Origin: an uncultured Selenomonadales bacterium
GTDB taxonomy: Bacteria > Bacillota > Negativicutes > Selenomonadales > Selenomonadaceae
NCBI GenBank assembly: GCA_900315155.1
Contig: OMYB01000002.1
Coordinates: forward strand, 124,001-188,000
Direction: 5' to 3'
DNA length: 64,000 nt
Positions 1 to 64,000 of the stretch are shown one piece after another. The number at the start of each line of letters is the position of its first letter. Positions within the stretch are counted from its first letter, which is position 1. The translations under genes were made by a program, and so were the position numbers. Under the pieces are notes generated by a model. That model was not told the origin of the DNA. It saw nothing but the letters and a program-made list of their open reading frames with translations, and made no database searches.

Positions 1-1
1 G

Positions 2-1135
2 ATCGCCTTTTCGATTGGCAGCCGCGGCCCGATCCGCATCACGGCATCGCATACGGACTCCCCCGGACTGCGTATCAAGCCGAATTCCCTTTGCAGCGAG
101 GAAGAACTGACCTATCTGGGCATCCAGATCTACGGCGGCCTCAGCGTCCCGTCCTGGCTGGACCGCCCGCTCTCCCTCGCCGGGAAGATGGTTCTGCAGG
201 CGGAGGATCCCTTCCATCCGGATGTCCATCTGTTCGACTGGAAACAGCCGGTCGCCACGATTCCGAGCCTCGCCATCCATCTGAACCCGAAACTCAACGA
301 AGGCGTAAAGATCAACCCCCAGACCCAATTCCTCCCCATCCTCTCGCTCGAGGAGTCCTGGAATGACGTACGGGACAAGCATGACTTTTCGGAATATCTC
401 CTGAAGAAACTGGGAAAAGAAATTCCAAAGGAAGGATTCGGCATCGACAGCTATGCGTGTGACATCCACCTGTATAACGCCGAAAAAGGATGCACGCTCG
501 GGCTCCAGAACGAGATGCTCTCGGCGCCCCGCCTTGATAATCTCACGTCTGTCAAAGCCGAAGTCGACGGCCTATGCAGCGGATCCTTGTCCGGAGAAGG
601 GCTGCTCGTCGGTGCTTTCTTCGATAACGAAGAAGTCGGCAGCCAGACGAAACAGGGCGCTGCCTCCCTCGTCCTGCGGGACACGATCGCCCGCATCTAC
701 CGCCTCATGGGCTGGGGAGAAGATGCCATGTACGAGGATGTCGCACGCGGGTTCATGCTCTCGCTGGACGTAGCCCAGGGCTCCCATCCGGGCTACGCCG
801 AAAAGATGGAGCCTTCTAACGCCCCCTATCTCGGAAGGGGCGTCGTCATCAAACAAAACTGCTCCCAGGCCTATGTCGGCGATGCCGAAGCCATCGCCAT
901 AGCCCGCGCCCTTTGCCAGCGCTATACGGAATATGGCTCCCAGGACTATCTGAACCGCAATACCATCCGCGGCGGTTCGACCTTTACCGCAAAAGCCACG
1001 GCCATCCTCCCCATCCGCGCGGTCGACATCGGTGTTCCCCTCCTCGCCATGCACTCCGCCCGCGAACTCATGGCCGTCTACGACCAGGTCGATCTGACGA
1101 CTCTCGTACAGGGATTCTATCAGAGGAATATCTGA
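2..1135 (+). CDS. M18 family aminopeptidase, 5' end outside window
   Basis: Metallo-aminopeptidase of the M18 (aspartyl aminopeptidase-like) family, a cytosolic enzyme that removes N-terminal residues from peptides. The frame is open from base 2, so the start lies upstream of the window. Visible family motifs are ASHTDSPGLRIKP near the left edge (metal-binding His and Asp), the SAPRLDNL segment, FDNEEVGS (catalytic Glu and metal ligand), SLDVAQGSHP, and a C-terminal LLAMHSARELM with the last metal-binding His. All the expected ligands in the visible part are intact. The gene ends 20 bases before a strong hairpin terminator that faces a gene on the opposite strand. Family assignment is firm; exact substrate preference cannot be read from sequence. 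Confidence 0.93.
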   Translation: MAFSIGSRGPIRITASHTDSPGLRIKPNSLCSEEELTYLGIQIYGGLSVPSWLDRPLSLAGKMVLQAEDPFHPDVHLFDWKQPVATIPSLAIHLNPKLNEGVKINPQTQFLPILSLEESWNDVRDKHDFSEYLLKKLGKEIPKEGFGIDSYACDIHLYNAEKGCTLGLQNEMLSAPRLDNLTSVKAEVDGLCSGSLSGEGLLVGAFFDNEEVGSQTKQGAASLVLRDTIARIYRLMGWGEDAMYEDVARGFMLSLDVAQGSHPGYAEKMEPSNAPYLGRGVVIKQNCSQAYVGDAEAIAIARALCQRYTEYGSQDYLNRNTIRGGSTFTAKATAILPIRAVDIGVPLLAMHSARELMAVYDQVDLTTLVQGFYQRNI

Positions 1136-1155
1136 CCCGCCGATGCCAAATACGC

Positions 1156-1188
1156 AAAAATCCCGAACCACCATGGCTCGGGATTTTT
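1156..1188. terminator. Bidirectional Rho-independent terminator
   Basis: An inverted repeat (AAAAATCCCGA ... TCGGGATTTTT) lies between the convergent aminopeptidase gene and the membrane-protein gene. It has A/T tracts on both flanks, so it can stop transcription from both sides. Confidence 0.85.
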
Positions 1189-1212
1189 GCTATCTAGTTT
1201 TGTTCGGATGAT

Positions 1213-1848
1213 TCAGACCAGTTTTTGTATCAGGGAAACGGCCTGTTTTTTCTCCGCTGGGGTGAAAGAACGGCGCCGGACGTCCGCCCGGATATGCTCG
1301 ATGAGGGATTCCTCGTCCGTAAAGCAGTGCTCCGCATCTCCCGGCATGTCGCCATCCGGGCAGTAGAGACTGCCGTCCGCCTGGGCATCGACGCCATGAG
1401 CCAGCATATAGCCGCGCATCTGCGTCGTGACCCATTTGAGCTGCTCCATCGGCGAAGTGCCTTCTTGCGCAGTTTCCCCATCCTTATTCAGGATGACAAA
1501 AATCATGTCCTTGCCGACAACCACCGCGTCGTAGAGACAGTGGCCATGCAAACGCACATGCGTGAAGATATGGAAACTGTCCGGCAGTCGCTCCAGGAAC
1601 ACCGCCTCCTGCTGCGGCGCATGCAGGTCCCTCCGATGTACGCGTGCCGTCTGGAACGCGCGGACGGCGAGCACGCCGATAAAGAACCACAGCAGCATGA
1701 AGCTGATCGGATACTTCTCCGGCTTCGCCACCGTGATATAGATGCCCCCAAGGGTAATAGCCGCGCAGACGGCGCTGGCCAGAAAATACATCCGCATCGA
1801 CTTGCGATGATTGATCTTTCGTACGTGGACAACAGCCACAGGAAACAC
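1213..1848 (-). CDS. Small membrane protein, possible divergent NERD-like domain
   Basis: A 211-residue protein of unknown function. Two hydrophobic segments (about residues 20-38 and 46-64) suggest a membrane hairpin, followed by a cytosolic domain. The stretch YDAVVVGKDMIFVILNKDG resembles the core of NERD (nuclease-related) domains, where a similar strand carries a catalytic Glu/Lys pair, but the match is loose and the usual E-x-K is not clear. The start shown is GTG with only a short spacing from AAAGG; an in-frame ATG at 1797 is an alternative but would remove part of the N-terminus. It is the last gene before the convergent terminator at 1156-1188. The function is not assigned. Confidence 0.6.
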   Translation of the reverse strand: MFPVAVVHVRKINHRKSMRMYFLASAVCAAITLGGIYITVAKPEKYPISFMLLWFFIGVLAVRAFQTARVHRRDLHAPQQEAVFLERLPDSFHIFTHVRLHGHCLYDAVVVGKDMIFVILNKDGETAQEGTSPMEQLKWVTTQMRGYMLAHGVDAQADGSLYCPDGDMPGDAEHCFTDEESLIEHIRADVRRRSFTPAEKKQAVSLIQKLV

Positions 1849-1943
1849 AACCTTTCTACATAAACAATCTGCAGCTATTATACCATATATCCGCCCATGC
1901 AGGAAAGCCAGGCATCGATAACACGAAAATCATCCGATGACCT

Positions 1944-2456
1944 TTATTTTACCGTGATTCCCAATGCCTCTCCCCATGTCTCCAGGAGCATCGGCAAGCG
2001 CCAGCGGGCATTGGCAGGACTCGTGGACGGCATCTGACGGATCGTGAGATCGGTGCGGTCGAGCAGAGACTTGTTATACCGGCGGAAACACTGCCACGCC
2101 TTGGTGCCATTACAGAGGATTGTGTGGATTTTCGGGTATGCTTCGAGGAATGCCGTGACGTCATTTCCGACCTCATGGCGGATAGCCGTATCGAGGCTGC
2201 CCTGACGCTCGCACTGCGCGATGGCATCCCAAAGGGCAATATGATGCTCAAGAAGCATCTTCAGCCGCACTCCATAATCGGAGGGCGGTTTTTCTGTGCC
2301 CGTCAGCAGCCGCGTCATCATCGGCCAGAATCGGTTCTGCGGGTGCGCATAATACTGCTGCTCTGCCAGCGACTTCACGCTCGGCATCGACCCGAGAATC
2401 AATATGCAGCATTCCGCATCCACGCTCGGCGGAAATCCGATACAGGTATCATCCAT
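1944..2456 (-). CDS. Hypoxanthine/uracil-DNA glycosylase-like protein
   Basis: A 170-residue member of the uracil-DNA glycosylase superfamily, closest in pattern to the DNA-deoxyinosine (hypoxanthine-DNA) glycosylase group. These enzymes excise deaminated bases to begin base-excision repair. The N-terminal active-site strand ILGSMPS and the following YYAHPQNRFWPMM loop are typical, and the C-terminal LPSTSPANA segment matches the second substrate-binding motif of the superfamily. The ATG overlaps the stop codon of the upstream gene (TAATG), with GGAGAG as ribosome binding site, so it is translationally coupled to the three exported-protein genes upstream. That pairing has no obvious functional logic. 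The superfamily is sure; the precise base specificity is inferred. Confidence 0.8.
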   Translation of the reverse strand: MDDTCIGFPPSVDAECCILILGSMPSVKSLAEQQYYAHPQNRFWPMMTRLLTGTEKPPSDYGVRLKMLLEHHIALWDAIAQCERQGSLDTAIRHEVGNDVTAFLEAYPKIHTILCNGTKAWQCFRRYNKSLLDRTDLTIRQMPSTSPANARWRLPMLLETWGEALGITVK

Positions 2457-3727
2457 TACTTCTTCTCTCCAATCTGGTCATCGACATCCCGATAGAACCC
2501 GTTGAATACGCTGCGCAGAGCGTTGCCGAAGCGGTCGGGGTCTGTGGCATCGTAATGGTTTTCGAATACCGTCTGGCCGGTGATTGCATCGACGAGGCGG
2601 AGGTTCGCGGCGACGTGATACCAGAAGGAATAATATCCGTAGGAATCGCTGATTTCCGAGCGGTAATATTTCTTTTCCGCCGTATGCTTCTTGCCATCGG
2701 AGTCATACCAATCATACGTATCCGTATGATCGAGGCTCGTATAGGAAGAGGCTGTCGGCGGATGCCAGGTCTCGCCGCGCTGGTAGGATTCTATGGTTCC
2801 CGTCACGTAGTAGCGGGCTGTATCCGCATCCGGCACGACCCGCACGCCTTTTAGTTTATCCTCCGCCGCATCCTTATACGCATAATAGATGGTCTTGACA
2901 GAGAACTCATTGTTCCCGGCCTCCTCCAGCAGATTCAGGTTGCGGAATCCCAAGGTCGGCGCGCCTGCCCGCACGCTTTGTTTCTTATCGTTCCGCTGAC
3001 GACTCCAGTCCCCCGCGAAATTCTTGAAAATCTGGTTAAATGCGTGCTCCTTGTCGCATTCATAGTTCCGATAGTAATCGACGAGCGTCAGGGATTTTCT
3101 GCCCGTCCGGCTGTCGATGAGGGAAAAATCGACGTCGAGCATGCGGAGCTCGCTGTCATGCGCCGGAATCCGATGGTTCTCATACCAGGTACGGTGATGC
3201 AGCTTGTACTGGTTTCCGTGCTCTCCGTTCTTGATGTCGACATACGACTCCATGCGGACCATCGTCCACGTCGCTGGAGAATGGTCGACGCGGACATGGT
3301 CCCACCGCACGCACGGAAGCAGATAGCCATCCGCCGCCGTCGCATCGAAGACGGCATCCGCCCGGTCTTTCTCCTTCACAAACGGTTTGAGCAGAGCCTC
3401 GTATTTCGGATTATCGCGCAGGATATGGCTCTTTTCCTCGAGCATCGGCGAGAAACCGAACCAGTTGACGCCTTTGCCGCGTTTGTTGAGTCGTTTAAGT
3501 AGCATCGTGTTGTATGCCGGGTCATGCTCATAGTCCCCCATCATCTCGCCCGGATAGCGGATAGGGAATACGACCACTTTCTTGTACCTGCTGGCCGGGA
3601 TTTCCAGATTTTCATCCATCCAGATATTGCCCTCGGCTGCCACCAATCCCGCTGGTACGGTAAAAAACAGGATTGCTGCCGAAAGGACGGCTCCCAGCCT
3701 TCTTTTCCAGCTTCTCTTATGCATCAT
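2456..3727 (-). CDS. Exported protein with two CsgG-like units (paralogue A)
   Basis: About 423 residues, unknown function. A cleavable signal peptide is visible (MMHKRSWKRRLGAVLS then a hydrophobic core ending near LVAAEG); there is no lipobox. The mature part looks duplicated: each half ends in a strand-turn-strand of the form L-x-D-x-x-TG (DFSLIDSRTGRKSL and LRLVDAITGQTVFEN), which is typical of CsgG/LpoB/TolB-N-like periplasmic folds. The first half opens with KKVVVFPIRY. The start at 3727 is chosen because GGGAGAG lies 7 bases upstream and the signal peptide begins there; a longer in-frame extension has no ribosome site. It is the third of three tandem paralogous genes, 46 bases after the previous one. 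Role unknown; the periplasm or envelope is likely. Confidence 0.72.
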   Translation of the reverse strand: MMHKRSWKRRLGAVLSAAILFFTVPAGLVAAEGNIWMDENLEIPASRYKKVVVFPIRYPGEMMGDYEHDPAYNTMLLKRLNKRGKGVNWFGFSPMLEEKSHILRDNPKYEALLKPFVKEKDRADAVFDATAADGYLLPCVRWDHVRVDHSPATWTMVRMESYVDIKNGEHGNQYKLHHRTWYENHRIPAHDSELRMLDVDFSLIDSRTGRKSLTLVDYYRNYECDKEHAFNQIFKNFAGDWSRQRNDKKQSVRAGAPTLGFRNLNLLEEAGNNEFSVKTIYYAYKDAAEDKLKGVRVVPDADTARYYVTGTIESYQRGETWHPPTASSYTSLDHTDTYDWYDSDGKKHTAEKKYYRSEISDSYGYYSFWYHVAANLRLVDAITGQTVFENHYDATDPDRFGNALRSVFNGFYRDVDDQIGEKK

Positions 3728-3773
3728 GCCGAATCTCTCCCATCCCTTGTTCCGGATCTCCCTTCCGTCTCGT

Positions 3774-5162
3774 TCAGATTGCCGCCCGCAGGAACTGGTC
3801 GGCCAGATTGACAGCCGCCATGCGGAGCGCGTTTTCTGCGGCATCCTCTTTGCCTTTATCATGGCGGGAAAGGATGACGTCATAGTCCAGATTGCTTTTC
3901 CTCCTGGCATCGGCTTGCGTCACGAAGACGACCGCCCCTGTATGGGCATCGACGACGCGCATCGTGAGTTCGAGGTGGACCGTCGTATCCTTGCCCCGCA
4001 CGCCGAGCACGCCGCTTTGCGCCTTGATATCGCTAAATTCCGTCAGGTATCCGTAAATGATATAATCCGCATCTGCACCCACCTGCGCCTGAAGCTCGCC
4101 ATCGCCGAGTGCCTGCACCAGGGCCTGCTCCGTCATACGCATGCGCGTGACCAGTTCCGAATCATCCTTTACCGTAAAGGCGGGGGAATCGGATAGCTGT
4201 TCCATCATCGTCTCACGGACCACAGGCAGCATCGCACCGGACTCGATGGAGTTATTGACATCGGATACGCGGCTCTGGAATCCGGCCAGCACGATAACGG
4301 GCTTTCCCTGTACGACCTTTGCCTCGGATGCATCGGCCTTCATGGCAGAAAAGCCTTTCCTGCTCAGATTGTCAGCGACGTCCTTTGCCTGCGCCTCCAT
4401 GACTTCATTCAGCATCGCATCGACATCCATGCCCTTGCCCCACTGCGCAACGGCGAGATTGAGCATCTGCGCCGTCTTTCCGTTGTCACAGTGCCCCTCA
4501 TAGACGCGTCCCGTCCTTGCATCGACGAGATAGTAGTCGAGCGCGGCCTTCATTTTCTTGCCACGCGTCGCCCGCTCCGTATGCGTCGCAAACATCGTAT
4601 GCTTCAGCCGCACATCGACATCCCGGACATTGACGAACAGCAGGTACCGTGCGCCGTATTTCTCACCGATGGCGCGCGCCGCATCCGTCATGGACGGCGA
4701 CAGATGATACGGCGTATCCACCTGATTCTGCCAGGCCTTCACGACCGTATCGTCGTAGAAATGCGTCCGCCCGACGGAGGCATCGGCATAGCGGATGAGC
4801 TTTGCTGCAGCGAAACCATAGTTGAACTGATGTCCGCGCACAATCGCATCCATGTGGATCTGAGAAATAGCCGCATCCTCCGCCGTCGCTGCCGTATCAT
4901 GACGTCCCGCCTCATTCGTCATATTGTCGGTACTGCGTCCCTTGACGAAAAAAGGCGTTTCTGCGGGGATTGCCGCACCCAATTTGTCCGCAAGCGTCTG
5001 GAAATATTCCGGCTTCAGCTCGTAATCCCCATAGCTTTGTATCTCGGCGAGCAGAACGGTACGCTCTGGCGTCTGGGAAAGGAATCCCGCGGCCTGCGAT
5101 ACGGGTGACAGCATCAGCAGACACACAACGGCCGCGAAGAGATAAGATAGCCATTTTTTCAT
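3774..5162 (-). CDS. Exported protein with two CsgG-like units (paralogue B)
   Basis: About 462 residues with a clear signal peptide (MKKWLSYLFAAVVCLLML, cleavage near SQAAG). Like its downstream neighbour it holds two CsgG-like units: ERTVLLAEIQSYGDY ... DYYLVDARTGRVYEG and KPVIVLAGFQS ... LTMRVVDAHTGAVVFVT. The segments GARYLLFVNV and ADADYIIYGYLTEF match the strand that precedes the TG hairpin in CsgG-type proteins. The start at 5162 has GAGG eight bases upstream and begins the signal peptide; a start 10 codons earlier would overlap the preceding gene. It sits 26 bases after paralogue C, so the three form one operon. Function unknown; the protein is predicted to be periplasmic. Confidence 0.72.
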   Translation of the reverse strand: MKKWLSYLFAAVVCLLMLSPVSQAAGFLSQTPERTVLLAEIQSYGDYELKPEYFQTLADKLGAAIPAETPFFVKGRSTDNMTNEAGRHDTAATAEDAAISQIHMDAIVRGHQFNYGFAAAKLIRYADASVGRTHFYDDTVVKAWQNQVDTPYHLSPSMTDAARAIGEKYGARYLLFVNVRDVDVRLKHTMFATHTERATRGKKMKAALDYYLVDARTGRVYEGHCDNGKTAQMLNLAVAQWGKGMDVDAMLNEVMEAQAKDVADNLSRKGFSAMKADASEAKVVQGKPVIVLAGFQSRVSDVNNSIESGAMLPVVRETMMEQLSDSPAFTVKDDSELVTRMRMTEQALVQALGDGELQAQVGADADYIIYGYLTEFSDIKAQSGVLGVRGKDTTVHLELTMRVVDAHTGAVVFVTQADARRKSNLDYDVILSRHDKGKEDAAENALRMAAVNLADQFLRAAI

Positions 5163-5188
5163 ATCGTTATCCTCATATCCCGGAAGGC

Positions 5189-6097
5189 TCAATGCTTACC
5201 CGCCTGCTTCTGCATCTTCGCTTGGAGGCCGTGCGGACCTGTGACGGCATCATCGACAGCCTCATGCAGCGCATCGAGCACCTGCTGGTCATCGAGCTCA
5301 GCCGTACCGATACGGATGATGTTAAAGGGTGCCTTGACGACGGTGTTCTTTGCCGTCCCCCGCCCGATGGCCGTGAGGACGACCTCACTCGTCTCCGTAT
5401 CGACGAGACGCATGGAGACCGTTGCCGTTACCTTATACTGATTCGCCCCTGCTCCCACGACTGAGGTCTTCGACGTACGTGCCGTCACACCCAGGATATT
5501 CCCGACGAGGATGTACTGCGCTCCCTTCAGCCAGTACGGATGGAACTCCGTGGACGGGTCGATATCCTTTCCCTGTGAAATTGCCCTCTCATCGAGAAGC
5601 GGCTTGCCATCCGTCCGGGATACGAGCGTAAAGAGATCCGCATCGCTGAGCGACGCATAGACATAGTCATTCACGAGATCCATATCCGCATCGGACCATT
5701 CTTTCGAAACAATGCCCTTGTTCTGGAAGGGATACACGCCGACCGTAGGATGATGCCCCAGTTTCAGGCCGCTCAATTTCTTCGGGTCGGTTTCGACATC
5801 GATTTTCGCCCGTACGTGCAGCACGCCGCCGCGGTAATCCTGGGAGAGAATCTGGATGGTTTTGACATATCCCTGTGACCGCGTGCGGATCCGATCGGTA
5901 TCGACCGCGCCATCCTGCACCTGCGTGCGCGACTCGACCATCGCTCCCGTGATCTGCTCCACGGCGTTGCGCGAGGCATCTTTCACGGCACTCGACATGT
6001 CTGCGCCCATGCCATCGACGATAATCTCCTGTGCCGAGGCAGCCGGACTGATGGCGAGCAGGGCTGCCAGTGCTGCTGCTGCGATCCATTTCTTCAT
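5189..6097 (-). CDS. Exported FlgT-N/CsgG-like protein (paralogue C)
   Basis: A 302-residue protein with a signal peptide (MKKWIAAAALAALLA, cleavage at ASA-QE). Residues about 24-115 look like the N-terminal domain of flagellar assembly protein FlgT: a helix with repeated Ala (SSAVKDASRNAVEQITGAMV), then strands ending YRGGVLHVRAKIDVE. Residues about 118-280 are a CsgG-like unit: HPTVGVYPFQNKG, ADLFTLVSRTDGKPLLDE, AQYILVGNILG and VSMRLVDTETSEVV. The start has a strong GGAGGAG site. It is the first gene of a four-gene minus-strand operon that also holds paralogues B and A and a DNA glycosylase. No flagellar gene is seen nearby, so a flagellar role is only one possibility. Confidence 0.75.
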   Translation of the reverse strand: MKKWIAAAALAALLAISPAASAQEIIVDGMGADMSSAVKDASRNAVEQITGAMVESRTQVQDGAVDTDRIRTRSQGYVKTIQILSQDYRGGVLHVRAKIDVETDPKKLSGLKLGHHPTVGVYPFQNKGIVSKEWSDADMDLVNDYVYASLSDADLFTLVSRTDGKPLLDERAISQGKDIDPSTEFHPYWLKGAQYILVGNILGVTARTSKTSVVGAGANQYKVTATVSMRLVDTETSEVVLTAIGRGTAKNTVVKAPFNIIRIGTAELDDQQVLDALHEAVDDAVTGPHGLQAKMQKQAGKH

Positions 6098-6129
6098 ACG
6101 TTTTTCTCCTCCTCCATGAGATTCCTTCT

Positions 6130-6135
6130 ATTATA
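6130..6135 (-). promoter_or_regulatory. Likely -10 box for the exported-protein operon
   Basis: A perfect TATAAT on the minus strand lies 32 bases upstream of the paralogue C start codon. No good -35 box is seen at 16-18 bases, so this is a tentative promoter. Confidence 0.4.
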
Positions 6136-6202
6136 CTCCGCTTATCTTGAGTTTTCCCATAAACAGGTTATGATTTCGCCATAATTTCCGTTTTCTGCCA
6201 AC

Positions 6203-6230
6203 AAAAAAGCCGGTGGCCGAGGCCACCAGC
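6203..6230 (-). terminator. Terminator after the GGGtGRT gene
   Basis: On the minus strand GCTGGTGGCC-TC-GGCCACCGGC is followed directly by a run of six T. It lies 46 bases downstream of the GGGtGRT gene and closes that operon. Confidence 0.85.
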
Positions 6231-6276
6231 TCTTTGCTAGCATATATGGGTTTGTTTATGAGGTTAAAAACCGCAA

Positions 6277-7278
6277 TTATTTGTTCATAGCTTCCTGCAC
6301 GGAGACGGCCACAGCGACGGTCATGCCGACCATCGGGTTGTTGCCGGCGCCGATGAGGCCCATCATGTCGACGTGTGCCGGCACGGAGGAGGAGCCTGCG
6401 AACTGGGCATCGCTGTGCATGCGGCCCATCGTATCCGTCATACCATAGGAAGCCGGGCCGGCTGCCATGTTATCCGGATGGAGCGTACGGCCCGTGCCGC
6501 CGCCGGAAGCCACGGAGAAGTACTTCTTGCCCTTCTCGATGCACTCCTTCTTGTACGTGCCAGCGACCGGATGCTGGAAACGCGTCGGGTTCGTGGAGTT
6601 ACCCGTGATGGAGATATCGACGTCCTCGAGGTGCATGATAGCCACGCCCTCAGGAACGGAGTCAGCGCCGTAGCACTTAACCTTTGCGCGCTCGCCATCG
6701 CTGTATGCGATCTGGTCAACGACATTGACTTTGCCCGTCTTGTAGTCGTAATCGGTCACGACATACGTGAAGCCGTTGATACGGCTGATGATCTGGGCAG
6801 CGTCTTTACCGAGGCCGTTCAGGATGACGCGCAGCGGGTTCTTGCGGACCTTGTTTGCCGTCATCGCGATGCCGATAGCACCCTCAGCAGCCGCGAAGGA
6901 CTCGTGGCCTGCGAGGAAAGCAAAGCAGCCAGCCTTCTCGTCGAGCAGCATAGCGCCGAGGTTGCCGTGGCCGAGACCGACTTTGCGGTGGTCAGCAACG
7001 GAGCCCGGTACGCAGAAAGCCTGCAGGCCTTCGCCGATCGCTTTTGCCGCGTCGACAGCCTTCGTGCAGCCCTTCTTGATGGCGATAGCAGCGCCCAGCG
7101 TGTAAGCCCACTTTGCGTTCTCGAACGCAATCGGCTGCAGCTCCTCGACCGTCTTGTACGGGTCGATGCCTTTGTCGTTGCAGATTTTGCGCGCATCTTC
7201 GATGGACGCAATACCATACTGTTTGCAAACTTCGTTGATTTTGTCAATGCGGCGCTCATAGCCTTCGAATAATGACAT
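6277..7278 (-). CDS. GGGtGRT family protein
   Basis: A 333-residue protein of the GGGtGRT family, named for a conserved motif seen here as GGGTGRT at residues 259-265. The biochemical role is not established. In genomes of anaerobic Firmicutes it is typically encoded next to a NifU-like iron-sulfur scaffold protein, as here, which suggests a linked role in Fe-S or redox metabolism. Other conserved-looking stretches are GLGHGNLGAMLLDEKAGC and FLAGHESFAAAEGA, the second with a catalytic-looking His/Glu. The gene starts 48 bases after the end of the scaffold gene, with a GAAAGGAATG-type ribosome site, and ends at its own terminator. The gene itself looks intact although its partner is broken. 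Confidence 0.88.
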   Translation of the reverse strand: MSLFEGYERRIDKINEVCKQYGIASIEDARKICNDKGIDPYKTVEELQPIAFENAKWAYTLGAAIAIKKGCTKAVDAAKAIGEGLQAFCVPGSVADHRKVGLGHGNLGAMLLDEKAGCFAFLAGHESFAAAEGAIGIAMTANKVRKNPLRVILNGLGKDAAQIISRINGFTYVVTDYDYKTGKVNVVDQIAYSDGERAKVKCYGADSVPEGVAIMHLEDVDISITGNSTNPTRFQHPVAGTYKKECIEKGKKYFSVASGGGTGRTLHPDNMAAGPASYGMTDTMGRMHSDAQFAGSSSVPAHVDMMGLIGAGNNPMVGMTVAVAVSVQEAMNK

Positions 7279-7326
7279 TTATTTCATTCCTTTCGCTTAC
7301 CTGAAACTCGGACGATGGACAGGAGA

Positions 7327-7936
7327 TTACTCCTCACGCGGGTCGATGAACTTCACACCATCGGCGAAGCGACCCTTCGTGCTCGTGTTCTTCTTGATGG
7401 ACTCGTTGGCATCTTTGCCAGCGCGTACATCGTCCATGACCTTGCCGAGCTGCACGACTTCGTAACCGATGATGCGGTCTTCTTTGTCCAGTGCGAGGCG
7501 CTTGACATAGCCCTCAGCGAGTTCGAGGTAACGCGGGCCTTTCTTCAGCGTGCCATACAGCGTGCCGACCTGGCTGCGGAGGCCTTTGCCGAGGTCATCG
7601 AGACCAGCGCCGATCGCAGACGAGGTCCGTGTTCAGAGCCTCGAGGACCGTCAGGCCCGGGAGGATCTCCGCTGCCATAGCGGCGGAATGCGTCATGCCC
7701 GAGCAGCCGATCGTCTCAACGAGGCACTCCTGAATGATGCCGTCTTTGACGTTCAGCGTCAGTTTGCAGGCACCCTGCTGCGGAGCGCACCAGCCAACAC
7801 CATGCGTAAGACCGCTGATGTCCTGCACATTCTTGGATTTGACCCATTTGCCTTCTTCCGGAATCGGAGCGGCGCCATGGTGCACTTCCTGAGCTACACA
7901 TGCCATGTCTTCCACTTTCTGTGAATAAGCAATCAT
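7327..7936 (-). pseudogene. NifU-like Fe-S scaffold gene with internal deletion and frameshift
   Basis: Two adjacent frames encode the two ends of an iron-sulfur cluster assembly scaffold (NifU-like) protein of the type paired with GGGtGRT. The first part, from ATG 7936 (AGAGG site upstream), reads 108 residues with Cys50, Cys57, Cys78 and Cys107, ending LNTDLVCD at 7613; this frame then meets a stop at 7595. The second part continues in another frame from 7614 to a TAA at 7327, 95 residues starting IGAGLDDLGKGLRSQVG and ending KFIDPREE. From recall of the family, intact members have roughly 25-30 further residues between LVCD and IGAGL. The simplest reading is a deletion between short CGAT repeats that also changed frame. 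A true lesion and an assembly error cannot be separated here. Confidence 0.78.
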
Positions 7937-8005
7937 TGTTCGTATTCCTCTCTTTGCTAAAATATAACACAAGGCAAGCCTTCCTGCGGACACAGGGGCT
8001 AGCAT

Positions 8006-8039
8006 GAGGCGTTACCGCCTCTCCTCCGCCAGCAGGAGG
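8006..8039. other. Two adjacent small hairpins between gpmI and the scaffold gene
   Basis: GAGGCG-TTAC-CGCCTC (8006-8021) is followed at once by CCTCC ... GGAGG (8023-8039). Neither has a T tract, so they are not classical terminators; they could be a leader structure of the scaffold gene or mark the gpmI transcript end. Confidence 0.35.
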
Positions 8040-8058
8040 TACCCTTTTTAACCTGGAA

Positions 8059-9588
8059 TCAAAGCTCGACGAGGTTCTTACCCGTCATGTCGGACGGGAT
8101 ATCGATGCCGGCCAGCGTCAGGAGCGTCGGAGCGATGTCGCAGAGCGCACCGTCCTTGACGGACTTCACGCGGTTGGAAACGACGATGAACGGAACCGGG
8201 TTCGTCGTATGCTTCGTGAACGGCTGGTTATTGTCGTAATCCATCATCTTATCGGCATTGCCGTGGTCTGCCGTGATGCAGACCTCGCCGCCGACTTCCT
8301 TGATGGCATCGACGAAACGGCCAACGCAGGTATCGACGGTCTCAACAGCCTTGACGACTGCCGGGAACACGCCCGTATGGCCGACCATGTCGCAGTTTGC
8401 ATAGTTGAGGATGATGAAGTCGTATTTCTTCGACTTGATGGCCTCGACAACCTTGTCCGTAACCTCGATGGCGCTCATCTCCGGCTGGAGATCGTAGGTA
8501 GCGACTTTCGGGGATGGAACGAGGATGCGGTCCTCGCCCTTGTATGGCTCCTCGACGCCGCCATTAAAGAAGAACGTAACGTGTGCGTACTTCTCCGTCT
8601 CCGCGATGCGGAGCTGCGTGAGGCCCTTATCCTGAATAATCTGGCCGAGCGTATTGCTGATGGACTCCGGCGGGAACGCAATCGTCGCATTCATACCGTC
8701 CTCGTACTGGGAGAACGTGCAGAACGGGATGTGCAGATTCTCGTCACGCTCGAAACCATCGAACGTCTCATCAACGAAAGCGTGGGTGAGCTGACGCGCA
8801 CGGTCCGGACGGAAGTTGAAGAAGATGGCGCCGTCGCCGTTCTTCATGCCCTTGTAGCCCTCGATGACAGCCGGAACGACAAACTCATCGTTCACGCCGT
8901 TCTCGTAGCTGGCCTTCAGGCCGGAGACCGCGTCTTTCGCGCTGACGCCCTCGGCGTGAGCGATGGCCTCGTAGGCTTTCTGCTCACGGTCCCAGTTGTG
9001 GTCGCGGTCCATGGCGTAGTAGCGGCCGCTGATCGTAGCGATCTTGCCGACGCCGTATTTGTCGCACTGTGCCTGCAGGTTCTCGAGGAACGGCTGCGCA
9101 CTCTGCGGCGGGACATCACGGCCGTCGAGGAAAGCGTGAACATAGACTTCCTTGACGCCTTCTCGCTTCGCGAGGTCGAGCAGTGCGTAGAGATGCGCCT
9201 CATAGCTGTGGACGCCGCCCGGAGAGACGAGGCCCAGCAGGTGCAGGGCACCGCCATGTTCCTTGACGCCGTTCACGATGCCGAGAAGGGCTTCGTTCTT
9301 GAAGAAATCGCCATTCTTGATATCGCGGTTGATGCGCGTGAGCTGCTGATAGATGATGCGGCCAGCGCCGATGTTCGTATGACCGACCTCGGAGTTGCCC
9401 ATCTGGCCATCCGGCAGGCCGACGTACTCGCCGGAAGCCTGCAGCTGGCTCGTCTGATATGCTTTCATCAGGCCATCCAGCACCGGAGTCTTGGCCTGGA
9501 CGACAGCGTTGTTCTTATCGTCCTGGTCGCCGATGCCGCAGCCATCCATGATGATGAGTGCGACCGGTGCATTTTTGAGTGTTGCCAT
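8059..9588 (-). CDS. gpmI: 2,3-bisphosphoglycerate-independent phosphoglycerate mutase
   Basis: Interconverts 3- and 2-phosphoglycerate in glycolysis. The 509-residue length is standard for the cofactor-independent, Mn-dependent enzyme. Signature pieces are IIMDGCGIG at the N-terminus (metal-binding Asp), GQMGNSEVGHTNIG with the catalytic Ser, HAFLDGRDVPP, RPDRARQL, the metal cluster NYANCDMVGHTG and ADHGNADKM. The start has AAGGAG about 11 bases upstream. It follows tpiA by 44 bases and is the last gene of the gap-pgk-tpiA-gpmI block; no enolase gene follows, and the next gene belongs to another function. Confidence 0.97.
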   Translation of the reverse strand: MATLKNAPVALIIMDGCGIGDQDDKNNAVVQAKTPVLDGLMKAYQTSQLQASGEYVGLPDGQMGNSEVGHTNIGAGRIIYQQLTRINRDIKNGDFFKNEALLGIVNGVKEHGGALHLLGLVSPGGVHSYEAHLYALLDLAKREGVKEVYVHAFLDGRDVPPQSAQPFLENLQAQCDKYGVGKIATISGRYYAMDRDHNWDREQKAYEAIAHAEGVSAKDAVSGLKASYENGVNDEFVVPAVIEGYKGMKNGDGAIFFNFRPDRARQLTHAFVDETFDGFERDENLHIPFCTFSQYEDGMNATIAFPPESISNTLGQIIQDKGLTQLRIAETEKYAHVTFFFNGGVEEPYKGEDRILVPSPKVATYDLQPEMSAIEVTDKVVEAIKSKKYDFIILNYANCDMVGHTGVFPAVVKAVETVDTCVGRFVDAIKEVGGEVCITADHGNADKMMDYDNNQPFTKHTTNPVPFIVVSNRVKSVKDGALCDIAPTLLTLAGIDIPSDMTGKNLVEL

Positions 9589-9632
9589 GTTTTCTGTTTC
9601 TCCTTATCGAAAAAACGCAGTAAACAATCGAA

Positions 9633-10382
9633 TTAGTAGTTGACGATCTCGCTGAAGTCTTTTGCCTTCAGGGAAGCGCCGCCGACGAGTGCACCATCGA
9701 CATTCGGCTGCTTCATGAGGTCTTTGATCGTTGCCGGCTTCACGCTGCCGCCATACTGGATGCGGATGCTGTCCGCAGCTTCTTTGCCGAAGGCACCCTC
9801 AACCGTCTTGCGGATGTGGGCGCAGACTTCCTCAGCCTGCTCGAACGAAGCCGTCTTTCCCGTGCCGATAGCCCAGATCGGCTCATAAGCGATGACGATC
9901 TTAGCGACTTCTTCCGGCTTGAAGCCGGCGAGAGCCTCGAGGACCTGGAACGCAACCATCTGGAGATAGGAACCGCGCTCGCGGACCTCCAGCGGCTCGC
10001 CGCAGCAGATGATCGGCGTGATGCCGGCAGCGAAGGCAGCATGAGCGCGCTTGTTGACGCCCTCATCCGTCTCGCCGAAGTAGCCGCGGCGCTCGCTGTG
10101 GCCGAGGACGCAGTAATCTACGCCGATCTCCGTGAGCATGCCCGTGGAGACCTCGCCCGTGAAGGCACCGTGGTCTTCCCAATGCACGTTCTGCGCACCA
10201 ACATGGATGTTCGTGCCTTTGACGGCATCCGCAACGGAGGACAGAGCCGTAGCCGTCGGGCAGACGACGACGTCCACTTTGGCATCCTTGACCAGCGGTG
10301 CGAGCTCTTTGACGAGTGCGACGCCCTGGGCAATCGTGTTGTTCATCTTCCAGTTACCAGCGATAATCGGAGTTCTTGCCAT
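9633..10382 (-). CDS. tpiA: Triosephosphate isomerase
   Basis: Interconverts dihydroxyacetone phosphate and glyceraldehyde 3-phosphate. The 249-residue TIM barrel starts [15 protein letters not shown] with the active-site Asn/Lys, has the catalytic His in [13 protein letters not shown] and the catalytic Glu in [15 protein letters not shown], whose tail is the flexible lid, and the phosphate-binding IQYGGSVKP. The start at 10382 is set by AGGGGG eight bases upstream and by the family N-terminus. An upstream in-frame ATG seven codons earlier has no ribosome site. It lies between pgk and gpmI, separated from pgk by a long nested palindrome. Confidence 0.97.
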
Positions 10383-10405
10383 TTTATTACCCCCTGAATA
10401 CAAAC

Positions 10406-10452
10406 AGGATAAAGGGGTCTCCTCCCAGTGGAGACCTCTTTGCCTTTATCCT
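10406..10452. other. Nested palindrome in the pgk-tpiA gap
   Basis: Outer arms AGGATAAAGG (10406-10415) and CCTTTATCCT (10443-10452) enclose inner arms GGTCTCC (10416-10422) and GGAGACC (10430-10436). The whole gap can fold as one hairpin. There is no T tract after it, so an mRNA processing or stability element is more likely than a terminator. Confidence 0.6.
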
Positions 10453-10481
10453 GATACCATCATATGAATGGAATGGATGAC

Positions 10482-11675
10482 TTATTTATCTGCGAGAGCT
10501 GCGATGCCCGGCATCTCTTTGCCCTCGAGGTACTCGAGCGTAGCGCCGCCGCCCGTGGAGACGTGCGAAATCTTTTCCGTGAGGCCCGTCTTCTTGAGGG
10601 CTGCCACGGAGTCGCCGCCGCCGACGATGGAGACAGCACCCTCGTCCGTAGCCTTGGCAACAGCCTTAGCGACAGCGAGCGTACCTTTTGCGAAAGCATC
10701 GAACTCGAAAACGCCCATCGGTCCATTCCAGATAACCGTCTTGGCACCGGCGAGAGCCTTCGTGTACTCCTCGGACGTCTTCACGCCGGAGTCGAGAGCC
10801 TGCCAGCCATCCGGAACCTGATCGACCGGGACCGTCTTCGTGTTGGCATCCGCAGCGAACTTGTCTGCGATGACGAGGTCGACCGGCAGGACGACCTTTA
10901 CGCCCTTATCCTCGGCTTTCTTGAGGAGCTCGCGGGCGAGATCGTACTTGTCCGGCTCGCAGAGGCTGTCGCCGATGGGCAGGCCTTTTGCTGCGTCAAA
11001 CGTATGCGCCATGCCGCCGCCGATGATGATCGTGTCGACTTTGTCGATCATGTTGCTGATGACGCCGATCTTATCGGAAACCTTGGCACCGCCGATGATA
11101 GCGACGAACGGATGCTGTGCGTTCTCGAGCGTGTTGCCGATGTAGTTGATCTCTTTCTCCATGAGGAAGCCGGCAACCGTCTCGATGTACTTCGGAACGC
11201 CAGCGTTCGAAGCATGCGCGCGGTGGGAGACGCCGAAAGCATCATCCACAGCGACATCGGCGAGGGATGCGAGCTGTTTTGCGAACTCCGGATCGTTCTT
11301 CTTCTCTTCCTTGTGATAACGCAGGTTCTCGAGCAGGAGGACTTCACCCGGCTTGAGGTCAGCAGCAGCCTTCTCAGCCTCCGGACCAACGCAGTCCGCA
11401 GCCCACTTGACGTCTTTCTTGAGGAGCTCGGAGAGATGCTTCACGAGATGCTTCGTGGAGAACTTGTCCTCGCGGGCCTCGGTCGGACGGCCGATGTGGC
11501 AGGCCAGGATGACAGCAGCGCCGTTGTCGAGCAGGTAGTTGATCGTCGGCAGCGTGCGGACCATACGCGTATCGTTCGTGATGTTCAGGTTCTCATCGAA
11601 CGGAACGTTGTAGTCAACGCGGACGAAAACTTTCTTGCCTTTGACATCAATGTCTTTCAGGGTTTTCTTTGCCAT
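10482..11675 (-). CDS. pgk: Phosphoglycerate kinase
   Basis: Transfers phosphate from 1,3-bisphosphoglycerate to ADP. The 397-residue protein starts MAKKTLKDIDVKGKKVFVRV, followed by the classic RVDYNVPFDENLNITNDTR substrate loop. Further landmarks are HIGRPTEARE, the hinge region with LLLENLRYHKEE, the nucleotide-binding GGAKVSDKI and the C-terminal GGGDSVAA and HVSTGGGATLEYLEG. The start at 11675 is set by GGAGG nine bases upstream; a 13-codon extension would run into the terminator stem. Because that terminator sits just before the ribosome site, expression must rely on readthrough from gap or on a promoter not identified here. Confidence 0.97.
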   Translation of the reverse strand: MAKKTLKDIDVKGKKVFVRVDYNVPFDENLNITNDTRMVRTLPTINYLLDNGAAVILACHIGRPTEAREDKFSTKHLVKHLSELLKKDVKWAADCVGPEAEKAAADLKPGEVLLLENLRYHKEEKKNDPEFAKQLASLADVAVDDAFGVSHRAHASNAGVPKYIETVAGFLMEKEINYIGNTLENAQHPFVAIIGGAKVSDKIGVISNMIDKVDTIIIGGGMAHTFDAAKGLPIGDSLCEPDKYDLARELLKKAEDKGVKVVLPVDLVIADKFAADANTKTVPVDQVPDGWQALDSGVKTSEEYTKALAGAKTVIWNGPMGVFEFDAFAKGTLAVAKAVAKATDEGAVSIVGGGDSVAALKKTGLTEKISHVSTGGGATLEYLEGKEMPGIAALADK

Positions 11676-11691
11676 GTCTAAAAACCTCCAT

Positions 11692-11734
11692 AAAAAACTT
11701 GAGGTCCGGCCCAAACAAACGGCCGGACCTCAAG
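11692..11734 (-). terminator. Strong terminator between gap and pgk
   Basis: On the minus strand a perfect 14-base stem (CTTGAGGTCCGGCC/GGCCGGACCTCAAG) with a 9-base loop is followed by six T. It ends only a few bases before the pgk ribosome binding site. Confidence 0.9.
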
Positions 11735-11773
11735 AGATCTTTTCCTATGTTTCGTTATACAGCTGTTGCTGGA

Positions 11774-12790
11774 TTACTGAACGTTCTCGGAGAAGTATTT
11801 GATGGTGCGAACCATCTGGCTCGTGTAGGAGTTCTCGTTATCGTACCAGGAAACAACCTGAACGAGGGACTTGCCATTGCCGAGCGGCTGAACCATCGTC
11901 TGCGTAGCATCGAAGAGGGAGCCGAAACGCATGCCGACAACATCCTTGGAGACGATCTCGTCCGTGTTGTAGCCGAAGGACTCCGTGGAAGCAGCCTTCA
12001 TAGCAGCGTTGACTTCGTCAGCCGTAACTTCTTTGTCGACGACAGCGTACAGGAGCGTCGTGGAACCCGTCGGGGTCGGAACGCGCTGTGCAGCACCGAT
12101 GAGTTTGCCATCGAGTTCCGGAAGAACGAGGCCGATAGCTTTAGCAGCACCGGAGGACGTCGGAACGATGTTCTCGGAAGCAGCACGGCTGCGGCGGAGG
12201 TTACCCTTGCGCTGCGGGCCATCGAGCGTCATCTGGTCGCCCGTGAAAGCATGAATCGTCTGCATGATGCCGCCCTCAACATGAGCGAAATCATTCAGAG
12301 CCTTTGCCATCGGAGCGAGGCAGTTCGTCGTGCAGGAAGCAGCGGAGATGATCTTCGTGCCAGCCGGAATCGTCTCATGGTTCGTGTTGAACACGATCGT
12401 CGGGAGGTCTTTGCCAGCCGGAGCGGAGATGACGACTTTCTTAGCGCCAGCCTCGAGATGAGCGGAAGCCTTCTCTTTGGACGTATAGAAGCCCGTGCAC
12501 TCGAGAACGACATCAACGTCATGCTTAGCCCAAGGAATGTTCTTAGCATCTTTCTCGGCATAGATCTTGATGGTCTTGCCCTTAACCGTGATGCTGTCCT
12601 CGCCAGCCTCAACCGTGTCAGCATACTCGTACTTGCCCTGGGAAGAATCATACTTCAGCAGGTAAGCGAGCATCTTCGGGCTCGTGAGGTCGTTGATAGC
12701 GACGACTTCATAACCCTCAGCGTCGAACATCTGACGGAAAGCCAGACGACCAATGCGGCCAAAACCATTAATAGCAACTTTTACTGCCAT
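11774..12790 (-). CDS. gap: Glyceraldehyde-3-phosphate dehydrogenase, type I
   Basis: Oxidises glyceraldehyde 3-phosphate with NAD+ and phosphate. The 338-residue protein shows the Rossmann start [17 protein letters not shown], the active-site [16 protein letters not shown] with the catalytic Cys, the His in the [12 protein letters not shown] strand, and the C-terminal [15 protein letters not shown]. The start at 12790 has GGGGG ten bases upstream; an upstream in-frame GTG is less likely. It is the first gene of the glycolytic block, behind a recognisable promoter and ahead of a strong terminator, which fits the usual need for more Gap than the enzymes encoded downstream. Confidence 0.97.
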
Positions 12791-12840
12791 TTGAAAAATA
12801 CCCCCTAAAATCACTTAGAAGTTTTTGTCTTACATGTATT

Positions 12841-12869
12841 ATGATACCCATTTCGGTAGAAAAAGTCAA
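12841..12869 (-). promoter_or_regulatory. Promoter of the gap-pgk-tpiA-gpmI block
   Basis: Minus strand: TTGACT, 17 bases, TATCAT, placed about 50 bases upstream of the gap start. Spacing is ideal and both boxes are close to sigma-70 consensus. Confidence 0.65.
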
Positions 12870-12915
12870 TCATTTTAAGATAAATATCGGCAATCGCAGC
12901 ATAAGTTTCCGCACT

Positions 12916-14319
12916 TTATTTATCTTCCGCAGCTTTTCCAGATTTTTCGAGGGCCAGCATCGCCTGGACGTAGATGGCACACTCGAGGCGCTTGCGCTGG
13001 ATCTCGCAGCCCACTTCGTAGACGTCGCGGATATCCCCGTGGAACAGGTCCGCATTCGCGTGGCAGCCGCCCGAGCAGAAGAACCGGCACCAGCAGTCGC
13101 GGCACTTCGGTTTATTGAGTACGTGGCTCTCGCGGAAGTACTGCGGGAGCTCCGCGTTCGTCACGCCATCCCAGATATTGCCGAGCTTGTACTTGTCGCG
13201 GCCGACGAACTGGTGGCACGGATAGAGGTCGCCGTTCTCCGCGACGGCCATGTACTCGTGACCGGCACCACAGCCCGATAGGCGCTTTGCCACGCACGGA
13301 CCATTCGAGATGTCCATGTTGAAATGGAAGAAGAAGAAGCCCTTCCCCTCGCGGTGGCGCTGCATATACGCATCGACGAGGTGGTCGTACTCCTCGCGCA
13401 CGCGCGGCAGATCCTCCTCCGCGATGGCGAGTTCCGGGTTATCCTTCAGAACGACCGGCTCCATCGAGAGTACATCAAAGCCCTCATCGTTCATCGCGAG
13501 CACGTCTTTCGTAAAGTCCAGGTTCTTCTTCGTATACGTGCCGCGCAGGAATGTATACGCACCGCGATAGTCCGAGTCGCCGCCTTTCCGGCTGTCGATG
13601 AATTTGTGGAAATTCTTTACGACCCGGTCATAGCTGCCCTGCCCGCCGGCCGTCGGGCGCACGGCGTCATGGACCGACTTGCGGCCGTCTAGCGACAGGA
13701 CGACGGCGAAGTTGTTGTCGTTGAGCCACTGGATATTCTCGTCGTTCAGCAGCATGCCGTTCGTCGTCATCGTGAGCTTGATTTTCTTGCCCGTTTCCTT
13801 TTCACGCTGGTGCACGTACTCCGTCACGGCCTTGACCGTCTTCATGTTCATGAGAGGCTCACCGCCGAAGAAGTCCATCTCGAGATGCTTCCGGAGGCCG
13901 CTCTTCTCGATGAGGAAGTCCACGGCGCGGCGGCCGACTTCCGGCGTCATGATGGCGCGTTCCTGACCATAGCTGCCGCCATCACCGAAGCAGTACTTGC
14001 AGCGGAGGTTGCAGTCCTGTGCGATCATGAGGCAAAGCGATTTCACGATGCCCGTCTGCCGGAACGTCGGCGGCACATCGATATCGGGCGCAAAGAGCTC
14101 CTTCTGCTCCATGAGCTCATGCAGTTCCCCGCAGGCCTCGCGCAGGTCACCCTCGGGATATTTTTCCTTCAGGCGCTCGATGACGGCTTCATCATTCGTA
14201 CCGTCGAACGTGTCCATCATATCGTAAATCATCTTATCGATGACATGCACCGCGCCGCTGTTGATATCCAGCAGGATATAGCTGCCATTCTGCTCAAACT
14301 TGTGGATCTTGGCTTTCAT
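12916..14319 (-). CDS. scfB: SCIFF peptide maturase, radical SAM/SPASM enzyme
   Basis: Installs thioether cross-links in the SCIFF precursor, giving a ranthipeptide-type RiPP. The 467-residue protein has an N-terminal peptide-recognition region (about 1-90), a radical SAM core with CNLRCKYC (Cys103, 107, 110) binding the 4Fe-4S/SAM cluster, and a C-terminal SPASM domain with GAGHEYMAVAENGDLYPC and the cysteine-rich CRDCWCRFFCSGGC, which binds auxiliary clusters. The sequence around FGDGGSYGQERAIMTPEVG and DFFGGEPLMN is typical of the family. The precursor gene lies 109 bases upstream, with a terminator in between, so the maturase is probably made at lower level than its substrate. Confidence 0.95.
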   Translation of the reverse strand: MKAKIHKFEQNGSYILLDINSGAVHVIDKMIYDMMDTFDGTNDEAVIERLKEKYPEGDLREACGELHELMEQKELFAPDIDVPPTFRQTGIVKSLCLMIAQDCNLRCKYCFGDGGSYGQERAIMTPEVGRRAVDFLIEKSGLRKHLEMDFFGGEPLMNMKTVKAVTEYVHQREKETGKKIKLTMTTNGMLLNDENIQWLNDNNFAVVLSLDGRKSVHDAVRPTAGGQGSYDRVVKNFHKFIDSRKGGDSDYRGAYTFLRGTYTKKNLDFTKDVLAMNDEGFDVLSMEPVVLKDNPELAIAEEDLPRVREEYDHLVDAYMQRHREGKGFFFFHFNMDISNGPCVAKRLSGCGAGHEYMAVAENGDLYPCHQFVGRDKYKLGNIWDGVTNAELPQYFRESHVLNKPKCRDCWCRFFCSGGCHANADLFHGDIRDVYEVGCEIQRKRLECAIYVQAMLALEKSGKAAEDK

Positions 14320-14367
14320 ACTGTCTCCTTTATCTGCATTGGTATCCGCCCATCGAACTTGTCAAAC

Positions 14368-14396
14368 GAAAAAGCCCTCCCCGAAGGGAAGGCTTT
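14368..14396 (-). terminator. Terminator/attenuator between scfA and scfB
   Basis: Minus strand AAAGCCTTCCC-TTCG-GGGAGGGCTTTTTC: a stable stem with a UUCG-type loop and a T run. It sits between the precursor and maturase genes and can limit readthrough. Confidence 0.85.
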
Positions 14397-14428
14397 CACT
14401 TCAATCCGGTAATCCGAGAATATGAAGA

Positions 14429-14566
14429 TTATTTCTCGCAAACCTGGTTGCCGACCGTGCAGGAAGTCTTGCAAGCGGACTGGCAGGATGCCTGGCACTC
14501 GCCGCAGCCGCCCTTCTTCAGGGAAGCCTGCAGGGATGGTTTGTTGACCGTCTGGATATGTTTCAT
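14429..14566 (-). CDS. scfA: SCIFF ranthipeptide precursor (six cysteines in 45 residues)
   Basis: A 45-residue peptide, exactly matching the family definition of six cysteines in forty-five residues. It begins MKHIQTVNKPSLQASLKKGG (leader) and the Cys-rich core has cysteines at positions 21, 24, 28, 32, 36 and 43, several separated by short acceptor segments. It has a strong AGGAGG site nine bases before ATG. The adjacent radical SAM enzyme scfB is expected to link the cysteines to nearby residues by thioether bonds. In Clostridia such peptides have been linked to quorum sensing and regulation; the role here is not known. The gene has its own promoter and a downstream terminator. Confidence 0.95.
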   Translation of the reverse strand: MKHIQTVNKPSLQASLKKGGCGECQASCQSACKTSCTVGNQVCEK

Positions 14567-14609
14567 TACTTTTCCCTCCTTACCGGTTCAAGAATGTTTG
14601 TATTCTTAT

Positions 14610-14638
14610 ATTTTATCGTCTTTAGAGGCTTTATGCAA
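14610..14638 (-). promoter_or_regulatory. Promoter of scfA
   Basis: Minus strand: TTGCAT, 17 bases, TAAAAT, ending 44 bases before the scfA start codon. It lies just after the stop of the preceding PHP-domain gene, so scfA is a separate unit. Confidence 0.65.
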
Positions 14639-14641
14639 GGC

Positions 14642-15412
14642 TTATTTGCAAAGCTCCATCTCGCGACCCGCGAATGTGACGACAGAAAGCCCCATCTGCT
14701 CAGCAAGTTCCCGGGCCCGCGCGAAGTTTGCGCCGATGGCGTCCGGCGTGTGGGCATCGGAGCCGAGCGTCACGTAGCGGCCGCCGAGCTCATGGTAGCG
14801 CGCGTAGACGGGCACGAGTTCCTTAAGCGCGCGGCGTTCGCCGAGGCGGCGCGTGTTGAGTTCGAGGACGCGCCCTGTCTCGATGACGGCACACAGCACG
14901 GCGTCGATATCGTCATGGTAGACGCCGTACTCGATTTCCGGGTTCTCATACGTCGCATAGCGCGCGATGTAGTCGATATGGCCGAGCACATCGAAGGCAT
15001 CAAACGCGCGCACCTCCCCGGCCATCGTCTGGAAGTAGCGGTGGAAGACCTCTTCCTTCGTTTTGCCTGCATAGTAATCCTTGTAATACAGGTCGTGATG
15101 CTCCAGCAGATGAATCGAGCCGATTACGAGGTCGAACGGTGCCTTTTGGAGGAAAGTACGGACCCGGTCATGCGCGGCCGCCTCCAGCCCCACCTCGACG
15201 CCGAGCCGCAGCGTTTCTCCGCGGAAAGATTCGTACGCGTTCCAATATTGCTCCGGATCGAAGACGAAGTCCTCCTCTCCCGGAAAATCGAAATCCAGAT
15301 GCTCCGTAAAGACGAGGCCGATTCCCTTGGTTTCAGCCGCCTCAATGGCCGCCTCGGCCTGCATCTCCGAATCAGCGGAAAATGCGGTATGGCTGTGACT
15401 ATCAAACAACAT
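14642..15412 (-). CDS. PHP-domain phosphoesterase, HisJ-like
   Basis: A 256-residue PHP (polymerase and histidinol phosphatase) metalloenzyme. Metal-binding motifs are visible in order: FDSHSHTAFSADS, TEHLDFD, GVEVGLE, GSIHLLEHHD, LGHIDYIAR, and the final TLGSDAHTP. These match the histidinol-phosphatase HisJ branch, which hydrolyses L-histidinol phosphate in histidine synthesis. No other his genes are nearby, so a different phosphoester substrate is possible. The start at 15412 has AGGAGGG upstream and opens directly on the first metal motif; a 20-codon extension lacks a site. A good promoter lies just upstream. Confidence 0.85.
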   Translation of the reverse strand: MLFDSHSHTAFSADSEMQAEAAIEAAETKGIGLVFTEHLDFDFPGEEDFVFDPEQYWNAYESFRGETLRLGVEVGLEAAAHDRVRTFLQKAPFDLVIGSIHLLEHHDLYYKDYYAGKTKEEVFHRYFQTMAGEVRAFDAFDVLGHIDYIARYATYENPEIEYGVYHDDIDAVLCAVIETGRVLELNTRRLGERRALKELVPVYARYHELGGRYVTLGSDAHTPDAIGANFARARELAEQMGLSVVTFAGREMELCK

Positions 15413-15443
15413 GGCGCTCCCTCCTATGAAATATTCTGCCATA

Positions 15444-15472
15444 ATCATACGGCATTTCCCGATAAAGAACAA
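15444..15472 (-). promoter_or_regulatory. Promoter of the PHP-domain gene
   Basis: Minus strand: TTGTTC, 17 bases, TATGAT, 31 bases before the start codon. Confidence 0.55.
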
Positions 15473-15524
15473 GAAACCTCACAAAAAAAATGCAAAGTCA
15501 GTAGAAAAAACGTCCTATTTCCTG

Positions 15525-15530
15525 TATAAT
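15525..15530 (+). promoter_or_regulatory. Possible -10 box for the GGDEF gene
   Basis: TATAAT on the plus strand lies 52 bases before the GGDEF start, in the AT-rich divergent region. A convincing -35 box is not seen. Confidence 0.35.
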
Positions 15531-15582
15531 AAAATAAGTGCTTATTATGCTCGTAAAACTTCTATGAGAAAGGACTTTGGTT

Positions 15583-17469
15583 ATGGATAAACCAAACAAT
15601 CAAGTCCCCCGAGCGTTCGATCGGGAAATCTTCGCCGCTTTGGGCGAACTCGAACGCATCTTATATTTCCATTGGGATCTCACAACGGACGTTATGGAGT
15701 TCGATAATCCACGCGCAGGACGCATTTACGCACTGCCGGATAAAGTCATGCACAATGCCTCCAGCGCGCTCTGGGTCGGCGGATTGATCCACCGGGATGA
15801 CGTGCGCCTTCTCCACCGGTTCATGAAGATTCTTTACCAGCCGACACGCGAAAACAGCTCGGTGCATAAACGCCGCCTGCCGGCAAAGCTGCGCCTGCGC
15901 AGCCGTAATGGCGACGGCTATATATGGGTGAACATCCACACGCTTGTCTATTTCGAAAAAGGGCGCCCCACCGCTCTCTTTGGCACCGTCCGCAACATCC
16001 AGGCTCAGAAAAAATGGGAACGGAAGATGGAGCAGCAGGCGGAGTGCGACCATCTCACGGGACTGCTGAACAAAGAAGGCATGAAAAACAGTGTCTCGAA
16101 CTATCTCGACAGCATCTCGCCGAAGCTCGACCGCTGCGCCCTGCTCCTCATCGATGCCGATGGATTCAAGGATATCAACGATACGTTTGGCCATCTCTTC
16201 GGCGACGCCGTCCTCACGGATATGGGACTCGCCATCGAGGGAAATTTCCGCGACTCCGATCTCAAAGGCCGCATCGGCGGCGATGAGTTCGTCGTGCTGT
16301 TCCGCAACCTGCGCAGCACGGATGTGCTCGAAGACCGCTGCGAGGCGCTCATCCGCAACCTCAGCCGCACGTACGAGGATAACGGCCACAGCCTGAATTT
16401 CTCCATCAGCATCGGCGCTGCGCTCTATCCGGACCACGGCACGAACTACACGGAGCTGTTCCGCCGCGCAGACCGCGCGCTCTACGAGGCGAAGGGCAAC
16501 GGCAAGAACCAGTTGGTCCTTTACCGCCCGAGCCTCCTCGGCAGCGTCCCGCTCGTCAAGAACAGCCGCGACCCGCAGAGTTTTGAGGATTTCCAGCAAA
16601 AAGCCTTCAAGGACAACATGCTGGAGTTCATCTTCCGCCTGCTCTATGAGACGAACAGCCCGCGCGCGACGATCGAGCTTACGCTGGGCATGTTCGGCAA
16701 GCAGTTCAATTTCGACCGCGTAGCCGTAGACCGCTACGATAAGAAGGCCAACCAGTACACGAATGCCTACGAGTGGCTCAGCCCACGCGGCATCTCGATG
16801 CATCCGGCACGTGACAACGATCGGGGAAGCGGGTTTGAGCTTCGCAACCTGAAAAACCAGATGGTCCTTTCGCTCTATCACCCGATGTCCTATGGCGTCG
16901 TTTCCATCTGCCGCAATACGTCCCTGCTGGATGTCAAATATCAGCCAGCCATTGATTATTTCCGTGTCGGTGCCTTTGCGCACTGTCTCATCACGCATGG
17001 TTTCGACACCATCGGCTGCTTCGGCTTCGAGTGCCAGGACGCGCATGATTTCACGCAGGAAGAGCTCAACGACCTGCACACGTTCTGCGTTCTGCTCGGC
17101 AACATCCTGCTCCCACAGGAGTCCGACACCCGTACCCGGGAGGAGAACGAGCATCTGCGCGACCTCCTCGACCACATGCAGGAAATGATCTATATCGTCG
17201 ACCGCGAAACCATGGTGCCGGTCTACGTGAACCAGACCATCCGGCAGACGCTCTCCGACAGCTCGTCGGAAGAACCCTGCTACATGCGGTTCCATCATCT
17301 CGACGCCCCCTGCAAGGACTGCCCCGCCCAAAAGCTCACCGGCGCGGGTTACGAATACCTGGAACAGGAAATGCATAGCTGGGGCTGCCTGACCTATACA
17401 CGTGCCTGCAACCTCACCTGGAAGCACGACGGCCACCCCGTCATGCTCGTCATCCAGAAACCGTCCTGA
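15583..17469 (+). CDS. PAS-GGDEF-GAF-PAS diguanylate cyclase
   Basis: A 628-residue cytosolic signalling protein without membrane segments. Order of domains: a PAS-like sensor (about 15-145, ending ALFGTVRNIQAQKKWERK), a GGDEF domain (about 150-320) with the catalytic GGDEF at 232-236 and an RDSD inhibitory site at 223-226, a GAF-like domain (about 340-520), and a last PAS-like region with the cysteine cluster CYMRFHHLDAPCKDC. The intact GGDEF predicts c-di-GMP synthesis and RDSD predicts product feedback inhibition. The ATG at 15583 is preferred over a TTG two codons earlier because AAAGGA is eight bases away. It is a single-gene unit between a divergent promoter region and a bidirectional terminator. 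The input signal is unknown. Confidence 0.92.
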   Translation: MDKPNNQVPRAFDREIFAALGELERILYFHWDLTTDVMEFDNPRAGRIYALPDKVMHNASSALWVGGLIHRDDVRLLHRFMKILYQPTRENSSVHKRRLPAKLRLRSRNGDGYIWVNIHTLVYFEKGRPTALFGTVRNIQAQKKWERKMEQQAECDHLTGLLNKEGMKNSVSNYLDSISPKLDRCALLLIDADGFKDINDTFGHLFGDAVLTDMGLAIEGNFRDSDLKGRIGGDEFVVLFRNLRSTDVLEDRCEALIRNLSRTYEDNGHSLNFSISIGAALYPDHGTNYTELFRRADRALYEAKGNGKNQLVLYRPSLLGSVPLVKNSRDPQSFEDFQQKAFKDNMLEFIFRLLYETNSPRATIELTLGMFGKQFNFDRVAVDRYDKKANQYTNAYEWLSPRGISMHPARDNDRGSGFELRNLKNQMVLSLYHPMSYGVVSICRNTSLLDVKYQPAIDYFRVGAFAHCLITHGFDTIGCFGFECQDAHDFTQEELNDLHTFCVLLGNILLPQESDTRTREENEHLRDLLDHMQEMIYIVDRETMVPVYVNQTIRQTLSDSSSEEPCYMRFHHLDAPCKDCPAQKLTGAGYEYLEQEMHSWGCLTYTRACNLTWKHDGHPVMLVIQKPS

Positions 17470-17492
17470 CCGGCAGGACTGAGAAAGAACGT

Positions 17493-17536
17493 AAAAAATC
17501 CCCACCGGATTCCGCAAGCGGACCGGTGGGGATTTT
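17493..17536. terminator. Bidirectional terminator between GGDEF and antiporter genes
   Basis: AAAATCCCCACCGG ... CCGGTGGGGATTTT with A/T tracts on both sides lies between two convergent genes. Confidence 0.9.
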
Positions 17537-17552
17537 CTATGCGATTCCTGCC

Positions 17553-19061
17553 TTATTCTTTATCCAGGGACGGAACCTTCGCCACGATGTATGCCATGGC
17601 GGCACCGAGGCATGCTATGCCTGCGAGCATGCCAAGCCAGCCATTGCCCGTCAGGCCATCGATGAAATAGCCGATGATGCAGCAGGCGGAAACCGTCGCC
17701 ACGTACGGAATCTGCGTATTGACATGGTCGATGTGATGGCACTGCGCGCCGGCCGACGCGAGGATCGTCGTGTCGGAAATCGGCGATGCATGGTCACCGG
17801 TAACGGCACCGGAGAGGATTGCCGTCACGCAGAGCACGAGCATCGTCGTATCCGCCGAACCGAGGATGGCCACGGCAATCGGAATCAGGATGGCGAACGT
17901 GCCCCACGACGTGCCCGTTGCAAAAGCGAGGACAACCGCCACGGCGTAGAAGATGACCGGCAGGAACATCACGATCGACGTATGCGCGCTGACGATGCCG
18001 CCGACGAACTGGCCGAGATTCAGATAATCCTCCCCGCAGATGCCCGAGAGCGTCCACGCAAGGCAGAGGATGAAGATGGCCGGCGTCATGGCCTTGAAGC
18101 CCCAGCCGAAGCTGTCGCAGAACGCGTTGAACGTCACGACGCGGCGTGGCAGATACAAGAGCCCCGTAAAGACAAAGGCAATGAAAGAGCCGAGCACGAG
18201 GGAGGCCGAGGAATCGCAATCCGCGAAGGCCTTGACAAAATCCTTGCCCTCGAAGAAACCGCCCGTATAAAGCATGCCGAAGATGCAGGCGGCGATGAGA
18301 ACGATGAGCGGGAGGAGTAGATCGAGAATCTTGCCATGCCCCTCCTCGACCTTCGTGGCCTCTTCGCTGTCCTTGTACTCTTCCGGCACGACGAATTCCT
18401 TTTCATTCTCCAGGATGCTTTCCCGCATCTTCGAGAAATCGCGTCCCGTCCAAATCAGGAAGACCATGAAGAAAATCGTGAGCCATGCGTAGAGGTTGAA
18501 CGGGATTGTCTCCAGGAACAGCTCAAATCCATCGATATCGCTGCCCTCCGGCAGGGACGAACCCACGGCCGCTGCCCAGCTCGAAACCGGTGCGATGATA
18601 CAGACCGGCGCCGCCGTTGCATCGATGATGTAAGCGACCTTCGTGCGGGCGATCTTGAACTTATCCGTAATCGGGCGCATGACCGTACCAACCGTCAGGC
18701 AGTTGAAATAGTCATCGATAAAGATCACGACGCCGAGAATGGCCGTAAGCATGCCGGCCATGCGCTTGTTCTTGATCGTATGAGCAGCCCACTCGCCGTA
18801 CGCGCGCGTCGCACCGCTGCGCGCGATAGCCGCCACGAGGATGCCGAGGATGACGAGGAAGATCAAGATGTTGACGTTCTTGCCAACCTTGTCGCCCATA
18901 ACCGTAAACATCAGCATGATCGAATCGAGGATGCTGCCCCCCGTAAAAATCAGCACACCGGAAACGATACCGATGATGAGGGACATGTAGACTTCCTTGG
19001 ACCAAAGGGCCAGGATAATGGTAATGAGCGGTGGCAGCACCGCCCAGGCTGTTCCTGCCAT
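17553..19061 (-). CDS. NhaC-family Na+/H+ antiporter-like protein
   Basis: A 502-residue, strongly hydrophobic inner-membrane transporter of the NhaC group of the ion transporter superfamily. Around twelve membrane segments are visible. The paired family signatures are VVIFIDDYFNCLTVGTVMRPITDKF in the first half and FATGTSWGTFAILIPIA with SGAVTGDHASPISDTTI in the second. NhaC proteins export Na+ in exchange for H+, though some relatives move amino acids or dicarboxylates, so the substrate is tentative. It is transcribed alone from a recognisable promoter, and it would suit a cell that uses a sodium gradient, as the ATP synthase c subunit in this window also suggests. Confidence 0.85.
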   Translation of the reverse strand: MAGTAWAVLPPLITIILALWSKEVYMSLIIGIVSGVLIFTGGSILDSIMLMFTVMGDKVGKNVNILIFLVILGILVAAIARSGATRAYGEWAAHTIKNKRMAGMLTAILGVVIFIDDYFNCLTVGTVMRPITDKFKIARTKVAYIIDATAAPVCIIAPVSSWAAAVGSSLPEGSDIDGFELFLETIPFNLYAWLTIFFMVFLIWTGRDFSKMRESILENEKEFVVPEEYKDSEEATKVEEGHGKILDLLLPLIVLIAACIFGMLYTGGFFEGKDFVKAFADCDSSASLVLGSFIAFVFTGLLYLPRRVVTFNAFCDSFGWGFKAMTPAIFILCLAWTLSGICGEDYLNLGQFVGGIVSAHTSIVMFLPVIFYAVAVVLAFATGTSWGTFAILIPIAVAILGSADTTMLVLCVTAILSGAVTGDHASPISDTTILASAGAQCHHIDHVNTQIPYVATVSACCIIGYFIDGLTGNGWLGMLAGIACLGAAMAYIVAKVPSLDKE

Positions 19062-19114
19062 AGTGATTCCTGCTTTCTTTCTGAAATTATGTATTTTTTA
19101 CGAATACAGTCTAC

Positions 19115-19143
19115 ATTGTATAACAAATATTATATAGAAGCAA
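19115..19143 (-). promoter_or_regulatory. Promoter of the antiporter gene
   Basis: Minus strand: TTGCTT, 17 bases, TACAAT, giving a leader of roughly 50 bases. A second TATAAT lies inside the spacer region, so overlapping promoters are possible. Confidence 0.5.
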
Positions 19144-19171
19144 TACGTTACAGAAAAATATTCCTGTATAC

Positions 19172-19218
19172 ATAAAGGCAGAGAAGTGACACATGCACTT
19201 CTCTGCCATCTTATTTTT
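19172..19218. terminator. Terminator downstream of rsmA
   Basis: A perfect 12-base stem GGCAGAGAAGTG/CACTTCTCTGCC with T-rich flanks lies just beyond the rsmA stop. On the minus strand it closes the tmk-rnmV-rsmA run. Confidence 0.8.
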
Positions 19219-19222
19219 GTCT

Positions 19223-20101
19223 TTATAGAGTAGAAAACGCATCGGCTAGTCTGCCGAATTCCTCCAGCGAGAGCGTTTCGCCACGGCGCAGGAGGTCGAT
19301 GCCGGCCTTCTCCATCGCATCGCGGACCTGCTCTTTCGGGAAGCCGCCGCCGCGCAGCGCGTTGCTGAGCGTCTTACGGCGCTGGCCGAAAGCGGCCTTG
19401 ACTACGCGGAAGAACATCTTCTCGTCGATGACCTGTACCGCAGGCGTCTGCCGCACATGGCAGGCGATGACGACGCTGTCGACCTCCGGAGCAGGAATGA
19501 ACGAGCGCGGCGGCACGTTCAATACGATTTCCGGCTCGGTATAATACTGCACCGCGACGGACAGGGCACCGTACGTCTTCGACCCCGGCTCCGCGATCAT
19601 GCGCTCGGCAACTTCTTTCTGCACCATCGTGACCATAACCGTAATCGGCAGATGCCGTTCGAGCAGTGCCATGAGGATGGGCGTCGTGATATAGTATGGC
19701 AGATTCGCCGCAACCTTGAACGGTCTCGGTCCCATGATTTCTGGGATATCGACCTTGAGGATGTCCCCCGGAACGATGGTGACATTATCATAGGCCGCCA
19801 GGGTCTCTTTGAGCACCGCCGGGAGCTTCTTGTCGAGCTCAACGGCGTGAACCTCTGCCCCGGCTTCGGCGAGTCCCTGCGTAAGCGTGCCGATGCCCGG
19901 CCCGATCTCTAGCACGCGGTCGCCCGGCTGCACGTCAGCTGCCTCAACGATACCGCGCACGACACCCGCATCGATGAGGAAGTTCTGGCCGAGCTTCTTG
20001 CTCATATGCAGGCCGAAAGCCTTGAGAATATGGGTCGTGACCTCACGGCTTGCGATCTTCGGCTGGAGGATTTTCTCATCTTCCTGGTTCAATCCGCTCA
20101 C
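19223..20101 (-). CDS. rsmA: 16S rRNA (adenine1518/1519-N6)-dimethyltransferase
   Basis: KsgA-type enzyme that dimethylates two adjacent adenosines near the 3' end of 16S rRNA during 30S maturation. The 292-residue length is normal. Motifs: KKLGQNFLIDAGV at the N-terminus, SAM-binding VLEIGPGIGTLTQ, the acidic VELDKKLPAV strand, and the catalytic NLPYYITTP; the C-terminal helical domain ends FGRLADAF. Its ATG overlaps the stop of rnmV by four bases, so the two RNA-maturation genes are translationally coupled. Confidence 0.97.
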   Translation of the reverse strand: MSGLNQEDEKILQPKIASREVTTHILKAFGLHMSKKLGQNFLIDAGVVRGIVEAADVQPGDRVLEIGPGIGTLTQGLAEAGAEVHAVELDKKLPAVLKETLAAYDNVTIVPGDILKVDIPEIMGPRPFKVAANLPYYITTPILMALLERHLPITVMVTMVQKEVAERMIAEPGSKTYGALSVAVQYYTEPEIVLNVPPRSFIPAPEVDSVVIACHVRQTPAVQVIDEKMFFRVVKAAFGQRRKTLSNALRGGGFPKEQVRDAMEKAGIDLLRRGETLSLEEFGRLADAFSTL

Positions 20102-20646
20102 TGCTGCTCCTCCTCTGCCAGTTTTTCCATCGCTGCATCGAACTCCTCGCGCGTGACACCATAATGGTTGAGCCGCTTCAGGAACGTCTTGGCATTCGCA
20201 AATCCGAGGCCGAGGAGTTCCCCTGCTTTTGCCCGCCGCTGGGCAGCTTCCGGCGAGCCGGAAAGGCCGTTCATGATGAGATCGGCTCCCGTGAACGCAT
20301 TACCAGGCTCCCAATCGAGGGTGCGCACCTTCTCGAGTGCCTTGCGGATGGCTTCCGGTTTCGCCTGCTCCACGCCGATATCGTTGTTCGCCGTCGCATC
20401 CTTCACCGGGATGAACGCATGCTTGGCATGCGGGAAACGGCGCGAAAGATACAGGCGGATGCGCTCACCGGCGGAATCCGGGTCCGTCAGGATGATGATG
20501 CCCCGTTTCTTCTCCGCCTCAGCGATGTTCTTCAGTGCCTGCGGTTTCAGGTTGAATCCTTCCGTGATGATGCAGTCCGCCTCTACCGCCTTGTTGATGG
20601 CAACGACATCCATCTTTCCCTCGACAACCAATACTTCTTTGATCAA
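20098..20646 (-). CDS. rnmV: Ribonuclease M5
   Basis: Toprim-domain endonuclease that trims 5S rRNA precursors in Firmicutes. About 182 residues. The Toprim motifs are VLVVEGKMDVVA with the catalytic Glu and ILTDPDSAGERIR with the DxD-type Asp pair; the C-terminal part (LSGSPEAAQRRAKAGELLGL) matches the family. The start is taken as TTG at 20646, which has GAGGAG six bases upstream and gives the family N-terminus LIKEVLVVEGK; the longer in-frame ATG would lie inside tmk and has no site. It follows tmk by ten bases and overlaps rsmA. Confidence 0.92.
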   Translation of the reverse strand: MIKEVLVVEGKMDVVAINKAVEADCIITEGFNLKPQALKNIAEAEKKRGIIILTDPDSAGERIRLYLSRRFPHAKHAFIPVKDATANNDIGVEQAKPEAIRKALEKVRTLDWEPGNAFTGADLIMNGLSGSPEAAQRRAKAGELLGLGFANAKTFLKRLNHYGVTREEFDAAMEKLAEEEQQ

Positions 20647-20656
20647 ATTCTGCTCC

Positions 20657-21337
20657 TCACTTCTGCTCGACGATCTTGCGCAGGATGGCAAAGACATCCT
20701 CGTGGATTTCCTCAATTGGGCGCGGATGCCCTTCTTCACCGCACCTTACGGTTTTCCAGCCATAGCGGTAAGCGAAATCGGCATAGGCATCATGAACCTT
20801 GCCCAGATAGTCCTTGTCGAGCTCATGGATATCCTCATCCTTCTGCTCTGCTTTGGAGCGCTGTTCGATGAGCTTTGCGGCAATATCCGAAGGCATGTCG
20901 AGGAAGATCGTGCAGTCCGGGATAGGCAAGCCAAACTTCGCGTACTCCAGATCCCATATCCAGACGATAAAGTCATCCTGTTTGTGCTCGTCATCAATCT
21001 TGACCGACTGATGTACCGTATTGGAGTCGATATAGCGGTCTGCCAAGATGATATCGCCGGCTTCATACCATTTCTTCCATTTCGTTGCATAGCTGGCATA
21101 ACGGTCCACGGCATAGAACGTTGCCGCTGCATAAGCATCGACATCGGCTGCCTTGCTGCCGAAATCACCGCGCAGGTACATGCGCACGAGCGCGGAAGAT
21201 TCCGAGTTATAGTCCGGGTAGGAAATATGGTGAACGGGATATCCCAGTTCCTTCAGCCTCTCATATGCCTTCATCACCTGGGTCTCTTTTCCCGAGCCAT
21301 CCCCAGCTTCAAAGACGATCAGCTTTCCCTTTGCCAT
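20657..21337 (-). CDS. tmk: Thymidylate kinase
   Basis: Phosphorylates dTMP to dTDP. The 226-residue protein opens with the P-loop FEAGDGSGKETQVMK, shows the LID/acceptor region DRYIDSNTVHQ and the FLDMPSDIAAKL strand. The P-loop is slightly unusual in beginning EAGDGSGKE rather than the common GIDGAGKTT, as in a branch of Firmicutes enzymes. The start at 21337 is set by AGAGGGA nine bases upstream; a much longer in-frame extension reaches into the decarboxylase gene. It is grouped with rnmV and rsmA. Confidence 0.9.
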   Translation of the reverse strand: MAKGKLIVFEAGDGSGKETQVMKAYERLKELGYPVHHISYPDYNSESSALVRMYLRGDFGSKAADVDAYAAATFYAVDRYASYATKWKKWYEAGDIILADRYIDSNTVHQSVKIDDEHKQDDFIVWIWDLEYAKFGLPIPDCTIFLDMPSDIAAKLIEQRSKAEQKDEDIHELDKDYLGKVHDAYADFAYRYGWKTVRCGEEGHPRPIEEIHEDVFAILRKIVEQK

Positions 21338-21407
21338 TTCGTGTCTTCCCTCTTTCTCTGTATTTCTTTTGAACGATTTTCGGATTTCCGATATCCACAG
21401 ATTCATC

Positions 21408-22862
21408 TTAACGGCGGACGACCTTGAGCCTCTGCAAGGAAGCGTCCTCCGGTCCGACAACCTTCCGTCCAAGTTCCTGCATGGAACGGATATAGTCGAG
21501 CATATCCCGCCCGATCTCATCCCCCGGCATGAGCAGGGGAATGCCAGGCGGATAGAACATGACCTGCTCCGCTGCAAGGCGTCCCGCTGCCTGCTCAAAA
21601 GGCACGCGCTCTACGGGCGCAAAGAATGCCTCCCGCGGCGTCATTCCCTGCGCTGGGACCGGGGGAATCTCCGCCGCAGCCGCGAAGCTGCCGGATTTCC
21701 GATGATCCCGTGCCAATCCCTGCAAAGCCGCAAGCAGTCTGCTGCATGTATCTTCATTATCGGCATAAGAGATGATAAAGAGCAGATTGTACGCATCGGA
21801 AAGCTCGCATTGAATCCTATAGGCATGGCGCAGGATATGCTCAGCCTCCGTGCCGGAAAGTCCTATGCCGCGCACGCTGACCGTGATCTTCGTACGGTCA
21901 AGCCCGCTCGCCCCCGGCGTCGTCATCTCATCCGTTCCCATGACATGGAGGCCGGGAATCGCGTCGATATCCCGGCGCAGCTGATCCGACAGCTGTACCG
22001 CCCGCCCGATGCGCTCCGCCCCGGCCTCATGGAGCTGCAGCCGCGCAATGTCCAGCGATGCCAGCAGCAGCTGGTTCGGGCTGGTAGACTGCAGCAGGCT
22101 CGCCGCCTGCCGCACGCGCTCGTCATCGACACGCGGTCCTTTCGTCAGCAGCATGGATGCCTGCGTCATCGCACCGACAATCTTATGCGTGCTTTGGGCG
22201 GCCATATCGGCACCCGCATCGAGTGCCTGCGGCGGCAGTTCCTCGCTGAATCGCAGATGCGGGCCATGTGCCTCGTCAACGAGCAGCAGCATGCCATGTG
22301 CATGGACGAAATCGGCGATTGCCTGCAAATCCACGGTCACGCCATAGTAAGTCGGATAGACGAGTACCAGCGCCTTTGCCTCCGGATGTGCTTCGACAGC
22401 CTTTTGGATATCCGCCAGGCGGAGCCCCATAGCGATGCCATAGGTCCCGCTGATCTCCGGCTGGATCCATACGGGCTGCACACCCGCGAGGATAAAGGCG
22501 CCGACCAGCGACCGATGTGCGTTGCGCGGCGCGAGAACGGTGTCCCCGGGCTGCAGGGCACCGAGAACCATGGTATGGATGGCTCCCGTCGTGCCGTTGA
22601 TCATGAAATACGCACGATCCGCCCCATAAAGCTCGGCGGCGAGTTCCTGCGCCTCCCGGATACACATCGTCGGCTCATGGAGGTCATCGAGCTCCTCCAT
22701 GAGGGAGACCTCTTCCCGGAGCCCCTGCTCCGTGATGAGCTCACGCAGCAGCGGATGCGCGCCGAGCCCCTGTTTATGCCCGGGCGTATGAAAAGCAAGT
22801 GCCCCATCCTCCGCATAGGCTCGCATCGCCTCTGCGATGGGCGCATGGTCCTGGCGGCTCAA
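21408..22862 (-). CDS. Orn/Lys/Arg decarboxylase family protein (AAT fold)
   Basis: PLP-dependent enzyme of the fold-type I Orn/Lys/Arg decarboxylase group, 484 residues. Visible are the N-terminal FHTPGHKQGLG, the ING-TTGA cofactor-binding turn at 88-94, LVDEAHGPH (195-202, Asp binding the PLP ring nitrogen and His stacking on it), and QSTHKIVGAMTQ with the Schiff-base Lys227. These enzymes decarboxylate lysine, ornithine or arginine to polyamines. The short length fits the Bacillus SpeA/YaaO type rather than the large inducible E. coli type. Its ATG overlaps the stop of the upstream histidine kinase by four bases. Substrate cannot be told from sequence. Polyamines such as cadaverine are known peptidoglycan components in Selenomonas. 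Confidence 0.85.
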   Translation of the reverse strand: MSRQDHAPIAEAMRAYAEDGALAFHTPGHKQGLGAHPLLRELITEQGLREEVSLMEELDDLHEPTMCIREAQELAAELYGADRAYFMINGTTGAIHTMVLGALQPGDTVLAPRNAHRSLVGAFILAGVQPVWIQPEISGTYGIAMGLRLADIQKAVEAHPEAKALVLVYPTYYGVTVDLQAIADFVHAHGMLLLVDEAHGPHLRFSEELPPQALDAGADMAAQSTHKIVGAMTQASMLLTKGPRVDDERVRQAASLLQSTSPNQLLLASLDIARLQLHEAGAERIGRAVQLSDQLRRDIDAIPGLHVMGTDEMTTPGASGLDRTKITVSVRGIGLSGTEAEHILRHAYRIQCELSDAYNLLFIISYADNEDTCSRLLAALQGLARDHRKSGSFAAAAEIPPVPAQGMTPREAFFAPVERVPFEQAAGRLAAEQVMFYPPGIPLLMPGDEIGRDMLDYIRSMQELGRKVVGPEDASLQRLKVVRR

Positions 22863-24166
22863 AGGGCAGCCCCCGTGTCAGCGGCTGCCCCCTGGCTGAC
22901 GGCAGCCGCCACAGGCTCCTTGCTCTCCGCCGTGCCTGCCTGGCCGGCGGCTGCCTGTTTTTCTGCCTTGCGCTCCAGGCGCAGGTGCACGCGCGTGCCA
23001 TGGGCGATGCGCCCCGTGATCTTCAGGCTCGCCCCGATGAGGCGCGCGCGCTCCTGCATGCCGATGATGCCGAAATGGCCGGCAGAATTCGGATTATCAT
23101 CCTCCGCCGTTTTCTCATCCACGACATCCTGGTCGAACCCGCACCCATGGTCCTCGATGAGGACGGACAGGGCATCCCTCGTATAGAGCATGCGCACGGA
23201 AGCCTTATTCTGCCCCGAATGATGCGCCACATTCGACAGAGCCTCCTGCACAATGCGGAATATCGCGATCTCCACGTGCTTCGGCAGAGGATAGGCTTCG
23301 CCATCCGTATCGAACCGCGCGTAAACGATGCCGCGCTGTACGAGCTTTTGGATAAGCTGGCGCAGTGCGGCCTCGAGGCCGATATCGTCCAGTGCCATCG
23401 GACGCATATCAAAAATCACCTGACGCACACTCGTAAGGCAGTCGCGGATCTGCTGGCGCAAATCCTGCAGGGAATGCTTTGCCTCCGTCGGATCATAGTC
23501 GATGAGCTTTTCCGCAATCGACGTCTGGAAAATCAGGTTCGCGAGATCCTGTGCCGGACCATCGTGGATTTCGCGGGAAAGGCGGTATCGTTCCTCTTCC
23601 TGCGCCTTGATCACACGGGCTCCGACGAACTTATCTTTCTGAACGGCATCGATCTTCCAGACGACGCTGCTGAACTGCGCCGACAGGAACGACAGCACCG
23701 AGCCGATAGCGAGTGCGAGGTGCTCCGCCTGATCGAGCATCTTGCCGAGTTTCCGCAGATGAAGCTCCATCTGGTCGCGCCGCTCGCGCAGCTGCTGCTC
23801 CTGGTCGCGTGCCACGCCGAGCTCGACCTGTACGTTCTTGACTTCTTCGTACGTCTGCCGGATGCGCTCTTCCGAATAATCCGCGAAATTGGCAGAAACC
23901 CGGACGAGCTTCTGCTTTTCCTTCTGTTCCTGCTCCGCCAGGACATCGACGCGCTCGATGGTCTCGCGTGCCTGCACCCGCAGGATACGTAACTGCTCGC
24001 GGCAGTTGTCGACCTCCTCGCGTGCCGTCTCGTAGATCTCAAAGACCTGCGACTTGTTATCCTCGATCGTCTGGATCGTGCTGTTGAGGATTTTTTTCAG
24101 GGAACCGTTCTTCAGGATGTCCTTATCGCTGCCTTCCGCTTGTTCCGGATGCTTCGTTATGGCCAT
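22859..24166 (-). CDS. DegS-like cytosolic sensor histidine kinase
   Basis: A 435-residue kinase with no membrane segment. Residues about 25-150 are a long coiled coil, as in the DegS sensor region of Bacillus. The HisKA_3 phosphorylation site is YRLSREIHDGPAQDLAN with His201. The ATPase domain follows with AIFRIVQEALSNVAHHS (N box), EDHGCGF (D box) and HFGIIGMQERARLIG. The last 35 residues are an Ala/Glu-rich tail of low complexity. No response regulator (DegU-like) gene is next to it, so its partner is elsewhere. It is cotranscribed with the decarboxylase through a four-base overlap. A promoter is seen upstream. Confidence 0.88.
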   Translation of the reverse strand: MAITKHPEQAEGSDKDILKNGSLKKILNSTIQTIEDNKSQVFEIYETAREEVDNCREQLRILRVQARETIERVDVLAEQEQKEKQKLVRVSANFADYSEERIRQTYEEVKNVQVELGVARDQEQQLRERRDQMELHLRKLGKMLDQAEHLALAIGSVLSFLSAQFSSVVWKIDAVQKDKFVGARVIKAQEEERYRLSREIHDGPAQDLANLIFQTSIAEKLIDYDPTEAKHSLQDLRQQIRDCLTSVRQVIFDMRPMALDDIGLEAALRQLIQKLVQRGIVYARFDTDGEAYPLPKHVEIAIFRIVQEALSNVAHHSGQNKASVRMLYTRDALSVLIEDHGCGFDQDVVDEKTAEDDNPNSAGHFGIIGMQERARLIGASLKITGRIAHGTRVHLRLERKAEKQAAAGQAGTAESKEPVAAAVSQGAAADTGAAL

Positions 24167-24199
24167 CTCAATCCCTCCATTTCCGAACTTCTCCTTTCT

Positions 24200-24228
24200 A
24201 TTTTATCGAAAACACATCCATTGGTAAA
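24200..24228 (-). promoter_or_regulatory. Promoter of the DegS-like kinase and decarboxylase pair
   Basis: Minus strand: TTTACC, 17 bases, TAAAAT, 34 bases upstream of the kinase ATG. Confidence 0.5.
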
Positions 24229-24260
24229 GTCCCAAACGAAGGAAAGATTGCGGTTTTGGG

Positions 24261-24289
24261 TTGCTTTTCCCGCCAATACCCTTTAAAAT
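24261..24289 (+). promoter_or_regulatory. Promoter of the YgbA-family gene
   Basis: Plus strand: TTGCTT, 17 bases, TAAAAT, 42 bases upstream of the start codon. It is divergent to the kinase promoter. Confidence 0.55.
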
Positions 24290-24330
24290 GAAAAGAGTAA
24301 TTATCCTATAGAATCGAAAGGTGATCGCTC

Positions 24331-24792
24331 ATGAGTATCTTCTCCCGCTTCCTCCCGAAACGGAAACCGGTGGAAATCAAGAATAATATCCCGAAGGAAA
24401 AAGCCAATATCCGCAAGACTTTCGGGATCTACTGCCACGCCCATCACGGCACGGACGGAGACAAGCTCTGCCCGAAATGCACGGCACTCCTCGCCACGGT
24501 CATGACCAAGATGAACCGCTGCCGCTATGGCATCACGAAGCCGATCTGCGACCGCTGCGATTTCGCAGACCAGTGCTTCGGGCCGCGCCAGGCGAAGGAC
24601 TTCATGGAAATCATGCATTCTTCGCAGAAGCGCATGTTCCTCCATCATCCCATGATGACCTTCAAGCACAAGCTCGCGAGCATGGGTGTCGACTACGCCA
24701 AGATGCAGCAGCAGAAAAAAATCGAGGATAAGGTCAAAGCCAAAGAGGCTGCTTCCAAGGAGCGCGCGAAAGAGCGCAAATCCAAGAAATAA
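24331..24792 (+). CDS. YgbA-like protein (nitrous oxide-stimulated promoter family)
   Basis: A 153-residue protein matching the pattern of E. coli YgbA: an N-terminal IYCHAHHGTDGDKLCPKC, then RCRYGITKPICDRCDFADQCF, then the conserved PMMTFKHKLASMG-type end near residue 118. The eight or so Cys and His residues in pairs suggest a metal or Fe-S site. In enterobacteria the gene responds to nitric oxide through NsrR; a similar response here is only a guess. Compared with YgbA it carries about 30 extra C-terminal residues rich in Lys, Glu and Ala, likely a basic helix. It stands alone with its own promoter and terminator. Confidence 0.8.
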   Translation: MSIFSRFLPKRKPVEIKNNIPKEKANIRKTFGIYCHAHHGTDGDKLCPKCTALLATVMTKMNRCRYGITKPICDRCDFADQCFGPRQAKDFMEIMHSSQKRMFLHHPMMTFKHKLASMGVDYAKMQQQKKIEDKVKAKEAASKERAKERKSKK

Positions 24793-24812
24793 GCCTGTTT
24801 CCCCGACGCCAA

Positions 24813-24843
24813 TAAAAAATCCCGCTCCGGCGGGATTTTTTTG
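24813..24843. terminator. Bidirectional terminator
   Basis: AAAAATCCCGC-TCC-GGCGGGATTTTTTT lies between the YgbA-like gene and the convergent SEDS polymerase gene. Confidence 0.9.
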
Positions 24844-26046
24844 TTATTCTGTTTGATGTTCCTTGCGGACCAGATGCAGATACGGTTCTTTTTTTCGTTC
24901 CGCTTTCTCCTCCGCTGCCTGCTCCTCCCTGTGCCGCTCACGGGGAGAGTGCACGGCACCGTCAGCGATATTCGCGAGCATGCCCATGGCCGCCATCGTG
25001 ACGATGAGCGAGGAGCCTCCATAGCTGATGAAGGGCAGCGGCACACCGATAACCGGTGCGAGGCCGCAGACCATCGCCATGTTGATGAACGCCTGCCCGG
25101 AGATGAGCAGCATGATGCCGAGCGCGAGAATCTGCCCGAAGGCATCGCGTGCAAGGTTGGCAATGCGCACGCAGTAAAGCGTCAGTGCCAGGAAGAGGCC
25201 GAAAACCAGCAGCGCGCCGATAAACCCATGCTCCTGGCTGAAGATAGCAAAGGCGAAGTCCGTATGCGCTTCCGGCAGGTAGGCGTATTTGCTGACGCCT
25301 TCGCCGAGGCCCATGCCCCAGAATCCGCCCGACCCGATGGTCGAAAGAGACTGTACCGTCTGATAGCCGATGCCCTGCGCATCCGCCCAGGGATCCCAAA
25401 GCACAGACATACGCCTCATGCGGTAGGGCTGCAGGAAGATGAGCGCCGTGAGTGCTGCCACAGCCAGGCCGACGACGGTCTTCAGCTGTCCCTTCTTCAC
25501 GCCCGCGATACAGGACATGAAGAACGGCACACCCACGATGATCATAGCGGTACCCATATCCGGCTCCAGCTCGACGAGGAACGCCATGCCCAGGATCACG
25601 AGGAACTGCCGGTTGAACAGCGTCACCGCTCCCTTGCGCATGAGCTGGTGCGAAATGCTCGCCGAAGCGATCAGGATAGACAGCAGCTTCGCGAACTCCG
25701 CCGGCTGAAACGCCGTGATGCCAAGGTTCAGCCAGCGTTTGGCCCCGTTGATCGGCGTCGCAAAAATCAGCACGGCAACGAGGCATGCGCCGATAAAGAC
25801 CAGGAATGGCAGGATAATCGCACGCCACTTCTTATAATCCAGCCGTCGGCACAGAAGGAATGCGATAATGCCAAAGACAAGCATACCGCAATGCCGGATG
25901 AGAAAATAATACGGTACATGGTCCTGCATCGATGCCAGCACATAGCTCGAACTGAAAACATTGATCGTGCCTAAGACGATGAGGATAGCCATGATGACAA
26001 TGATCGGCTCCGCATCACTCGTCCATATGATTTTCCTGACGCGCAC
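24844..26046 (-). CDS. FtsW/RodA/SpoVE (SEDS) peptidoglycan polymerase
   Basis: A 400-residue inner-membrane glycosyltransferase that polymerises lipid II together with a class B penicillin-binding protein. About ten membrane segments are visible. The family signature NMAMVCGLAPVIGVPLPFIS followed by YGGSS is complete, and the extracellular loops carry NGAKRWLNLG and LEPDMGTAMI. The pattern and the charged C-terminal tail resemble FtsW (division) slightly more than RodA (elongation), but there is no division gene beside it. The start is a GTG with AGGGGG seven bases before. It follows trmB by 12 bases. Confidence 0.85.
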   Translation of the reverse strand: MRVRKIIWTSDAEPIIVIMAILIVLGTINVFSSSYVLASMQDHVPYYFLIRHCGMLVFGIIAFLLCRRLDYKKWRAIILPFLVFIGACLVAVLIFATPINGAKRWLNLGITAFQPAEFAKLLSILIASASISHQLMRKGAVTLFNRQFLVILGMAFLVELEPDMGTAMIIVGVPFFMSCIAGVKKGQLKTVVGLAVAALTALIFLQPYRMRRMSVLWDPWADAQGIGYQTVQSLSTIGSGGFWGMGLGEGVSKYAYLPEAHTDFAFAIFSQEHGFIGALLVFGLFLALTLYCVRIANLARDAFGQILALGIMLLISGQAFINMAMVCGLAPVIGVPLPFISYGGSSLIVTMAAMGMLANIADGAVHSPRERHREEQAAEEKAERKKEPYLHLVRKEHQTE

Positions 26047-26058
26047 CTTCAGTCCCCC

Positions 26059-26709
26059 TTAGCGGAACAGCACCTCACAGCGGTTGATCTTCTCACCGAA
26101 GCCACTGAATTTCCGTTCATACTCCGTCTCGATATTGTCCGGACGGTTCTCCGCATGCAGATCATAGGAAACGTCGCGCACGTCCAGTCCTGCCTCCTCG
26201 AACTGCTCCAGAGAGAAGTCGAAAAGCGGACGGTTATCCGTCTTGAAATGCAGCTCGCCCGGCTTCTTCAGCAGACGGCGGTACTTCCCGAGGAAATTCA
26301 CATGGGTAAGGCGGCGCTTCGCGTGGCGCTTTTTGGGCCACGGATCGCAAAAGTTGATGTAGAAACGGTCGACCTCACCCGGGGCAAAGATCGTCTCGAT
26401 GTTGTTGATATCAAAGACGAGCAGCTTCACGTTTTTGAGTTCCATCTCCGCCACTTTCCTGGCAGCCATATAGAGCACATCCTGCTGCATCTCTATGCCG
26501 ATGAAGTTGATTTCCGGATGGCGCGCCGCCATCTGCGTGATGAAATCGCCCTTGCCCGTTCCGAGCTCGACGTGAAGCGGTGCCGTACGGCCGAACCAGT
26601 CGGCCCAGTGCCCCTGGCGCTCCTCTCCGATCGTCATATCGCGGCTGACGACGAAATCGTCAAAGTCATGGATGGCCTGATCTACCCAGGGTTTTCTCCT
26701 TAAACGCAA
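26059..26709 (-). CDS. trmB: tRNA (guanine46-N7)-methyltransferase
   Basis: Methylates N7 of G46 in the variable loop of tRNA. The 216-residue protein shows VELGTGKGDFITQMA (SAM site), FIGIEMQQDVLYMA, and the signature FCDPWPKKRHAKRRLTH followed by FLGKYRRLLKKPGEL, all typical. The start is TTG at 26709, giving the family N-terminus MRLRRKPW, with GAGG eight bases upstream. It lies ten bases downstream of the AcoR-like regulator gene, so all three genes here (regulator, trmB, SEDS polymerase) may share a transcript. Confidence 0.95.
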   Translation of the reverse strand: MRLRRKPWVDQAIHDFDDFVVSRDMTIGEERQGHWADWFGRTAPLHVELGTGKGDFITQMAARHPEINFIGIEMQQDVLYMAARKVAEMELKNVKLLVFDINNIETIFAPGEVDRFYINFCDPWPKKRHAKRRLTHVNFLGKYRRLLKKPGELHFKTDNRPLFDFSLEQFEEAGLDVRDVSYDLHAENRPDNIETEYERKFSGFGEKINRCEVLFR

Positions 26710-26719
26710 TCGATTTTCC

Positions 26720-28633
26720 TCATTTCTTTTCCAGATCGTATTTCTTCAGGTAACGGTAGAGCGTCACACGGCTTACGTTCAGCAGGTTCGCAAGGCGGCT
26801 GACATTGCCTCCTGCAGCCTGCCATGCGCGGACAAAGACTCCCTTATCCTCTTTCCAGCGGTTATCCGGCTTGATATCGCCCATGAGGTTGATATCGTCC
26901 GGACGGATCACGTCCATGGGCGTGTTGAAGAACGCATACTCCAGCACGCTCTGCAGCTGCTTGATGTTGCCCGGCCAGTCATACGCCGTCAGCGCATCGA
27001 CCGTTTCCGGCAGGATGTCCTTCGGCTGCATCTGATGCTGTACCGCCAGCTCGTTCAGGATATGCTTCGTGAGCACCGGGATATCCTCACGGCGCGAGCG
27101 CAGGGCCGGCAGGCGGATAACGCACTTCGACACGATATCATAGAGATCGCGCGCAAAGAGGCCGCGCTCCGTCAGGCGCTTGAGGTCGCTGTCGCAGGCT
27201 GCAACGATGCGTACATCAATCGGGCGGTCCACGTTTTCCCCGATGCGGCACGCCGTACCGCGATTCAACGCATCGGCGAGTTCCTGCGCTACCTTCTTCG
27301 GCATGCGCTCGATCTCATCCAGGAAAAGCGTGCCCCCCGAAGCGAGCTCGAGCCGTCCCTGATGGCTGACCTCCCCCTGCACGATGCCGAACAGTTCATG
27401 CTCCAGGACCTCTGGCGTCGCATCGCCGCAGCGCAGCGTGATGAGCGGGCCTGCCGCACGCGAACTGGCCTGATGGATGCCATGCGCCATACGCTGCTTG
27501 CCGGTTCCGGCCTCGCCCTGGATCAGGATATGGTGCTTATTCTTCGCGATGCGCGCCGCCTTGTTCTTCACCGCCTTGAACGTATCGCCCTCGCCGACCA
27601 TCGAGTTCAGGCTGTACTTTGCCGTATAGCCTGCCGCGTGTGCGACGAGCGTGCGCAGATCCTCGATGGGCATCGAAACGACAGCAACGGATTTCACGGC
27701 ATGATTCCGATCGCGCTCGAGCGGCACGACGGTCGTGATATCCTCATAGGTTTTATTCGGTGTAATCCAAGTGACTTCTTTATTGTAGCTGGGGATGCCG
27801 CGGAAGCCATTGTAGATTGGCGTATGCTGGTAATTCAGGATGACATCGTTGAGGTTTTCCCGCTTTCTCATCCTCTGCTGATGCCTCAGGCCGATGCCGG
27901 CGAGCCGCTTGTGCCCCAGCGTATTCGCATACGCCACTTCACCGCCCGGCAGCACATGGTAAACAGCAAACGGCGTGGCATCGAGGATAGCCTCCTCCGC
28001 ACGCTGCCGCATATATTCCTCCATATGGAGTTCCAGCGAGTTCTTCATCGTGAACAGCAGCGAGATAACCGCATCCTGCGGCATGACGACCTGCTCCATC
28101 GATACGAGCGTGATGATATAGCGGAACTCTCCGCCGACGAATACTGGTGCCGAGCAGGCATCACCGAGCTGGCATTCCTCAACCCACATTTCCGGGCCGA
28201 ACATCCAGAACGGCGTCTGCTGCTCATGTACGACGCAGATGCTCGAAGTGCCGACTTCCTCCTCCCCGACGCGCACGCCCTCGATCTCGCCCGGCGTCAT
28301 CTGATAGAATGGCAGCGAGTAACTCTTGAGCACGACGCAGTCCGAAGTGACCAAGAGCAGCGACAGATTATACTCCTGAAAGAACTCTTTGATGGTATCG
28401 GCCAGATGACCGAGGTACGCGATCGCTTCATGGTTCTGGCGCTGGAGCTTATGGAATTCCTCTGCGGGCAGACGGTTGGAGATATTCATCTTGTCCCTTG
28501 CGATATTCATTTGCTGGCACCGTCTCCACGAAGAAGCCACCCACGGATGGACATTCGCGTCCATGACGCCCTTCTCAATAAACTGCCGGTAATAATTATC
28601 CAGCTTTTCCCGGCTTCTGTGCTCTCTGATCAT
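26720..28633 (-). CDS. AcoR/DhaR-type AAA+ transcriptional regulator without GAFTGA
   Basis: A 637-residue activator-like protein. Residues 1-60 include HPWVASSWRRC, the hallmark opening of AcoR/DhaR proteins; a GAF domain (about 75-205), a PAS domain (about 212-330), an AAA+ domain (about 340-570) and a Fis-type helix-turn-helix at the C-terminus (GGNVSRLANLLNVSRVTLYR) follow. Walker A (GEAGTGKQ, 373-380) and Walker B (GTLFLDE, 434-440) are present. The sigma-54 contact loop GAFTGA is missing: after ELFG (413-416) comes IVQGEVSHQG, about five residues shorter than canonical. This suggests a regulator acting without sigma-54, as described for DhaR and TyrR. Its target is not known. Confidence 0.88.
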   Translation of the reverse strand: MIREHRSREKLDNYYRQFIEKGVMDANVHPWVASSWRRCQQMNIARDKMNISNRLPAEEFHKLQRQNHEAIAYLGHLADTIKEFFQEYNLSLLLVTSDCVVLKSYSLPFYQMTPGEIEGVRVGEEEVGTSSICVVHEQQTPFWMFGPEMWVEECQLGDACSAPVFVGGEFRYIITLVSMEQVVMPQDAVISLLFTMKNSLELHMEEYMRQRAEEAILDATPFAVYHVLPGGEVAYANTLGHKRLAGIGLRHQQRMRKRENLNDVILNYQHTPIYNGFRGIPSYNKEVTWITPNKTYEDITTVVPLERDRNHAVKSVAVVSMPIEDLRTLVAHAAGYTAKYSLNSMVGEGDTFKAVKNKAARIAKNKHHILIQGEAGTGKQRMAHGIHQASSRAAGPLITLRCGDATPEVLEHELFGIVQGEVSHQGRLELASGGTLFLDEIERMPKKVAQELADALNRGTACRIGENVDRPIDVRIVAACDSDLKRLTERGLFARDLYDIVSKCVIRLPALRSRREDIPVLTKHILNELAVQHQMQPKDILPETVDALTAYDWPGNIKQLQSVLEYAFFNTPMDVIRPDDINLMGDIKPDNRWKEDKGVFVRAWQAAGGNVSRLANLLNVSRVTLYRYLKKYDLEKK

Positions 28634-28767
28634 GTGGCTGATTCCTCCTGTTCTGTTCCAATTTTTCCTGCTTCCTGATTCTTAGCTTTCTATTTCTCTA
28701 TTCCCTTCCATGATTCCTGCTTTTACCCCTGGCAGAACACATGGATACTTTACATTCATAGCATTTC

Positions 28768-28796
28768 ATTCTACCGCATATTCCACTTTCTGTAAA
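28768..28796 (-). promoter_or_regulatory. Promoter of the AcoR/DhaR-type regulator gene
   Basis: Minus strand: TTTACA, 17 bases, TAGAAT, with a leader of about 130 bases. Just upstream is the palindrome GGAAA-GA-TTTCC and a repeated CTGTAAA, which could be a regulator site. Confidence 0.5.
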
Positions 28797-28824
28797 GGAA
28801 AGATTTCCTCTTCCTGTAAATCTT

Positions 28825-28854
28825 TTGCCAAAGAACATACAGGAATGCTATAAT
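28825..28854 (+). promoter_or_regulatory. Promoter of the small membrane protein gene
   Basis: Plus strand: TTGCCA, 18 bases, TATAAT with an upstream TG (TGCTATAAT, extended -10), 47 bases before the start codon. Confidence 0.6.
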
Positions 28855-28900
28855 AAGAAAGATATCTGAAAATCAGGCAAAAGTAAAGGGGTTTGATCCT

Positions 28901-29233
28901 ATGGCAAAACAGTACAAGAAACTACAGCACAAGCTGTATCCGAAAAAGCAGGATGACAAGAAAAAGGAGAAAGAGAAGATCGGCAAGGATTACCTGCTCC
29001 TCGGCGTCATGATCTTCACGATCGTCGTAACCGTCCTCGGCTGGGGCAGCCTGACATTGTGGAACAGAGCGATGTATGTGCTTCTCGACATCTCGCTGGT
29101 CCTCACGTATGCGCGCCGCCATGCCAAGCTTTCCGAGGCCCAGCAGCGGATCTGCGACCGCGCGAGCCTCATCGGTATCGGCCTTGCCGTCGCGATGTTC
29201 GTCGTCATGCTCATTGAAGACTTCATGAAGTAA
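28901..29233 (+). CDS. Small membrane protein of unknown function
   Basis: A 110-residue protein that I do not recognise. The first 28 residues are very rich in Lys and Asp/Glu (KKQDDKKKEKEKIGKD), followed by a membrane segment (about 31-50), a second hydrophobic stretch (57-67), a basic loop YARRHAKLSEAQQR and a last membrane segment (about 88-105). The basic N-terminus should face the cytosol. It has AAAGGGG upstream and a recognisable promoter, and is followed by its own terminator, so it is a real single-gene unit. Nothing in the context says what it does. Confidence 0.65.
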   Translation: MAKQYKKLQHKLYPKKQDDKKKEKEKIGKDYLLLGVMIFTIVVTVLGWGSLTLWNRAMYVLLDISLVLTYARRHAKLSEAQQRICDRASLIGIGLAVAMFVVMLIEDFMK

Positions 29234-29258
29234 GTTCTTCCCTTTCGATACTGGATAG

Positions 29259-29294
29259 CAAAAAACTGCCACACTTTCGTGTGGCAGTTTTCTT
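29259..29294. terminator. Bidirectional terminator, end of the atp operon
   Basis: AAAAAACTGCCACAC-TTTC-GTGTGGCAGTTTTC lies between the small membrane protein gene and atpC. It closes the whole minus-strand block. Confidence 0.9.
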
Positions 29295-29304
29295 ATCCGA
29301 AAAA

Positions 29305-29739
29305 TCAGGCCTCCAACTCCGTACCCACGGCACGCAGACGCGCAATCGCGCGGCGCAGAGCCAGCTGAGCACGCTCGATGTCGATGCCATCGGATTCCGG
29401 CTGGCCCTGGTGGAACCTCGCGATGCGTTCCTTGGCACGAGCCATGGCCTCTTTCGCGCGGTTGATGTCGATGTCGATCGGCATCTCCGACGCCGTCGCG
29501 AGAACCGTGATCTTTTCTGGCGTGACCTCCATGAAGCCGCCGGCAACAGCGATGAGCTGTTCATCGCGGTCCTGGCTCACGCGCACGCGCATGGCGTGCG
29601 GCACGAGGCCGGTGACGAGAGGGGCATGATGTGGCAGGATGCCGAGCTCGCCGCCCGTAGAGCGAACGATGAGCATGCCGATATCCTCCGTGTACACGAC
29701 CTTGTCCGGAGAAACAACCTCAAGCTTAATCGTAGACAT
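29305..29739 (-). CDS. atpC: F-type ATP synthase epsilon subunit
   Basis: Epsilon subunit of the central stalk, which couples rotation and can inhibit ATP hydrolysis. The 144-residue protein has the N-terminal beta sandwich (IKLEVVSPDKVVY, GELGILPHHAPLVTGL) and the C-terminal helical hairpin starting INRAKEAMARAKERI. The inhibitory C-terminal hairpin is full length. The gene is last in the operon, three bases after atpD. Confidence 0.96.
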   Translation of the reverse strand: MSTIKLEVVSPDKVVYTEDIGMLIVRSTGGELGILPHHAPLVTGLVPHAMRVRVSQDRDEQLIAVAGGFMEVTPEKITVLATASEMPIDIDINRAKEAMARAKERIARFHQGQPESDGIDIERAQLALRRAIARLRAVGTELEA

Positions 29740-29742
29740 AGA

Positions 29743-31179
<1,437 letters not shown>

Positions 31180-32034
31180 CTATTCAAGAGCAGCCGCGCC
31201 GCCCACGATCTCCGTGAGCTCCGTGGTGATGCCGGCCTGACGGACCTTGTTGTAGTAGAGATCCAGCTTATGCATGAGATCGTCGGCGTTATCCGTCGCG
31301 TTGCTCATCGCATTCATGCGGGAGCTCACCTCGCTCGCTGCGGACTGCAGGAACGAGGCATAGACCGTCGTGTAAAGGTACTGCGGGAGCAGGAAGCCGA
31401 GCACCGTGGCCGCATCCGGCTCGTAGATGTACTCGGTATGGATCCCCGCATCCTCCGTCTTCACATTCTGGAACGGCAGAAGCTGCGTAGCCTGAGCCTC
31501 GCAGCTGATGGCCGAGATAAATTTCGTCCAGACCATGAAAACATCCTTGACGTCCCCGGACTGGAAGCGCTCGATCACGTTGATCGCAATCCGGCGCGCG
31601 CTCTCGAAATCCGGATGGTCGCTGAAGCCCGTGTACTCGCCGACGACATCGTAGCCGCGGCTGACGAAATGGCTCACGCCGCGGCGGCCGCATACGATGA
31701 GCTGCGTATTGGCTTTATCCTCTATGAGGGACTCCGCCATCTTACAGGCATTGCTCGTATAGGCACCGGCGAGGCCCTTATCGGCCGTAACGACGAGAAT
31801 CAGGCGTTTGCCCGTCTCGTGCTTCTTCAGCAGCGGATGCGAGAAATCGGCACCCGCATTGGAGGCGATCTCGTTCACGACCTCCATGACCTTCTCGGCG
31901 TATGGACGATTGGCATTGGCTGCCTCTTTGGCACGGCGCAGGCGCGAGGTCGCGACCATGTTCATGGCACTGGTGATCTGGCGCGTGCTCTTGACGCTCT
32001 TGATGCGATGGCGAATATCTTGTAAACTAGCCAA
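31180..32034 (-). CDS. atpG: F-type ATP synthase gamma subunit
   Basis: Rotating central shaft of F1. The 284-residue protein has the conserved N-terminal helix MASLQDIRHRIKSVKSTRQI and TSAMNMVATSRLRRA, the central Rossmann-like region with LVVTADKGLAGAY, and the C-terminal helix ASEVSSRMNAMSNATDNADD with NKVRQAGITTELTEIVGGA. All are typical. The gene lies between atpA and atpD in the usual order. Confidence 0.97.
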   Translation of the reverse strand: MASLQDIRHRIKSVKSTRQITSAMNMVATSRLRRAKEAANANRPYAEKVMEVVNEIASNAGADFSHPLLKKHETGKRLILVVTADKGLAGAYTSNACKMAESLIEDKANTQLIVCGRRGVSHFVSRGYDVVGEYTGFSDHPDFESARRIAINVIERFQSGDVKDVFMVWTKFISAISCEAQATQLLPFQNVKTEDAGIHTEYIYEPDAATVLGFLLPQYLYTTVYASFLQSAASEVSSRMNAMSNATDNADDLMHKLDLYYNKVRQAGITTELTEIVGGAAALE

Positions 32035-32053
32035 AAAGAATCACCTCGCTGCC

Positions 32054-33589
<1,536 letters not shown>

Positions 33590-33613
33590 AACTTCGCTGT
33601 CACCCCAGTTTCA

Positions 33614-34156
33614 TCACTTGTTCGCCAGTAATTCCTTACGGAGTTTCATCAGGCGTCCGGTCACGCTGCCATCGATGCGCTTGTCTCCGATCTGCACGAC
33701 GACGCCGCCGATGAGGCGGTCATCCACATGCAGGCGCAGCTTGATGGACTTGCCCGTAACCTGCTCCAGTTTTTCCGTAATCTTCTTCTGCTGCTTTTCC
33801 GATGCCGGCTTGGCCGTCGTGACATCGGCGATCACGATACCGCGCGCATCGTAGGAGAAACCGCGGTAAAGATCCTCGACTGCATCGATGAGACCGATGC
33901 GGCGCTTATCGACAAGCAGCAGCAGGAAATGGTAGACTTCCGTGGAGACATTCTTCTCGAATGCCTTTTTCAGAAGGTCTTTCTTGGCCTGGTTATCCAC
34001 CTGCGGATTCGACAGGAAAGCACCCGCCGCCGGAATCGAGTCAATGACCTCTCGTACTTCGGCGAGCTCTTTGCCATACTCCACAAGCTTATCTTCCTCC
34101 TGGGCGAGCTCAAACATCGCCCGGGCGTATTTGCGTGCAAGCTGTATGTTTAGCAT
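33614..34156 (-). CDS. atpH: F-type ATP synthase delta subunit
   Basis: Peripheral-stalk subunit that ties the b subunits to the top of F1. The 180-residue protein begins with the helix LNIQLARKYARAMFELAQEE and ends with the conserved IGGVVVQIGDKRIDGSVTGRL. Its ATG overlaps the end of atpF by seven bases, a common form of coupling in this operon. Confidence 0.95.
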   Translation of the reverse strand: MLNIQLARKYARAMFELAQEEDKLVEYGKELAEVREVIDSIPAAGAFLSNPQVDNQAKKDLLKKAFEKNVSTEVYHFLLLLVDKRRIGLIDAVEDLYRGFSYDARGIVIADVTTAKPASEKQQKKITEKLEQVTGKSIKLRLHVDDRLIGGVVVQIGDKRIDGSVTGRLMKLRKELLANK

Positions 34157-34653
34157 GGCAAATCACCAATCTTATCCTTGTCCAGCTTTGCGACGAACTC
34201 GTCGATGAGCTGCGCATTATCGTCCTTATCGATATTCTTGGCAAGAATCTTGCCAGCAGCAGCCAGCGACAGCGTCACGACCTCGCCCTTCAGCTGCTCA
34301 ACAGCCTTGGCACGGTCGCTTGCGATCTGAGCCTCTGCCTCTTTCAGACGTGCAGCGACTTTCGCATCGGCTTCCTGCTTCCTCTGCTCTGCGTATGCTG
34401 CGGCTTCTTTCTCCGCACGCAGGCGGATCTCCTCTGCCTTTTTGTTGGCCTCAGCCAGCTTTGCCTTGTAGTCAGCGAGCAGTTTATCCGCCTCGGCCAC
34501 ATCGGCATCCGCCTTGTTCAGGCTCTCCGCGATGCGGTCGGAACGTTTCTGGAGCATGCCTTTGACCGGCTTATAGCAGAAATACCACAGCAGCAGGACC
34601 AGGATCAGGAAGTTCAGGATCTGCGCTACGAGCGTCATATTCAGGTCTATCAA
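34150..34653 (-). CDS. atpF: F-type ATP synthase b subunit
   Basis: Peripheral-stalk subunit with one N-terminal membrane helix (about residues 8-26, LVAQILNFLILVLLLWYF) and a long charged coiled coil rich in Ala, Glu and Lys to about residue 140. 167 residues. The start is taken as TTG at 34653, which has GGGAGG eight bases upstream; the first ATG, five codons later, has no ribosome site. A single atpF gene means a b2 homodimer stalk. Confidence 0.95.
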   Translation of the reverse strand: MIDLNMTLVAQILNFLILVLLLWYFCYKPVKGMLQKRSDRIAESLNKADADVAEADKLLADYKAKLAEANKKAEEIRLRAEKEAAAYAEQRKQEADAKVAARLKEAEAQIASDRAKAVEQLKGEVVTLSLAAAGKILAKNIDKDDNAQLIDEFVAKLDKDKIGDLPC

Positions 34654-34690
34654 CTACTATGCCTCCCTTCCAATCATCAGACAAGAAAAC

Positions 34691-34942
34691 TTATTTGATG
34701 AGCGGGTTTGCATAAAGCATGATCAGCGCGATGACGGTAGCGATGATAGCCATGGACTCGATGAGGCCGACGGAGATCAGCGTGTTCGTGAAGAGCTTGC
34801 TCTGTGCTTCCGGCTGGCGCGTAATACCCTCGATGAAACGGCTCGTGACGAGACCATCACCGAGACCAGCACCGATTGCTGCGAGACCCATCGTAATACC
34901 TGCACCGATCAGGGCACCTGCGACCATAATTGCGTTTTCCAT
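34691..34942 (-). CDS. atpE: F-type ATP synthase c subunit, two-carboxylate Na+-type site
   Basis: Forms the membrane rotor ring. The 83-residue hairpin has helix 1 with the Gly-rich AAIGAGLGDGLVTS, the RQP loop (42-44) and helix 2 with LIESMAI. The ion-binding Glu62 is followed by Ser63, and Asp29 occupies the position of Gln32 of the Ilyobacter Na+ ring (spacing of 33 residues is identical). The ES pair marks Na+ coordination, and a second carboxylate in helix 1 is known from the Fusobacterium nucleatum ring. Na+ coupling is therefore inferred, not shown. AAGGAGG lies upstream of the ATG. Confidence 0.97.
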   Translation of the reverse strand: MENAIMVAGALIGAGITMGLAAIGAGLGDGLVTSRFIEGITRQPEAQSKLFTNTLISVGLIESMAIIATVIALIMLYANPLIK

Positions 34943-34991
34943 GAATAGAATCCTCCTTAAAAATCAGAATGATACGGATACTGAAAAGACC

Positions 34992-35672
34992 TTACTTTCC
35001 CTCATCATCCGAGCCGCCGACTGCGTTCGCGAGATAGGCCATGGACAACATCGTGAAGATGAAGGCCTGGACTCCGCCGATGAAGATACTGAAGGCCAGC
35101 CAGATGACTGACGGGATCGGCATCCAGACCGGCATGAGCTTGAGCAGGATGATGATGAGAATCTCGCCCGCGAGGATATTGCCGAATAGACGGAAAGACA
35201 GCGTAATCGGCTTGGCAATCTCCTCGATGGCGTTGATAACGACAAAGACTGGCGTCGGCTGGAAGAAATGCTTGATGTAGTGACCGCCCTTCATGTAAAG
35301 GCCCAGCGTGTGAACCATTACGATGACCAGCAGGGCAAGCCCGAGTGTGGTGTTCAAGTCATTGGTTGGCGACGACATCGTCGGGAAAAGTCCCAGCCAG
35401 TTCGAAACCAGCAGGAACATGAAGAGCGACACGATGAACGGCGCGAGGAACTGGCCCCGCTTGCCCATCGTGGTCTCGATCTGCGCCTCAAGGCTCGTGA
35501 CGATGATCTCGACCACATTCTGCCAGCCCGTCGGAACCATTTTCAGGTTTCTCGTGGCCAGAAACGCGATGAGAAGAACGATCGCCATGGTGAGCCAGGT
35601 CATGCACAGTGTTTCCCAGTTGAAGGTGAAGCCAGCCCAGTGCACTACTTCGCGAACACCGATTTCATGCAT
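34992..35672 (-). CDS. atpB: F-type ATP synthase a subunit
   Basis: Stator channel subunit of FO. The 226-residue protein has five to six membrane helices. The essential arginine is in KPITLSFRLFGNILAGE, and the Asn/Gln positions around it are conserved. The last helix ends FIFTMLSMAYLANAV. GGGAGG lies eight bases before the start. It is the first structural gene after atpI. Confidence 0.97.
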   Translation of the reverse strand: MHEIGVREVVHWAGFTFNWETLCMTWLTMAIVLLIAFLATRNLKMVPTGWQNVVEIIVTSLEAQIETTMGKRGQFLAPFIVSLFMFLLVSNWLGLFPTMSSPTNDLNTTLGLALLVIVMVHTLGLYMKGGHYIKHFFQPTPVFVVINAIEEIAKPITLSFRLFGNILAGEILIIILLKLMPVWMPIPSVIWLAFSIFIGGVQAFIFTMLSMAYLANAVGGSDDEGK

Positions 35673-35735
35673 ATACCTTACCTCCCTCTCCGGGATGTGT
35701 CCCGGAATTTACTTCTGCACGGCCGGAGCCGCGGC

Positions 35736-36116
35736 TTAGTGCTTATCCTGGAGGAGCCCGCGCCGGAGGAGCAGTACCATCGCCAGTCCGTAGCAGAGCG
35801 CAAACCCGAGAACGGCGGTGTAGAACACCGCTCGCGAAATCTGTACTGCTGCAAAGAACACGGCAAAAATGGTGAATAACCGGACAAAAAAGCCCCACAA
35901 CATCTGTTTCTTCGCGGCCTCCGCAGAGAGCTTCATGCTCCGCCACGTACGCCAGACCAAAGTAAAGATGCAGATGGCGGCGGCTGCGTAGCCGATGAAC
36001 AGTGCACCGAGCAGCATCCCCTTCCCCGCTGTCAGGAGGGAGATGGCCGCAAAGACCGTGCAAATGCCCAAACCGGTCAGCATATGCCGCACAAACAAGG
36101 ATAAGTCTTCTTTCAT
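35736..36116 (-). CDS. atpI: ATP synthase subunit I-like membrane protein
   Basis: A 126-residue protein with four predicted membrane segments and no catalytic motif, placed directly before atpB. Such AtpI/subunit I proteins assist c-ring assembly in several bacteria. The sequence is hydrophobic with a basic loop RTWRSMKLSAEAAKKQM and a basic end. GGAGGAGG lies upstream of the ATG. Identification rests mostly on position and topology, as this family is poorly conserved. Confidence 0.8.
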   Translation of the reverse strand: MKEDLSLFVRHMLTGLGICTVFAAISLLTAGKGMLLGALFIGYAAAAICIFTLVWRTWRSMKLSAEAAKKQMLWGFFVRLFTIFAVFFAAVQISRAVFYTAVLGFALCYGLAMVLLLRRGLLQDKH

Positions 36117-36332
36117 ATTCCTCCTCCGATAGCCTGCATGCAGGTATCATCGTCGAATATTGCTTTGAGACAGGGATTCCCCTATCGGTGTTTACTTCGA
36201 CAAGTACTATCCCTTAACCTTCTAAAAATAAAAATTTTATTTTTATGATATAAGGATTTATGTCCGAAATAAACCGTGCTTATACTAGGATAAACCTGCT
36301 TGATTGTTTTGTCCTAATTAATAGCAATTCAT

Positions 36333-36361
36333 ATTATAAGGGGTATTTTCCATTTTGACAA
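36333..36361 (-). promoter_or_regulatory. Promoter of the atpI-atpBEFHAGDC operon
   Basis: Minus strand: TTGTCA, 17 bases, TATAAT. It lies between atpZ and atpI and would give a leader of about 210 bases, which includes an AT-rich inverted repeat near 36225-36245. Confidence 0.7.
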
Positions 36362-36397
36362 GGGGACATGTGACATTTTTTCCTTTTCTTGGAATGC

Positions 36398-36637
36398 TCA
36401 GACAAGTCCACCGGATTTCAGCTGGCGGTAAAGCGTGTAGATGGCGCCCGGGAAACCGATGACCGCTCCAATGAGCCGTCCGGTATGCCCGAGGCCGAAA
36501 TGCATATCCGCTTCATAGCCGAGAAAGATGCAGATTCCGACAAAAACCACAAAATAGATGCCGATGCCGCTGAGGACGGCGAATGCCCGCACGGCCTGAC
36601 GCAGTCCCTCATGCCTTGGTTCTTTTTCTTCTGACAT
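36398..36637 (-). CDS. atpZ: AtpZ/AtpI family protein
   Basis: A 79-residue protein with two membrane helices and a short charged N-terminus (MSEEKEPRHEGLRQAVRAF). The glycine-rich GHTGRLIGAVIGFPGAIYTLYR near the end is typical of AtpZ-type proteins encoded upstream of F-type ATP synthase genes; some are reported to take part in Mg2+ or Ca2+ transport or c-ring assembly. The start at 36637 has GGGAGGA upstream; longer forms in frame run into the wecB terminator. It is separated from atpI by the operon promoter and from wecB by a terminator. Confidence 0.85.
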   Translation of the reverse strand: MSEEKEPRHEGLRQAVRAFAVLSGIGIYFVVFVGICIFLGYEADMHFGLGHTGRLIGAVIGFPGAIYTLYRQLKSGGLV

Positions 36638-36651
36638 AGTTTCCTCCCGAT

Positions 36652-36684
36652 AAAAAAGAGCCCTCCCGGATGGGGAAGGACTCT
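36652..36684 (-). terminator. Terminator between wecB and atpZ
   Basis: Minus strand AGAGTCCTTCCC ... GGGAGGGCTC followed by six T; the stem contains a few G-U or mismatched pairs. Confidence 0.75.
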
Positions 36685-36692
36685 GGATTTGC

Positions 36693-37850
36693 TTATTCGT
36701 TGAAACGGTCCGGTTTTTCCTGCGTGAAACCGTAATGATAGAGAATGGCCTGGATGATGCGGCGTGCCGCCTGTCCATCGCCGTACGGGTTCACGGACTC
36801 TGCCATGCGGCTGTACTCAGCCTTATCCGTGAGCAGGCTCTTTGCCTCCTCATAGACGCGGTCGCGGTCCGTGCCGATGAGTTTGACGGTACCGGCCGCA
36901 ACGGCTTCCGGGCGCTCCGTCGTATCGCGCAGGACGAGGACCGGCTTGCCGAGCGCCGGCGCCTCCTCCTGCACGCCGCCCGAATCCGTGAGGATCAGGC
37001 AGGCGCGGTGCATGAGGTTCGCGAACGGCTCATAATCGAGCGGCTCGATGAGGTGTACGCGGTCCATGCCGCCGAGCTCCTCATTGACGACCTCGCGGAC
37101 CTTCGGGTTCTTGTGGACCGGGAACACGACCTCAACGTCATCGAACTCATCAACAAGCTGCTTCAGCGCCTTGTACACATGGCGCATCGGCTCGCCGAGG
37201 TTCTCGCGGCGGTGTGTCGTCACGAGGATCACGCGATGATTCCGGAAATCAACGCCATCGAGCGAAGCATCGAAATCGAATTCGTCCTGTACCGTATGGT
37301 GGAGGGCATCGATGACCGTATTGCCCGTCACGAAGATGCCTTCCGCCGGTACGTTCTCGGCGAGGAGGTTCTGCTCCGACGTCGCCGTCGGCGCGAAATG
37401 CAGGTCGGCGATACGGCCCGTCAGCTGACGGTTCATTTCCTCCGGGAACGGCGAATACTTGTTGTGCGTGCGCAGCCCGGCCTCGACATGACCGACCGTG
37501 GTCTGATGATAGTATGCGGCGAGGGCACCAGCAAACGTCGTCGTCGTATCGCCATGCACGAGCACGATATCCGGCTGCTCCTCCGACAGCACCTTATCGA
37601 GGCCGTTCATCGCCCTCGTCGTGATATCGAAAAGCGTCTGCCCCTTCGCCATGAGATTTAGGTCATAGTCCGGCGTGATGTGGAACAGGCCGAGCACCTG
37701 GTCGAGCATCTCGCGGTGCTGCGCCGTCACAGCGACAACCGGCGTGATCTCCTCCGGATGTTTCTGCAGTTCGAGCACGATCGGCGCCATCTTGATGGCT
37801 TCCGGACGCGTGCCGAATACCGTCATCACCTTGATTTTCTTCTTCTCCAT
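36693..37850 (-). CDS. wecB: UDP-N-acetylglucosamine 2-epimerase (non-hydrolysing)
   Basis: Interconverts UDP-GlcNAc and UDP-ManNAc, giving a precursor for cell-surface polysaccharides. The 385-residue protein shows VMTVFGTRPEAIKMAP, VHGDTTTTFAGALAA, GHVEAGLRTHNKYSPFPEE with catalytic residues, and TDSGGVQEEAPALGKPVL. The start at 37850 is set by AGGAGG nine bases upstream. It follows the WecA-like transferase by 16 bases, so the pair probably starts an undecaprenyl-linked surface polymer containing GlcNAc and ManNAc. No ManNAc dehydrogenase or glycosyltransferase is adjacent. Confidence 0.95.
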   Translation of the reverse strand: MEKKKIKVMTVFGTRPEAIKMAPIVLELQKHPEEITPVVAVTAQHREMLDQVLGLFHITPDYDLNLMAKGQTLFDITTRAMNGLDKVLSEEQPDIVLVHGDTTTTFAGALAAYYHQTTVGHVEAGLRTHNKYSPFPEEMNRQLTGRIADLHFAPTATSEQNLLAENVPAEGIFVTGNTVIDALHHTVQDEFDFDASLDGVDFRNHRVILVTTHRRENLGEPMRHVYKALKQLVDEFDDVEVVFPVHKNPKVREVVNEELGGMDRVHLIEPLDYEPFANLMHRACLILTDSGGVQEEAPALGKPVLVLRDTTERPEAVAAGTVKLIGTDRDRVYEEAKSLLTDKAEYSRMAESVNPYGDGQAARRIIQAILYHYGFTQEKPDRFNE

Positions 37851-37866
37851 CGGGTGACCTCCTTGC

Positions 37867-38919
37867 TTATTGTTGATTCGCCGAATCATTCATATGGAAG
37901 ATGCCGATTTTCTTGGCACCAAAAAGTACGACAACCAGTACGACACAGACGATGACCACAGCAATCTGGCTGCTGACCTCTGTGAGCGCGACAGCCGAGA
38001 GTCCGAGCATCGCGCTGATGACATACATGAGCAGGACAGCCTGCCGCTGCGTGAAACCCAGGTCGAGCAGGCGGTGATGCAGATGGCCCTTGTCCGGCTT
38101 GAAAATCGGCACGCCGCCGCGATAGCGCCGCACGATAGCGAACGTCGTATCCATGATAGGCAGGCCGAGCGCAAGGATCGGCACGATGAGCGCAATCGTC
38201 GTCGCAGCCTTCACCGCACCGATGATGGAAATGCCCGAGAGCATGAAGCCGAGGAACATGCTGCCCGAATCGCCCATGAAGATGCGCGCCGGATTGAAAT
38301 TGTAGTAAAGGAAACCTACGGCCGAACCGGCCAGGCAGGCCGTAACCACGGCGATAAACAGGATATCCTGCTGCAGCGCAACGAGGCAGATCGTGATGGC
38401 AGCGATGGTCGAGACGCCGGCTGCCAGGCCGTCGAGGCCATCGATGAGGTTGACCGTATTCGTGATGCCGACGACCCAGAATACCGACAGCGGTATCGCG
38501 AGATACTCGAGAAAGATGTAATCGCCGAACGGATCCGTGATGAAGTCCACGCGGACGCCGAAACCGACGACGAGCACGCACGCCGCCACGATCTGGCCGA
38601 GCAGCTTGACCTTGGCCGGAAGGTCCGTGTAGTCGTCGATGAGGCCGAGGATCACGATGAGCGTGCTGCTGACCAGCAGGCCGATAAGCTCAAACTCCTG
38701 CTCATCCGGCACATCGGTATAGCTGTTCACGATCAGGATAGCGATCATGAAAGACAGCCAGATACCCAGTCCTCCGATACGCGGAATCGGCTTCTTATGT
38801 ACCTTGCGCTGGTTCGGCTTGTCCAGCGCACCGGTTTTTCTTGCAAACCAAATAACACCTGGCGTAACGAGCAGCGCCACACCGGCGGCGATGACGAACG
38901 CCAACAGATAATCTGGCAT
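37867..38919 (-). CDS. WecA/TagO-type undecaprenyl-phosphate GlcNAc-1-P transferase
   Basis: Integral membrane enzyme that transfers a sugar-1-phosphate, usually GlcNAc-1-P, to undecaprenyl phosphate, the first step of O-antigen, ECA or teichoic-acid-like polymer synthesis. The 350-residue protein has about eleven membrane segments and the family motifs LGLIDDYTDLPAKVKLLGQ, NTVNLIDGLDGLAAG, IFMGDSGSMFLGF and KGHLHHRLLDLG. The start at 38919 is not fully certain because the ribosome site is 10-12 bases away. It is paired with wecB. Confidence 0.92.
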   Translation of the reverse strand: MPDYLLAFVIAAGVALLVTPGVIWFARKTGALDKPNQRKVHKKPIPRIGGLGIWLSFMIAILIVNSYTDVPDEQEFELIGLLVSSTLIVILGLIDDYTDLPAKVKLLGQIVAACVLVVGFGVRVDFITDPFGDYIFLEYLAIPLSVFWVVGITNTVNLIDGLDGLAAGVSTIAAITICLVALQQDILFIAVVTACLAGSAVGFLYYNFNPARIFMGDSGSMFLGFMLSGISIIGAVKAATTIALIVPILALGLPIMDTTFAIVRRYRGGVPIFKPDKGHLHHRLLDLGFTQRQAVLLMYVISAMLGLSAVALTEVSSQIAVVIVCVVLVVVLFGAKKIGIFHMNDSANQQ

Positions 38920-38950
38920 AGAATTGTCGCACCCCTTTATTTTCACGGTT

Positions 38951-38970
38951 CCTGCCCGCTTTCGGGCAGG
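38951..38970. other. Perfect hairpin upstream of the WecA-like gene
   Basis: CCTGCCCG-CTTT-CGGGCAGG forms an eight-base stem in the leader of the WecA-like gene. There is no T tract on either side, so it is not a standard terminator. Confidence 0.5.
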
Positions 38971-39044
38971 CATTCATAACAGATTCATTTTACAACAGGG
39001 GCATCCGGGTGTCAACCGGACCTTTTCGCCCCATACCAGGCCGC

Positions 39045-39509
39045 TCAATCATGGATTTCCGCCGGTGCACAGCGCACGATGCTGCCATCCTCATCGTAAT
39101 AGACGACCTGCGCCAGCTTCGCGTTGCGCAGCATGCGGCGGCAGAGCAGGCACGGTTTTCCCGATGCCAGGGAGCCATCGGCATTGAAGCCGACGATATA
39201 GATCGTCGCCCCCTCCATCGCGGCCGGGTCGCCGTTGATGATGGCATTCTGTTCTGCATGCACGGCGACGCAAAGCTCGTAATTATGCCCTTTGGGGACA
39301 TGCAGGCGCTCGCGCTCGCAGAGCCCTGTATCGATGCAGTTCGCCTCTCCGCGGGGAGCACCGTTATATCCCGTGCTCACGATGATGTGATCCTTGACGA
39401 TGATTGCCCCATAGCGGCGGCGCAGGCAGGTCGCGCGGCGGCCGACCGCCTTGGCGATATCGAGGAAATATTCCGTCCAGTCCGGACGGGTCTGCTTTTC
39501 ACATGGCAT
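39045..39509 (-). CDS. Deoxycytidylate deaminase family protein
   Basis: Zinc-dependent enzyme that converts dCMP to dUMP for thymidylate synthesis; the Bacillus homologue is ComEB. The 154-residue protein contains the zinc motifs CVAVHAEQNAI (His and catalytic Glu) and GKPCLLCRRML (two Cys), and the N-terminal CLRRRYGAIIVKDHIIVSTGYNG. AGGAGG lies before the ATG. It follows the RuvC/YqgF-like gene by 12 bases. A thymidylate kinase is also in this window but in a different unit. Confidence 0.92.
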   Translation of the reverse strand: MPCEKQTRPDWTEYFLDIAKAVGRRATCLRRRYGAIIVKDHIIVSTGYNGAPRGEANCIDTGLCERERLHVPKGHNYELCVAVHAEQNAIINGDPAAMEGATIYIVGFNADGSLASGKPCLLCRRMLRNAKLAQVVYYDEDGSIVRCAPAEIHD

Positions 39510-39521
39510 ATCGAAAACCTC

Positions 39522-40004
39522 CTATGATTCCGGGTGATTTCGGGACTTCTTTCCGCTGCGCGGCTCGAGCCGCTCGGGTACGCGGGGCAGGTCATCGGCC
39601 AGGCTGCCCTCCCGCTGGATGAAGCGCCTGCCGAGGATAACGGCGACGAAGTCATCGACGGGCTCCGGCGGCACCTGCATGCCCTGTGGCACGAGACGGC
39701 GCCAGCCATGCCGCGGATGCGCCTGCCAGTAGTACTCTTTCGCCAGTTCCGTTGTCCGGTACTCATCGATGACCGTGACCGCCAGTTCCGGCAGTGCCTT
39801 TTGGATGCGGGCATGCGCCTCACGGCTCGTCGTGCCGTTCCCCTCGATGAGATGCGTAAATCCAAATTTCTCCTGCGCCTGCCGGACACAGGACTCCAGG
39901 TCCTCTGTGGCTATGACCTGCTGATACAGGACATGGCCGTCCGCCTGCAGCACGGCAAAGCCGCATTTATCCCTGCCGGGATCGAGTGCAGCCAGCGTCT
40001 TCAT
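39522..40004 (-). CDS. RuvC/YqgF-like RNase H-fold protein
   Basis: A 160-residue protein with the opening LAALDPGRDKCGFAVL, the first strand and catalytic Asp of the RNase H fold as in YqgF and RuvC. A second acidic position is in HLIEGNGTTSREAH and a third around TVIDEYRTTE. It belongs to the group of YqgF-related proteins of uncertain function found in Firmicutes and cyanobacteria. Possible roles are nucleic-acid processing or recombination. GAGGAGG precedes the ATG. It lies between a terminator and the dCMP deaminase gene. Confidence 0.72.
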   Translation of the reverse strand: MKTLAALDPGRDKCGFAVLQADGHVLYQQVIATEDLESCVRQAQEKFGFTHLIEGNGTTSREAHARIQKALPELAVTVIDEYRTTELAKEYYWQAHPRHGWRRLVPQGMQVPPEPVDDFVAVILGRRFIQREGSLADDLPRVPERLEPRSGKKSRNHPES

Positions 40005-40042
40005 CGCGATTCCTCCTCACAGCCTCCCGGTCCGGAAAACAG

Positions 40043-40069
40043 AAAAAGCCCCTCGTTGGGGCTTTTCCT
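40043..40069. terminator. Terminator downstream of the DUF3084 gene
   Basis: AAAAAGCCCC-TCGTT-GGGGCTTTTCC, eight bases beyond the DUF3084 stop; on the minus strand a run of T follows the stem. It separates the LPS-transport genes from the next unit. Confidence 0.85.
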
Positions 40070-40076
40070 TCTCCGG

Positions 40077-41342
40077 TCACGGATTCGTGCCCGACAATTG
40101 TTCCAGTTTGATCTTCAGGCGAAGCGGTCCCTGCGCGTCCGTATTATCCCGCGCATAGGCCGAGAGAACGATGCTGCCGCGAAGCGGTGCAAGAGCATGG
40201 ACGACATCGTAGAACTGCGTGCCCTCGATGATGCCGACCGTTCCATTGAGCGGATCCTGCAGGACGCCCTTCTGCACAGCGGCAAAATTCACATCGCGCA
40301 GGAAACTCATGACCGTCTGCTCGGCCTCATCCTGCGTCTTTCCCTCCATCGTATAACGCCGTGCGAGGATGAACTCGTCAGCCTGATAGATTACGCTGTT
40401 CTTATAGAGTTCCAGTGAGGCGCGCACCGCCTCGCCACGGATCAGATTGCCCGCAGCCGCGACGCGGACGACCATATCCCGGTCGCTCTTTGCGATTTCC
40501 TTGACCGCACCTTCATACTCCGGCTTATAGACCCAGATGCTTTCATCATCCTTGTTCTGGCCGACGCGCGCCGACACATTGCGGCTCGCCAGCTGCATGA
40601 GCGTCGTCATGTCTTTGCGGACCTCTTCCTCCGGTCGATTGCCGCGGATGACGGCGCTCGCGATGATCTCGCCCGCACGGAACGTGATATCGCCCTCGCG
40701 CATCGAGATGAGGCCCGTCTGGAGTTCCTCCGTGCGTTTCCCGAGAACATTGTTGACCTGCGTCAATATGTCGTTGCGCTGGGATAATTCCTTGTTGCCA
40801 AAAGTCAGTTTCTCATTCTGGCCGACGAGCAAATCGTTGCGGCTCGCCAGGCTGTCGTTCTCCGCCATGAGATCGGCATTGCTGCTGTTCAGTGCCTCAT
40901 TGGCGAGCTGCAGGATGCGGTTTCCTTCCTCGAGCCGTTCGGACTCCGCCCGCAGTTCCTCCTGCTGGGCCTGAAGCTTCTCCACATCCGATTTCGACTG
41001 CTCCAGCGCCGCATTCGTCTGCTGCTGCTCATCCTGCGCACGGGCCAGGGCGTCCGAGGCGGCATCCAGCTTCTGCTGGGTCTGCACCATGCTCTGATGC
41101 AGGCGCTCCATGCCGAAAAGCGCCGTCCGCACATTCTGCGAGACCGCTGCACTGACCCCCAGCGTCAGCGTGGAAATGCAGATACCCGTGAAAATCGTGA
41201 TGACAATCGACGTGTGGCGGGGACGCAGACCGAACAGCGATAAGCGTTTCTTGCCGATCTTGGTACCGAGACGGTCACCGATGAAGGCAATGGCTCCACC
41301 GGTAATGACCAGTACCAGGATCAGCAGAATCCCATACAACAT
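40077..41342 (-). CDS. DUF3084 membrane protein with coiled coil
   Basis: A 421-residue protein. Two membrane segments (about 2-22 and 48-72) flank a short basic loop (GKKRLSLFGLRPRHT). Residues about 80-205 form a long coiled coil rich in Gln, Glu and Asn, with repeats such as NSSNADLMAENDSLASRND. The C-terminal part (about 210-400) is a compact domain of unknown function. This architecture matches the DUF3084 family, known mainly from cyanobacteria and diderm Firmicutes, both of which have an outer membrane. It follows the LPS-export permease gene by 77 bases, which hints at an envelope role. GGGGG precedes the ATG. Confidence 0.85.
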   Translation of the reverse strand: MLYGILLILVLVITGGAIAFIGDRLGTKIGKKRLSLFGLRPRHTSIVITIFTGICISTLTLGVSAAVSQNVRTALFGMERLHQSMVQTQQKLDAASDALARAQDEQQQTNAALEQSKSDVEKLQAQQEELRAESERLEEGNRILQLANEALNSSNADLMAENDSLASRNDLLVGQNEKLTFGNKELSQRNDILTQVNNVLGKRTEELQTGLISMREGDITFRAGEIIASAVIRGNRPEEEVRKDMTTLMQLASRNVSARVGQNKDDESIWVYKPEYEGAVKEIAKSDRDMVVRVAAAGNLIRGEAVRASLELYKNSVIYQADEFILARRYTMEGKTQDEAEQTVMSFLRDVNFAAVQKGVLQDPLNGTVGIIEGTQFYDVVHALAPLRGSIVLSAYARDNTDAQGPLRLKIKLEQLSGTNP

Positions 41343-41419
41343 ACGCCAGCCCCCTTAGACGAAAATTTCTCTTTCCCCAAAATATGCTACTCATTTCCTT
41401 GGTGCCCAAGGCAGAAATA

Positions 41420-42520
41420 TCACCGCGATGCCTTCCGTATCAGGAAGAAGCCCGCGATGATCCCGACGATGTTCGGAATCCATACGGCAATCAGCGGCAG
41501 GATCGCACCACTGCGCGCGAGGGCATTGCCCATTGTCATAAGTGCGTAATAGACAAAGATGATGACGATACTCATCGCAAAACCTGCCGAGGAACTGTTT
41601 CTCGTCGGCTGCAGGCCAAGCGGCACGCCGATGAGCGCAAAGATCAGGCTCGCCATCGGCACGCTCACGCGCTGGTAAAGCTCCGCTTCGAGCTTGTTCG
41701 TATTCACGTACTGCGACTTCATGATGTTGATTTCCGCGCGCAGCTCTTTCATCGTGAGCTCCTCCGGGTCCTTCTGCTCGCGGACGATCTGCTTCGGATT
41801 TGCCGAAATCGGCAGGACCTGCGTGCTGAAGCGGACGCTGTGCTCACTCTCGCCTTCCTCTGCGGAAATATCGTAGATCATGCCGTCATGCATGGTCCAG
41901 ACGTTGTTCGTATAGTCTGCGTACGTCGCATTTTCTACATGGCGCACCCTGCCCTGCTCATCGAAATCCTGCATCGTAATGCCCTGCAATGTCTGCGAAT
42001 CGGCATCATAGAGCCGTGCATAGACGAGGCGCTGCATGTTGCCATCCTTGATTTCCTTCAGGATGACATGCTGCTGGGATTTGACGCCCTGATTGCCCTC
42101 GATCTCGTAGTATACCACGTTGCGGTAAGCCGTATTCGCCCATGGCACGACATACTCATTGAATGCGACCGCGCCGATGCTCACGATAAAGCCGAGCACA
42201 AGCGCCGGCATCGCGATGCGGCTGAAACTGATGCCGCAGGATTTCATCGCCGTGATCTCCGAGTTGCCGGAAAGCTTGCCGAACGTCATAAGCGTTGCCA
42301 GCAGCATCGACATCGGGAACGTCCAGATGACGACCTTGGGCAGGCCCAAAACGAAAATCTTTGCCACAGACTGCAGGGAAGCCCCGTAATCCGTGATATA
42401 TTTCGCAATCTTGAACAGCGTGCCCGAGCCGATGAACACGGCGGAAAACGCACAGATGCCGAACAGGAAGGTAAGCAATACCTCCCGGAATATGTATTTG
42501 TCCAAAATCCGGATATGCAT
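41420..42520 (-). CDS. LptF/LptG-family LPS export permease
   Basis: Inner-membrane component of the Lpt machine that extracts LPS and passes it to the periplasmic bridge. The 366-residue protein shows an N-terminal membrane helix DKYIFREVLLTFLFG, GLPKVVIWTFPMSMLLATLMTFG, a central periplasmic beta domain (about 130-265) and three C-terminal helices. Only one such gene is seen, where proteobacteria have LptF and LptG as a heterodimer; a homodimer or a second copy elsewhere is possible. The ATG at 42520 has GGGGG six bases upstream. It follows lptB by 14 bases. Confidence 0.9.
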   Translation of the reverse strand: MHIRILDKYIFREVLLTFLFGICAFSAVFIGSGTLFKIAKYITDYGASLQSVAKIFVLGLPKVVIWTFPMSMLLATLMTFGKLSGNSEITAMKSCGISFSRIAMPALVLGFIVSIGAVAFNEYVVPWANTAYRNVVYYEIEGNQGVKSQQHVILKEIKDGNMQRLVYARLYDADSQTLQGITMQDFDEQGRVRHVENATYADYTNNVWTMHDGMIYDISAEEGESEHSVRFSTQVLPISANPKQIVREQKDPEELTMKELRAEINIMKSQYVNTNKLEAELYQRVSVPMASLIFALIGVPLGLQPTRNSSSAGFAMSIVIIFVYYALMTMGNALARSGAILPLIAVWIPNIVGIIAGFFLIRKASR

Positions 42521-42534
42521 AATCTGCCCCCTGC

Positions 42535-43254
42535 TCAAAGCTTAAAGTTTTCGCCCAGATAGAATTTCTTGGCCGTCGGGTCGTTGGCAATCATCTGGCT
42601 GTTCCCCTCGAGAAGGATCTTTCCCTCGCTCAGGATATAGGCACGGTCGACGATGGAAAGCGTCTCGCGGACATTGTGATCCGTGATGAGAATGCCCATG
42701 CCTCTCTGGCGCAGGTATTCGATATTTTTCTGGATATCGGCGACGGCCAGCGGATCGACGCCCGCAAATGGCTCATCGAGCAGGATGAACTCCGGCTCAA
42801 GGGCAAGGCACCGCGCGATTTCTGCGCGGCGGCGCTCACCGCCTGAGAGCTCCGAGCCTTTGCTGTCAGCGACCTTGGACAGGTCGAACTCCTGGATGAG
42901 CTCCTCGTACTTGCTCTGCTGCTCCGCCTTCGAAAGGCTCGTCGTCTCGAGGATGGCGAGGATATTCTGCCGAACCGTCAGTTTCCGGAAAATTGACGCC
43001 TCCTGCGTCAGATAGGCAATGCCGAGCGAAGCGCGATGGTTCATCGGCTGGTTCGTGATATCGATATCCGAGAGGAGTACCTGCCCGGACGTGGGCTGGA
43101 TGAGGCCGACGATCATATAGAACGTCGTCGTCTTGCCTGCACCGTTCGGGCCGAGCAGGCCGACGATCTCCCCTTTTTCCACGCGCAGCGAAACGCGGTC
43201 TACGACCTTGCGGCTCTTGTACTGCTTGACCAGATTCTTCGCTTCGATATGCAC
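42535..43254 (-). CDS. lptB: LPS export ABC transporter ATP-binding protein
   Basis: ATPase of the Lpt system. The 239-residue protein carries Walker [18 protein letters not shown], signature [20 protein letters not shown], Walker [14 protein letters not shown] and the switch ITDHNVRET, all as in LptB. The start is taken as GTG at 43254 because GGAGG is eight bases before it; an ATG six codons upstream covers that site and has none of its own. It lies between lptA and the LptF/LptG gene. Confidence 0.95.
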
Positions 43255-43308
43255 TGCTGTGCCCTCCAACATCCTTATCCGCCATGCGGCTGAATCGATT
43301 CGATTCTT

Positions 43309-43989
43309 TTATTGTACCTTAGCTTTGCCATCCGATGCAAGATATATCGTCAATTTACCGCTATGCATCGTATTGTTGTCCTGTACCGCCCAGGCATTGC
43401 CCGTGAGGATGGCACGGCCATCGCCCTGCCCGTAGTAATCGAACTGGTCGCCGCCCGCTTCTAGGTCGCGCGGTGGGCTCACGATATGCGCATTGCCCGT
43501 TCCCTGGTAGTGCTGCTCACCGAGCCAGCCCTGCAGGCTGTCCGCCGTGAACGTACCCTCGCTGCTCGTCAGCGTGCCGCCGCTTGCCATCGTCACATAC
43601 TTCTGCGACGGATAGTAATCGACCTGTGCGCCAGAGAAGCTCTTATCCCCCTGCGAACCCGAAACGTAGCCGGATGCGATGTAGTGATCCTGCCCGTCGA
43701 CGACGAGTTCCTGGCAGTTCAGGCGCATGTCATCCTTCTCGGCGATGACGCCGCCCGTCACGCGGCCCTGCTGCGTCTTCGTATTGTACGTCGCCTGAGC
43801 CCCGGCGATGCGGCTGCCGTCCTGCTTCATGAGCACGTTGCCCGTCGCCGTGATCTCGCCGGAGCTCATATCATACTCCACGGTATCTGCATCGAGGGAA
43901 GCGGCACCAGCTGCGTAGATGGTTCCCATCGTCAACGCGGCCGCGACTGCTGCTGCCAGCGCAATCCGTTTGCCATGTAAATGTATCAT
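43309..43989 (-). CDS. lptA: Periplasmic LPS-transport protein (LptA/OstA-like)
   Basis: Forms the periplasmic bridge for LPS. About 226 residues with an N-terminal signal peptide (hydrophobic core ALAAAVAAALTMG, cleavage near AGAAS) and a beta-jellyroll of repeating YDMSSGEITATGNVLMKQDG-type strands, as in LptA/LptD-N. The start at 43989 has AAAGGG eight bases upstream; an ATG two codons earlier overlaps the lptC stop (TAATG) and is an alternative. It is immediately downstream of lptC. Confidence 0.85.
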   Translation of the reverse strand: MIHLHGKRIALAAAVAAALTMGTIYAAGAASLDADTVEYDMSSGEITATGNVLMKQDGSRIAGAQATYNTKTQQGRVTGGVIAEKDDMRLNCQELVVDGQDHYIASGYVSGSQGDKSFSGAQVDYYPSQKYVTMASGGTLTSSEGTFTADSLQGWLGEQHYQGTGNAHIVSPPRDLEAGGDQFDYYGQGDGRAILTGNAWAVQDNNTMHSGKLTIYLASDGKAKVQ

Positions 43990-43994
43990 CTTCA

Positions 43995-44621
43995 TTACCC
44001 TTTCTGAATGTGCGCATGCCCGATGAGCTTGATCTTCTGGAGGTTATCCGAACTCTCCAGGCGGTCTCCTGCGGCCTGCATATCGCCTTTCACGATGTAG
44101 ACGTGATCCTCCATCGTAATCTCGCGGAAACCATTCGTGCTCGCGATGCTGCCGCCCTTGGCCTGCATATCGTCTTTTGCGATATAGGCATCGCCCTTCG
44201 CCGTGAGCGTGCCGCTCGCTGCCGTCCAGATCAGCTGCTCGCTCTTGAGGCTGGCGCCGTCGCTCGTCGTGATCGCCAGGCCGTCTTCGATCGTGACGTC
44301 TTTCGTCTTCGCATCGTAATGTGCCTTCGATGCCTTCACATCAACGACGCGGCCGTCTTCCGCATAGAAATGCCCCGTGATGCCCGTCATATCCGCATTT
44401 TTCGTATCGAGGTCCATCTGGATATGCTCCGCCGTGAGTTCCCAGATTTTCCTGCCGTCTTTTTCTTCGCTGATCGTATTGCCCTCATAGGACATGACAT
44501 GCGTAGACGGCTCGGGGTCCGACCGGTCCGGTGCCTCCGGAATCGTGCGCACGGTCCACACCACGAGCGCGATGAACAGGACAGCAACGATGCCTGCGAG
44601 TGCCTTGCCCTTTGCGCTCAT
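43995..44621 (-). CDS. lptC: LPS export component LptC
   Basis: Bitopic inner-membrane protein that links the Lpt transporter to LptA. The 208-residue protein has one membrane helix (about 7-25, LAGIVAVLFIALVVWTV) and a periplasmic jellyroll with repeated ADMTGITGHFYAEDGRV-like hairpins. Its start overlaps the end of the LpxL-like gene by four bases. LptC is a poorly conserved family, so the call rests on topology, fold pattern and its place between lpxL-like and lptA/lptB genes. Confidence 0.9.
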   Translation of the reverse strand: MSAKGKALAGIVAVLFIALVVWTVRTIPEAPDRSDPEPSTHVMSYEGNTISEEKDGRKIWELTAEHIQMDLDTKNADMTGITGHFYAEDGRVVDVKASKAHYDAKTKDVTIEDGLAITTSDGASLKSEQLIWTAASGTLTAKGDAYIAKDDMQAKGGSIASTNGFREITMEDHVYIVKGDMQAAGDRLESSDNLQKIKLIGHAHIQKG

Positions 44622-45532
44622 GCCTTTTTCCCCTCCTCGATGACGGTATGATGCTTGCCGGTCTTACGCTCTTCCGGCTTCGTGTTCCAGCGCTTCTGGA
44701 ACCAGATCCACTGCGTCGGATTCTCGCGGATGACCTGCTCGATGCGCTGCGTCATCTTCTCCGTGAACGCAAACAGGTTCGCATCCGCATCGCCCGTATC
44801 CACGTAGGGAATCTCGTCATAGATGACGACCTTGTGCTTGCCATTGGGCTGACGCAGGATGAACGCGGGGATGACGGGGCTGTGGAACTTGCGCGAGAAT
44901 ACCGCCGGACCCATCGGCGTCGAGGCGACCTTGCCGAGGAACGGGATGAACGCACCGCCCGGGCCCGCGTCCTGGTCGGCAAGGAATCCGAGGATCTTGC
45001 CCTTTTTCAGCGCACGCGCCGCTGCGAGCAGTTCGCTCGTGCCGCGGGAGAAAATCTCGACATGGATTGTCGCGCGGAGATCGTCGAGGACCTGCGTGTA
45101 CTGGATATTCGGCTGCGGTTTTGCGATGGCCGTGACCGGCAGGCCGTTGAGCGTAAACGATGCCGACAGCCATTCCCACGTGCCGATATGGCCCGTGAGG
45201 ATAACGACGCCTTTTTTCTTCGCGAGCGCTTCCTTGAGCGTATCCAGATGCTCCACATCGATGTACTCGCGGAAATTCTTCTCGTTCAGATGCGGCATAT
45301 AGAGGATCTCGAGCACGTTGCGTGCGAGATTCACGAACGATTCGCGGACCGTGCGGCGCGCCGTACCCTCATCCATCTGCAGAGCCTCCACCATCTGGCT
45401 GACCGCGCGCTCCCGCTCTTTCTTGACGAGCAGATAGTAGAGATTGCCGAGTACCCGGCCGATGCCCATGAGCAGGCAATAAGGCGTATGGCAGACGAGC
45501 CAGCTCAACGCCATCAGCGATTTATAGATCAT
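44618..45532 (-). CDS. Lipid A acyltransferase, LpxL/HtrB-like (copy 1)
   Basis: Inner-membrane late acyltransferase that adds a secondary acyl chain to Kdo-lipid A. The 304-residue protein has an N-terminal membrane anchor, the catalytic H-x4-E motif in LTGHIGTWEWLSA, the FLADQDAGPGGAFIPFLGK block and the C-terminal NPTQWIWFQKRWNT, all as in LpxL/LpxM. A second related protein is encoded at 57573-58436; they share only the general motifs, so they may act on different positions or acyl chains. It overlaps lptC by four bases. Confidence 0.92.
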   Translation of the reverse strand: MIYKSLMALSWLVCHTPYCLLMGIGRVLGNLYYLLVKKERERAVSQMVEALQMDEGTARRTVRESFVNLARNVLEILYMPHLNEKNFREYIDVEHLDTLKEALAKKKGVVILTGHIGTWEWLSASFTLNGLPVTAIAKPQPNIQYTQVLDDLRATIHVEIFSRGTSELLAAARALKKGKILGFLADQDAGPGGAFIPFLGKVASTPMGPAVFSRKFHSPVIPAFILRQPNGKHKVVIYDEIPYVDTGDADANLFAFTEKMTQRIEQVIRENPTQWIWFQKRWNTKPEERKTGKHHTVIEEGKKA

Positions 45533-45568
45533 GTTTACAATGTTCCCCCTTCGGGCAGATGCACTGCC

Positions 45569-46153
45569 TTACTGTGCGAGGTGTTCTGCCTCCGCCTTTT
45601 GCTTCTCCTGCTGCGCGTCTGTCTCATAGAATCCTGCGATGAGGTCCTGCCATTTTCCCTGTGCCTGCAGGATAAAGGTCAGGATCTCGCGCACCGCACC
45701 GTGCCCGCCGCCAAAATGCGAAACGAATGCGACGCGCTGACGCACCTCGGGCACCGCATCACAGGGCGCCGCGGGGAATCCGGCCTGCAGCAGGATCGGC
45801 AGGTCGATGAGATCATCGCCGATATAGGCGATTTCTTCGTCGCAAAGCCCCAGCTTCTCCTTGAGCTCCGCGTAAGCGGCGCGCTTATCCGGTTTCCCCT
45901 GGTAGACATGCGTAAAATGGAGTTCCTTGGCGCGGAACGCAACCTGTTTTGAAGTCCGCCCCGTGATGATGGCCGTCTCAATGCCGGCGCGCTGCGCCAA
46001 TGTGATTCCCAACCCATCTTTGCAGTTAAACGGCTTGAACAGCTCGCCGTCCGCCCCCGTATAGATGCCGCCATCCGTGAGGACACCGTCCACGTCGAAA
46101 ATCACGAGGCGCACGCGCTTCGCGCGCACCATGGCATCTGCTGTGCAATCCAT
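45569..46153 (-). CDS. kdsC: 3-deoxy-D-manno-octulosonate-8-phosphate phosphatase
   Basis: HAD-family phosphatase that releases Kdo from Kdo-8-phosphate. The 194-residue protein carries LVIFDVDGVLTDG (nucleophile Asp and acid Asp), ITGRTS, GKPDKRAA and IGDDLIDLPIL. It has a C-terminal tail rich in Gln, Glu and Lys. The start has AGGGAG nine bases upstream and lies one base after the kdsD stop. Confidence 0.95.
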   Translation of the reverse strand: MDCTADAMVRAKRVRLVIFDVDGVLTDGGIYTGADGELFKPFNCKDGLGITLAQRAGIETAIITGRTSKQVAFRAKELHFTHVYQGKPDKRAAYAELKEKLGLCDEEIAYIGDDLIDLPILLQAGFPAAPCDAVPEVRQRVAFVSHFGGGHGAVREILTFILQAQGKWQDLIAGFYETDAQQEKQKAEAEHLAQ

Positions 46154-46154
46154 A

Positions 46155-47123
46155 TCAAACCACTCCCTGGCGGAGGAGATCCGTCAGATGCACGATGCCT
46201 ACCGGGTTGTTGTCCTTGTCGATGACCGGCAGGACCGTAATCGGACGCGGCTTGTGCTTTTCCATCTCGTGCAGCGCCTCGGCAGCCATGCGCTCCGGCG
46301 CGATAACCATCGGCGTCTCGAACATGATGTTCTTGACTGGCATGTCGAGGAAATTGTTATCCTTCGCGAGGGCGCGGCGGATGATGCCATCCGTGACGAG
46401 GCCGATGAACTTGCCATCCGCATCGACGACGGAGGCGGCACCGAGCCCCTTGTCCGTCATGATGAACAGCGCGTCGCGCGCCGTCGCATCCGCTTTGACG
46501 ATCGGGTTGTCCTCGCCCGTGTGCATGACGTTGCGCACGGTGAGCAGCAGACGGCGTCCGAGCGCGCCGCCCGGATGGAACAGCGCGAAATCCTCGCTCG
46601 TGAAATTGCGCACCGACATCAGCGCAATGGCGATGGCGTCGCCCATCGCGAGCGTCGCTGTCGTGCTGGCCGTCGGAGCGAGTCCCAGCGGGCATGCCTC
46701 GCGCTCGACACCCGTGTCGATGAAATAGTCGCAAAACTTGCCGAGCTGCGAGTCGCGGTTGCCGGACATCGCGATGATGCCCGCACCGATGCGGCGGATA
46801 ATCGGCAGGATCTTCACGACCTCGGACGACTCGCCGCTGTTCGAAATCGCAATGACGATATCGTCCTCCGTGACCATGCCGAGATCGCCATGGAACGCCT
46901 CTGCCGGATGCAGGAAGAACGACGGCGTGCCTGTACTGGCGAGCGTCGCAGCAATCTTGCGGCCGATATGCCCGGATTTTCCCATGCCCGTCACGATGAC
47001 GCGCGCCTTGCACGTCAGGATGTATTTCACAGCCGCCTCAAATTCGTCATCAATGCGAGGTATGAGCCTTTCGATGGCATCCGCCTCGATCTTCAGCGTT
47101 TCAATGGCTTTTTCCTTGATCAA
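46155..47123 (-). CDS. kdsD: Arabinose-5-phosphate isomerase (KdsD/KpsF/GutQ)
   Basis: Converts ribulose 5-phosphate to arabinose 5-phosphate for Kdo synthesis. About 322 residues: a SIS domain (about 35-170) with VTGMGKSGHIGRKIAATLAS, PAEAFHGDLGMV and ISNSGESSEV, then two CBS repeats (about 200-320). The start is taken as TTG at 47123 because AGGAGG lies nine bases before it; a GTG six codons earlier would include the ribosome site in the coding sequence. It lies between kdsA and kdsC. Confidence 0.94.
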   Translation of the reverse strand: MIKEKAIETLKIEADAIERLIPRIDDEFEAAVKYILTCKARVIVTGMGKSGHIGRKIAATLASTGTPSFFLHPAEAFHGDLGMVTEDDIVIAISNSGESSEVVKILPIIRRIGAGIIAMSGNRDSQLGKFCDYFIDTGVEREACPLGLAPTASTTATLAMGDAIAIALMSVRNFTSEDFALFHPGGALGRRLLLTVRNVMHTGEDNPIVKADATARDALFIMTDKGLGAASVVDADGKFIGLVTDGIIRRALAKDNNFLDMPVKNIMFETPMVIAPERMAAEALHEMEKHKPRPITVLPVIDKDNNPVGIVHLTDLLRQGVV

Positions 47124-47193
47124 AGACTTTCTCCTCCTCACGGCGCGGAGCCGTTATGTTCCAGAATCTCCCAGCATGAAAAAACACAGGGAG

Positions 47194-48018
47194 TCAAAGC
47201 TTCTTGCGTACGATTTCGTGGATGGCGAGGGCATCCTTCAGCAGGTCCTCGAGCTTATCGAGATAGACCATGTTCGCCCCGTCGGAAAGCGCCTCTTCCG
47301 GGTTGTCGTGAACCTCGAGGAACAGGGCATCGACACCAGCGCCGACGGCTGCGCGCACGAGATACTCGACGTACTCGCGGTTGCCGGACGACGTCGTGCC
47401 GCCTGCACCCGGCAGCTGCACGCTGTGCGTGCCGTCGAAGACGACCGGATAGCCGAACCCGCGCATGATCGGCAGGCTGCGCATATCGACGACGAGATTG
47501 TGATAGCCGAACGAGGCGCCGCGCTCCGTGAGCATGAGCTGCGAGCAGCCGCTTTCGTGGAGCTTGTCGACAACGTTGCGCATGTCATCCGGTGCGAGGA
47601 ACTGGCCCTTCTTCACGTTGACGACCTTGCCCGTCTGCGCGGCGGCATGCAGGAGGTCCGTCTGGCGGCAGAGGAAAGCCGGGATCTGCAGGATATCGGC
47701 GACCTTGGCGGCCTTTTCCGCCTGCCACGGCTCATGGATATCCGTCACGATAGGTACGTGCAGCTCATCCTTGATGGTCTGCAGCATGGAAAGGCCCTTC
47801 TCGATGCCAGGGCCGCGGAAGCTGTGGTACGAGGAACGGTTTGCCTTGTCGAACGATGCCTTGAAGACATACGGGATGCCGAGGCGGCCGCAGATTTCCT
47901 TGATCGTGCGTCCGATATAGAGGCAGCGGTCCAGTCCCTCCAGCACGCAGGGACCAGCCAGCAGGGCGAGCGGCTCGCCCGCGCCGATTTCGAAGTTTCC
48001 TACCTTGACTTTCGTCAT
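47194..48018 (-). CDS. kdsA: 3-deoxy-8-phosphooctulonate synthase
   Basis: Condenses arabinose 5-phosphate with phosphoenolpyruvate to Kdo-8-phosphate. The 274-residue TIM barrel contains [50 protein letters not shown] and the VQLPGAGG loop. The start at 48018 is chosen because AAAGGTGG is eight bases before it; a GTG four codons earlier has no spacing. It follows kdsB by 18 bases. Confidence 0.97.
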
Positions 48019-48036
48019 GATGAATGCCACCTTTCC

Positions 48037-48771
48037 TTACTGATTTCCTTCTTCGCTGTAAATAGCGCGGACCTTCTCCAGGTCTTCCGCCGTATCGACG
48101 CCGACGAAGCGGTACGGCGTCTCGATGACGCGGATGCGGTATCCGTTCTCGAGCGCACGCAGCTGCTCCAGGCTTTCTGCATGCTCGAGCGGCGTCTCCG
48201 CCATCTCCGCATACTGGAGCAGGAAATCGCGCTTGTAGGCATAAATGCCGATATGCTTGTAGACGGGCGTACCCTCATGGCGCGGGAACGGCATCAGGGA
48301 GCGCGAGAAGTAAAGCGCATAACCGTTCCTGTCCGTGACGACCTTGACATTGTTCGGGTTCTTCTGCTCCTCGGGGTCCGTGATTTCCGTCTTGACCGTC
48401 GCCATCTGGAGCTCCGGATCGTCATCGAAAGCGGCTGCGAGGTCATCGATGAGCTTCGGCTCGATGAGCGGCTCATCGCCCTGTACGTTGATGATGAGCT
48501 CTGCCTCGGGATGCGCGGCGGCGACCTCTGCCAGGCGGTCCGTGCCCGTCGGATGGTCCTTCTTCGTCATCATGGCCTTGCCGCCAGCCTGCCGGACCGC
48601 TGTATAGATGCGTTCATCATCGGTCGCGACGATCGTATCCGTGACGCGGGAAGCCCTTGCCGCGCGCTCGTAGACGCGCACGACCATCGGCTTGCCGCAG
48701 ATATCTTTCAGGGGTTTCCCCGGCAGGCGCGTCGATGCATACCGTGCCGGAATGACGCATAATACCTTCAT
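48037..48771 (-). CDS. kdsB: 3-deoxy-manno-octulosonate cytidylyltransferase
   Basis: Activates Kdo to CMP-Kdo. The 244-residue protein begins KVLCVIPARYASTRLPGKPL (nucleotide-binding loop) and has ATDDERI, HPTGTDRLAEVA and NVQGDEPLIEP, all conserved. The ATG at 48771 lies one base after the stop of the waaA-lpxK fusion, with AGGAG upstream in that gene; an in-frame ATG 14 codons earlier lies inside the fusion gene. It delivers the substrate used by the WaaA half of the neighbouring protein. Confidence 0.96.
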   Translation of the reverse strand: MKVLCVIPARYASTRLPGKPLKDICGKPMVVRVYERAARASRVTDTIVATDDERIYTAVRQAGGKAMMTKKDHPTGTDRLAEVAAAHPEAELIINVQGDEPLIEPKLIDDLAAAFDDDPELQMATVKTEITDPEEQKNPNNVKVVTDRNGYALYFSRSLMPFPRHEGTPVYKHIGIYAYKRDFLLQYAEMAETPLEHAESLEQLRALENGYRIRVIETPYRFVGVDTAEDLEKVRAIYSEEGNQ

Positions 48772-48772
48772 G

Positions 48773-51292
48773 TCAGTCTTCCTCTCCTTTTTGCTGCAGC
48801 AGCTGCGGCGCATGGCCCAGCTTCTCCGTCAGGCGCTCGCCGAGCATCTTCTGGAATCCCTCGCCGCCCTTCGTGAACGTAACCTCTACGCAGATGACGT
48901 AGACCGGGATATTCCACTGCGCATTGATCACTTCCGTCGGAATCTTCACGGCATCTTTCTCCGTGATGACGATGGCCTCTGCTCCCATATTCTCGGCCTG
49001 CTCGAGGATATCCTGCATCTCCTGCATCGTGTAGTCGTGATGATCCGGATAACGCAGGCTCTCGATGATCGTCGCGCCGAGGTCGGAAAGCGTCTGCTCG
49101 AACGATGCCGGATTCCCGATGGCCGAGACCGCCACGATGCGGTGTCCCTTGATCATGTGGACGTTCATGCTGTCGTTCGCAATATCCTTGTACCATTCCG
49201 AGATAGGGATGAAATTGCGCGGCTGATGCACCGACTCGAGGATATGCGCCTCAGGATTGTACTTCCTGACCGTCTGCTGGATGTAGTCACAAGAGCCTTC
49301 CGCTGCCTGATCGACCTTCGTCATGAGGCAGACATCGGCACGGCTGATATGCGAAATCGGCTCGCGCAGCGTGCCGCGCGGCAGGATATAGCCGTTGCCG
49401 AATACGTTGACCGCATCGACGAGCAGGATATCGAGGTCGCGCTCGAGCTGCCAGTGCTGGTAGCCATCATCGAGGATAGCGACCTCTGCGCCGAAATGCT
49501 CGATGGCGTAACGCCCCGTCTTGACGCGTTCCGCGCCGATGAGGACCGGAACGTCTGGCAGGTGCTTCGCGAGCATGTACGCCTCATCACCCGCCTCGGA
49601 AGAATCCATATAGAGTTTCTTTCCGTCGGAAACGATGCCGACCTCCCCGTGCCATTTCGCGCGGTAGCCGCGGTTCAGGATGACGACGCGGTAGCCCATA
49701 TCGCGGATCGTGCGTGCGAGGCGCTGTGCCGTCGGGGTCTTGCCCGTGCCGCCCACGGTCACATTGCCGAGGGAAATGACGAAACAATCGAGCTTATGGC
49801 GCTTGAACATACCGATGGAGTAACCGGCCAGCTTGAAATTCACGAGGCCGGCGTAGATGAACGAAAAGACATGCAGTACACCGAGCAGGATGTTGATGAA
49901 GAATCCGTCTACTTCCTTAGCATGCACGAGGTCAATGAAATACGTCTGCAAATTCGCGATTTTCTGCGTGGAACGCACGCGGCGCGTCTCCTCATCGCTC
50001 TCATAGGCATCGAGCATCTGGCGCAGGATCACGGCAGACTTGCGGGATGCGCCCTTATTTTCGCGCACGATGGCGAGGGTTTCCTGCTCCATGCGGTGGC
50101 GTTCCTCCGGATCATCGAAGAGACGGACCACCTGCTGACGGAGCTCCTTGCTGTTCTTGACCGTGATGACCGCATTGCGGTTCTTGAAGAGCGCATGCGT
50201 GTCCTTGAAGTTGAACATATAGTGGCCGACGATAATGGCCTTGCCATGGGCAGCAGGCTCGAGGATGTTGTGCCCGCCATGGGAGACCAGGCTGCCGCCG
50301 ACGTAGATGACATCGCCGATGCTGTAGACTTTGCCGAGCTCGCCGATCGTATCGAGGATGACAATATCCTCGTTTGCAGGCTGCCGCTTCTGGAGCTCCG
50401 TGCGGCAGGCGACGGTGAAGCCGGCACTCTTGCAGAGGTGCACGACCTCTGCCGTGCGCAAGAGCTCACGCGGCGCGATGACGAGGCGGGCATGCGGATG
50501 GCTCTCGCGCACGGCGCGGAACGCATCGAGCACATAGTCCTCCTCGCCGCGGTGCGTAGAACCGGCGAGGAAGATGCCATCGTTCTCTTCGAGGCCCATG
50601 TCGGTGATGATCTTCTGCTTTTCCTCCGGGCTCACATCCGTGTAGGTCTGGTCGAATTTCGTATTGCCCGTAACCGTCACGCGTGCGGGATCCGCGCCGA
50701 GGCGCTTGATATAATCCGCATCGATGGACGACTGCATCGCGAACACCTTGACCGTCCCGAGCATATCGCGCAGCAGGCTGTGCAGATGCTTATACTGCTT
50801 GACGCTGCGGTCGCTGATGCGGCCGTTGACCATCATGACCGGGATGCGGAGCTGGCGTGCCGTCTTGAGGAAGTTCGGCCAAAGCTCGGTCTCTACCGGC
50901 AGGAATACCCGCGGATGGATGCGGCGCATGACATGTGCCGCTACGAATGGCAGATCCAGCGGGAAATAGATGATCGCATCCGCATCCTTGATGATGCGGT
51001 TCGCCATCTCATAGCCGCTCGTCGTCACGACGGACACGAGAATCGGGCTGCGCGGGAACTCCTTGCGGAATTCCTTGATGATCGGGCTCGTCGCCACGAT
51101 CTCGCCGACCGAGGCCGCATGTACCCAGATGCAGTCCTTTTTCTCGACTTTATCAAGCGCGTGCTCCGGGAAGAACCCGAGGCTCTGCCGGATGCGTTCC
51201 ACGAAGCCTTTCTCGCGTACCGACCGTACCAGGAACACGGGGATGATCAGGAATACGACGATGATCCCTGCGATATTATACAGTAGTTGCAT
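48773..51292 (-). CDS. WaaA-LpxK fusion: Kdo transferase plus tetraacyldisaccharide 4'-kinase
   Basis: A single 839-residue frame holding two enzymes. Residues 1-430 are Kdo transferase WaaA (KdtA): membrane anchor (5-22), WVHAASVGE with the catalytic Glu64, VETELWPN (133-140), GNTKFDQ and the CMP-Kdo site GGSLVSHGGHNILEPAA. After a linker (about 430-450) comes LpxK: membrane segment (about 463-490), Walker A GNVTVGGTGKTPTA (509-522), the ERVKTGRYA block, LDDGYQHWQLERDLD and the end with IVITEKDAVKIP. LpxK adds the 4'-phosphate to lipid A and WaaA then adds Kdo, so consecutive steps are joined. It is one base from msbA and one base from kdsB. All key residues that I can check are intact. Confidence 0.95.
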   Translation of the reverse strand: MQLLYNIAGIIVVFLIIPVFLVRSVREKGFVERIRQSLGFFPEHALDKVEKKDCIWVHAASVGEIVATSPIIKEFRKEFPRSPILVSVVTTSGYEMANRIIKDADAIIYFPLDLPFVAAHVMRRIHPRVFLPVETELWPNFLKTARQLRIPVMMVNGRISDRSVKQYKHLHSLLRDMLGTVKVFAMQSSIDADYIKRLGADPARVTVTGNTKFDQTYTDVSPEEKQKIITDMGLEENDGIFLAGSTHRGEEDYVLDAFRAVRESHPHARLVIAPRELLRTAEVVHLCKSAGFTVACRTELQKRQPANEDIVILDTIGELGKVYSIGDVIYVGGSLVSHGGHNILEPAAHGKAIIVGHYMFNFKDTHALFKNRNAVITVKNSKELRQQVVRLFDDPEERHRMEQETLAIVRENKGASRKSAVILRQMLDAYESDEETRRVRSTQKIANLQTYFIDLVHAKEVDGFFINILLGVLHVFSFIYAGLVNFKLAGYSIGMFKRHKLDCFVISLGNVTVGGTGKTPTAQRLARTIRDMGYRVVILNRGYRAKWHGEVGIVSDGKKLYMDSSEAGDEAYMLAKHLPDVPVLIGAERVKTGRYAIEHFGAEVAILDDGYQHWQLERDLDILLVDAVNVFGNGYILPRGTLREPISHISRADVCLMTKVDQAAEGSCDYIQQTVRKYNPEAHILESVHQPRNFIPISEWYKDIANDSMNVHMIKGHRIVAVSAIGNPASFEQTLSDLGATIIESLRYPDHHDYTMQEMQDILEQAENMGAEAIVITEKDAVKIPTEVINAQWNIPVYVICVEVTFTKGGEGFQKMLGERLTEKLGHAPQLLQQKGEED

Positions 51293-51293
51293 T

Positions 51294-53039
<1,746 letters not shown>

Positions 53040-53061
53040 GTAACTCTCCTAAAAAATCCCG

Positions 53062-54207
53062 TTACCGGATTTGCTGATGGCGGCGTGCTGCCGACAGGAT
53101 CTTCTCAGCCACGCGGCCCGATGCCCCTGGCGGACCGAGGCGGTCACACGCCTGCCGAAGCTTGCGGACTGTCTCTTCGCGATGGGTTTCGCCACGGTAC
53201 AGCTTCATGATTTCTTCCGTAATGCGCCGGGGCTCGACCTCATCCTGCAGCAGTTCCGGCTGGAACGATTCGTCCAGCAGGATATTCGGCAGGCTGAAGT
53301 TCTTCACGTGGACGAGCAGGCGGCCGACGCGGTACGATATCGGTGAAAGGCGGTAAAGCACGACGCAGGGCAGCCCCATGAGCGCTGCCTCCATGACGAC
53401 CGTGCCCGATGTCGCCATCGCGGCATCAGCCAGTCCCATGAGGGCATAGCGGTAGCGGTGCGTGAGCCTGACGGACACGCCGGCCTCCGCGATGCGCCCG
53501 CGCAGGTTCTCCTCATCGATACCCGGTGCAACAGGCAGGAAGAACTTCGTTTCCGGACGGCGTTGCGAAAGCTCGCGCACCGCGCCGAGCATCGCCGGCA
53601 GCAGCAGCTCGATCTCCTGGCGCCGGCTGCCCGGCATGAGGAGTACGGCATGCTCATCCTCGGCGATGCCGAAATGCGCACGCGCCTCATGCTCCGTCAG
53701 CTCGGATTTCACCGTATCCACGAGCGGATTGCCGACGAACGAAATCTTTGCACCAGCCTGCTCGTAGACCGGCAGCTCATGCGGGAAGATCGCCACGAAT
53801 TCCTCCGCGAGCTTCGCGCAGTCCTTCGCCCTGCCTTTCCGCCACGCCCACGCCGAAGGCGGGATATAAGAAAAGACGGGAATGCCGAGCTTCTTCGCGC
53901 GCTTCGCGAGGCGCCAGTTGAAGTCCGGATAGTCGATGAGCACGAGCAGATCCGGTTTCTCCTCGCGAAGGAACTCCGTAAGCTGGTCGAGAAGGCGGAG
54001 GATGCGGCGCAGATTGCAGATGACCTCCCATACGCCCATGACGTTATAGCTCTCAAAATCTGCCGCAAGGCGCACGCCTGCACGTGCCATCTCCTTGCCG
54101 CCGAAACCAATGAGCTCCGTCTCAGGTGCCTGCTCCAGCATCGCTGTCGCGATGCGCGCGCCGTGGAGATCGCCGGACGTCTCGCCGGCGGATAGCATGA
54201 TCTTCAA
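53062..54207 (-). CDS. lpxB: Lipid-A-disaccharide synthase
   Basis: Joins UDP-2,3-diacylglucosamine and lipid X to form the lipid A disaccharide. The 381-residue protein begins IMLSAGETSGDLHGAR, has LVLIDYPDFNW, SYIPPSAWAWRKGR, FVGNPLVD, LLMPGSRRQEI and SGTVVMEAAL. The start is taken as TTG at 54207, matching the family N-terminus MKIMLSAGE, with GGGG eight bases upstream; the ATG three codons later is an alternative. A terminator lies upstream of the gene, after lpxI. Confidence 0.95.
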   Translation of the reverse strand: MKIMLSAGETSGDLHGARIATAMLEQAPETELIGFGGKEMARAGVRLAADFESYNVMGVWEVICNLRRILRLLDQLTEFLREEKPDLLVLIDYPDFNWRLAKRAKKLGIPVFSYIPPSAWAWRKGRAKDCAKLAEEFVAIFPHELPVYEQAGAKISFVGNPLVDTVKSELTEHEARAHFGIAEDEHAVLLMPGSRRQEIELLLPAMLGAVRELSQRRPETKFFLPVAPGIDEENLRGRIAEAGVSVRLTHRYRYALMGLADAAMATSGTVVMEAALMGLPCVVLYRLSPISYRVGRLLVHVKNFSLPNILLDESFQPELLQDEVEPRRITEEIMKLYRGETHREETVRKLRQACDRLGPPGASGRVAEKILSAARRHQQIR

Positions 54208-54283
54208 TCCCGCTTCCCCTTTCTCCTCTTTGTGTCTCTTCTCCTATTGTAGCATCAACGAAGGATTTCTTCTATCCTTCACG

Positions 54284-54329
54284 CAAAAAAAGCACGGGAA
54301 ACCCATCCATCAGGATTTCGCCGCGCTTT
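54284..54329 (-). terminator. Terminator between lpxI and lpxB
   Basis: Minus strand: an imperfect stem (AGCGCGG...GAAA...CC paired with GG...TTTC...CCGTGCT) followed by seven T. Readthrough or a downstream promoter is needed for lpxB. Confidence 0.75.
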
Positions 54330-54336
54330 CCTTCTC

Positions 54337-55140
54337 TTACATGGCTACAACGGCAATGCCGTTCTCATCGGCCAGGGCCAGGACCTTATCCCGGTCCACC
54401 AGCAGCGTCTTGTCCGCTTCAATCACCAGGGCCGCCGCATGAACCTCGATCATGGTCTGGAGCGTTTGTACGCCGACCGTCGGCACATCGAAGCGGTTAT
54501 CCTGCTGCGGTTTCGCCACTTTCGCAACGACGGCGCCCTCGCGGGCGAGCTGGCCGCCGCGGCGGATGCAGGCATCCGTTCCCTCTATCGCCTCGAGTGC
54601 CATGACCGCCTTGTTCTTGACGACGACGGTCTGGCCGACGTCCAGGCGCCCGAGCTCGCGCGCCATGCGGATGCCGAACTCCATGTCGGCTTTCTCTTCC
54701 TCCGTCGGCTCGCGCTTGCTCAGCGTACCGCGGTGCGGCATGAGCTTGTGCAGCAGGGCGGTCTGATCGAACGCCTGCACACCGATGCTGGCGAGCTCGC
54801 GCACGAACATCATCATGATCGTGTCGTCCTTGCGGTCCGGCAGCGACATGATGAGCTTCAACATGCGGGCATCCGGCTGAACATTCCCCGCAAAGAGAAG
54901 TTCCTTGGTAACCTTGCCGAGCATCGTGACTTTATGGATATCGTTATCCTTCAGGTAGTTCAGGATATCGTCGAGATGGGCAATGCTGATCTCACGGTAA
55001 TCCGCTACGCAGTCCGCGAGCTCCTTATCCGTGTCGGGCAGCAGCGCCACCGCATAGACTTCATATCCCATCGCTGTGGCTGCTTTCGCGCACTCGACGG
55101 GCAGCCTGCCGATACCGGCAAGCAGTCCAACTCTTTCCAT
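54337..55140 (-). CDS. lpxI: UDP-2,3-diacylglucosamine diphosphatase LpxI
   Basis: Hydrolyses UDP-2,3-diacylglucosamine to lipid X and UMP. The 267-residue protein matches the LpxI (DUF1009) family rather than LpxH: VGLLAGIGRLPVECAKAA at the N-terminus, VTMLGKVTKELLF, and TVVVKNKAVMALEAIEGTDA in the C-terminal domain. This family replaces LpxH in alphaproteobacteria and many diderm Firmicutes. It follows lpxA by 39 bases and is followed by a terminator. Confidence 0.95.
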   Translation of the reverse strand: MERVGLLAGIGRLPVECAKAATAMGYEVYAVALLPDTDKELADCVADYREISIAHLDDILNYLKDNDIHKVTMLGKVTKELLFAGNVQPDARMLKLIMSLPDRKDDTIMMMFVRELASIGVQAFDQTALLHKLMPHRGTLSKREPTEEEKADMEFGIRMARELGRLDVGQTVVVKNKAVMALEAIEGTDACIRRGGQLAREGAVVAKVAKPQQDNRFDVPTVGVQTLQTMIEVHAAALVIEADKTLLVDRDKVLALADENGIAVVAM

Positions 55141-55179
55141 CGAAACCCCTCCGTAATCTTATTTCCGAATCTTTCCCCG

Positions 55180-55992
55180 TCAGTCTGCCTCATGGCGGAC
55201 ACGGCAGATACCGCGCTCCGCATTGCGGAGGAAGCGCAGGATATGATCGACTTCATCGCAGGAATCGACTTCCTGCTCGATGACGGCGATAGCCTGTGCG
55301 AGCGACAAGCCCGAGCGGTAAAGGATGCGATAGGCCTGCTTGATGCTGCGGCGCGATGCCGGCGAAATGCCCGCACGAGAGATGCCGACCGTATTCAGGC
55401 CGACCGCCTTCGCCGGACGGCCATCGACGATCGTGTACGGGACGACGTCCTGAACGAGCTTCGATGCACCACCGACCATCGCGTTGCGGCCGATCTTGAC
55501 GAACTGATGGACACCCGCCATGCCGCCGACGACCGCGCGATCCTCGACGACAACGTGTCCGGCAATCATCGCAGCGTTACTCATGATGACATTATTGCCG
55601 ACCACGCAGTTATGCGCGACGTGCGTATACGCCATGAGCAGGCAGTCGTTGCCGATGCGCGTCTCTTCCCCCTCACCCGTTGCGCGGTGGATCGTCGCAA
55701 ACTCACGGATTGACGTGCGGTCACCGATATACGTGTAGCTCTTTTCCCCCTTGAACTTCAGGTCCTGCGGGATCTCGCCGACCGAAGCGAACTGGAAGAT
55801 ATGGCTGTCCTCACCGATCGTCGTCCAGCCATGGATGACGGCGTGCGGCCCGATGACCGTGCGGTCGCCGATCGTGACATTATCGCCGATGACCGCAAAC
55901 GGGCCGATCTCGACATCTTTACCTATATGTGCCTTTGGAGACACGATGGCCGTAGCGTGAATCTTGCTGACGGTTTCTGTTTCCGTATTCAT
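55180..55992 (-). CDS. lpxA: UDP-N-acetylglucosamine acyltransferase
   Basis: First enzyme of lipid A synthesis; transfers a hydroxyacyl chain to UDP-GlcNAc. The 270-residue protein is a left-handed beta helix of hexapeptide repeats (IGPFAVIGDNVTIGDRTVIG and similar) with the catalytic His in YTHVAHNCVVG and the conserved GIPQDLK-like stretch EIPQDLKFKGE; the C-terminal helical part ends RFLRNAERGI. The ATG at 55992 is used because AAGGAG is nine bases upstream. It follows fabZ after a 189-base gap in which I see no clear promoter. Confidence 0.96.
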   Translation of the reverse strand: MNTETETVSKIHATAIVSPKAHIGKDVEIGPFAVIGDNVTIGDRTVIGPHAVIHGWTTIGEDSHIFQFASVGEIPQDLKFKGEKSYTYIGDRTSIREFATIHRATGEGEETRIGNDCLLMAYTHVAHNCVVGNNVIMSNAAMIAGHVVVEDRAVVGGMAGVHQFVKIGRNAMVGGASKLVQDVVPYTIVDGRPAKAVGLNTVGISRAGISPASRRSIKQAYRILYRSGLSLAQAIAVIEQEVDSCDEVDHILRFLRNAERGICRVRHEAD

Positions 55993-56181
55993 CTGCTCCA
56001 ACTCCTTGACTCTCCTATGATTTGACTGCCGGCAATGTGCGTGCCAGCCGCTTTGCTCTGTCTACTTTTACTATACTCTTCACGTAACTTCCAAATTTCA
56101 TATGCAATATTTCAGCAAATCCAGGCGTTTTACGAGTTGAACAAAGCTTATCTTTGATTATCTCCCCCATATGAGGTAATC

Positions 56182-56622
56182 TCAGAGTTTCTCGTCTCTT
56201 TTCAGAGCAAATTTGAAGTCAGCAGAAGCAACGAGCTGATCATCCACATAGCCATCGCAGTGAAGCAGACCGAAATCGCCGCGCACACGGATGAGCTGTG
56301 CCTTCGTCACGAGCTGGTCGCCCGGGACAACCGGATGCTTGAACTTGACGTGCTCCATACCGCCGAAGAGCGCGATCTTGCCACGGTTTTCCTCCGGATA
56401 AAGCATGGCGACGCCGCCGACCTGTGCCATAGCCTCGAGGATGAGGACGCCCGGCATGATCGGATGGCCGGGGAAATGGCCGCGGAACTGCGGCTCATTC
56501 ATCGTGATATTCTTGATGCCCGTTGCCGATTTGAACGGGTCGATCTCGATGATGCGGTCTACGAGCAGCATCGGCGGGCGATGCGGCAGGATTTTCATGA
56601 TTTCGTTGATATCAAGTTCCAT
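56182..56622 (-). CDS. fabZ: 3-hydroxyacyl-ACP dehydratase
   Basis: Dehydrates 3-hydroxyacyl-ACP in fatty acid elongation, competing with LpxA/LpxD for the hydroxyacyl donor. The 146-residue hot-dog protein has HFPGHPIMPGVLILEAMAQ with the catalytic His and Glu and ILPHRPPMLLVDRI near the start. The start at 56622 is set by AGGAGAG upstream. It lies between lpxC and lpxA, the same local order as in many outer-membrane bacteria, which helps balance lipid A and phospholipid synthesis. Confidence 0.97.
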   Translation of the reverse strand: MELDINEIMKILPHRPPMLLVDRIIEIDPFKSATGIKNITMNEPQFRGHFPGHPIMPGVLILEAMAQVGGVAMLYPEENRGKIALFGGMEHVKFKHPVVPGDQLVTKAQLIRVRGDFGLLHCDGYVDDQLVASADFKFALKRDEKL

Positions 56623-56644
56623 CGTTTTCTCTCCTAATCGTTTT

Positions 56645-57475
56645 TTATAACTGTGCAGCGGCAATCTGTTTCGCCAATGCCGTATTCAGCGCATGGCCCG
56701 ATGCTGCAGCGATAACATGACCACGGATGATGCCTGCGAGACGCAGATCGCCGATGACATCGACGATCTTATGGCGCACGAGCTCATCCTCGAAGTGCAG
56801 GGGATTGATCCATCCCTCATCGTTGTAGACGATGACGTTCTCGATGCTGCCGCCGAGGCCGAGCCCCATCTGGCGCAGCTGCTCGATTTCTTTTTCATAG
56901 GCTATCGTACGCGCCGGAGCGATCTCCTGCTCGTACGTCTCCGGAGTAATCCGGAAATCCTCATACTGGATGCCGATGAGCTTGTGCGGATTGACCGAAG
57001 TGAAGCTCACGCGGAACCCATCGTAAGGAACCACCATGACGAAACGCCCCGTCTCCTCGTCGTCGATGCGGTAAACGCGGTCGATAACGATCTCATGGCG
57101 TTCCTTATCCTGTTCCTTGCGGCCAGCTTTCTGGATCAGCTGGAAATACGTAAGGGAAGCACCGTCCGCTACGGGCGGCTCCTCGGCATCCAGCTCGATA
57201 TAGCAGTTATCGATGCGGCTGGCATGCATGGCACTCATGACGTGCTCGATGGTAAAGACCTTATTGCCCGCTTCCTCAACGGTCGTGGCACGCAGGGTCG
57301 ACGTGACATTCTCCGCCCGTGCATGGATGACCGGCCGGCCTGGCAGATCCGTCCGCACGATGGCGATGCCTGTGTCCACCGGAGCCGGGCACAGCCTGGC
57401 ATGTACCTCCAGGCCAGAATGCAGGCCGACGCCCGTGTAGGAAACCGCTTGGGCAAGGGTGACCTGATGTTGCAA
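56645..57475 (-). CDS. lpxC: UDP-3-O-acyl-N-acetylglucosamine deacetylase
   Basis: Zinc amidase catalysing the first committed step of lipid A synthesis. About 276 residues. Zinc ligands are in FTIEHVMSAMHA (His) and RHKIVDVIGD (His and Asp); the catalytic His is near the end in IAAASGHALN. GVGLHSG at the N-terminus is typical. The start is taken as TTG at 57475 because GGAGG is seven bases before it; an upstream ATG at 57508 has the ribosome site inside its frame. It lies between an lpxL-like gene and fabZ. Confidence 0.95.
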   Translation of the reverse strand: MQHQVTLAQAVSYTGVGLHSGLEVHARLCPAPVDTGIAIVRTDLPGRPVIHARAENVTSTLRATTVEEAGNKVFTIEHVMSAMHASRIDNCYIELDAEEPPVADGASLTYFQLIQKAGRKEQDKERHEIVIDRVYRIDDEETGRFVMVVPYDGFRVSFTSVNPHKLIGIQYEDFRITPETYEQEIAPARTIAYEKEIEQLRQMGLGLGGSIENVIVYNDEGWINPLHFEDELVRHKIVDVIGDLRLAGIIRGHVIAAASGHALNTALAKQIAAAQL

Positions 57476-57572
57476 ACTAACGCCTCCGCTTCCTTTTAAG
57501 ATAAACATTCCCTTTTATTTTACAAAACATTCGGCTTTCGCGCAAGTATGCAAGCTATTTTGCTACGATTCG

Positions 57573-58436
57573 TCATGGACGCATCGACTTCCAGCGGTCA
57601 TGCAGCCAGAACCATTCCTCCGGATACCGGCGGATATGGGCCTCGATATCATGCGTGAGCAGCTGCGTTGTGCGGCGGATATCCTCGCGCTTGTCCTTCG
57701 TCTTTTCCGTATAGACCGGATCCCCGATGATGAGCGTATGCGTGCAATCCAGATTGCGATGCATAAAGCAGGGGAATATCGGCGCGCCGCGGAATCGGCT
57801 CATCGAGGCCGCACCGGGCACGCAGTTCGTCGGCTGCCCGAAAAAATCGAGGATGATGCCGTCGCGTTTGTTCGTATCCTGATCCATGATGAGGCCGATG
57901 AACCAGCCTTCATCCATCATCTTGAACATCTCCCGCACGCCGGTCTTATACGTGATATGCATGCCGATGAGCGTACGGTACTCCATGATGAATTTATCGG
58001 CGCCGGCATCCTTCTGCTTCATCGCAACGCCGACGAGCGGGATCCCATACTGGGCAAACGCGCCGCCCATGAGTTCCCAGTTGCCGCAATGCCCCGTCGC
58101 GATGATGCCGCCTTTGCCTTCCTTCATGGCTTTCTGCAGTTTCTCAAGTCCCTCAACGCGTACATACTCCCCGATATGCCTGCGGATCACCGGGAAGCGC
58201 AGCACCTCAAACAGCATCGGGCCAAAGCGCACAGAACTCGCGCGTGCGATACGCTCCGCTTCCTTTTCATCCACGCCGAGGCATTTCCTCACCTGCTCAC
58301 GGGCAAGGTCTTTTCTTTTTTTCGGCACCAGCGGCCAGAGCGCAGCGCCGAGCATACGGCCCATCCACTCGCAGCAGCCGCGGGGCAGACGGCAGCATAC
58401 CCAGCTGAGGACCTTCAGCAGATAATACGCGAACAT
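57573..58436 (-). CDS. Lipid A acyltransferase, LpxL/LpxM-like (copy 2)
   Basis: A 287-residue acyltransferase of the LpxL/LpxM group, distinct from the copy at 44618-45532. The catalytic H-x4-E motif is in IIATGHCGNWELMGG; GLIMDQDTNKRDGIILDFFG is the second conserved block, and the C-terminal PEEWFWLHDRWKS is typical. The N-terminus holds one membrane-anchoring helix. The start at 58436 has GGGGGAGGAG upstream. It sits between lpxD and lpxC and after a terminator. Two late acyltransferases suggest a lipid A with two secondary acyl chains. Confidence 0.9.
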   Translation of the reverse strand: MFAYYLLKVLSWVCCRLPRGCCEWMGRMLGAALWPLVPKKRKDLAREQVRKCLGVDEKEAERIARASSVRFGPMLFEVLRFPVIRRHIGEYVRVEGLEKLQKAMKEGKGGIIATGHCGNWELMGGAFAQYGIPLVGVAMKQKDAGADKFIMEYRTLIGMHITYKTGVREMFKMMDEGWFIGLIMDQDTNKRDGIILDFFGQPTNCVPGAASMSRFRGAPIFPCFMHRNLDCTHTLIIGDPVYTEKTKDKREDIRRTTQLLTHDIEAHIRRYPEEWFWLHDRWKSMRP

Positions 58437-58459
58437 ACGACTCCTCCCCCTGTTATCAA

Positions 58460-58494
58460 GAAAAAATAGCCTTCCCCCAGCGGAGAAGGCCCTA
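58460..58494 (-). terminator. Terminator between lpxD and the LpxL-like gene
   Basis: Minus strand GGGCCTTCTCC ... GGGGAAGGC then TATTTTTTC. It falls inside the OM-biogenesis gene run, so it may set relative expression levels. Confidence 0.75.
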
Positions 58495-58513
58495 TCCTGT
58501 TCATCAGCCCGGA

Positions 58514-59542
58514 TTATTTCTGCTCGAACTTCGCGAGCTTTTTCTCGAGCTGCTTCATCTTCTTGTACATCTCCGGCAGATGCTTCATCGTGGCCTGCAT
58601 GCGGAGCCACTCCGTATGCTGCTGAACCGGGAATCCGGCACAGAATACACCTTCCGGCATATCGCTGATGATACCGGAGCGGGCGGCGTAAACGGAATTC
58701 GCACCAATGTGGATGTGGCCGACCGTACCGACCTGTCCGCCGAACGTGACATTATGATCGACGATGGTCGAGCCCGAGATGCCCGTCTGCGCGACGATGA
58801 GGCAGTTCGGCCCGATCTTGCAGTTATGGCCGATATGCACGAGGTTGTCGGTCTTCGTGCCATGGCCGATGACCGTCGAACCCATAGCCGCACGGTCAAT
58901 GCTGTTGTGCGCACCGATCTCGACATCATCCTCGATGACGACGTTGCCGACCTGCGGCACCTTCGTGTGCACGCCGTCCCTCGTCGTGAAGCCGAAGCCA
59001 TCCGAGCCGATGACGGCCGACGCGTTGATGATGCAGCGCTTGCCGACCTGGCAATGCTCGCGGATCGTAACGTTCGAGTAGATGAGGCTGTCCGCGCCGA
59101 CTTCCGCGTACTGGCCGATATAGGTATGCGGATAAATCGTCACGTTATCGCCGATGACAGCATGGTCATCGATGACGGCAAACGGCATAATCGTGACATG
59201 CTCACCAATCTTCACGTCCTTACCGACGTGCGCCTCGGGGCTCACACCCTGCGGGAATTCCAGCTTCGGCGTAAAATGCGCCAGCAATTTGGCAAACGCC
59301 TCGCGCGGGTTCTCGACATAGAGAGCCGGCTTCGGGAAATCCGCCACGCCCTCCGGCAGCATGACCGCTGCCGCCTGGCAAGCCTTCGCTTCGTCGATAT
59401 GCGGCTCTACGGCGAACGTCAGGTCATGCGCACCTGCGCCTTCGATGTTGTCCAGGCCCGTGATGACGATGCTGGAAGCATCATTCGTGCCAGCCACTCT
59501 GCCGCCTACATAATCCGCAATTTCCTGCAAGGTTTTCTTCAT
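58514..59542 (-). CDS. lpxD: UDP-3-O-acylglucosamine N-acyltransferase
   Basis: Adds the second primary acyl chain in lipid A synthesis. The 342-residue protein has an N-terminal uridine-binding domain (about 1-100), a left-handed beta helix of hexapeptide repeats (about 101-300) with the catalytic His in VHIGHNCKIGPNC, and a C-terminal helix (KMKQLEKKLAKFEQK). Motif IGSDGFGFTTRDG is conserved. It follows the OmpH-like lipoprotein by 15 bases, in the ompH-lpxD order known from other outer-membrane bacteria. Confidence 0.97.
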   Translation of the reverse strand: MKKTLQEIADYVGGRVAGTNDASSIVITGLDNIEGAGAHDLTFAVEPHIDEAKACQAAAVMLPEGVADFPKPALYVENPREAFAKLLAHFTPKLEFPQGVSPEAHVGKDVKIGEHVTIMPFAVIDDHAVIGDNVTIYPHTYIGQYAEVGADSLIYSNVTIREHCQVGKRCIINASAVIGSDGFGFTTRDGVHTKVPQVGNVVIEDDVEIGAHNSIDRAAMGSTVIGHGTKTDNLVHIGHNCKIGPNCLIVAQTGISGSTIVDHNVTFGGQVGTVGHIHIGANSVYAARSGIISDMPEGVFCAGFPVQQHTEWLRMQATMKHLPEMYKKMKQLEKKLAKFEQK

Positions 59543-59557
59543 TTTTTCAACCCGTCC

Positions 59558-59995
59558 TTACTGCAACTTCTGGATGACATCATCCGTCACATCGGTAGCA
59601 CCCGTGATGGCCGTCGGCTGCGATTTCTCGCTGTCGATGACGACATCGAGTTTCTTCTGCTTGGCAATATCGCCGAGCACGGTATCCAGCTTCTGCTTGA
59701 CCTGAATCGTATAAGACTGGTTCAGCCCGGCGAGTTTGCGCTGGGTATCGCTCTGGAGCTTCTGCATATCCTCCTGCGACATATCCGGGTTCTCCTGCGC
59801 CTTCTGCTCCGCTTCCTTCTGTGCATCGGCAATCTTCTGATTGCCTTCCTCGACGATGGCGGTGATCTGCGGGGCTTCCTTCATGACGCGGGAACCATCG
59901 ATATAGCCGATCTGCGCCTTGCCGCAACCGCTCATGAGGGCCATGGAAAGCAGCGCTGCCATGAGGAGTGCTGCCGATTTCTTCTTCAACTTCAT
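59558..59995 (-). CDS. OmpH/Skp-like lipoprotein
   Basis: A 145-residue protein of the OmpH/Skp family, periplasmic chaperones for outer-membrane proteins. The signal ends LMSGC with the lipid-carrying Cys24, so this copy is predicted to be anchored to a membrane, unlike soluble Skp. After the start strand (IGYIDGSRVMKEAPQ) comes a helical hairpin (about 42-115, rich in Gln, Lys and Ala) and the closing strand KLDVVIDSEK. It is the third in a row of three OmpH-like genes between the bamA region and lpxD. Confidence 0.88.
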   Translation of the reverse strand: MKLKKKSAALLMAALLSMALMSGCGKAQIGYIDGSRVMKEAPQITAIVEEGNQKIADAQKEAEQKAQENPDMSQEDMQKLQSDTQRKLAGLNQSYTIQVKQKLDTVLGDIAKQKKLDVVIDSEKSQPTAITGATDVTDDVIQKLQ

Positions 59996-60029
59996 GATAC
60001 TGTATCTCTTCTTTCTTCGTGCTTGTTTT

Positions 60030-61145
60030 CTACTTGTCCTGTGGCGTCAGGCTCTGCATCTCCGAAACCATCTCATCGGTCACGTCCGTCGTATCGACGC
60101 CGATGACCGGCTCATAGGCCTCTGGCATAGCTCCCGTATGCACCGCATAGGGGAACAGGGACTCCATCGTCCGGGCTGGGCTCGTGAGCATGAGCGTGAA
60201 ATGATGCAGGATGGCAAGCTTTGCCGCCCGTCCCGCAATATCGTTGAGGATATGCGCCTCCAGGGCATTCACCTCATCCTGTTTCGCGAGCAGCTTCTGC
60301 TTCACGCGGTCGCGGTCCTGCATGTTCTTCGAGAAATCCATCTGCTGCTGCATCGCATCGGTATCGCGAGATTGCGCAGCGGACTGCTTCGCGAGGGCAT
60401 CCGCCTGCTGCTGTGCCTTTGCCTGTTCCGCTTCCTGCCTCCACTTCGAAAGCTTCGGTCCCATAACGGACTGGACATAATCGCTGATTTCCTTCTGCCA
60501 GGCCTGATACTGCTGCCAGTGCCGCTCCCCACGCTCCCGCTTCACCGCCTCGAGCTCCTGCTGGAGCTGCGTGACGGAGGACTGGGAAAGGCCCATGACC
60601 CCGGCATTATCGAGCTTGATCTGGATGTTCAGGATCGTGTTGCGGTACGCATCGTCGAGCGCCGTGCTGCGCGCCAGATATTCGGCTTCATGCTCCTGCT
60701 TGTACTGCGTGCGCAGGCGCTTTGCCTCACGCTCAAGCTCGAACCGGCCGCCGATGACCGTCTGGGCGTTCTTCTGCCAGACGGAATCCTCGAACGGCTT
60801 GGCATCCACCTCGGGCGGCTCTACCGTGAGCTCCGGCGGCTCCAGCGTCATGAGGTCCTGCAGCTGCAGGGCGAGGCTCTGTTCCTCCCCGCGGAGCTGC
60901 TGGAGCTCCCCATACTGAGGATGTGCCTCCATGACCGCCTTGACGTCCATGATGCCTACTCCGCTCTGCGCCTGTTGTGCAGCTGGTACCGGCGGGTTTA
61001 GGAAATCCCGTGCGAGCCACGCACCGGCACCGATGAGGACCGCTGCCGTCACAGCCGCCCCGACAGCTATCTTACGGCGCCGATGCCGTTTTGCCGCCGG
61101 ATCCGTTTTCGCTTCCGTTTCCGCGGCCTGCGGCTTTTCCGCCAT
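60030..61145 (-). CDS. Long OmpH-like protein with N-terminal membrane anchor
   Basis: A 371-residue protein with a charged cytosolic start, one membrane helix (about 25-45), and a periplasmic part. GIMDVKAVMEAHPQY (residues 64-78) matches the first strand of OmpH/Skp proteins, and the rest is predicted mostly helical and rich in Gln, Glu and Ala, followed by a C-terminal domain (about 300-371, AILHHFTLMLTSPART). It is about twice the length of Skp and appears to contain a duplicated or expanded helical region. GGAGGGAGG precedes the ATG. It lies between the other two OmpH-like genes. Confidence 0.78.
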   Translation of the reverse strand: MAEKPQAAETEAKTDPAAKRHRRRKIAVGAAVTAAVLIGAGAWLARDFLNPPVPAAQQAQSGVGIMDVKAVMEAHPQYGELQQLRGEEQSLALQLQDLMTLEPPELTVEPPEVDAKPFEDSVWQKNAQTVIGGRFELEREAKRLRTQYKQEHEAEYLARSTALDDAYRNTILNIQIKLDNAGVMGLSQSSVTQLQQELEAVKRERGERHWQQYQAWQKEISDYVQSVMGPKLSKWRQEAEQAKAQQQADALAKQSAAQSRDTDAMQQQMDFSKNMQDRDRVKQKLLAKQDEVNALEAHILNDIAGRAAKLAILHHFTLMLTSPARTMESLFPYAVHTGAMPEAYEPVIGVDTTDVTDEMVSEMQSLTPQDK

Positions 61146-61234
61146 GTCAGCGCCTCCCTCCGGGATGAACAGCCCCTACACGAAAGAGTACCGAGCACGC
61201 AATGCGGCCCGGTACTTCTGGTGATCTGCGCGAA

Positions 61235-61699
61235 TTACTTCGTGAGTTTGTTGAGGACATCCTGCGTGATGTCGTTGCCGCCATAGACGACCGTGCTCTT
61301 CTCGAGAACGACGGACAGGCCCTTTGCCTCGGCAACGGTCTTGACTTTATCCTCGATATCCTTCTGGATCGGATCCATGAGCTCCTGGTTCTTCTGCTGG
61401 AGGCGCTGCTGCGTCTGCTGATAGTAATCGTTCTTTTCCTGCTCGTTCATGTTCTTGGATTTCTCCTCAAACTCTTTCTGAGCATCAGCGACGGCTTTCT
61501 GCATCTCATTGTTTGCCTGCTGCAGCTGCGGATGCTGGCTGGCAATCTGACGGTAGTCGACGACGCCGACGTTCGAGCTTGCTGCGGAAGCGATGCCCGA
61601 ACCGGACTGCGTGAGCGCAAGGGCTACGACCGAGCCGACGAATACGAGGGCAATGAGAACACTGACGATCTTGACCGTCTTTTTCTGTAACTGTACCAT
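61235..61699 (-). CDS. OmpH/Skp family periplasmic chaperone-like protein
   Basis: About 154 residues. An uncleaved or cleaved N-terminal hydrophobic helix (about 9-30, KIVSVLIALVFVGSVVALA) is followed by NVGVVDYRQIASQHPQ, a Gln/Glu-rich helical hairpin and the closing GLSVVLEKSTVVYGG, as in OmpH/Skp. Skp carries unfolded outer-membrane proteins to BamA. The start at 61699 has AAGGAG ten bases upstream. It is the first of the three OmpH-like genes after the unknown protein next to bamA. Confidence 0.88.
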   Translation of the reverse strand: MVQLQKKTVKIVSVLIALVFVGSVVALALTQSGSGIASAASSNVGVVDYRQIASQHPQLQQANNEMQKAVADAQKEFEEKSKNMNEQEKNDYYQQTQQRLQQKNQELMDPIQKDIEDKVKTVAEAKGLSVVLEKSTVVYGGNDITQDVLNKLTK

Positions 61700-61823
61700 T
61701 TTTTCTTTACTCCTTTTCCCTGATGGGTTTTTGGTAGAGTGATCAAATACTTTATCAATCAAAGCTCTTTCATTATATCAGACTCTCAATCCCGATTCAA
61801 GCGGAATTGTCGGGTCAGGATAC

Positions 61824-63122
61824 CTAAAAGTTTCCGATGAGGCGGAGCCAGTCATCCTGCCTGTCACGTGCGAGTTCCAGGCTCAGGAAGTCGTGGAGCT
61901 TATAGCCGACTGCCGTCTCTCCGATGCGGCCGAGGCAGCGGTACTCATAGCGGATCCACCAGCGCGGATAGAGCTGCTGGCGAACGCCAAAGAGGAACCG
62001 CTTGCCCCGCATATCGTAGCGGAGTTCGCCGTCGCCGCGCGAGGAAAGCGCGTGCCGGACGCCGAGCTGCCAGTCCCAGTCCACATCCTGCGGATAGACA
62101 TCGAGCAGGGCGAAAAGCTCATCGCGGCTGCTCAGCATATGCCCGCCATGCAGGCGGAACATGAGATCGTGGTCGCTGTTGTCCTTCCGTCCTATATCGA
62201 GCCATCCCGTGAGGCGCAGGCGGAAATACCGCGTATTCGAGCGGCACATGATGTGGAGCCGCTCGCCCGAGTCGATCGTGACCTGCGACTGCAGGCGGAT
62301 CTGCCGCGAGTCGGGCAGGTCATCGAGGGAATGGGCGATGAGGCTTTCAAACGCCTCCTTGTGCCGCTCCACGAAAGCCACCGGCACGCCGACGAGAAGG
62401 TCGGCCGTCTGCTGGACGCGTTCGCGGTGGCTCAGCAGCGTGAAATTCGGCACGGTATCGGAACGCATGGAAAGGTCCGTCGTGCGCACGACGGGGAGCC
62501 GCGGGAACACCGTGAGATGCACATGCATGACACCGTCCCCGGCTGGCTCCAGGTCGAAATCCGCGCGGAACTCGGGCAGATGCGCAGCGAGCCAATCGTT
62601 CAGATGATGTTTCAGGACACCATTCGTCCAATCCGTCGCCGCGACAGGCAGGCCGAGAAGCGCATCGTCAAAGACCGTCTCCACGCTCTGCAGGTCCTGC
62701 CGCACGAGGGCCTCCACCTCCGGCGGCATGCCCTCGATGCGCGTATCGACGGCCACGCGGGAGACGGTATCATCCCATGGCAGGAGAGCAACGCTTACCG
62801 CTGCTGCTTCGCCATCGGCATGAATGGAGACCGACTGGACCGTATAGCCGACGAGGACCTTATCGAATACCTCGTGGATGAGCTGTTCCTCCTGCGGATA
62901 GCGGTCCGCGATTGGCCTGCCCATCACGACCTGCTCCGCGATGACCTGCACGCTGTCGCGCATGCGCTGCGCGACGAGCGGCGGGATCTGCCCGCCCTGC
63001 ACCTCTGCCGTCACCTGGGTGATGCGTCCGAATGCCGATGCCGGTGCAGCAGGCAGAAGCCCGATCATCAGGGCGGCAAGCAGGACGAGGAGGATTCTCC
63101 CATTCCTGCATCTTGTTTTCAT
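61824..63122 (-). CDS. Exported protein of unknown function next to bamA, possible outer-membrane protein
   Basis: A 432-residue protein that I cannot name. It has a signal peptide (hydrophobic core LLVLLAALMIGLLP, cleavage at ASA-FG). Residues about 33-270 alternate short helices and strands; residues about 290-432 are rich in amphipathic strands with aromatic ends (YFRLRLTGWLDIG, WDWQLGVRHAL, YPRWWIRYEYR) and the protein ends DDWLRLIGNF with a terminal Phe. That pattern suggests a small C-terminal beta barrel. The gene begins one base after the bamA stop and precedes the OmpH-like genes, so an outer-membrane assembly role is likely. Confidence 0.7.
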   Translation of the reverse strand: MKTRCRNGRILLVLLAALMIGLLPAAPASAFGRITQVTAEVQGGQIPPLVAQRMRDSVQVIAEQVVMGRPIADRYPQEEQLIHEVFDKVLVGYTVQSVSIHADGEAAAVSVALLPWDDTVSRVAVDTRIEGMPPEVEALVRQDLQSVETVFDDALLGLPVAATDWTNGVLKHHLNDWLAAHLPEFRADFDLEPAGDGVMHVHLTVFPRLPVVRTTDLSMRSDTVPNFTLLSHRERVQQTADLLVGVPVAFVERHKEAFESLIAHSLDDLPDSRQIRLQSQVTIDSGERLHIMCRSNTRYFRLRLTGWLDIGRKDNSDHDLMFRLHGGHMLSSRDELFALLDVYPQDVDWDWQLGVRHALSSRGDGELRYDMRGKRFLFGVRQQLYPRWWIRYEYRCLGRIGETAVGYKLHDFLSLELARDRQDDWLRLIGNF

Positions 63123-63123
63123 A

Positions 63124-64000
63124 TCAGAAGCTGCCGCCTACCGTGAAGTGGACGCGGCCGCCCTGGTCGCCGCGGCCATAGTCGAGGCGCAGCGGACCGA
63201 CCGGCGTATTCAGCGAAAGGCCGACGCCGACGCTGCCGTGGATATTATCCGCATCCGGCGTCCAGCCATCATACCATGCACCGCCCCAATCCGTGAAGAG
63301 CGCGCCCTGCACCTTCGAGATGATCGGGAAACGGTACTCGAGCGTGGCGAGGCCCATGCGCGTGCCGCGGAACTGGTTGTCGCGGTAACCGCGGATGCTG
63401 TCCTGGCCGCCGAGACGGTACTCATCGTAGTACGAGACATGCCCATGCGCACCGCCGGCCTCGAGACGGGTCGCGACGACCTGGGCATGGCCAACCTTGA
63501 AGTAACGCTTATCCTCGATGTTAACCTTCTGGAAATCGAAATCTCCGCCGAAGCTTGCCACCTCGCCGGACAGGCTGATGCGGCCGCCCGTCGTCGGCTG
63601 ATAGACGTTGTCGCGCGTATCCGTGATGTGCTCCAGCGTAATGCTGCGCGTCAGACCGAAGTTGCGTTTACGCCAATCTGCATAGTGGTCGCCGCTACGA
63701 CCTCTATAATGCCAATACCCATCGGCATCTTGATAATCATCCTCATGGAATGTCGTGCTTTCATCTTCTTCATCGAAGTTGTCATACTTATCCTTGCGGT
63801 TGCGCAGCGTGACATAGTTCGTCGAATACTCGCTGACCGGACGACCCAGCGTGATCTCGCCGCCAGTATATTTGCGCATGAACTCCTCCAGGAGGTCGCC
63901 GTCGTCGTTGTAGTCGCTGTATTCATAGACGCGGTCGTAGATTTTCAGCGTACCGACCGTCTCTTTCGCGTCGATCCACGGATGACGCCACGAGAACGTA
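63124..64000 (-). CDS. bamA: BamA/Omp85 outer-membrane protein assembly factor, C-terminal part
   Basis: The last 292 or so residues of an Omp85-family protein; the frame is open to the window edge (reading TFSWRHPWIDAKETVG there), so the POTRA domains lie outside. The part seen is the C-terminal barrel. It has the lid motif GQDSIRGYRDNQFRGTRMG with the conserved VRGY/IRGY element, many amphipathic strands, and ends RVHFTVGGSF with a terminal Phe that fits the outer-membrane beta signal. BamA folds and inserts outer-membrane proteins. The neighbouring OmpH and lpxD genes give the usual context. Confidence 0.95.
   Translation of the reverse strand, partial: TFSWRHPWIDAKETVGTLKIYDRVYEYSDYNDDGDLLEEFMRKYTGGEITLGRPVSEYSTNYVTLRNRKDKYDNFDEEDESTTFHEDDYQDADGYWHYRGRSGDHYADWRKRNFGLTRSITLEHITDTRDNVYQPTTGGRISLSGEVASFGGDFDFQKVNIEDKRYFKVGHAQVVATRLEAGGAHGHVSYYDEYRLGGQDSIRGYRDNQFRGTRMGLATLEYRFPIISKVQGALFTDWGGAWYDGWTPDADNIHGSVGVGLSLNTPVGPLRLDYGRGDQGGRVHFTVGGSF

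Follow-up and report, generated by a model that had tools for sequence, protein, structure and literature searches.

The lipid A 4'-kinase LpxK and the Kdo transferase WaaA are two known enzymes of the LPS pathway that act in succession in building the outer-membrane anchor, and the locus studied here raises the question of whether one gene can encode both and, if so, how it arose and what the joining does. In the window, by which we mean the whole 64,000-nucleotide stretch of DNA that was analysed, an open reading frame on the minus strand (48773..51292) starts with ATG and runs for 839 codons plus a stop, with no internal stop. A preliminary description had reported this unbroken frame, without giving its strand, and had read it as a WaaA-LpxK fusion. 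We found that both statements hold, since Pfam domains of the two enzymes lie in the one frame and the frame matches solved enzymes. Based on Pfam and NCBIfam matches, alignment (to 2xci for WaaA) and fold, the WaaA half spans approximately residues 1-428 (50009..51292, minus strand) and the LpxK half approximately residues 451-839 (48776..49942, minus strand). Between them lies a linker of residues 429-450 (49943..50008, minus strand) that includes the ancestral lpxK start site. PF04413 (Glycos_transf_N) matched residues 33-215 (E 1.7e-59, 200.8 bits against a cut-off of 23.9), PF00534 matched residues 252-404 (E 3.4e-6) and PF02606 matched residues 472-818 (E 3.5e-88, 296.3 bits against a cut-off of 27). 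The NCBIfam lpxK model TIGR00682 also scored above its curated cut-off (194.7 bits versus 91.95). No NCBIfam WaaA equivalog model passed its whole-protein curated cut-off, the best being NF004388 (residues 2-427, E 2.5e-109, 365.6 bits, below the cut-off of 438); we did not take these cut-offs as defining, because the models are lineage-specific and are scored on single-domain proteins of other groups.

Next, we asked whether the organism has another source of either activity. In the 2.49-Mb genome there was no second WaaA or LpxK match besides the fusion gene, indicating that the fusion would have to do both jobs. In comparison with close relatives, the WaaA half had dN/dS values of 0.06-0.11; those of the linker were 0.06-0.14 and those of the LpxK half 0.12-0.17. 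These low values argue that none of the three parts is decaying, and they point to purifying selection on both halves. An antisense frame (48692-51286, plus strand, 864 aa, TTG start) spans the whole fusion gene, and further antisense frames are present in the neighbouring genes; such frames are probably a by-product of codon usage.

Among solved structures, the two halves matched enzymes of Aquifex aeolicus, namely 2xci for the WaaA half (E 1.6e-29) and 4ehx/4ehw for the LpxK half. In the alignment to 2xci, E64 corresponds to the catalytic glutamate E31 of the A. aeolicus enzyme and E134 to E98, two residues whose proposed roles have been reviewed (PMC6286764), and the motifs VETELWPN and GGHNILEP lie at residues 133-140 and 339-346. 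The LpxK half carries a P-loop, GGTGKT, at 514-519 (GGTGKTP at 514-520) and LDDGYQHW at 607-614. By alignment, K518/T519 are equivalent to A. aeolicus K51/T52, D569 to D99, D608/D609 to D138/D139, H613 to H143 and D750/H751 to D260/H261; the importance of K51, T52, D138, D139 and H261 has likewise been reviewed (PMC6286764). The motifs named earlier (E64, VETELWPN, GGTGKTP and LDDGYQHW) were thus all found in their places. When we looked for active-site loss in alignments, the catalytic residues proved intact: E64, E134, K518/T519, D569, D608/D609 and D750/H751 were invariant in 45 of 45 fused proteins, taken from the window's family and ten other families.

Both domains were then modelled, as had been suggested. 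The structure model of the fusion (mean pLDDT 84.5, pTM 0.52) recovered the LpxK fold against 4ehy (Z 36.8, 1.9 A, 307 residues) and the WaaA fold against 2xci_B (Z 32.7, 5.0 A, 352 residues). Like the WaaA/KdtA proteins of A. aeolicus (2xci/2xcu) and A. baumannii (4bfc), the first half has a GT-B fold, a catalytic glutamate, a CMP-Kdo domain and an N-terminal hydrophobic segment, with the alignment to these structures covering model residues 28-429; unlike them, it is joined to LpxK by a short linker. The second half shares with A. aeolicus LpxK (4ehx, 4ehy, 4lkv) the P-loop, the equivalents of D99/H261 and D138/D139 and a membrane helix before the kinase core, but this helix is internal in the fusion, whereas the A. 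aeolicus helix is N-terminal. The earlier claim of a membrane segment in each half is supported by two hydropathy peaks, one at residues ~3-8 and one at ~461-468. The first belongs to a hydrophobic segment at the N-terminus of the WaaA half (~2-26), and in the structure model a membrane-association helix is predicted at ~464-492, ahead of the kinase core.

The preliminary description had also raised substrate channelling by the fusion as a possibility. In a fixed channel, the kinase site would hand lipid IVA directly to the Kdo-transferase site, and the lipid would not enter the bilayer on the way. LpxK and WaaA are consecutive and both work at the membrane face (PMC6286764), and a detergent-like, toxic character has been reported for intermediates of the pathway (PMC12444477), so proximity could pay. 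However, we saw no interdomain interface in the model, which at a pTM of 0.52 does not fix the arrangement of the WaaA domain relative to the LpxK domain. The linker is of low confidence at residues 434-460 (pLDDT <50), its length and sequence differ between lineages, and split relatives manage without a channel. We consider such a channel unlikely, and the low-confidence, variable linker and the pTM value lead us to favour a flexible tether with 1:1 production over a rigid passage.

The reading that we prefer, with a probability of roughly 0.85, is that the gene encodes a bifunctional inner-membrane-associated enzyme that arose by stop loss between adjacent waaA and lpxK genes and gives tethered, 1:1 production of the two domains. 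The domains are intact, they are the sole copies, they lie in one conserved frame and related fusions carry the footprint of stop loss; enzymatic activity, a single polypeptide product and any kinetic benefit are what we infer from this. In the tethered enzyme, the C-terminal LpxK domain would add the 4'-phosphate to the lipid A disaccharide, yielding lipid IVA, and the N-terminal WaaA domain would then move Kdo from CMP-Kdo onto lipid IVA. Previous work has shown that the kinase LpxK uses the lipid A disaccharide as its substrate and rejects substrates to which Kdo has already been added, that E. coli WaaA prefers 4'-phosphorylated lipid and that both enzymes work at the membrane surface (PMC6286764). 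The substrate preferences place the C-terminal domain first and bear out the order, LpxK then WaaA, that had been proposed. The main effect of the fusion is probably fixed 1:1 production together with membrane co-localisation through the flexible tether.

The fusion gene lies in an LPS cluster: msbA, lpxB, lpxI and lpxA flank it on one side, and the opposite flank carries kdsB, kdsA, kdsD and kdsC. Its upstream neighbour is msbA, for the lipid A flippase (51294..53039, minus strand; TIGR02203, 601.9 bits against a cut-off of 602), and lpxB, whose product makes the LpxK substrate, lies at 53062..54207 (minus strand). On the other side, kdsB, whose product makes the WaaA donor CMP-Kdo, is listed from its first possible start at 48037..48813 (minus strand) and as such overlaps the end of the fusion gene; its homology begins at residue 15, about position 48771. 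The Kdo synthesis genes kdsA, kdsD and kdsC (45569..48030, minus strand) are on the same strand as the fusion. The lipid A cluster is bordered by two LpxL-like late acyltransferases (44618-45532 and 57573-58610, minus strand), neither of which reaches the curated cut-offs of the named LpxL/LpxM models.

To see how far the fusion extends, as the preliminary description had proposed, we mapped it in Negativicutes. Both halves lay in one uninterrupted frame in 110 of 110 Selenomonadaceae loci, cultured strains included; some genomes are represented twice among these loci, once in each of two collections, so the number of species is smaller. Fused named genomes among the matches listed include Selenomonas ruminantium, S. 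bovis, S. artemidis, Mitsuokella, Megamonas, Schwartzia and Quinella, and the best 80 loci of the named-genome scan were all titled Selenomonadaceae, Selenomonadales or older Veillonellaceae. The class survey gave a match in 370 of 380 genomes, and fused and split states were mapped over 32 families (numbered with the prefix f) from stop-to-stop frames read directly. Every tested member was fused in f1, f2, f3, f4, f5, f10, f11, f16 and f18, states were mixed in f9, f17 and f25, and tested members of f6-f8, f12, f13, f15, f19-f24, f26-f28 and f31-f35 had adjacent but separate waaA and lpxK. We relied on stop-to-stop frames because the search table was misleading for one split genome, G288, where an 887-aa frame looked like a fusion and direct translation showed a stop. 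In the same phylum outside the class, WaaA and LpxK matches were separate, mostly kilobases apart. The fusion appears to be universal in Selenomonadaceae and families f2-f5 of the class, and scattered elsewhere.

The same survey bears on whether the long frame could be an assembly or sequencing artefact. A stop or frameshift near residue 440 was looked for and none was present in the window, nor does anything else there speak for an artefact. Many related families do have a stop near the junction, and in these waaA and lpxK are separate neighbours. Two relatives (G125 and G264) showed apparent frameshifts; these splits are frameshifts within single assemblies, and both genomes were left out of the frame analysis and the tree. 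Against this, all 110 Selenomonadaceae loci are unbroken in independent assemblies, which excludes chance and assembly error, and we give an artefact next to no weight.

Determining how the two genes became one was our next goal. In split relatives, lpxK often follows close behind waaA with a strong ribosome site, AAAGGCGGAACAAGTATGCGCCAACGTGAAGC. We propose that the stop codon between such neighbours was lost and that the short intergenic stretch, with the lpxK ribosome site and start, came to be read through in frame. In the fused genome G063 (f5) the linker is GAAGGTGGCGAGCGAATGCGGCAACGTGAAGC, with the codons ATA GAA GGT GGC GAG CGA ATG CGG CAA CGT GAA GCC, so that the ribosome site, the start and MRQRE all stand in frame. 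Many fused linkers of f2 read EGGGRLRH, with CTG in place of ATG, and across f2 most old lpxK starts are CTG, or else the ribosome site has disappeared. The fused genome G302 (f25) retains AAAGGCGGAAAATATG and has TGG where its split sisters have TGA: its junction reads TGG ... AAG GCG GAA AAT ATG, compared with TGA ... AAGGCGGAAACTATATG in the sisters. Here the stop has become Trp, and a 2-base length difference restores the frame. Judged from such junctions, the ribosome site and start within fused linkers represent a scar of stop-codon loss.

On a tree built from the two proteins, WaaA and LpxK, the fused state required 5 changes under the LG model, each of them imposed by well-supported branches; with a mixture model and after removal of long branches, 6 changes were required, 3 of them forced by supported branches. 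The number of independent fusions thus varies with the tree model. Because the outgroup is split and fused linkers bear ribosome-site scars, we take repeated fusion as the simplest account: Negativicutes most likely underwent this kind of fusion several times, and some later splitting of fused genes may also have occurred. It could be argued that this repeated, convergent fusion reflects selection for direct hand-over of lipid IVA in diderm Firmicutes, yielding a single-chain channelling enzyme, an idea that we regard as doubtful.

A neutral explanation concerns why the fusion spread, not what it is, and holds that a harmless stop loss between co-translated neighbours drifted to fixation. Some separate neighbours are indeed few mutations from fusion: in G306/G307 (f26) the ribosome site lies within waaA and a single in-frame TAG remains, and in G079 (f9) the ribosome site also lies within waaA and the genes overlap by TAATG. 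The repetition of fusion events on the tree fits as well. On the other hand, Selenomonadaceae and f2-f5 have retained the fusion throughout, and between close relatives the linker is constrained, although both facts are compatible with neutrality because re-splitting needs a new stop and a new start site. We put selective neutrality a little short of even odds, and a neutral origin by stop loss appears about as likely as a benefit from proximity.

We also considered that free LpxK might be made alongside the fusion, with translation also initiating inside the fused frame where lpxK once started. In the window linker, V439 is encoded by GTG (49976-49978) at the ancestral start, with GAGGAG upstream at 49988-49993, which could start free LpxK; L004 is alike, and a ribosome site with an in-frame ATG is retained in the fused G302 and G063. 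However, of the 110 Selenomonadaceae loci just two, the window and one relative, combine a ribosome-site-like stretch with a start, and in 60 of the 110 the 22 codons that precede the LpxK homology contain no ATG, GTG or TTG. A conserved internal LpxK start was on these counts rejected for Selenomonadaceae. The f2 linkers described above have mostly CTG or no ribosome site, and dual production seems improbable to us. Since the old ribosome site and start are mostly gone in Selenomonadaceae, the main or only product in this family is probably the fused chain. In the window organism itself, the GTG at 49976-49978 may be a candidate start for free LpxK. The G302 (L141) junction is a natural case where fused and free LpxK might both be made.

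Previous reports described waaA-lpxK as a frequent gene pair (Opiyo et al. 2010, PMC3087551) and listed the clustered LPS genes of Negativicutes (Antunes et al. 2016, PMC5007114). These are the same genes and the same consecutive steps; the relevant passages of the two papers report clustering, with a single fused protein going unmentioned there. Our literature search found no description of a WaaA-LpxK fusion; subscription papers and protein databases lay outside it, and an earlier notice is possible. A fusion of LpxC and FabZ in Bacteroidetes, Chlorobi and Verrucomicrobia (PMC3087551) likewise joins two lipid A-related neighbour genes in a lineage, with different enzymes at a different step. 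What we judge to be new is that two known enzymes are combined in a single chain, by an evolutionary route that is clearly marked and was taken repeatedly. Two consecutive LPS steps are one protein across a whole bacterial family, and the genes, variously distant, neighbouring, overlapping, one stop apart or fused, form a natural series for testing what is gained by fusing enzymes of the lipid A pathway. In genomes that carry the fusion, lpxK or waaA may escape annotation tools that expect each gene to have a single function.

Other arrangements of WaaA were also seen. In the same phylum outside the class, G552 and G710 have WaaA fused C-terminally to a glycosyltransferase-9 (heptosyltransferase) domain, in proteins of ~780 aa (L171:1212-3554 and L173:1285-3624, both minus strand), and the search table lists similar ~785-aa open frames in G748 and G669. 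The G552/G710 fusion shares with ours WaaA and a C-terminal partner from a neighbouring pathway step, but the GT9 partner is expected to act after Kdo addition, whereas the LpxK kinase acts before it. Some genomes carry, besides the fused or paired copy, a second free-standing WaaA that is 48-49% identical to that of the window (G044:C27:185008-186348; G046:C3:2883-4205; G077:C5:249574-250851).
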